Shown here: positions 1 through 20,416 of the stretch, in pieces | Position numbering within the stretch: the stretch's first letter is position 1 | Layout: each line of letters begins with the position of its first letter | DNA from: a virus | IMG/VR virus record: IMGVR_UViG_3300028536_000107 | Location: 1-20,416 of that record | Length of the DNA: 20,416 nucleotides | Reading direction: 5' to 3' (one strand) | Position numbers and translations under genes: made by a program | The notes under the pieces: model-generated | The model's database searches: none | Told to the model about the DNA's origin: nothing | Seen by the model: only the letters and a program-made list of their open reading frames with translations

Positions 1-55
1 ACACACGAACAACTTTTCGTTCCGAACTGAAACGCGAGTTTAAAACCGGCGGAGC

Positions 56-673
56 ATGTTAACCGTTGATCAAGCCAAAGCCGAATTGCTGGAGCTGTTG
101 AAAGCCAAGTCGGTGTTTCACGGGGAGTTCACCCTCGCTTCAGGAGCCAAGAGCCAGTTCTACGTGGATTGCAAGCTGACGACTTTGGACCCCAAAGGGG
201 CGTCGCTGGTGGGGCAACTGATGCATGCGCTGATCCGAAAGGAGGAAGCGGCCAGAAACGCGCGCATCGACGCGATCGGGGGCTTGACGATGGGGGCGGA
301 CCCGATTGCGCTGGCGGTGGCGATGTTCTCCTTCGCGGCCAAGGACGCGCGGCCATTCCAGGCCTTTTCCGTCCGCAAGACGGCCAAGGCGCACGGGCAG
401 GCCAAGCTGATTGAGGGCAATTTCAAGCGCGGCGACACCGTGGTCGTGATTGATGACGTGGTGACGCGCGGCGAGTCCACGATGGCGGCCATCCAAGCGG
501 TGGTGAATGAAGGAGGCAAGGTGGAGTTCGTGGCGGCGCTGGTGGACCGGCAGGAAGGCGGCCGGGACAAGATCGAGGAGATGGGGTATCGCGTCGTCGC
601 GCTGTTCAATCGCGAAGAGGTGCTTGGGAAGAATGCCGGCTCCCGCCAGTCAACGGATTGCGCGGTGGTGTGA
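56..673 (+). CDS. pyrE: Orotate phosphoribosyltransferase
   Basis: This cytosolic enzyme joins orotate to PRPP to make orotidine 5'-phosphate, the fifth step of pyrimidine synthesis. The 205-residue length fits the family. An N-terminal substrate segment (SGAKSQFYVDCK, about 29-40) is followed by the flexible-loop region (VRKTAKAHG, about 106-114) and the PRPP-binding signature VVVIDDVVTRGES (129-141) with its paired aspartates. The ATG is preceded by GGAG with only one base between, a tight spacing, but homology of the N-terminus favours this start. The final residues (about 191-205) do not match anything I recognise and may be lineage-specific. Base composition and codon use look bacterial, unlike the phage genes from about 1600 onward. 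Family assignment is secure; the source organism is inferred. Confidence 0.95.
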   Translation: MLTVDQAKAELLELLKAKSVFHGEFTLASGAKSQFYVDCKLTTLDPKGASLVGQLMHALIRKEEAARNARIDAIGGLTMGADPIALAVAMFSFAAKDARPFQAFSVRKTAKAHGQAKLIEGNFKRGDTVVVIDDVVTRGESTMAAIQAVVNEGGKVEFVAALVDRQEGGRDKIEEMGYRVVALFNREEVLGKNAGSRQSTDCAVV

Positions 674-901
674 CCTGAACGGGTTGCGCGCGGAGAACCG
701 CGATCGACTGGGCGTGAGTGCGATGCGCTCGCGCAGGACACACGCCGTCTGTTGCTCTTCTTCGCTCGGAGAAATGTTTTCCAGGAGATCGCCGAAGGCG
801 ACTGATTTGCTGATTTGCGGCCCAAGCGTTGATTTTCAGCCTTTCAAATGCGATGCACTCGTGGCATAGTACCACCATTGAAGCAGCCACCGCTAACGCA
901 G

Positions 902-1258
902 ATGAAACGTCGCTTGACGAAAAAGAACGGACAGTCCTTCAGCTCGGCCACATTGTTATTCGGGGTCACGCTCGCCCTCCATGTTCTCGTCGGTTGTATG
1001 TCGGTGGGCGTGCAGGATCGGCAGTCGGTCTCCAGGCCGAAGACGGAGTTTTCCAGGACGGTCATCGATGGTCACTCCTCGAAGATCACGTCGCAGCTCC
1101 TCCCTGGCTTGGGAGATCAACGGTTCGTCTCCAAGCCAAACATGGAGTTCTCGCGGTCGGCGGTCTATAATTATTCCTCGAAGATCATGCCGCAGATTCA
1201 GCCGGGCCTGGCGGTCTCCGGCGGCGCGCAGGCCAGCACTTGCACCTCCTGCCGGTAA
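902..1258 (+). CDS. Putative small lipoprotein with internal 33-residue repeat
   Basis: I do not recognise the family. From the ATG at 902 the 118-residue product has a basic N-terminus (MKRRLTKKN), a hydrophobic stretch (about 15-30) and a lipobox-like LVGC, as in an exported lipoprotein. The mature part contains two imperfect tandem copies of a 33-residue unit sharing VSxPxxEFSR, SSKI and PGL. The frame could extend upstream to 848, but the lipobox spacing favours 902. The last residues (after PGLAVSGG) may not be native, because just beyond the stop the sequence becomes the end of a TonB receptor in another frame. A weak promoter-like pair (TTTCAA, 17 bases, CATAGT) lies just upstream, around 842-870. 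Whether this gene is expressed is uncertain. Confidence 0.5.
   Translation: MKRRLTKKNGQSFSSATLLFGVTLALHVLVGCMSVGVQDRQSVSRPKTEFSRTVIDGHSSKITSQLLPGLGDQRFVSKPNMEFSRSAVYNYSSKIMPQIQPGLAVSGGAQASTCTSCR
1028..1211 (+). repeat. Two imperfect 99-bp tandem units inside the lipoprotein ORF
   Basis: Copy 1 starts at 1028 (GTCTCCAGGCCGAA) and copy 2 at 1127 (GTCTCCAAGCCAAA). The 99-base period keeps the frame. Both copies contain a GGAGTT core and TCCTCGAAGATCA. At protein level the shared positions are VS.P..EFSR, SSKI, Q and PGL. This looks like an old duplication within one gene, not a mobile repeat. Confidence 0.7.
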
Positions 1259-1269
1259 CCGCCGCGCAT

Positions 1270-1443
1270 GAACGGTCTGAGGCGCGCGTGGACTTGGGCG
1301 GCTGGTACGCCCTGACTTCGCGAGTCACCGCCTACGTCAATGTGGAGAATGCCCTGAACAAGTACTACAACGAAGTCGTGGGATACCCTGGCCTGACAGC
1401 AAATTTCCGGGCGGGAATGAGATTTCGAATCGGAGGGGAGTGA
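1270..1443 (+). pseudogene. C-terminal fragment of a TonB-dependent outer-membrane receptor
   Basis: The frame encodes the last strands of a TonB-dependent receptor beta-barrel: ARVDLGGWYAL, then VNVENALNKYYNEVVGYPG, then NFRAGMRFRIGGE at the stop. The NALNKxYxEVxGYP segment and a final strand ending near the stop codon are typical of the extreme C-terminus. The plug domain and nearly all of the barrel (several hundred residues) are missing. The frame stays open upstream only to 1171, over sequence that belongs to the lipoprotein ORF in another frame. This is either a relic after deletion or a cut piece joined during assembly. It shows the adjacent cell was Gram-negative, which conflicts with the actinophage-like genes that follow. 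Confidence 0.75.
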
Positions 1444-1577
1444 CGTCGAGCGATCGAACCTTTACTTTCTGCGGCCGGAAACCGTTTGGCGAAATCGCTC
1501 GTCGTTCGACGGGCCAGAATTGTCAAGCTGGCTACTTTCCGAGGCTTGGCACGGAGCGGGGCTCCAGGGCTTGCCAG

Positions 1578-1811
1578 ATGGCTGTTGGCATCCGCTTCAA
1601 GGGCGCGGAGGACGTGTCCTACTCCGCGTATCACCGCCGCGTTTACAAACTGCATGGCAAGGCTTCTGCTTTCAACTGTTCGGCCGATTGCTCCAGACCG
1701 GCCAGGCAGTGGGCGTGCCTGGGGGAGTACTCCAACATGGAGGACTATGTGCCGCTTTGCGTACCATGCCATAAGAGGTTTGATCTTGCTCGAATTGCGG
1801 GGACAGCGTGA
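1578..1811 (+). CDS. HNH-type zinc protein (possible HNH endonuclease), divergent
   Basis: The short core resembles the HNH proteins common in actinophages: SYSAYHRRVYKLHGKAS, then a CxxxC pair (C34, C38), an aromatic-rich segment and PLCVPCHKRFD with C61, C64 and H65. HNH nucleases make nicks or breaks and in phages often assist packaging or spread as mobile genes. Where most relatives have the first catalytic His just after the conserved W (W45), this protein has C47, so activity is doubtful. Start choice: ATG 1578 has AGGG eight bases upstream; GTG 1614 has GGAGG only two bases away. The frame stays open to 1440, but that part looks non-phage. The stop overlaps the next gene's GTG (GTGA). 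Confidence 0.6.
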   Translation: MAVGIRFKGAEDVSYSAYHRRVYKLHGKASAFNCSADCSRPARQWACLGEYSNMEDYVPLCVPCHKRFDLARIAGTA

Positions 1812-2527
1812 AGCTTCTCACGATAGATATTGAAACGTCGCCGTGTTTGGCACATGTGTGGGGGCTCTGGCAGCAGAATGTAGCCCTGGTTCAACTCCGC
1901 GAGTCCACCGAGCTGATGTGCTTCGCGGCCAAGTGGCACAACGAGCGTCAGATCCAGTTCGTCTCGGGTCATGGCATGCTGCAAACCGCCCACGATCTCC
2001 TGTCCGAGGCAGACGCGGTGGTTACCTGGAACGGGGACCAGTTCGACCTGAAGCACTTCAACCGTGAGTTCATCGAGCACGGGATGGGCATTCCCGCGCC
2101 GTTCGTCTCGATCGACCTGCTCAAGACGGTGCGCAAGCAGTTCAAGTTCCCCAGCAACAAGCTCGACTATGTAGCGAGCCGGTTGCTCGGCCAGAAGAAG
2201 ACCAGCCACACCGGCCACCAGCTGTGGATCGACTGCATGGCAGGCGACGAGCGCGCCTGGCGTCTCATGGAGCGCTACAACAAACAGGACGTGCGGATCA
2301 CGGAGAGGCTCTACGACGTCCTCTTGCCCTGGATCCCGAACCACCCCCACGTCCCGCTCCACGACGGCTATGCAGACCTGGAGTGCTGCCCCTCGTGTGG
2401 CAGCAGCAAGTACCAGCGCCGGGGATTCGCCTACACGTCCGTCTCCAAGTATCCCAGGTTCTCCTGTCTGTCCTGTGGGCGCTGGTTCAAGGGGACCGCT
2501 CGGACAGGGGGGGCTACCAGGCGATGA
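1808..2527 (+). CDS. DEDDy 3'-5' exonuclease with C-terminal zinc ribbon
   Basis: This is a stand-alone RNase H-fold 3'-5' exonuclease of the DnaQ/YprB kind. The metal-binding residues are visible: D7 and E9 (LLTIDIET), D80 in VTWNGDQFDLKHFN, and the YxxxD motif Y157/D161 (RYNKQDVRIT), which makes it DEDDy type. Residues about 190-228 form a zinc ribbon with C194/C197 and C220/C223, likely for nucleic-acid binding. In phages such proteins take part in replication proofreading, end trimming or recombination; no polymerase domain is present. The 239-residue product starts at GTG 1808, overlapping the stop of the HNH protein, and its stop overlaps the next ATG (ATGA), so the three genes are probably translationally coupled. 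Confidence 0.82.
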   Translation: MKLLTIDIETSPCLAHVWGLWQQNVALVQLRESTELMCFAAKWHNERQIQFVSGHGMLQTAHDLLSEADAVVTWNGDQFDLKHFNREFIEHGMGIPAPFVSIDLLKTVRKQFKFPSNKLDYVASRLLGQKKTSHTGHQLWIDCMAGDERAWRLMERYNKQDVRITERLYDVLLPWIPNHPHVPLHDGYADLECCPSCGSSKYQRRGFAYTSVSKYPRFSCLSCGRWFKGTARTGGATRR

Positions 2528-3165
2528 CCAGGCCGATGCTGTTGGATCTGTACTGCAAGGCCGGCGGGGCGGCCATGGGATATCACCGTGCCGGGTTCAC
2601 GGTGGTTGGTATCGACATCGAACCCCAACCCAACTACCCGTTCGAATTCGTCCAGAACGACGCGATCGAATATCTGTTGAAGCGCGGACATGAGTTCGAT
2701 GTAATCCATGCCTCACCTCCATGCCATGATCATTCCCCGCTGAAGTCTCGCGTGGGGGCGGATGGCACAGGGTGGCTCTTGGACGCCACGCGCCAGGCCC
2801 TCAAGTTCATAGGTGGACCCTGGGTAATCGAGAACGTCATGGCCGCGGACATGCGCCGTGACGTCATGCTCTGCGGGGAATACTTCGACCTGCGGACCGT
2901 ACGTCATCGAAAGTTTGAACTCTGGCGCGAAGACGCAATCGAGAACCCGAAGCACCCGAAGCTTCCTCATGAGCGTAAGACCTCCACCAAGAAGCGCCGG
3001 GCATGCCTTGACGCGGGCATGAACATCAGCGTCACGGGTGACGTGTACGACTATGTCGGACCACCCTGCATGGGTATCGACTGGATGACAGGGACCGAGC
3101 TGGCGCAGGCCATCCCTCCCGCGTATACCGAGTACATCGGCAAGCAACTCATGGGGGCGTTGTGA
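2524..3165 (+). CDS. C5-cytosine DNA methyltransferase-like protein
   Basis: The 213-residue product has the signatures of SAM-dependent C5-cytosine methyltransferases in compact phage form: motif I-like LDLYCKAGGAAMGYHRAGF (7-25), an acidic SAM-ribose contact VGIDIE (28-33), catalytic SPPC with Cys67 (DVIHASPPCHDH), and ENV (103-105). The usual large target-recognition domain is missing, and the C-terminal motif is replaced by AIPPAYTEYIG. It could protect phage DNA from host restriction or act on a modified base. The frame stays open upstream to 2224, but the ATG at 2524 overlaps the exonuclease stop and precedes motif I, so it is chosen. The next gene overlaps its stop by four bases (GTGA). 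Confidence 0.82.
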   Translation: MTRPMLLDLYCKAGGAAMGYHRAGFTVVGIDIEPQPNYPFEFVQNDAIEYLLKRGHEFDVIHASPPCHDHSPLKSRVGADGTGWLLDATRQALKFIGGPWVIENVMAADMRRDVMLCGEYFDLRTVRHRKFELWREDAIENPKHPKLPHERKTSTKKRRACLDAGMNISVTGDVYDYVGPPCMGIDWMTGTELAQAIPPAYTEYIGKQLMGAL

Positions 3166-3497
3166 CCATCAACGAGCAGATCGGCGAGATCAAGCGCAAC
3201 CTGGAGACTCCCGAGGTGGACGGAGTCTCCCTGAAGTGGCAGGCCGCCGCAGATGACGCGGAGCGGAATCTCGCGGGCCTCAGCTACCCCTCATGGGTGG
3301 GATTCGTGGACTTCGACGCACTGCGGGTGTTCTCCTCGCACAACTCAGGAGAGCTGCGCTCCAGGCTGCTCATCCTGGCAGCCAGGTCTATAGCCTGGAT
3401 AGAGGCCATCGACAGGCGCACCACCGAACCGGCCAACACCGGCGAGACGATCGCCTTCTGGCCGCCGATCTACGGGGCGGCCGGTCCATATGCTTGA
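3162..3497 (+). CDS. Hypothetical protein, 111 residues
   Basis: No family is recognised. The product begins with a charged helical segment (INEQIGEIKRNLETPE), has a middle part with several aromatic residues (YPSWVGFVDFDALRVF), then a helix rich in Leu, Ala and Arg, and ends in FWPPIYGAAGPYA. No transmembrane segment or cysteine motif is seen. GTG 3162 overlaps the methyltransferase stop, and the gene's end overlaps the sigma-like gene by eight bases. This supports real, coupled translation in the left rightward operon. Function unknown. Confidence 0.7.
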   Translation: MTINEQIGEIKRNLETPEVDGVSLKWQAAADDAERNLAGLSYPSWVGFVDFDALRVFSSHNSGELRSRLLILAARSIAWIEAIDRRTTEPANTGETIAFWPPIYGAAGPYA

Positions 3498-4149
3498 GGG
3501 GTTCGACTACGAAGCAATGGAGGACCTCGCGTCGCGAGCCTCCAGCTCTGTATGCAAGCGCATCGCCGGCAGCTCCTGGGAGGACCTCAAGCAAGATGGC
3601 ATTGTCTGGATGCTCTCGCACGAGCACAAGCTGATCGAGTGGTCAGAGGACCCCGACCAGGGGTACGGCAAGACCTACCGCTCGGTCTACCACTGCCTGT
3701 TGGATCTGGCCCAGCGGGACAAGGCCGTACGTACCGGCTATCGCCCCGAGGACAACTTCTACTACAGCCTGTCGATGCTCAAGCGCATCCTGCCGCTGTT
3801 CTACGCCGACGTGTTGGCAGATCTCTCGGATGAGCTGGTTCAGGAGCTGGACCTGCCGGACAGAGACGCCAAGCTTGACGTGGAGATGGGCCTGAAGAAG
3901 TGCAGGATTAGTATCCGCCAGGCGCTGTTCGCCTGGTTCCACGAGGACAGGGATCAGTCCGAGGTGGTCTCCGAGATCGCCGAGGAGAACGACATCAGCT
4001 ATGAAGCAGCACGCAAGCGTTGGGAGAGGACCATTGCCAGACTGCAATCAGCCATCGGGGGGCCCGCCCCTACGTATCACCGACCCCGGAAGGCCATCAG
4101 CAATGCAGCAGCCCAAGCAATCACCAGCAACGCCTATGATCCAAACTGA
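3490..4149 (+). CDS. Sigma-like / helix-turn-helix regulatory protein
   Basis: The 219-residue product looks like a divergent sigma-70-type protein. An N-terminal helical part (SWEDLKQDGIVWMLSHEH, 29-46) recalls sigma region 2. The C-terminal segment 157-187 (EVVSEIAEENDISYEAARKR onward) has the form of the region-4 helix-turn-helix: turn at ENDIS, recognition helix YEAARKRWERT. It would bind host RNA polymerase or DNA and redirect transcription to phage promoters; this role is inferred. The tail after 190 is basic and Ala/Pro-rich. ATG 3490 lies within the end of the preceding gene, and the next gene starts inside this one, so all are one operon. A different HTH regulator is the main alternative. 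Confidence 0.6.
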   Translation: MLEGFDYEAMEDLASRASSSVCKRIAGSSWEDLKQDGIVWMLSHEHKLIEWSEDPDQGYGKTYRSVYHCLLDLAQRDKAVRTGYRPEDNFYYSLSMLKRILPLFYADVLADLSDELVQELDLPDRDAKLDVEMGLKKCRISIRQALFAWFHEDRDQSEVVSEIAEENDISYEAARKRWERTIARLQSAIGGPAPTYHRPRKAISNAAAQAITSNAYDPN

Positions 4150-4387
4150 AGATGACTGGACGAAGCTGCGAGATGCACTGGTCTACCTCAAGGATGTCCG
4201 TTGCGGGTGGGACGACGCCAGCGTGTGGGCAGATCCGCTACTGACCCTGACCCCCAAGCTCCTGGACGCCTACGCTGATCTCTGGGAGCTCTCGCAGGCC
4301 CTGTTGCAAGCGGTCGAGCAGGAGCACGACCGGCAGACTTCGTCAGGGCTGATCCTGCCAGGAAACGATCTCCGATCGTGTCCGTAG
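4103..4387 (+). CDS. Hypothetical protein, 94 residues
   Basis: I do not recognise it. After a polar N-terminus (MQQPKQSPATPM) the protein is mostly helical, with W/L-rich stretches (DDWTKLRDALVYLKDV, DAYADLWELSQALLQAV) and a polar end. ATG 4103 has GGAAGG about nine bases upstream and is preferred over ATG 4136, which has no visible ribosome binding site. The gene starts inside the end of the sigma-like gene. It is the last gene of the rightward block and is followed within four bases by the terminator hairpins. Confidence 0.6.
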   Translation: MQQPKQSPATPMIQTEDDWTKLRDALVYLKDVRCGWDDASVWADPLLTLTPKLLDAYADLWELSQALLQAVEQEHDRQTSSGLILPGNDLRSCP

Positions 4388-4390
4388 TGC

Positions 4391-4409
4391 ACGCGAGGCT
4401 TGCTCGCGT
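4391..4409 (+). terminator. Hairpin just after the rightward block
   Basis: A perfect 7-bp stem (ACGCGAG / CTCGCGT) encloses the loop GCTTG, four bases after the stop at 4387. No T-run follows, so it may be a processing or 3'-protection hairpin, or may work together with the larger hairpin at 4432-4470. Confidence 0.45.
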
Positions 4410-4431
4410 CACACCGTAACGAAGTGGACAG

Positions 4432-4470
4432 CAAGAAGCCCCCGCGCCCAATCAGGGCCGGGGGCTCTTG
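4432..4470. terminator. Bidirectional terminator between converging operons
   Basis: The long GC-rich stem pairs CAAG with CTTG (one bulged A), AGCCCCCG with CGGGGGCT, and GCCC with GGGC around the loop AATCA. It sits between the rightward stop at 4387 and the leftward stop at 4476. Its symmetry means both transcripts could use it. The T-tract is weak on either side, as is common in high-GC actinobacterial systems. Confidence 0.75.
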
Positions 4471-4475
4471 TCTTG

Positions 4476-4772
4476 CTAGAAGACGATCGTTGGATCCCAC
4501 TCCAGGTCGGCCCACTCGGGGTACTTCTTGGGGCTCAGGTGGGCGGGCACGTCGGCCCATCCCTCGTCTGACCAGCAGTAGTCGGCGCAAGTCCAAGCCG
4601 CTGGACTGAAGCTGTTCTCAATCTCGCTGAAATCTTCGAAGATCTCGATCATGCGGCGGCAGACGTTGGGTCCGCCAACGTAAACGTCGCTGTAGATTCC
4701 GTCCACTTCGATGTGGTCGACCGATTGAACTTCCCATCCGAGATCGTTGAGGGAAACCCCGACTCCGCTCAT
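4476..4772 (-). CDS. Hypothetical acidic, aromatic-rich protein, 98 residues
   Basis: The family is unknown. The product is acidic with many Trp/Tyr (WTCADYCWSDEGWADV, YPEWADLEW) and three cysteines. Small, acidic, aromatic-rich proteins of this sort in phage early operons often bind host proteins; that is an inference. AAGGAG lies five to six bases before the ATG, and the ATG overlaps the stop of the upstream small gene (ATGA). It is the last gene of the leftward operon, ending just before the shared terminator. Confidence 0.72.
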   Translation of the reverse strand: MSGVGVSLNDLGWEVQSVDHIEVDGIYSDVYVGGPNVCRRMIEIFEDFSEIENSFSPAAWTCADYCWSDEGWADVPAHLSPKKYPEWADLEWDPTIVF

Positions 4773-4936
4773 GAAGGCTCCTTCGGTTGATAGATGGGCT
4801 CAATGTCCCCCAGCTGTGCTTCCTGGCACGCCGCCAGGAACACGTTTTCTGCGGAGCCGTCGTTTTTGCGAAGGGACGCAGTCCACAGCCAGCATCCTGG
4901 TGTGTACTGCACCTTGCTCCAGAATCTATCGCTCAT
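4769..4936 (-). CDS. Truncated HNH-type N-terminal domain, 55 residues
   Basis: The product begins MSDRFWSKVQYTPGCWLWTA. The pattern FW.KV...GCWLWT is the recognisable N-terminus of phage and homing HNH endonucleases. In those it is followed by a GYG.F segment and the HNH core. Here the sequence changes after about residue 25, there is no His-rich core, and the ORF stops at residue 55. It is therefore either a decayed endonuclease or a retained DNA-binding fragment. The stop overlaps the next ATG, and the start is four bases after the upstream stop. A GGAGG lies about 15 bases upstream of the start, rather far. The overlaps suggest it is still translated. Confidence 0.6.
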   Translation of the reverse strand: MSDRFWSKVQYTPGCWLWTASLRKNDGSAENVFLAACQEAQLGDIEPIYQPKEPS

Positions 4937-4940
4937 AGAT

Positions 4941-5291
4941 CTACTGTAGCACCTCCTTGAGGAGCGCCGGGTCGATCTCTTCGCCCGGCTGGACGAACTG
5001 CGCCGTCATAACTCGTACCTCGGGATGAGCCTTGCGCTCGGCCCTAGCGGCAGCGCCTGCTTCTGCCGCCGTGTAGAACGGACCTACCACCCACGTGGGG
5101 CAGAACTCTCGCAGACCTCCAGAAGTCGGCCTGGAGCGATCCTGCGCGATGACCACGTACTTGAAGTCCCTCTTGCGGAGGGACTCAAGCGCTTCAAGTA
5201 CCTTGTCGGCCACTTCACCGGCCGAGAGCGAGGCATTGCCCTCGTCAGACAACACCTCGCCGACTGCGGCGATCTGTTTATCGGCTGCCAT
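4941..5291 (-). CDS. Hypothetical protein, 116 residues
   Basis: No known family is recognised. The N-terminal half is helical and Ala/Glu-rich (about 1-40), followed by an alpha/beta-like part (DFKYVVIAQDRSRP, PTWVVGPFYTAAEAGAAARA) and a PGEEIDPALLKEVLQ tail. There are no membrane segments; the single Cys gives no metal motif. GGAGG five bases before the ATG strongly supports the start. It belongs to the leftward small-gene operon, about 50 bases downstream of the CxxC microprotein. Confidence 0.75.
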   Translation of the reverse strand: MAADKQIAAVGEVLSDEGNASLSAGEVADKVLEALESLRKRDFKYVVIAQDRSRPTSGGLREFCPTWVVGPFYTAAEAGAAARAERKAHPEVRVMTAQFVQPGEEIDPALLKEVLQ

Positions 5292-5319
5292 TCCAACCTC
5301 CGTTGTGAATGGTTACTCC

Positions 5320-5331
5320 CCGCACGTGCGG
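5320..5331. promoter_or_regulatory. 12-bp perfect palindrome CCGCACGTGCGG
   Basis: A perfect palindrome lies in the short gap between the genes ending at 5342 and starting at 5291, one of the few gaps in this operon. It could bind a dimeric regulator or form a small stem in the transcript. The palindrome is seen directly; the function is a guess. Confidence 0.3.
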
Positions 5332-5341
5332 TGCAGTGCGG

Positions 5342-5509
5342 TTAGTGGCCACCGACCTTCCTCCCCGTCTCCAAATTGGGTCGGGCGCTGTACTCGGGAA
5401 TCTCCATGAAGGTCTCCCAGTGCCACACAGCAGCACAGGCGTCGCACATGGCGTAGGCGCCGCAGTGGAAGCGGTCGTGGTAGCGCCACAGGCGCTCATC
5501 GAGGTTCAC
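5342..5509 (-). CDS. CxxC microprotein, 55 residues
   Basis: The small ORF starts at GTG 5509. The product (MNLDERLWRYHDRFHCGAYA onward) contains H15 and C16, then C22 and C25 in AMCDACAAVWHW, with H30: a cluster of Cys and His that could hold one zinc. The rest is polar, ending TGRKVGGH. The GTG overlaps the stop of the upstream gene (GTGA), a strong sign of coupled translation. Such zinc microproteins in phages often bind nucleic acid or host RNA polymerase, but no partner is shown here. Confidence 0.65.
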   Translation of the reverse strand: MNLDERLWRYHDRFHCGAYAMCDACAAVWHWETFMEIPEYSARPNLETGRKVGGH

Positions 5510-5784
5510 GCCAGTCCCCGCTCATCGCGGAGGTAGTCAGACGAGTCGGACGCAGTCCGATCGTTGCAGTATTCGCGCTCCTCGCGAAGACTATCCATGA
5601 GGACATCCTCTTCGTCCGGGTACGGCCTGCCGAAGTAGTCGGCGGCAGCCAGGCGGCGCTCAAGGATGCACGTCACCCAACCCTCGTCCCACGCAGTGGA
5701 CATGACGTCCACCTTCTTCCACCACCCGGGGCACTGCTCGTCCCAGAGCACAAGAAGCTTGCGGTTGCTCTCGCTCATGGCCAC
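5506..5784 (-). CDS. Hypothetical protein, 92 residues
   Basis: I do not recognise this. The protein has a Trp/Cys-rich N-terminal half (LWDEQCPGWWKKVDV, STAWDEGWVTCILERRL) and a highly acidic C-terminal half (PDEEDVLMDSLREEREY). GTG 5784 is preferred because AAGGAG lies eight bases before it; the in-frame ATG at 5778 would be 14 bases away. It is in tandem with the 67-residue gene upstream (two-base gap) and overlaps the CxxC gene downstream. Confidence 0.72.
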   Translation of the reverse strand: MAMSESNRKLLVLWDEQCPGWWKKVDVMSTAWDEGWVTCILERRLAAADYFGRPYPDEEDVLMDSLREEREYCNDRTASDSSDYLRDERGLA

Positions 5785-5786
5785 GC

Positions 5787-5990
5787 TTACAGCTCCTTCT
5801 CGAAGGTGACATCGCCGAGCTTGACCACGGTCTCGCCGGCCTCGTCCAACAGGTCGAACGCCACATACGGAGCGTCCTCCTTCGTGCGGGCGATGACGTG
5901 GACCGTGGTGGCCAGGATGGCGACAGTGTCGCTGAAGATGGGATCGGGGTCAGTGCTGACCAGTTCCGCCTTGACGGCATATCTGTTCAC
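5787..5990 (-). CDS. Hypothetical small beta-rich protein, 67 residues
   Basis: The family is unknown. Alternating hydrophobic stretches (RYAVKAELVST, TVAILATTVHVIARTKE, PYVAFDLL, ETVVKLGDVTFEKEL) suggest a small all-beta or alpha/beta fold with no cysteines. GTG 5990 has a GGGAG four bases upstream. The stop is two bases before the next start, so it belongs to the leftward operon. The 71-base gap on its upstream side holds no other ORF that I can support. Confidence 0.68.
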   Translation of the reverse strand: MNRYAVKAELVSTDPDPIFSDTVAILATTVHVIARTKEDAPYVAFDLLDEAGETVVKLGDVTFEKEL

Positions 5991-6061
5991 GGTTCTCCCT
6001 TCCGTGGCCCTGATGGGTCACAACACGGCCGACGTTCAAGACGCTGGCCATGCAATGCTCA

Positions 6062-6268
6062 TCAGCTCGCAGGCTTGTGGATGACCCATTCGAGAGGATC
6101 TACGATCCTCCCGTCGAACAGCTTGTACGCGTAGTAGGGCCAGTCCCACGAAGGGCTGTCCACCACGCTGTCCACGCGCACCTTCTCGGTCGTGCGGGTG
6201 TGCTCCACCTCAAGGCCCGCAAGCCTCTCGGTGAGGTCGTGCAGGTCCACCTTGTTGATCCTGAACAT
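6062..6268 (-). CDS. Hypothetical protein, 68 residues
   Basis: Unknown family. The sequence runs MFRINKVDLHDLTERLAGLE, then a Thr/Val-rich part, then WDWPYYAYKLFDGRIVDPLEWV. No cysteines or membrane helix. GGAGG five bases before the ATG supports the start; the ATG directly abuts the TAG of the upstream membrane-protein gene (TAGATG). It shares the layout of its neighbours and is likely co-transcribed with them. Confidence 0.72.
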   Translation of the reverse strand: MFRINKVDLHDLTERLAGLEVEHTRTTEKVRVDSVVDSPSWDWPYYAYKLFDGRIVDPLEWVIHKPAS

Positions 6269-6430
6269 CTAGTCCTCCGTACTCAACACGCCGAGAGAGA
6301 GCGCTGCGGCACTAATGATGGCCGCCCACAGGGGCAGACACCAGACGGTCTCTTGAAGCCAGCTGCCCATCAGGCAGCCAGTGGCCACGAAGCAGACGCA
6401 GAGCGTCAGCACTGCCAGGAAGTTCTTCAT
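6269..6430 (-). CDS. Small membrane protein, 53 residues
   Basis: The product has two hydrophobic stretches: about residues 4-20 (FLAVLTLCVCFVATGCL) and 29-50 (VWCLPLWAAIISAAALSLGV), with a short loop MGSWLQET. It could be a two-helix inner-membrane protein; VATGC is only a weak lipobox. A GAGG-type ribosome binding site lies about ten bases before the ATG, and the TAG abuts the next gene's ATG. Small two-helix proteins in phage early operons can act in superinfection exclusion, or as holins when beside a lysin. No lysin is adjacent here, so the role is open. Confidence 0.65.
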   Translation of the reverse strand: MKNFLAVLTLCVCFVATGCLMGSWLQETVWCLPLWAAIISAAALSLGVLSTED

Positions 6431-6432
6431 GC

Positions 6433-6606
6433 CTAGCTCACCTCACTGTCGATGGCACTCAGCAAGGCCTCCACGGCCACGCTGAGCTTGTGCGAGTGCT
6501 CCCGGGCACGACCCTGTCGGTTGAGCTCCCTCAGGGCTTCCTCGACGTCCTCAAGGGCCTTGTCGGTCCTCTTGGTGTACTGCTTAGTCTTGTAGACATA
6601 CCGCAT
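6433..6606 (-). CDS. Small charged helical protein, 57 residues
   Basis: The product (MRYVYKTKQYTKRTDKALED onward) is very basic at the start and then mostly helical with alternating Glu/Arg/Leu (VEEALRELNRQ, LSVAVEALLSAI). It may form a helical hairpin or short coiled coil. The ribosome binding site GGAGGAG lies six bases before the ATG, among the clearest in the window. Its stop is two bases before the membrane-protein ATG. Function unknown; the strong signal and tight packing make it a convincing gene despite its size. Confidence 0.68.
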   Translation of the reverse strand: MRYVYKTKQYTKRTDKALEDVEEALRELNRQGRAREHSHKLSVAVEALLSAIDSEVS

Positions 6607-6618
6607 GATGATCTCCTC

Positions 6619-6777
6619 CTAGTTGGCGATGTGCGCCGACGTGATGACGTAGGCGAGGTGGTGCTGACGCAACCAGACCCTCATGAGAGCCCATGCGTGC
6701 TGGTCGTCGTCCGCGTAGAAGCGGACGCTGGCCTCGTTGTGTGCTGCGGTCTCGTACCAAACAGTGAGCTTGCTCAT
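6619..6777 (-). CDS. Hypothetical protein, 52 residues, first gene of leftward operon
   Basis: The frame opens further upstream (6840), but ATG 6777 has GGAG five bases before it, and the upstream extension would run into the tRNA-like structure, so 6777 is chosen. The product MSKLTVWYETAAHNEASVRF onward looks like a small alpha/beta protein (VRFYADDDQHAWALMRVWLRQHH, then AYVITSAHIAN), possibly substrate- or partner-binding; no family is recognised. It is the promoter-proximal gene of the leftward operon and lies 35 bases downstream of the CCA end of the tRNA-like element. Confidence 0.65.
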   Translation of the reverse strand: MSKLTVWYETAAHNEASVRFYADDDQHAWALMRVWLRQHHLAYVITSAHIAN

Positions 6778-6811
6778 GATCTCTCCAGTGAGATCGGAGG
6801 TTGTCTGTTTG

Positions 6812-6877
6812 TGGTGGCTGTGTGGAGAGTCGAACTCCACTCGCTGGCGGTTGGCCAGCTCTGCCGAGTGACAGCCA
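6812..6877 (-). tRNA. Atypical compact tRNA-like cloverleaf ending in CCA
   Basis: Read on the minus strand, a perfect 7-bp acceptor stem (TGGCTGT / ACAGCCA) is followed by encoded CCA (6814-6812). Between lie a mini D-arm (CTC GGCA GAG, with GG in its loop), an anticodon-like arm (CTGG CCAACCG CCAG), a 3-base variable region and a 6-bp T-arm (GTGGAG / CTCCAC) whose loop TTCGACT has the conserved TTCRA. The total without CCA is 63 bases, shorter than a normal tRNA (about 72-76). Position 33 is C instead of T, and the formal anticodon AAC has an unmodified-type A34, so normal decoding is doubtful. It lies in the leader of the leftward operon and could be a tRNA relic, an RNase P processing site or a tRNA mimic. 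Confidence 0.5.
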
Positions 6878-6878
6878 T

Positions 6879-6896
6879 GGCTCCCTTCCGGGAGCC
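6879..6896. other. Hairpin GGCTCCC-TTCC-GGGAGCC
   Basis: A perfect 7-bp stem with a 4-base loop lies one base from the 5' end of the tRNA-like element. In a leftward transcript it would sit immediately upstream of the cloverleaf. Confidence 0.6.
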
Positions 6897-6910
6897 GTGC
6901 TAGCGGTGTG

Positions 6911-6987
6911 ACAAGGTCCGCCGGGCCTCAGCCCACTCTGTCCTGGGCTCCTTGTGTTTCACCTGAGAGTGTGCCCCTGTGGCACAC
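6911..6987. other. Two structured stems in the divergence region
   Basis: Stem 1 pairs ACAAGG (6911-6916) with CCTTGT (6950-6955) and encloses AGCCC/GGGCT (6930-6934 / 6945-6949). Stem 2 is GTGTGCC (6969-6975), loop CCTGT, GGCACAC (6981-6987). They are part of the hairpin-rich 1 kb between the two operons. Confidence 0.55.
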
Positions 6988-7009
6988 GTCCCACACGATC
7001 GTTAGCCAA

Positions 7010-7062
7010 GCAAACCTTAGTTTGCAGGTCACAGCCTCGCAGCTTACCGACAGTTGTCGGTA
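7010..7062. other. Two further perfect hairpins
   Basis: GCAAAC-CTTA-GTTTGC occupies 7010-7025 (6 bp, 4-base loop). TACCGAC-AGTT-GTCGGTA occupies 7045-7062 (7 bp, 4-base loop). No T-run follows either, so simple terminators are unlikely. Confidence 0.55.
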
Positions 7063-7068
7063 TCATCT

Positions 7069-7320
7069 ATGCATCACACCACATAACAATGCATGGAGTG
7101 AGCACCATTCACGCATCCACATGCGTCATTGATGGTGCGAACGTAATGCATTACCACACACACATCATGTGTGTGCATACTACATTCTTTGAGTGCAAAC
7201 ACTGCATGCCACATCATGCAATAGGCTAGTATTCATTCACTCCATTCACTCATCAACTACCTCATTCAACACTGCATTATCGATGCATTGTTTGTTATCA
7301 CTTCGTGATACAATGCAACC
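7069..7320. repeat. AT-rich stretch with clustered ATGCAT palindromes
   Basis: This is the lowest-GC part of the phage region. ATGCAT occurs at 7069, 7089, 7146 and 7283, and further TGCA words are dense. Included are the 12-bp palindrome GTAATGCATTAC (7143-7154), CACACACA-TCA-TGTGTGTG (7157-7175), TGCATG-CCACAT-CATGCA (7203-7220), a tandem pair of CATTCACTC (7234-7251) and a composite stem 7284-7317 (TGCATTG / CAATGCA with inner TATCAC-TTC-GTGATA). Low GC, repeats and palindromes together suit a replication origin or a regulator-binding region; neither is proven. No convincing gene is present. Confidence 0.5.
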
Positions 7321-7349
7321 CCGGGTTGTTGAATTCGCCCGCACTCTGG

Positions 7350-7542
7350 TGAGTGTTACACCACTCAAAAATTTGCCTAAATTTCATCGTGGAAGAATAC
7401 CGAAAGAATGGATGTTCCCTTGGGGAATTCAACAGTCGGCGTACAGGAGGAGTCCACTCCAGGGACTCCGACATGTGACTTGGGTCACACTCTCTAGTTG
7501 TCCACATGGTGGACACGCTACGCTCAACGCCAACTGGTTGAG
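7350..7542. other. Series of six short perfect hairpins
   Basis: In order: TGAGTG/CACTCA (7350-7367), TTCCC/GGGAA (7415-7427), GGAGTCC/GGACTCC (7449-7469), TGTGAC-TTGG-GTCACA (7474-7489), TGTCCAC-ATG-GTGGACA (7499-7515), CTCAAC/GTTGAG (7523-7542). Spacing is short and loops are mostly 3 to 8 bases. An ORF can be read across on the plus strand (7193-7576), but it lacks a ribosome binding site and protein-like composition. Confidence 0.5.
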
Positions 7543-7611
7543 TAAAGTTTTGGTAAAGGAATGTCCAGTACCATGATCCAAAACCCTTCTATCTAGTGAG
7601 GGCACATACCT

Positions 7612-7675
7612 GCAGGGTCTCGACCCTGGAGGGTCTCGACCTCTAGGGAGAGACCCGGAGGGGGAGAGAGCCTGC
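7612..7675. other. Multi-branch structure with repeated GGGTCTCGACC
   Basis: The 11-base word GGGTCTCGACC occurs at 7615 and 7631, 16 bases apart. The first copy forms CAGGGT-CTCG-ACCCTG (7613-7628). The second can form either a similar small CTCG hairpin or a longer stem GGGTCTC/GAGACCC (7631-7637 / 7650-7656). GCAGG (7612-7616) can instead pair with CCTGC (7671-7675). These are mutually exclusive folds in the likely 5' leader of the terminase operon. Confidence 0.5.
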
Positions 7676-7677
7676 CA

Positions 7678-7707
7678 AGAACATCAAGCTTTATTGCTTG
7701 ATGTTCT
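7678..7707. other. Perfect 12-bp hairpin upstream of terminase
   Basis: AGAACATCAAGC pairs exactly with GCTTGATGTTCT around the loop TTTATT. It is followed on the plus strand by AAAAGACAC and has no T-run on either strand, so it is not a textbook terminator. It is the longest perfect stem in the window and stands 11 bases from the next one. Confidence 0.65.
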
Positions 7708-7717
7708 AAAAGACACA

Positions 7718-7768
7718 GTGAAGTTCTTCAAGAGAACTTCACGGATAGTACTACCCCACTACAGTGGG
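7718..7768. other. Perfect 10-bp hairpin and adjacent small hairpin
   Basis: GTGAAGTTCT pairs exactly with AGAACTTCAC (7718-7742) around TCAAG. A smaller stem CCCAC-TACA-GTGGG follows (7756-7767). The TCAAG loop is complementary to CTTGA in the 3' arm of the preceding 12-bp hairpin, so alternative pairing is possible. Both lie within 90 bases of the terminase start. Confidence 0.6.
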
Positions 7769-7807
7769 ACTGCCCCCTAGGGCCAGACCCTGGAGGAGAG
7801 CGAAGCG

Positions 7808-9733
7808 ATGGCTGGTCCCGATCGGCTGTCTGCCGACGAAGCAAAAGTCGAGATCCTGGCCAAGCTCAGGCTTGGCTGGACGGTCCGCAAATGCATGGAG
7901 CAGGTCGGCAAATCGGAGAAGACCTGGGAATACTACCTGAGGTCCGACTCGGTATTCAAGGAGACCGTCACCCAGATCCGCCGTCGCCTGGCGGACGGCG
8001 AGACGACCATTCCGAACTTCCAGCAGTTCTCCGAGCAGTTCTTCGGGATGCGCCTGTTCAGCCACCAGCTCCAGTGGCTGGACCTTCTGGACGGGAAAGC
8101 ACCCAGGAACCTGCACCCTGCTCAGACATACGAGCAGAACGATCCGGACATGATCCTGGTGAACACTCCCCCGGACCATGCGAAGACGATGACCATCTCC
8201 ACGAACTATGTGACCTACCGTATCGTGGAGGACCCCAACATCCGCGTCCTGGTGATCTCGGCCACGGCCACCCAGGCGAACAAGATCCTCTCGGCGATCA
8301 AGGACCGGCTGTCCTCGAAGACCCGCATGTTCGAGGAGCTGAAGGAGGCCTTCGCCCCGAGCGACGGCTACGACGGCAACGGCGCCATGTGGCGCCAGAA
8401 CATGATCTACGTCAACCCGGACCTGCGGACCCGGGGAGAGAAGGACCCGACGGTCCAGGCTCTGGGCATCGGTCAGCACATCTACGGCGCCCGAGCCGAC
8501 CTGATCATCCTCGACGACTGCGTGGACATCGACAACGCCCACGAGTACGAGAAGCAGATCGAGTGGATCCAGACGATCGTCCGGTCCCGGCTGGAGCCGT
8601 ACTCCGGCAAGCTGGTCATCGTGGGGACGCGCCTGAAGGCGCAGGACCTCTACGAGGAGATCCGCAAGCCGCAGCACTACACCGACGGCCAGTCCCCCTG
8701 GACCTACCTCACGCAGCCGGCTGTTCTTGAGCCTGCGGACGATCCTGCCGACTGGGTCGTCATCTGGCCCAAGACGAACGTGAAGCCCCCGGGCAAGCAC
8801 AGCCCGGAGCCGGACGAGAACGGCCTGTTCCCCAGATGGCCGGGCAACACCCTGGCCAGGATCCGCTCCGGCATGAGCTCGGACCGCTGGGCCCGCGTGT
8901 ACATGCAGGCTCAGATCAGCGAGTCCATGACCTTCACTCCGGCGATGGTCTCCGGCTGCACCAACGAGTCCCGCGTTCCGGGGATCATGGTCCCGGGCCA
9001 GCGCGGGCACCGCCCGGACGGGATGCTCGGCCTGTACGTCATCGCGGGCCTCGACCCGGCACCCACCAACTACACGGCCGCCGTCGTTCTCGGCGTCGAC
9101 CGCCAGTCCGGCAGGCGCTACCTGCTGGACGTGTGGAACAAGCACGGCGCACTCCCGCGGGAGATCCGCGAGCTGGTTCAGGCGTGGACCACCCGGTACG
9201 GCATTCTCGAATGGCGCATCGAGGACAACGGCCTGAACAAGTACATCGCCCAGGACGAAGAGATCCTGAAGTGGTGCCGCTCCCGGGGAACCGGCGTCTT
9301 CGGCCACCTCACCAACCAGAACAAGTGGGATTCACAGTTCGGCGTCGCGACCATGGCCAACATGTTCCTCGGCTCCGAGCAGGGCATCAACATGCTCGAG
9401 CTGCCCTCCCGCCGCAACCATGCGGGGATGATGGCCCTCGTCGAGCAGCTGGTCTCCTGGTACCCCACACAGGGCCAGAACAAGATGCCCACGCAGGACT
9501 GCGTCATGGCCCTCTGGTTCGCCGAGCTCCGCGCCCGGCACATCGCAGACGAGCTGGACGGGACCACGCACCTGTCCTCCCCGTACCGGTCTTCCATAGA
9601 ATCCGAGCAGCAGGTGACGATCGACATCGACGCCTTCCTGGCCCGGCAGCACACCGAGGGTCCGGGCGTGACGGACTTCAACGACTGGCTCAAGGCAGAC
9701 AGGCAGCACCAGGGAAGCGGCAGGTGGTGGTGA
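7808..9733 (+). CDS. terL: Terminase large subunit
   Basis: This is the ATP-driven DNA packaging motor and nuclease that loads the phage genome through the portal. The 641-residue product has a divergent Walker A (TPPDHAKT, 120-127), Walker B (DLIILDD, 231-237) and the coupling motif VGTRL (272-276). The C-terminal nuclease domain has acidic residues at the expected places: D416 (VIAGLDPAP), E472/D473 (WRIEDNG) and D564 (PTQDCVMALW). The N-terminal 60 residues have an HTH-like look (TVRKCMEQVGKSEKTWEYYL), so a small-subunit-like function may be built in; no separate small terminase is seen just upstream. GGAGGAG stands nine bases before the ATG. It opens the late operon, one base before the next gene. 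Confidence 0.93.
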   Translation: MAGPDRLSADEAKVEILAKLRLGWTVRKCMEQVGKSEKTWEYYLRSDSVFKETVTQIRRRLADGETTIPNFQQFSEQFFGMRLFSHQLQWLDLLDGKAPRNLHPAQTYEQNDPDMILVNTPPDHAKTMTISTNYVTYRIVEDPNIRVLVISATATQANKILSAIKDRLSSKTRMFEELKEAFAPSDGYDGNGAMWRQNMIYVNPDLRTRGEKDPTVQALGIGQHIYGARADLIILDDCVDIDNAHEYEKQIEWIQTIVRSRLEPYSGKLVIVGTRLKAQDLYEEIRKPQHYTDGQSPWTYLTQPAVLEPADDPADWVVIWPKTNVKPPGKHSPEPDENGLFPRWPGNTLARIRSGMSSDRWARVYMQAQISESMTFTPAMVSGCTNESRVPGIMVPGQRGHRPDGMLGLYVIAGLDPAPTNYTAAVVLGVDRQSGRRYLLDVWNKHGALPREIRELVQAWTTRYGILEWRIEDNGLNKYIAQDEEILKWCRSRGTGVFGHLTNQNKWDSQFGVATMANMFLGSEQGINMLELPSRRNHAGMMALVEQLVSWYPTQGQNKMPTQDCVMALWFAELRARHIADELDGTTHLSSPYRSSIESEQQVTIDIDAFLARQHTEGPGVTDFNDWLKADRQHQGSGRWW

Positions 9734-9734
9734 G

Positions 9735-9917
9735 GTGAAGGACATAGCCGTGGCCTCCAAGTGTCCTTTGTGCGACGAGGTGCTCACCCTGTATGTCCCC
9801 GGCCGTCTCATCCAGACCCGGCAGGATCTGGTCTGCATCACCCGGGCCATGTACAACGAGCACATCGAAGACCATGTCAACGAGATAGAATCGTGGGTGA
9901 ACAGCACGCATGCGTGA
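9735..9917 (+). CDS. C2H2-like zinc microprotein, 60 residues
   Basis: The product (MKDIAVASKCPLCDEVLTLY onward) has C10/C13 in KCPLC and H43/H47 in NEHIEDHVNE, a C2H2-like arrangement with a long spacing. Upstream GAGG is within the terminase end; GTG 9735 is one base after the terminase stop. The gene's end overlaps the portal ATG by eight bases. This places a small zinc-type protein translationally between terminase and portal. A role at the packaging interface is conceivable, but I recognise no family. Confidence 0.72.
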   Translation: MKDIAVASKCPLCDEVLTLYVPGRLIQTRQDLVCITRAMYNEHIEDHVNEIESWVNSTHA

Positions 9918-11772
9918 CATCGCCCAGATCAATGCCTTTGTTCGGGAAGTTCGATTGAGGAACTACCCGAGGGATCAAAGGATGAACAATGTAAGGGCAG
10001 TAAGGTCTGGGGATGTCTCACATATTTTGCCTGGACTTTTACCGGACATATGGCCCAAACCGATCATCGCCAACACCATCGACATCGCCTGTCGGTTCAC
10101 CTCCGAGCAGATCGGCGTCATGCCGACCGTCTCGTGCACGGCCGGCGTCATGGTCTCGGACCGGCAGAAGAAGTACGCCCAGAAGCGCACGCTGATCGCC
10201 AGGCACTACACGGACGAGTCTAAGCTGAAGATCCAGCTTCTCGCCGCCGCCGACTGGTACGACTCCTACGGCTTCCTGCCGATCATCGTGGAGCCCAACT
10301 TCGGAGACGCGTACAGCCAGCCCGGCCCCAGGATCCGCTTCGACAATCCGATGGCGTCCTACTACGACCTGGACGCCTACGGCCGCACGCGGGTGTACGT
10401 GAAGGTGTACGAGGAAGAGGTTGCCAGCCTGGCAGCCCGCTTCCCGCACCTGGCCAGGAACCTGGTGGACGACCCCTCGGAGCTCAACCGCTCCCGGATG
10501 ATCGAGCTGGTGCAGTACATCGACGAGGACCAGTTCGTCATGTTCCTCCCGCAGCGCCAGAACCTCATCGTGCACCAGATGGCCAACAAGATGGGCAAGG
10601 TCCCGGTCTTCGTGGCCGAGAGGCCCAAGTACGACCGCGAGACCCGCGGGTCGTACGACGACGTCATGTGGATCCAGATGGCCCGGGCGAAGTTCGCCAT
10701 GCTCGGCCTGGAGTCGGCGGAGAAGTCCGTGCAGGCCCCCCTGGCCATCCCCTCCGACGTCCAGAAGATCTCGGTCGGCCCCGACGCGGTGATCCGCTCC
10801 AACAACCCGGAGAAGATCCGCCGGGTCGGTATGGAGATGTCCCCTGCCGCCTTCCAGGTCGGCGAGCTGCTCAACAACGAAGTCATGGTCGGCTCGCGGT
10901 TCCCCGAGGGGGCCACGGGCAAGAGTCCGGGCAGCGTCGTCACCGGCGCAGGCATGGACTCCCTGATGGGGACCATCGACACCAAGGTCAAGACCAGCCA
11001 GCTCGTCATCGGAGACGCCCTCCGTGGAGCCGTCGGCTACGCGTTCGAGATGGACCAGAAGTTCTGGCCCTCCACCTCGCGCATCCTGCGGGTCATGGTC
11101 AACGGCTCCACCTTCGAGGACACCTACACTCCCGTGCGCGACATCGCCGGTTCGTTCCAGGTCGACGTCACCTACGGGTTCGCCGCAGGAATGGACCCCA
11201 ACCGTGCGCTCGTGTTCCTCTTGCAGCTCCGAGGAGACAAGGCGATCAGCCGCGACTTCATGCTGCGCAACATGCCCTTCGACGTCAACCTCGACCAGGA
11301 ACTGGAGAGGACCGACCTCGAAGAGTTGGACGACGCGCTCAAGCTGGGTCTGGCGACTATCGCGCAGTCCATCGGCATGCTGGCCCAGCAGGGCCAGGAT
11401 CCTATCGACATCATCCAGAAGCTGAACAAGGTGGGCAAGCTTCGCGAGAAGGGCATCCCGCTTCGAGACGCGGTGGAGAAGGCTTTCACCACGCAGGTCC
11501 CCCCTCCGGGCTCTACGCCTCCCGGCGCGGCGCAGGGCGCTCCACCCGACCTGGCTTCGATGCTTGGCGGTGCGGGCGCTGGCCCCGGGGCACAGGAGCC
11601 CGGAGGGGGCGCTCCACCCGGCGGGCAACCGCCAGGGGGGGCTATGCCCGGCGGTCAGCCGCAGGGCGGTCCAGGGGGTCCCCAGGACCTCATGAAGATG
11701 CTCGCGGGCCTATCCGGCGGCGGAGCACCCAACCTACAGGCCAACGTGGCCAGACGGGTACCGGCAGGCTAA
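9910..11772 (+). CDS. Portal protein
   Basis: The portal forms the ring at one vertex of the head through which DNA enters and leaves. The 620-residue product comes directly after the terminase, as in most tailed phages, and has typical features: an early SGDVSHILPGLLPDIWPKP segment, alternating alpha/beta wing and stem-like helices (TDLEELDDALKLGLATIAQS, about 475-495), and a segment rich in W/M/R in the middle. The C-terminal about 90 residues are Pro/Gly/Gln-rich (PPGAAQGAPPD, PPGGQPPGGAMPGGQ), probably disordered. The first roughly 40 codons are noticeably more AT-rich than the rest. The stop overlaps the next ATG (TAATG). Assignment rests on position, size and general pattern. Confidence 0.8.
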   Translation: MRDIAQINAFVREVRLRNYPRDQRMNNVRAVRSGDVSHILPGLLPDIWPKPIIANTIDIACRFTSEQIGVMPTVSCTAGVMVSDRQKKYAQKRTLIARHYTDESKLKIQLLAAADWYDSYGFLPIIVEPNFGDAYSQPGPRIRFDNPMASYYDLDAYGRTRVYVKVYEEEVASLAARFPHLARNLVDDPSELNRSRMIELVQYIDEDQFVMFLPQRQNLIVHQMANKMGKVPVFVAERPKYDRETRGSYDDVMWIQMARAKFAMLGLESAEKSVQAPLAIPSDVQKISVGPDAVIRSNNPEKIRRVGMEMSPAAFQVGELLNNEVMVGSRFPEGATGKSPGSVVTGAGMDSLMGTIDTKVKTSQLVIGDALRGAVGYAFEMDQKFWPSTSRILRVMVNGSTFEDTYTPVRDIAGSFQVDVTYGFAAGMDPNRALVFLLQLRGDKAISRDFMLRNMPFDVNLDQELERTDLEELDDALKLGLATIAQSIGMLAQQGQDPIDIIQKLNKVGKLREKGIPLRDAVEKAFTTQVPPPGSTPPGAAQGAPPDLASMLGGAGAGPGAQEPGGGAPPGGQPPGGAMPGGQPQGGPGGPQDLMKMLAGLSGGGAPNLQANVARRVPAG

Positions 11773-11978
11773 TGGCCGAAGTGACATTCAAGCAGCTGGA
11801 AGCGGTGCTGGCCAAGGCCGGTGCCGTCGTGGCCGAGGACACGGTTCTCCGCGTCTGGCGGCTCCTTGAGAATCCCGCCGGGTGCGAACGCTGCGGACAG
11901 CCGACCAAGGCGGCAACCATCAAGGGCAATTTCATGACTTTGAATTGCTGTGGTTTCAAAACGAAGGTGAGCTCCTAG
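11772..11978 (+). CDS. Small zinc-ribbon-like protein, 68 residues
   Basis: A helical N-terminus (FKQLEAVLAKAGAVVAEDTV) is followed by C38/C41 in GCERCGQP and C59/C60 in LNCCGFKTK, a compact four-Cys set that could bind zinc. ATG 11772 overlaps the portal stop (TAATG), so it is coupled to portal translation. With the C2H2-like gene before the portal, the portal is flanked on both sides by Cys/His microproteins. I do not recognise the family. Confidence 0.72.
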   Translation: MAEVTFKQLEAVLAKAGAVVAEDTVLRVWRLLENPAGCERCGQPTKAATIKGNFMTLNCCGFKTKVSS

Positions 11979-11979
11979 T

Positions 11980-12294
11980 ATGGCCTACACCCCCGCTGGC
12001 GGCGAAAGCTTCGGCCAGCCGAACTACTCCAACGCCGTCCCTCCGAAGCCCGTCCGCCAGGGCGACTGCGCTTCCCCGAACTACGTCAACGAGAACACGT
12101 TCGAGTCGGGTTCCATCCCGGCCTCGACCGCTGCCATCGAGTCGAACTGGTCCGACCTGATCGACGACGACGCCCTGGATGGCGCGTCCCCCATGGACGC
12201 CGGCCGCGTCGCCGTCAAGGGCATGGGCGAGGGCATTCGCGGCTTCCGCACCGCCCCCGTGGGCGGCACGAACAACCCGGGCAACGCCAAGTAA
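11980..12294 (+). CDS. Small probable virion protein, 104 residues
   Basis: The product is rich in Gly, Asn, Pro, Ala and Ser with no clear secondary-structure core (MAYTPAGGESFGQPNYSNAV, then ESGSIPASTAAIESNWSDLI, then a C-terminal GGTNNPGNAK). GGTGAGC upstream may serve as ribosome binding site. It begins one base after the preceding stop and is followed by the acidic 101-residue gene. It could be a head decoration or completion protein, but nothing proves this. It is too small to be a normal HK97-type major capsid protein. Confidence 0.7.
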   Translation: MAYTPAGGESFGQPNYSNAVPPKPVRQGDCASPNYVNENTFESGSIPASTAAIESNWSDLIDDDALDGASPMDAGRVAVKGMGEGIRGFRTAPVGGTNNPGNAK

Positions 12295-12309
12295 CCTTCG
12301 GAGTGGATC

Positions 12310-12615
12310 ATGCGCGACGACGACGAGCCAGACGCTGACACGGAAGACGACGCCGTCTTCGCGAAGATGATCCCCCGGAAGGTGAACGCCTGGATCTATC
12401 CGACGATCGCCGCCGAATTCATCGAGCGGGTACTCAGGGCCGCCGCCGCTTCCTTCGACGACCTCGGAACCGTGTTCAGCCAGCGCTGGAACTACGAGGA
12501 CGAGCGAAGCAAGTGGGCGGCCGAGGCCGGGTTCCAGATCGAGGCCCTTGAGGGCGGCTACGAGCTAGCCCTCGTGGAGTCGGACGAAGATGAAGATGTG
12601 GACGGGTGCGACTGA
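12310..12615 (+). CDS. Acidic hypothetical protein, 101 residues
   Basis: Both ends are strongly acidic (MRDDDEPDADTEDDAVFAKM; ESDEDEDVDGCD) with a helical centre (IYPTIAAEFIERVLRAAAAS, WNYEDERSKWAAEAG). GGAG precedes the ATG by seven bases. The stop overlaps the ATG of the next gene (TGATG). Acidic small proteins next to head genes can be scaffolding or head-tail adaptors; here this is only a guess from position. Confidence 0.72.
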   Translation: MRDDDEPDADTEDDAVFAKMIPRKVNAWIYPTIAAEFIERVLRAAAASFDDLGTVFSQRWNYEDERSKWAAEAGFQIEALEGGYELALVESDEDEDVDGCD

Positions 12616-13124
12616 TGCCAGTACCGGCTGATCCCGCGCCCGCTTCCGGACCCGGGGCTCTGGCCAAGAGGACGGACGGCGGCCCGGCCCAAAAGCTCAG
12701 AGACCTGCCCGACGCCAAATACGGCGAGCAGGCGACCTACCAAGATCAGCAGAAGGCGGCACCGCTGAGCCAGACGCCAAGCGTCCCCACGGCTCCGCAA
12801 GCCAATCCCGCCGCCGACGCCGTCGTCCCCTTCGGTGCCGAGACGCAGCGCCCGGACGAGCCGGTAACCTCCGGCGCGGCCCTGGGCGCAGGCCCCGGGA
12901 CGGAGTCCCTCGGCATCCAGCCACAGCAGGTGGCCGCACAGGATGCCGGCAAAGTCAGCCAATACCTACCGATCCTTGAAGCCATGGCGAACATGCCTGA
13001 CGCGCTTCCGGGCTCTCGGATGTTTGTGAACCTGCTCAAGGCCCAAGCCGCACCGCAGCAGGGACCCACCGAGGGTCCCGCAGCCGCTCCGGTGCAGGGA
13101 GGGCCTGTGCTCGGGGCACAGTAA
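12615..13124 (+). CDS. Pro/Ala/Gln-rich protein, 169 residues
   Basis: Most of the sequence is low-complexity Pro, Ala, Gln and Gly (PADPAPASGPGALAKR; TPSVPTAPQANPAADAVVPF), with one helical part (VSQYLPILEAMANMPDAL, then FVNLLKAQAAP). It is probably largely disordered, as in scaffold or linker proteins. ATG 12615 overlaps the preceding stop and is preferred over GTG 12606. It lies ten bases before the large virion-protein gene. Function unknown. Confidence 0.7.
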   Translation: MPVPADPAPASGPGALAKRTDGGPAQKLRDLPDAKYGEQATYQDQQKAAPLSQTPSVPTAPQANPAADAVVPFGAETQRPDEPVTSGAALGAGPGTESLGIQPQQVAAQDAGKVSQYLPILEAMANMPDALPGSRMFVNLLKAQAAPQQGPTEGPAAAPVQGGPVLGAQ

Positions 13125-13133
13125 GGAAGCCCA

Positions 13134-16100
13134 GTGTCTATCTGGTCCAGCCTAACCAACGCAGTCGGCGGAGCCCTCAAGAATCTCGGAAACACTTTCG
13201 GAGGCGACCCGTCGCAGTCGGTCTCGGACCGGTTCGGCCACGCGCTGTCCGCAGCGTACGACATCGGCATCAAGGCCCCAACGGACGCCCTCTCGGTCGT
13301 CCCCAAGGCTGTCGGTGGAGGCTTCCACCAGTTCGTCAACCTGGACCAGCGTGCCTACACGGATCTGATCTCTCACCCGGTCAGCGACGTCATCGACATG
13401 CAGAACAGGGCGATGTACTCCCTGGAGCACGGCAAGGGCATCACCGGTGCCCTCAGCGACATCACCAGCAAGCAGTCGTGGATCGACTCCTGGGAGAACT
13501 CCGCCCACTACTCCCCGGGCCAGGAGATCGTCCTGGGGGCGAACAACGCCGCCGCTGCGCACAACTTCATCGGCACGGCGGCCTCGGCCGCCTATGCGCC
13601 CGTCAACGCCATGGAGAGCTTCAACAAGAACTTCGGCAACAACGCCATCAAGTCCGGCGACGTGCACGCCATCGATCAGCTGGTCGGCGGAAACAACTGG
13701 GGCAACCGCATTGCCTCGGGTTCCGTTGACGGGCTGATGCGCACCTACCTGGACCCGATGCAGAAGGTCCTCAAGCTGGGCACTGAGGGCATCAAGACCG
13801 AGAAGGCAATCGGCGGCATGGGCGAGGGTTCCTCGACCAACGTCATCGTGCCCGGCCTCAAGGCCGTCAAGAACAACCCGATCCAGTCGGGCGGCGACAT
13901 CGAGAAGGTCATGGGCCTCCAGAGAACCCAGCGCCTCGTCAACTGGTCCTCGGGCAAGGATGCGGCGACCATCGCCGAACATCCCGCTTTCCGCGGCAAC
14001 GCCTTCAAGTGGAGCATCGCGAGCGCCCTGTCGGGTGCCGGCACCCCGGAAGAGTCGACCCTGCTGATGCGCACCCTTATGGGTGACAGGCAGGCGTGGA
14101 ATCAGCTGGCCACCACCAATGCCGGACTGGCCTTCCGCCAGGCGAACATGCTCGCCCCAGCGGAGACCATGGAGAAGTTCGCCATCGCTCCGGGCGACTA
14201 CGGGGCACTGGACGACTGGCTCCAGCCGGTGGAGAAGACCAAGGCCGCAGCGGCCTCTGCGCAGCTCTCCAGCAAGCAGGACCAGTACCAGGGCGTTCTG
14301 GACGCCGCAGGCTCCCTGGTGGACCGCACATCCAGCTCCAAGCTTGCCGAGATGAGCGCCCAGAGTCGCTCGAACCTGAAGTACGCGGCGGTGCGCGATG
14401 CCACCAACCCGAGCATCCTGCACCCGTCCAGGGTGATCACTTCTATCCAGGATCATGCGTTCAACGTCCCGGTCAAGATCTACCACGCCCTGACGGACAA
14501 GCCCGCCATGGGCTTCATCAACCACGGCGACGACTCCGCCCCGGATTCGGTCCGCTCGTGGCTCAACAAGTCCTCGACGCTCACGGCCGACGAGAAGCAG
14601 ACCATCGCGGAGAAGTACGCCCGCTACGACAAGGGCCAGCGCGCCGCCGGGTGGAGCGGGATCGAGGAGCACGTCTACAGCCGCGTGGCAGATGCCCACG
14701 GCCTGGATCACTCCGTCATGGCGGATATCCTGAACCAGACGCGCGAGCGGGGACAGCTGTACGCGAACGGTGCCAAGTCGGGCGCTTACGGCGTCATCGA
14801 CACGCCCAACGGCAGCAAGCTCAACCTGCTCCCCACGGGTGACGGCGAGATCGTCGCTCATCCCGATCTGATCACCCAGCTCCAGCAGGGTGCCAACCCC
14901 ATGGCGAACCTCTCCGATGTGGAGCGGGCCATGGAGCGCATGTCCAAGTCGGGCCTCATGCCCGCCATCCAGAACATGGGCGCAGGAACCTCGCAGTTCC
15001 TCGCGGACCAGCTGGACCGGGTCTACGGGGTGTGGAAGCCGCTGTCGCTGCTCACCATGCACCGCGCCTACAACCACATCGGCGACGACTACCTGCGTGC
15101 GGTCTCCAAGCTCGGCGGCATGACCATGGCGGGCAACGCCGTCGAGGGTGCCGGAAACTTCGTGCGCAACAGGCTGTCGCGGTTCACCACGAACTCCTTC
15201 GTGCGAAACGCCGAGGGTCAGTGGGAGCAGCAGGTCAACACGGCGAGGGCGCAGTTCCACGGTCTTTTGTCTCAATCAAAAGACCAGCGTTTTCGTATGA
15301 CAAACGGCGAAGTGATCCCAGACGAGAACCGGGTGACGGCCGCACACGTGCGATCCGCCGCCGACAGGTACACGGCCCTTCGGGACAACCGCCCCGCGTT
15401 CGTCCAGCCGAAGCATCGCCTGGGCACGGGAACCTCCGTGGTGACCGGGACAAACATCCGGGTCGAGGACGCCTTCGGCGGGCCCAATGCCGACTATCAC
15501 CGCCAGCTGACCAGCTCGCAGCAGTTCTTCGAGTCTCAGATCAACGACTCGGCGCACAACCTGTACCAGGTCGGCCGGTCTCAGGTGGGCCGTCCGGGCT
15601 TCGACGTGATCAACGCGTCGGAGAACCCCGGACCCTGGCTGAAGGCGTACCTTCACTACGCCAACAACCAGCTGCGGCCCGACCCCGTGGCCGGGAAGCT
15701 CCTTCGCGGGGCGAACCCGAACGACGTCGAAGCCTGGCTGAGGAACAACCCCTCCGGCCGAGCCTACATGCGAGACCTGCACAGGTCGGACACCACGGCG
15801 CAAGTGCAGGCGGTCCAGGACCACATCGACACATACCTTCCGTCGCAGAACCTGCGGCAGGCAGCCGTCACCGGCGGCGTGAAGAAGGAGCATGTCGAGC
15901 AGCAGTGGCAGACGGCGAGCCAGCGGCCGAACGTCAACGGCAACCTGAATCTGATGATCCACGGCGGCCACCCGCACGACATCAGCCTGAAGAACACCAC
16001 CCAGAAGATCCTGAAGTGGACCGGTTCCATGCCCGACGACATCATCGTCAGGCACCCCGTCTTCAACGAGCTGTACAAGTCCCGCGTCAACAACATGATC

Positions 16101-17753
16101 AAGGTGGCTGCCGACCAGGCGGGCACCGACGGTCTGACCCTGGACGAGATCAACCGCCTGAGCCAGACAGCCATGAAGCAGGGCCGCAAGGACCTCCAGA
16201 ACCTGGTGTACGACACCTCCAGGTTCAACGACGCGGGGCACCTGCTGCGCTTCGTCAGCCCGTTCTTCAACGCCTGGTTCAACGCCATGACCTCGTGGTC
16301 CAAGCTGTTCCTGGAGAACCCCGATCTAGTCGGGAAAGCCGCCGTCGCCAAGAACGGCGTCTGGAACAACCCGCTCATGGTGGACACCACTACCGGAGAA
16401 AGGTCCAACAGTGATACGCCGCTTTCGAATCTGGCGCTCGTTGCGCACCTTCCGAAAGGCGTGGCCAAACTGCTTGGCTCCTCAGATCTGTCCTATCTGC
16501 CGATCTCAGCGTCAACGCTAGTCTCACCCACGTACGCGGACTCGATCGGAAACCCCGGCTTCGGTCCGCTCGTGCAGGTGCCTGTGAACCGGCTCGCCAA
16601 GATGTCCCCGAGTGTTGCGGAAGACCCCGCGATCGCGTGGATTCTCGGCGGCAGGATCAGCTCCAACTCGCTCAAGTCGGCGATCCCGTCGGCTGTTGCT
16701 CAGACGCTCGACGCGTTCGGCGCCGCCGGAATCACCGGAGACGCCAAGGCGTCGGACTCGGCGTTCAACACGGCCAGCCTCACCTGGCAGATCTACCAGA
16801 ACCAGATGTACGAGTACCAGCACGGCGAGCGCTCCAACCCGCCGAACATAGCGGACATCCAAGGCCAGGCCAAGTTCGTGGCGGGCCTGGACACCGTCCT
16901 GAACCGGCTGATGCCTCTGGGCTTCAAGCCCAAGGGCGCCGGCCAGTTCTACGTTGACCAGTACCACGCATTGCTGAACAAGGACCCCAAGACCGCGCAG
17001 CAGGAGTTCGTCAAGAAGTTCGGCGAAGCGGGCTACGTGTTCACACAGTCCCTGGACAACAACGTGGCGGGCATTCCGGCCACGGCGGGTGCCATCAAGG
17101 CCTACAAGCAGTACGAGAGCCTCATCGCCAAGAACCCGGAGATCGCCTCGGTGATCGTCGGCATCCAGGGCGACGGGAACTTCGACAGCATGGCCTACCA
17201 GTGGGAGCAGGCCAACGGCCTGCGCACCTACCAGACTCCTGCCGAGGCTGCCGCCAAGGCCAACGTCGGCCAGGGCTGGTACGACTACGAGTCCATGATG
17301 AGCAAGATCAACGTTGTCTTGCAGGAGCGCGGGCTGAAATCGATCAGCCAGCACGGGGCGAAGGACCTCAAGGACTTCCGGAAGCAGTACGAGCAGTCGA
17401 CGAACGATCCGACTTCTCAGTACTACAACCCGGACTGGTACGCCGCGTTCGGCGGTTACAACAAGAACGTGTACCAGCAGAAGATCCAGGCGTTGGAGAA
17501 GGTCTCGGTTGACCAGTCCATGCTGAACAACCCGGTCCGGTCCGACATCAGGTCGCTCAACGCCTACTTCCAGTTCAGGGACCAGGCCAGGTACTACCTG
17601 TCCGACAGGACCAACCAGAACCTGACGTCGTCGTCCAACAAGGACGTCGCCAACTGGTTCGACTACCAGGTTGCCGGACTGATCCAGAACGACACCAAGT
17701 TCCAGCAGGTCTACGATCGCTACCTCAAGAGCGACGACCTGACGTTCCAGTAG
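13134..17753 (+). CDS. Very large (1539-residue) virion-associated protein
   Basis: Position in the late operon, length and composition (rich in Asn, Gln, Ala and Ser, few Cys, mostly helical) indicate a structural or ejected protein. The N-terminus (MSIWSSLTNAVGGALKNLGN) is amphipathic. Regions with repeated Ala/Gly helices follow (about 130-170). A stretch at about 1024-1065 (RFNDAGHLLRFVSPFFNAWF, then WSKLF) resembles helical segments of giant phage polyvalent or inner-core proteins that travel with the DNA; this resemblance is an impression. GGAAG lies seven bases before GTG 13134. No protease, lysozyme or nuclease motif was found by eye. Alternatives are a tape-measure or a baseplate protein. 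A local AT-rich hairpin lies inside at 15261-15285. Confidence 0.75.
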   Translation: MSIWSSLTNAVGGALKNLGNTFGGDPSQSVSDRFGHALSAAYDIGIKAPTDALSVVPKAVGGGFHQFVNLDQRAYTDLISHPVSDVIDMQNRAMYSLEHGKGITGALSDITSKQSWIDSWENSAHYSPGQEIVLGANNAAAAHNFIGTAASAAYAPVNAMESFNKNFGNNAIKSGDVHAIDQLVGGNNWGNRIASGSVDGLMRTYLDPMQKVLKLGTEGIKTEKAIGGMGEGSSTNVIVPGLKAVKNNPIQSGGDIEKVMGLQRTQRLVNWSSGKDAATIAEHPAFRGNAFKWSIASALSGAGTPEESTLLMRTLMGDRQAWNQLATTNAGLAFRQANMLAPAETMEKFAIAPGDYGALDDWLQPVEKTKAAAASAQLSSKQDQYQGVLDAAGSLVDRTSSSKLAEMSAQSRSNLKYAAVRDATNPSILHPSRVITSIQDHAFNVPVKIYHALTDKPAMGFINHGDDSAPDSVRSWLNKSSTLTADEKQTIAEKYARYDKGQRAAGWSGIEEHVYSRVADAHGLDHSVMADILNQTRERGQLYANGAKSGAYGVIDTPNGSKLNLLPTGDGEIVAHPDLITQLQQGANPMANLSDVERAMERMSKSGLMPAIQNMGAGTSQFLADQLDRVYGVWKPLSLLTMHRAYNHIGDDYLRAVSKLGGMTMAGNAVEGAGNFVRNRLSRFTTNSFVRNAEGQWEQQVNTARAQFHGLLSQSKDQRFRMTNGEVIPDENRVTAAHVRSAADRYTALRDNRPAFVQPKHRLGTGTSVVTGTNIRVEDAFGGPNADYHRQLTSSQQFFESQINDSAHNLYQVGRSQVGRPGFDVINASENPGPWLKAYLHYANNQLRPDPVAGKLLRGANPNDVEAWLRNNPSGRAYMRDLHRSDTTAQVQAVQDHIDTYLPSQNLRQAAVTGGVKKEHVEQQWQTASQRPNVNGNLNLMIHGGHPHDISLKNTTQKILKWTGSMPDDIIVRHPVFNELYKSRVNNMIKVAADQAGTDGLTLDEINRLSQTAMKQGRKDLQNLVYDTSRFNDAGHLLRFVSPFFNAWFNAMTSWSKLFLENPDLVGKAAVAKNGVWNNPLMVDTTTGERSNSDTPLSNLALVAHLPKGVAKLLGSSDLSYLPISASTLVSPTYADSIGNPGFGPLVQVPVNRLAKMSPSVAEDPAIAWILGGRISSNSLKSAIPSAVAQTLDAFGAAGITGDAKASDSAFNTASLTWQIYQNQMYEYQHGERSNPPNIADIQGQAKFVAGLDTVLNRLMPLGFKPKGAGQFYVDQYHALLNKDPKTAQQEFVKKFGEAGYVFTQSLDNNVAGIPATAGAIKAYKQYESLIAKNPEIASVIVGIQGDGNFDSMAYQWEQANGLRTYQTPAEAAAKANVGQGWYDYESMMSKINVVLQERGLKSISQHGAKDLKDFRKQYEQSTNDPTSQYYNPDWYAAFGGYNKNVYQQKIQALEKVSVDQSMLNNPVRSDIRSLNAYFQFRDQARYYLSDRTNQNLTSSSNKDVANWFDYQVAGLIQNDTKFQQVYDRYLKSDDLTFQ
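15261..15285. other. Perfect 9-bp inverted repeat inside the 1539-codon gene
   Basis: GGTCTTTTG pairs exactly with CAAAAGACC around TCTCAAT. The segment is clearly more AT-rich than its surroundings and encodes LLSQSKDQRF at about residues 709-718. A stem this perfect within coding sequence is unusual here. Confidence 0.5.
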
Positions 17754-17761
17754 GAGGATCG

Positions 17762-18742
17762 ATGCCCAAGGCCCCATCGGTACCGGGCTTCGATTCCCCC
17801 AGCGTCGCACCCTCGTCCGGAGCCTCGGCTCCGTCGGGGGGCGGCGGCAACACGGTTGTTGTCGGCAACTACAACCTGTCCCTCCAGGCCGGCGTCAATC
17901 CCACCGACACGATCGCGACCGGCAAGAAGGTTCCGATCGGCTCCGGCGGCCGGATGATCGGCGAGGGCAATCAGGTAACCCGCGCGAAGCCGTCTGCTCC
18001 GACGTCGCAGACCGACACCGTGGCGAACGTCCTGAAGGGCTTCTCCGGGTGGTCTACCACCCAGTACGAGACCTTCCGCAACCAGGCCTACCAGATGGGC
18101 CTGACGAGCTCCAAGACCGCCGCCAAGACCGAGGTGCTGGTTGCCTGGCAGACGGTAGTCGAAGAGGCCGCCAAGGACAAGCTGGCCCCGCCGGAGCTCA
18201 TCAAGAGGGCCGTAGCGGGCGGATGGAATTCGCTCAATCCGAAGATCGTCCCCGGAGACAACGGCCTCGCGGGCACGGGCAACGCGGGCAACAACCCCAA
18301 TCCGAGCTCCTCGAACAGCTCCAGCCAGACCACCTACGTCTCCTACATGGACCCGGCCACGGCTCAGGGGACACTCGCCGACGCCTTCCAGAGGCTGTTG
18401 GGACGCAACCCCACCACGAAGGAATATCAGGCCTTCCTGAACTCCCTGTACTCGTACGAGGACAAGGAGAACACGGGCAAGTTCGACAACAAGACCACCG
18501 AGTCCGCCCCAGGCAACGCCTCCACCGGCGCTCCCGGCGAGTCGAACGTCCAGCAGAACATCGTGTCGCAGCGGCAGGTCTCCACCCGTGGAGCCCAGTT
18601 CCTCGCGGGCCAGACCGCCATCGGCAAGCCCGAAGAGGGTGCCTACCAGGCGGCCACGACCTACTTCAACGCCTTCGCCAAGGCCCTGGCGGGTCCGGCT
18701 GCGGGCATGTCGGCTTCCGGTCCGACAAATAGCGCACCGTAG
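17762..18742 (+). CDS. Low-complexity virion-region protein, 326 residues
   Basis: Three disordered stretches (PSVAPSSGASAPSGGGGN, about 13-30; NAGNNPNPSSSNSSSQ, about 174-190; ESAPGNASTGAPGESN) alternate with two helical parts: TVANVLKGFSGWSTTQYETF to about 150, and TLADAFQRLLGRNPTTKEYQ to the end. Such beads on flexible linkers suggest an adaptor joining other virion proteins. GGAGG is four bases before the ATG and lies at the end of the large gene; the next gene starts eight bases after the stop. No family is recognised. Confidence 0.75.
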   Translation: MPKAPSVPGFDSPSVAPSSGASAPSGGGGNTVVVGNYNLSLQAGVNPTDTIATGKKVPIGSGGRMIGEGNQVTRAKPSAPTSQTDTVANVLKGFSGWSTTQYETFRNQAYQMGLTSSKTAAKTEVLVAWQTVVEEAAKDKLAPPELIKRAVAGGWNSLNPKIVPGDNGLAGTGNAGNNPNPSSSNSSSQTTYVSYMDPATAQGTLADAFQRLLGRNPTTKEYQAFLNSLYSYEDKENTGKFDNKTTESAPGNASTGAPGESNVQQNIVSQRQVSTRGAQFLAGQTAIGKPEEGAYQAATTYFNAFAKALAGPAAGMSASGPTNSAP

Positions 18743-18750
18743 GAGTAGAT

Positions 18751-20361
18751 GTGGCTGGTATCTCCGGTCAGCAGCTCGTGCAGTTCGCCCTCCAGTTCCT
18801 CGGCACCCCGTATCGCTGGGGTGGGACTCAGCCCGGGGGTTTCGACTGCTCCGGGCTGATGCAGTACGTCTACGGCCACTTCGGCCTGAGCATCCCCCGG
18901 GTCACCTTCGACCAGATCCACGCCGGCCGGCAGGTTCAGAACATCCAGAGCGCCCAGGCGGGCGACCTGATCTTCTTCGACTCGGACCACAACGGCACCC
19001 CCGCCCACGTCGGCATGTACATGGGCAACGGGCAGATAGTGGTTGCGGACCACACGGGTACGCCCGTGCGCGTGCGCTCGCTGAATCAGGAAGACAAGGT
19101 CCTGGGCATCACCCGCATGTCGGGCGTGGTGGCCACGAACAGCAACTACGGCCCAGGCGACTACGCCAGCCTTCTCGGACTCACCAGCATGTCCGGGCAC
19201 TCCGGATCGGCGGCCATTCCAGCAGCTCGGCCCACCTTCGATTGGTGGTCGGGGATGGGCGTCTCCTCGGGAAACCTTAACGATGCCAATCAGAACGTCG
19301 GCCTGATCAAGGCTTTCATCCAGAACGACCCGGAGCTTGGCAACCTCTACTCGAAGGCTGTGGCCAACTCCTGGTCTCAGGACATGTTCATCTCCCAGCT
19401 GCATGCCACCAACTGGTGGCGGACGCAGTCTGACACGGTCCGCAAGAACCTGGCCATGAAGTCCACCGACCCGGCTACGTGGAACCAGACGGTCACCAAC
19501 GAGAAGTCCAAGGTCCAGGAGCTCGCCACGAAGCTCGGCGTCCCCCTGACCGGCAACTCTCTCCAGAACGTCACCAACACCGCCGCGCTGTTCGGCTACA
19601 ACGATGCCCAGATCCAGAACATGCTCTCCGCATACCTGGTGGACATCAAGAACGGCTGGTTCGGCGGGTACGCCGGACAGGTGCAGCTGGCCATCAAGGA
19701 ATACGCGATTGACCAGGGTATCCCTGTGAGCAGCGACTACGTGAACCGCAACGTTCAGAGCATCGTCGCGGGAACCAGCTCTCTGAACGCCACCAGGGCG
19801 CTCATAGCCACCCAGGCCGCCGCCGCCTTCCCTATGTATGCGGATCAGATCAACAAGGGTGTCACGGTGGGCGAGATCGCCAAGCCGTACGCCTCGGCGC
19901 TGTCCCAGATCCTGGAGCAGAACCCCGACCACGTCGACCTGTACAACCCGCTCCTTCGCTCGGCGATGCAATTCAAGGACCCCAAGACGCAGGAACCCGC
20001 AGTCAAGCAGCTCTACGACTACGAGATCGACCTGCGCAAGAATCCCGCCTGGCTGAACACCAACAACGCCCGAGAGGGCTTGATGGCCGGCGCGCAGAAG
20101 GTTCTCACGGACCTGGGGCTCACCGCCCCGGACCTCGGTGCCGCCCCGGAGCACTCACCGAACTCCGCGACGAACATCTCGGCGTCGGTGGCCAAGCAGT
20201 CCATCGGACTGTCGGGCATCTCCGGTTCCAACCTCCCCACGCTCCAGGGCAAGGAGGCCATGGCCAACCCGACGAGCCCGACCGCGACGAACACCTCGGC
20301 CGCTTCGCTCAGTCCTAGCACCAGCTTCTCCAGCCAGGGAACAAAGCAGTTCGGAGGGTAG
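18751..20361 (+). CDS. NlpC/P60 peptidase with long helical C-terminal part
   Basis: Residues about 1-125 form an NlpC/P60 cell-wall peptidase: GTPYRWGG (18-25), catalytic C33 in FDCSGL, GDLIFF (71-76), and H86 in AHVGMYMGNG, with a likely third polar residue at H101. Such domains cut peptide stems in peptidoglycan. The following 400 residues are helical and Gln/Asn/Ala-rich with no enzyme motif, ending in a Ser/Thr-rich tail. Sitting among virion genes with no adjacent holin, it is probably carried on the particle to open the wall at entry. It is less likely the endolysin used at lysis. AGGAG five bases before GTG 18751 supports the start. Confidence 0.85.
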   Translation: MAGISGQQLVQFALQFLGTPYRWGGTQPGGFDCSGLMQYVYGHFGLSIPRVTFDQIHAGRQVQNIQSAQAGDLIFFDSDHNGTPAHVGMYMGNGQIVVADHTGTPVRVRSLNQEDKVLGITRMSGVVATNSNYGPGDYASLLGLTSMSGHSGSAAIPAARPTFDWWSGMGVSSGNLNDANQNVGLIKAFIQNDPELGNLYSKAVANSWSQDMFISQLHATNWWRTQSDTVRKNLAMKSTDPATWNQTVTNEKSKVQELATKLGVPLTGNSLQNVTNTAALFGYNDAQIQNMLSAYLVDIKNGWFGGYAGQVQLAIKEYAIDQGIPVSSDYVNRNVQSIVAGTSSLNATRALIATQAAAAFPMYADQINKGVTVGEIAKPYASALSQILEQNPDHVDLYNPLLRSAMQFKDPKTQEPAVKQLYDYEIDLRKNPAWLNTNNAREGLMAGAQKVLTDLGLTAPDLGAAPEHSPNSATNISASVAKQSIGLSGISGSNLPTLQGKEAMANPTSPTATNTSAASLSPSTSFSSQGTKQFGG

Positions 20362-20362
20362 T

Positions 20363-20416
20363 GTGGCGACTCTCAGCGACCCGCAGTTCCAGGCTTTCAT
20401 GAACGCGGAGCGAGCT
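20363..20416 (+). CDS. Start of the next virion-region gene, cut by window end
   Basis: GTG 20363 follows the previous stop by one base, with GGAGG about five bases upstream, and the frame (MATLSDPQFQAFMNAERA) stays open to the end of the window. The alternative GTG at 20361 hits a stop within 14 codons. Only 18 codons are visible, so the product cannot be named. Confidence 0.6.
   Translation, partial: MATLSDPQFQAFMNAERA

Follow-up and report, generated by a model that had tools for sequence, protein, structure and literature searches.

Dense perfect hairpins around a probable genome end, in a putative divergent control region of a podovirus allied to Beephvirinae

The nearest documented parallel to the locus described here is the genome-end noncoding RNA of cluster A mycobacteriophages, phages that have cos ends and not direct terminal repeats. 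In L5, D29 and StarStuff, the transcript found in greatest abundance is a stable noncoding RNA of ~500 nt that Pleft produces at the genome end, and the late promoter Pright starts at the other genome end (PMC5712189). The likeness lies in divergent promoters at genome ends with long noncoding leaders ahead of the first genes (PMC5712189), in a 3' end without canonical terminator and in hairpin-rich ends, the left end of mycobacteriophage Phantastic (1-424) having 8 hairpins where 1.0 is expected. However, no sequence similarity was seen between the two systems, and the cluster A RNA has been measured whereas the one discussed here is predicted. T7-like phages offer a second comparison, since our phage has podovirus relatives with direct terminal repeats, its TerL is related to the T7 type and a palindrome lies near the predicted end, but no T7 RNA polymerase system was seen in the DNA analysed and short hairpins are scarce at the ends of T7 (2-3 vs 0.9-1.5 expected). 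Finally, leader-encoded antitermination RNAs (HK022 put, lambda nut) form hairpins just downstream of the promoter that drives a long phage operon. Hairpins after a promoter-like motif are found here too, and relatives have a GAGCG...AGCGA element with alternative stems, but no boxA/boxB or put sequence was recognized and there was no Rfam match. Literature searches turned up no direct account of antitermination or of leader hairpins in actinophages.

The DNA analysed, hereafter the window, is an entire viral metagenome record, a linear fragment of 20,416 bp. Judging by its proteins and gene order, it comes from a podovirus-type phage akin to the Beephvirinae (cluster BF of the actinobacteriophages), outside the named genera of that group. 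The hairpins occupy a gap of ~0.95 kb between leftward small genes and the rightward TerL gene (7808), and the genes that matter for what follows are:
3490..4149, + strand: sigma-factor-like protein (phrog_354, E = 1.3e-4; BLASTP E = 2e-10 to WRightOn 'sigma-K factor')
6619..6777, - strand: first small leftward ORF, 52 aa, from the ORF list, with start ATG at 6777 preceded by a purine-rich GGAGAG; borders the gap on the left; no match in a family search
7808..9733, + strand: terminase large subunit (TerL), first gene of the rightward late operon (phrog_38, E = 1e-58)

The window TerL is 44-45% identical to those of the cluster BF Streptomyces phages (95-98% coverage) and weakly similar to the T7 type. 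The order sigma-like gene, leftward small genes, gap, TerL and portal is that of WRightOn read circularly, hence the window spans the point where linear Beephvirinae genomes end. Besides TerL and the gene order around the gap, the likeness to WRightOn, Manuel, FlowerPower, Immanuel3 and Abafar extends to a repeat-end motif, a promoter-like motif and a moderate hairpin excess upstream of TerL. In contrast, the window gap has several times more hairpins, and a tRNA-like cloverleaf adjoins it whereas the tRNA cluster of WRightOn is in the late region. No nucleotide similarity of the gap to phage records, including Beephvirinae, was detected. ARAGORN found no tRNA in the 20.4-kb fragment, and the segment homologous to WRightOn's tRNA cluster (15-20 genes in Beephvirinae) falls outside it; Rfam 15 gave no match in the window at gathering score, and chance-level matches only at a relaxed threshold. 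Ahead of the actinophage-like genome, positions 56-1443 encode pyrE (TIGR00336, E = 1e-37) and weakly resemble the C-terminal end of a receptor of the TonB-dependent kind; genes of this Gram-negative type suggest that the contig is chimeric or contains a remnant of a host.

The preliminary description of this gap as a gene-free region densely filled with perfect hairpins is borne out. There is no supported ORF in it, although mechanical ORFs do exist (e.g. 7193-7576, + strand). When non-overlapping perfect inverted repeats with loops of 3-10 were counted in 6879-7790, 18 had stems of at least 6 bp, a number reached by none of 1000 whole-region dinucleotide shuffles (mean 1.66, maximum 6) and above anything in 150-bp block shuffles (mean 2.1, maximum 8). 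The excess over dinucleotide shuffles is seen with stems of at least 5 bp (22 vs 5.9), at least 7 bp (8 vs 0.45) and at least 10 bp (two, of 10 and 12 bp, vs 0.005). It is present across the sub-zones of the gap and is weakest in the ATGCAT-rich 7061-7318 (4 vs 1.0 in shuffles) and in the TerL leader, where three stems of at least 6 bp vs 0.4 nevertheless include those of 10 and 12 bp. Of all 912-bp stretches in the window, 6879-7790 has the highest hairpin density. Peak counts in any 912-bp stretch were 5 for T7, 8 for phiC31, 11 for WRightOn, 14 for Phantastic, 14 and 16 for the genomes of two relatives (L080 and L081) and 20 for the window; since the relatives come close behind the window, itself the most extreme case seen, hairpin richness is characteristic of the clade. 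The excess is also found outside the gap, in the leftward small-gene region 4476-6777 (18 vs 4.6 in shuffles) and in the late genes (41 vs 27). That the hairpins are not ordinary terminators is upheld by the chance frequency of intrinsic terminators (GC-rich stem then T-run) in the gap, where two weak sites were found vs 0.9 expected.

Relatives have such stems as well, so that neither of the outcomes named beforehand as refuting the description, a similar stem density in shuffled sequence or stems missing from relatives, was observed. In one survey, an excess was seen in each relative having 150 bp or more of sequence ahead of TerL (TerL 37-66% identical), with 3-16 hairpins vs 0.4-2.6 expected (L081, 16 vs 1.9; L075, 15 vs 1.7; L054, 13 vs 2.0; L083, 13 vs 2.6; L053, 11 vs 1.7; L080, 9 in 479 bp vs 0.95), the Beephvirinae having 3-6 vs about 1.2, and a second survey found most other relatives to be likewise hairpin-rich. 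When 33 non-redundant genomes are taken together, hairpins exceed expectation most strongly at 100-200 bp upstream of TerL (58 vs 5.9). A search for a single sequence motif common to all palindromes found none; sequences are dissimilar even within one genome. A three-way alignment of the window with L053 and L080 is more telling. The three genomes share as anchors one half of the end motif, TTCCCNNGGGGAA and TCGGCG, and after the TCGGCG anchor GGAGTCC...GGACTCC in the window corresponds to AGCTCC-AGA-GGAGCT and ACACGGT-TACAG-ACCGTGT in the other two. Such dissimilar palindromes at homologous positions are the most direct evidence that the hairpin form is retained and not the sequence, in agreement with the original remark that one form recurs with unrelated sequences. 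The inverted repeats lack one common protein-binding sequence, and it is the hairpin form that is conserved.

From the leftward genes to the putative genome end, the following features can be distinguished:
6812..6878, - strand: tRNA-like cloverleaf in the leader of the leftward genes (fold z = -4.67, pattern scan)
6879..7062: left hairpin cluster (6879-6896, 6930-6949, 6969-6987, 7010-7025 and 7045-7062; spacing about 36-52 bp)
7061..7318: AT-richer segment, candidate terminal-repeat body by composition and by analogy to the 253-275 bp repeats of Beephvirinae
7323..7355, + strand: terminal-repeat end motif GGGTTGTTNA-N15-GGNGAGTG, matched without mismatch
7350..7367: palindrome TGAGTG-TTACAC-CACTCA across the predicted end (inverted-repeat scan)

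The cloverleaf has a very short or near-absent D arm, a TTCGACT T-loop, an encoded CCA and the anticodon loop CCAACCG; called by neither ARAGORN nor Rfam, it is cloverleaf-like and would be a decayed tRNA or a tRNA mimic. At a similar place, ct2KA10 (L004, 2165-2210) has a T-arm plus acceptor mimic. The adjoining cluster contains four complete hairpins within 6879-7060 vs 0.37 in shuffles. Further right, 7061-7318 has short palindromes at 7111-7126, 7157-7175, 7203-7220 and 7296-7310, and ATGCA/TGCAT occurs there 13 times vs 4.9 in shuffles, where the terminal repeats of Beephvirinae have a recurring ATGTCC; these might be species-specific iterons.

The case for a genome end comes from the motif at 7323-7355. 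The records of FlowerPower, WRightOn and Immanuel3 have direct terminal repeats of 253, 264 and 275 bp, the first figure being stated for FlowerPower and kin in PMC9753666, and in all three the repeat terminates exactly at the last base of the motif; the record of Abafar has a 396-bp repeat that ends elsewhere. The motif lies about 490 bp from the aligned TerL start in the window and about 490-530 bp in Beephvirinae. Shuffles of the whole window gave 0.15 matches even at up to three mismatches, for a pattern that was drawn up with the window already in view. Scanning 2.9 million viral contigs returned 21 matches: two had no related TerL nearby and were read as chance, two were copies at genome right ends, and all the others preceded a related TerL. 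Bacterial genomes, 257 billion bases in all, had 50 scattered matches, which is about the chance number. The terminal repeat itself is not visible in an assembled fragment, but the motif is intact, which is why the gap is probably a genome terminus that was assembled through; the direct terminal repeat is predicted to end on the right at about 7355. A cut at exactly this position is insecure, since L053 and L080, the closest relatives with a full gap, retain only the left half of the motif (GGGTCTTTAAAA-like). Overlaps of 127 bases at the ends of two ~46-kb contigs were judged to be k-mer assembly overlaps of circular graphs and were rejected as terminal repeats.

A packaging or terminus element, one of several readings proposed at the outset, is therefore supported for 7323-7355 by the Beephvirinae repeat-end motif, the whole gap being a composite of several of these readings. 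It is possible, but in our view quite unlikely, that the hairpins act as DNA, giving signals for packaging, replication or the processing of ends that terminase and nucleases would fold or bind, in the manner of hairpin-assisted formation of terminal repeats. The presence of the end motif inside the gap would fit, as would a palindrome across the predicted end both in the window and, with the sequence TGTGTGTGTG-CTATCC-CACACACACA, at the homologous place in L080, the weak similarity of TerL to the T7 type, the equal stability of both strands and, in many relatives, a TerL-proximal leader part made of a motif that is also found near the left ends of cluster A-like mycobacteriophages. However, the strongest hairpins are in the 200 bp beside TerL, which places them beyond a promoter-like motif and some 250-450 bp from the repeat end, and the terminal repeats of Beephvirinae are themselves not especially hairpin-rich.

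The motif mentioned last, CCCTYCTTTAATGGTTYCCCC, is absent from the window and was rejected as one of its elements. It is common in relatives and nearly invariant in the TerL leaders of one group of them, about 50-100 bp upstream of TerL (L062, L066, L067, L071, L074, L084, L085 and others), and it occurs at about 174-196 in L156-L159, L161, L163 and L165. Near the left ends of mycobacteriophages (e.g. Phantastic) it lies opposite to gene direction beside HNH or terminase small subunit genes, and it is possibly a shared packaging signal.

Between the predicted end and the TerL leader comes a putative operator/promoter zone shared by relatives:
7415..7427: hairpin TTCCC-TTG-GGGAA, at the same position and nearly the same in sequence in L053 and L080
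7449..7469: palindrome GGAGTCC...GGACTCC, after the TCGGCG anchor shared with L053 and L080
7474..7489: palindrome TGTGAC-TTGG-GTCACA, of Crp-like form (inverted-repeat scan)
7499..7542: palindromes TGTCCAC-ATG-GTGGACA and CTCAAC...GTTGAG (inverted-repeat scan)
7543..7557, + strand: operator-like direct repeat TAAAGTTTTGGTAAA, for which relatives have TAACGATTTGGTAAC
7587..7601, + strand: promoter-like TCTATCTAGTGAGGG, counterpart of TATATATANTGNGGG in relatives

A direct repeat resembling TAACGATTTGGTAAC is found above the promoter-like motif in 18/33 non-redundant genomes, the window included, vs 0.23 in shuffles. A string like TATATATANTGNGGG (at most two mismatches) lies 130-420 bp upstream of TerL in 24/33 genomes, again with the window, vs 0.23 in shuffles; L080 and L053 have no good match (five mismatches). 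A sigma-70 consensus promoter was looked for and not found, and the sigma-like protein encoded at 3490-4149 may drive the late promoter. Palindromes such as TGTGAC-N4-GTCACA, which many relatives have downstream of the end motif (TGTGA-N6-TCACA in Beephvirinae), would be expected of an operator array with sites for several dimeric regulators, and 300-600 bp upstream of TerL loops have no end preference, as for spacers. To extend this reading to the palindromes at large is nonetheless very improbable, because most of them are unrelated within a genome and between homologous positions, so that form outlasts sequence, and because stems of 10-12 bp with loops of 5-6 nt beside TerL are not operator-like.

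The promoter-like motif is immediately followed by the leader of the TerL operon, whose main elements are:
7602..7807, + strand: hairpin-rich 5' leader of the TerL operon, ~210 nt, from the fold of 7598-7810
7612..7675, + strand: long irregular hairpin, with alternative pairings in which GGGTCTC at 7615 and 7631 can compete for GAGACCC at 7650
7678..7707, + strand: 12-bp perfect hairpin AGAACATCAAGC-TTTATT-GCTTGATGTTCT (inverted-repeat scan)
7718..7742, + strand: 10-bp perfect hairpin GTGAAGTTCT-TCAAG-AGAACTTCAC (inverted-repeat scan)
7755..7768, + strand: 5-bp hairpin CCCAC-TACA-GTGGG (inverted-repeat scan)

The fold of 7598-7810 reaches -103.8 kcal/mol (z = -8.0), and the leaders of L080 and L053 have a comparable series of hairpins. 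The preliminary description had offered a long structured leader and a structured noncoding RNA as alternatives. The former gains support for the part ahead of TerL, from its position, the shared promoter-like motif, its fold and the same architecture in relatives; a single structured RNA across 0.9 kb received none, and the composite is favoured.

In about a dozen relatives (L058, L062, L064, L066, L067, L069, L071, L074, L075, L081, L084 and L085), the first element after the promoter has a GAGCG...AGCGA loop, and its 5' arm can pair either with the arm just past the loop or with another complement more distally. This 5' arm varies among leaders (GTATC, GGAGTC, GGAGCC, GGTGTC, GCAACC, GACAT), and the two complements follow its changes, either completely or with one or two mismatches (0.03 genomes in the shuffle control). 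The window leader is without this loop but has competing pairings of its own. On this comparison of sequences, the TerL-operon leaders of the clade might form a new class of cis-acting phage RNA, a two-partner promoter-proximal switch plus a series of stems conserved in shape only, which would control late transcription by processive antitermination or attenuation; we put this forward tentatively, as it is on the whole doubtful. A further candidate, TTGAGAACTCAACAGTG, which we take to be a sequence of actinobacterial rRNA operon leaders, was rejected as an antitermination signal of the window, from which it is absent. FlowerPower and Immanuel3 have it exactly, L075 and L054 almost exactly. In the right ends of FlowerPower and Immanuel3 (L028 and L030) and in L075, it sits close to where the left operon begins, on the strand transcribed leftward, and it may be a borrowed antitermination signal.

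Whether the hairpins work as RNA or as DNA was addressed by comparing the strands. Fold z-scores are equal for both strands, and wobble interruptions in stems are hardly commoner than A.C (5 vs 3, with 51 perfect stems of 8 or more; too few cases). With the expected wobble pairs and better folding of the + strand both missing, selection on a + strand RNA is not supported. A bias in loop ends near TerL (Y...R 75 vs R...Y 3) was dropped as strand evidence since it is the same after reverse complementing. Unpaired sequence 110-400 bp upstream of TerL is slightly purine-rich, which suggests rightward transcription. We infer that the leader is transcribed on the + strand and acts as RNA, the main argument being its position after the conserved promoter-like motif. 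Perfect pairing is compatible with such a role, since in the early intergenic gaps of WRightOn perfectly paired hairpins bear UNCG tetraloops on the coding strand 6:1. There (L166, 36595-43109), gaps of at least 60 bp between leftward early genes each have at least one strong hairpin and no T-run, the loop often being UUCG or UCCG on the coding strand.

These strand tests also bear on a mutational origin, in which the palindromes would be a functionless by-product of template switching or fold-back synthesis that perfects imperfect repeats in gene-free DNA. Stems that are nearly all Watson-Crick and without strand preference are what this process would leave, as are palindromes that persist while their sequences turn over; perfect repeats moreover exceed shuffles genome-wide in phages of the clade (~2-3 times the shuffled number), and the unrelated phage Phantastic also has hairpin-rich ends. 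On the other hand, the hairpins are at fixed places relative to the anchors and TerL, frequently laid out as one long element followed by three strong stems, the UNCG loops of WRightOn are an RNA signature in perfectly paired hairpins, and the excess is weaker in the intergenic DNA of T7 (1.7-fold) and phiC31 (2.9-fold). A mutational origin is thus possible but, we believe, unlikely.

The explanation that we favour, and consider reasonably probable as a whole, is a composite one, a genome terminus combined with a divergent control region that has hairpin-rich leaders on both sides, whose stem-loops would protect mRNA and shape elongation. From left to right, the start of a leftward early operon with a structured leader would be followed by a direct terminal repeat ending at about 7355 and collapsed to a single copy in the assembly, then by an operator/promoter zone and by a structured 5' leader, ~210 nt long, of the late operon that begins with terminase. 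According to this composite model, the palindromes at about 7320-7560 would be part of the end-processing and regulator zone, while the hairpins near TerL and near the leftward genes are most likely consecutive RNA stem-loops in long 5' leaders; in a cluster BF phage, the late transcript would start at TATATATANTGGGG and have a stable leader. As stable U-less structures, these stem-loops might block 5' exonucleases and influence both elongation and the loading of ribosomes on late and early mRNAs.

For a podovirus clade mostly known from metagenomes, this analysis provides a testable map of the genome end and of late-operon control, in which hairpins stay in place while their sequence changes. 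If the palindromes are mutational, they would document with unusual clarity how palindromes form at phage ends. Should the leaders act as RNA, they would offer a new system for how long late transcripts are controlled or protected in actinophages in the absence of U-tract terminators.
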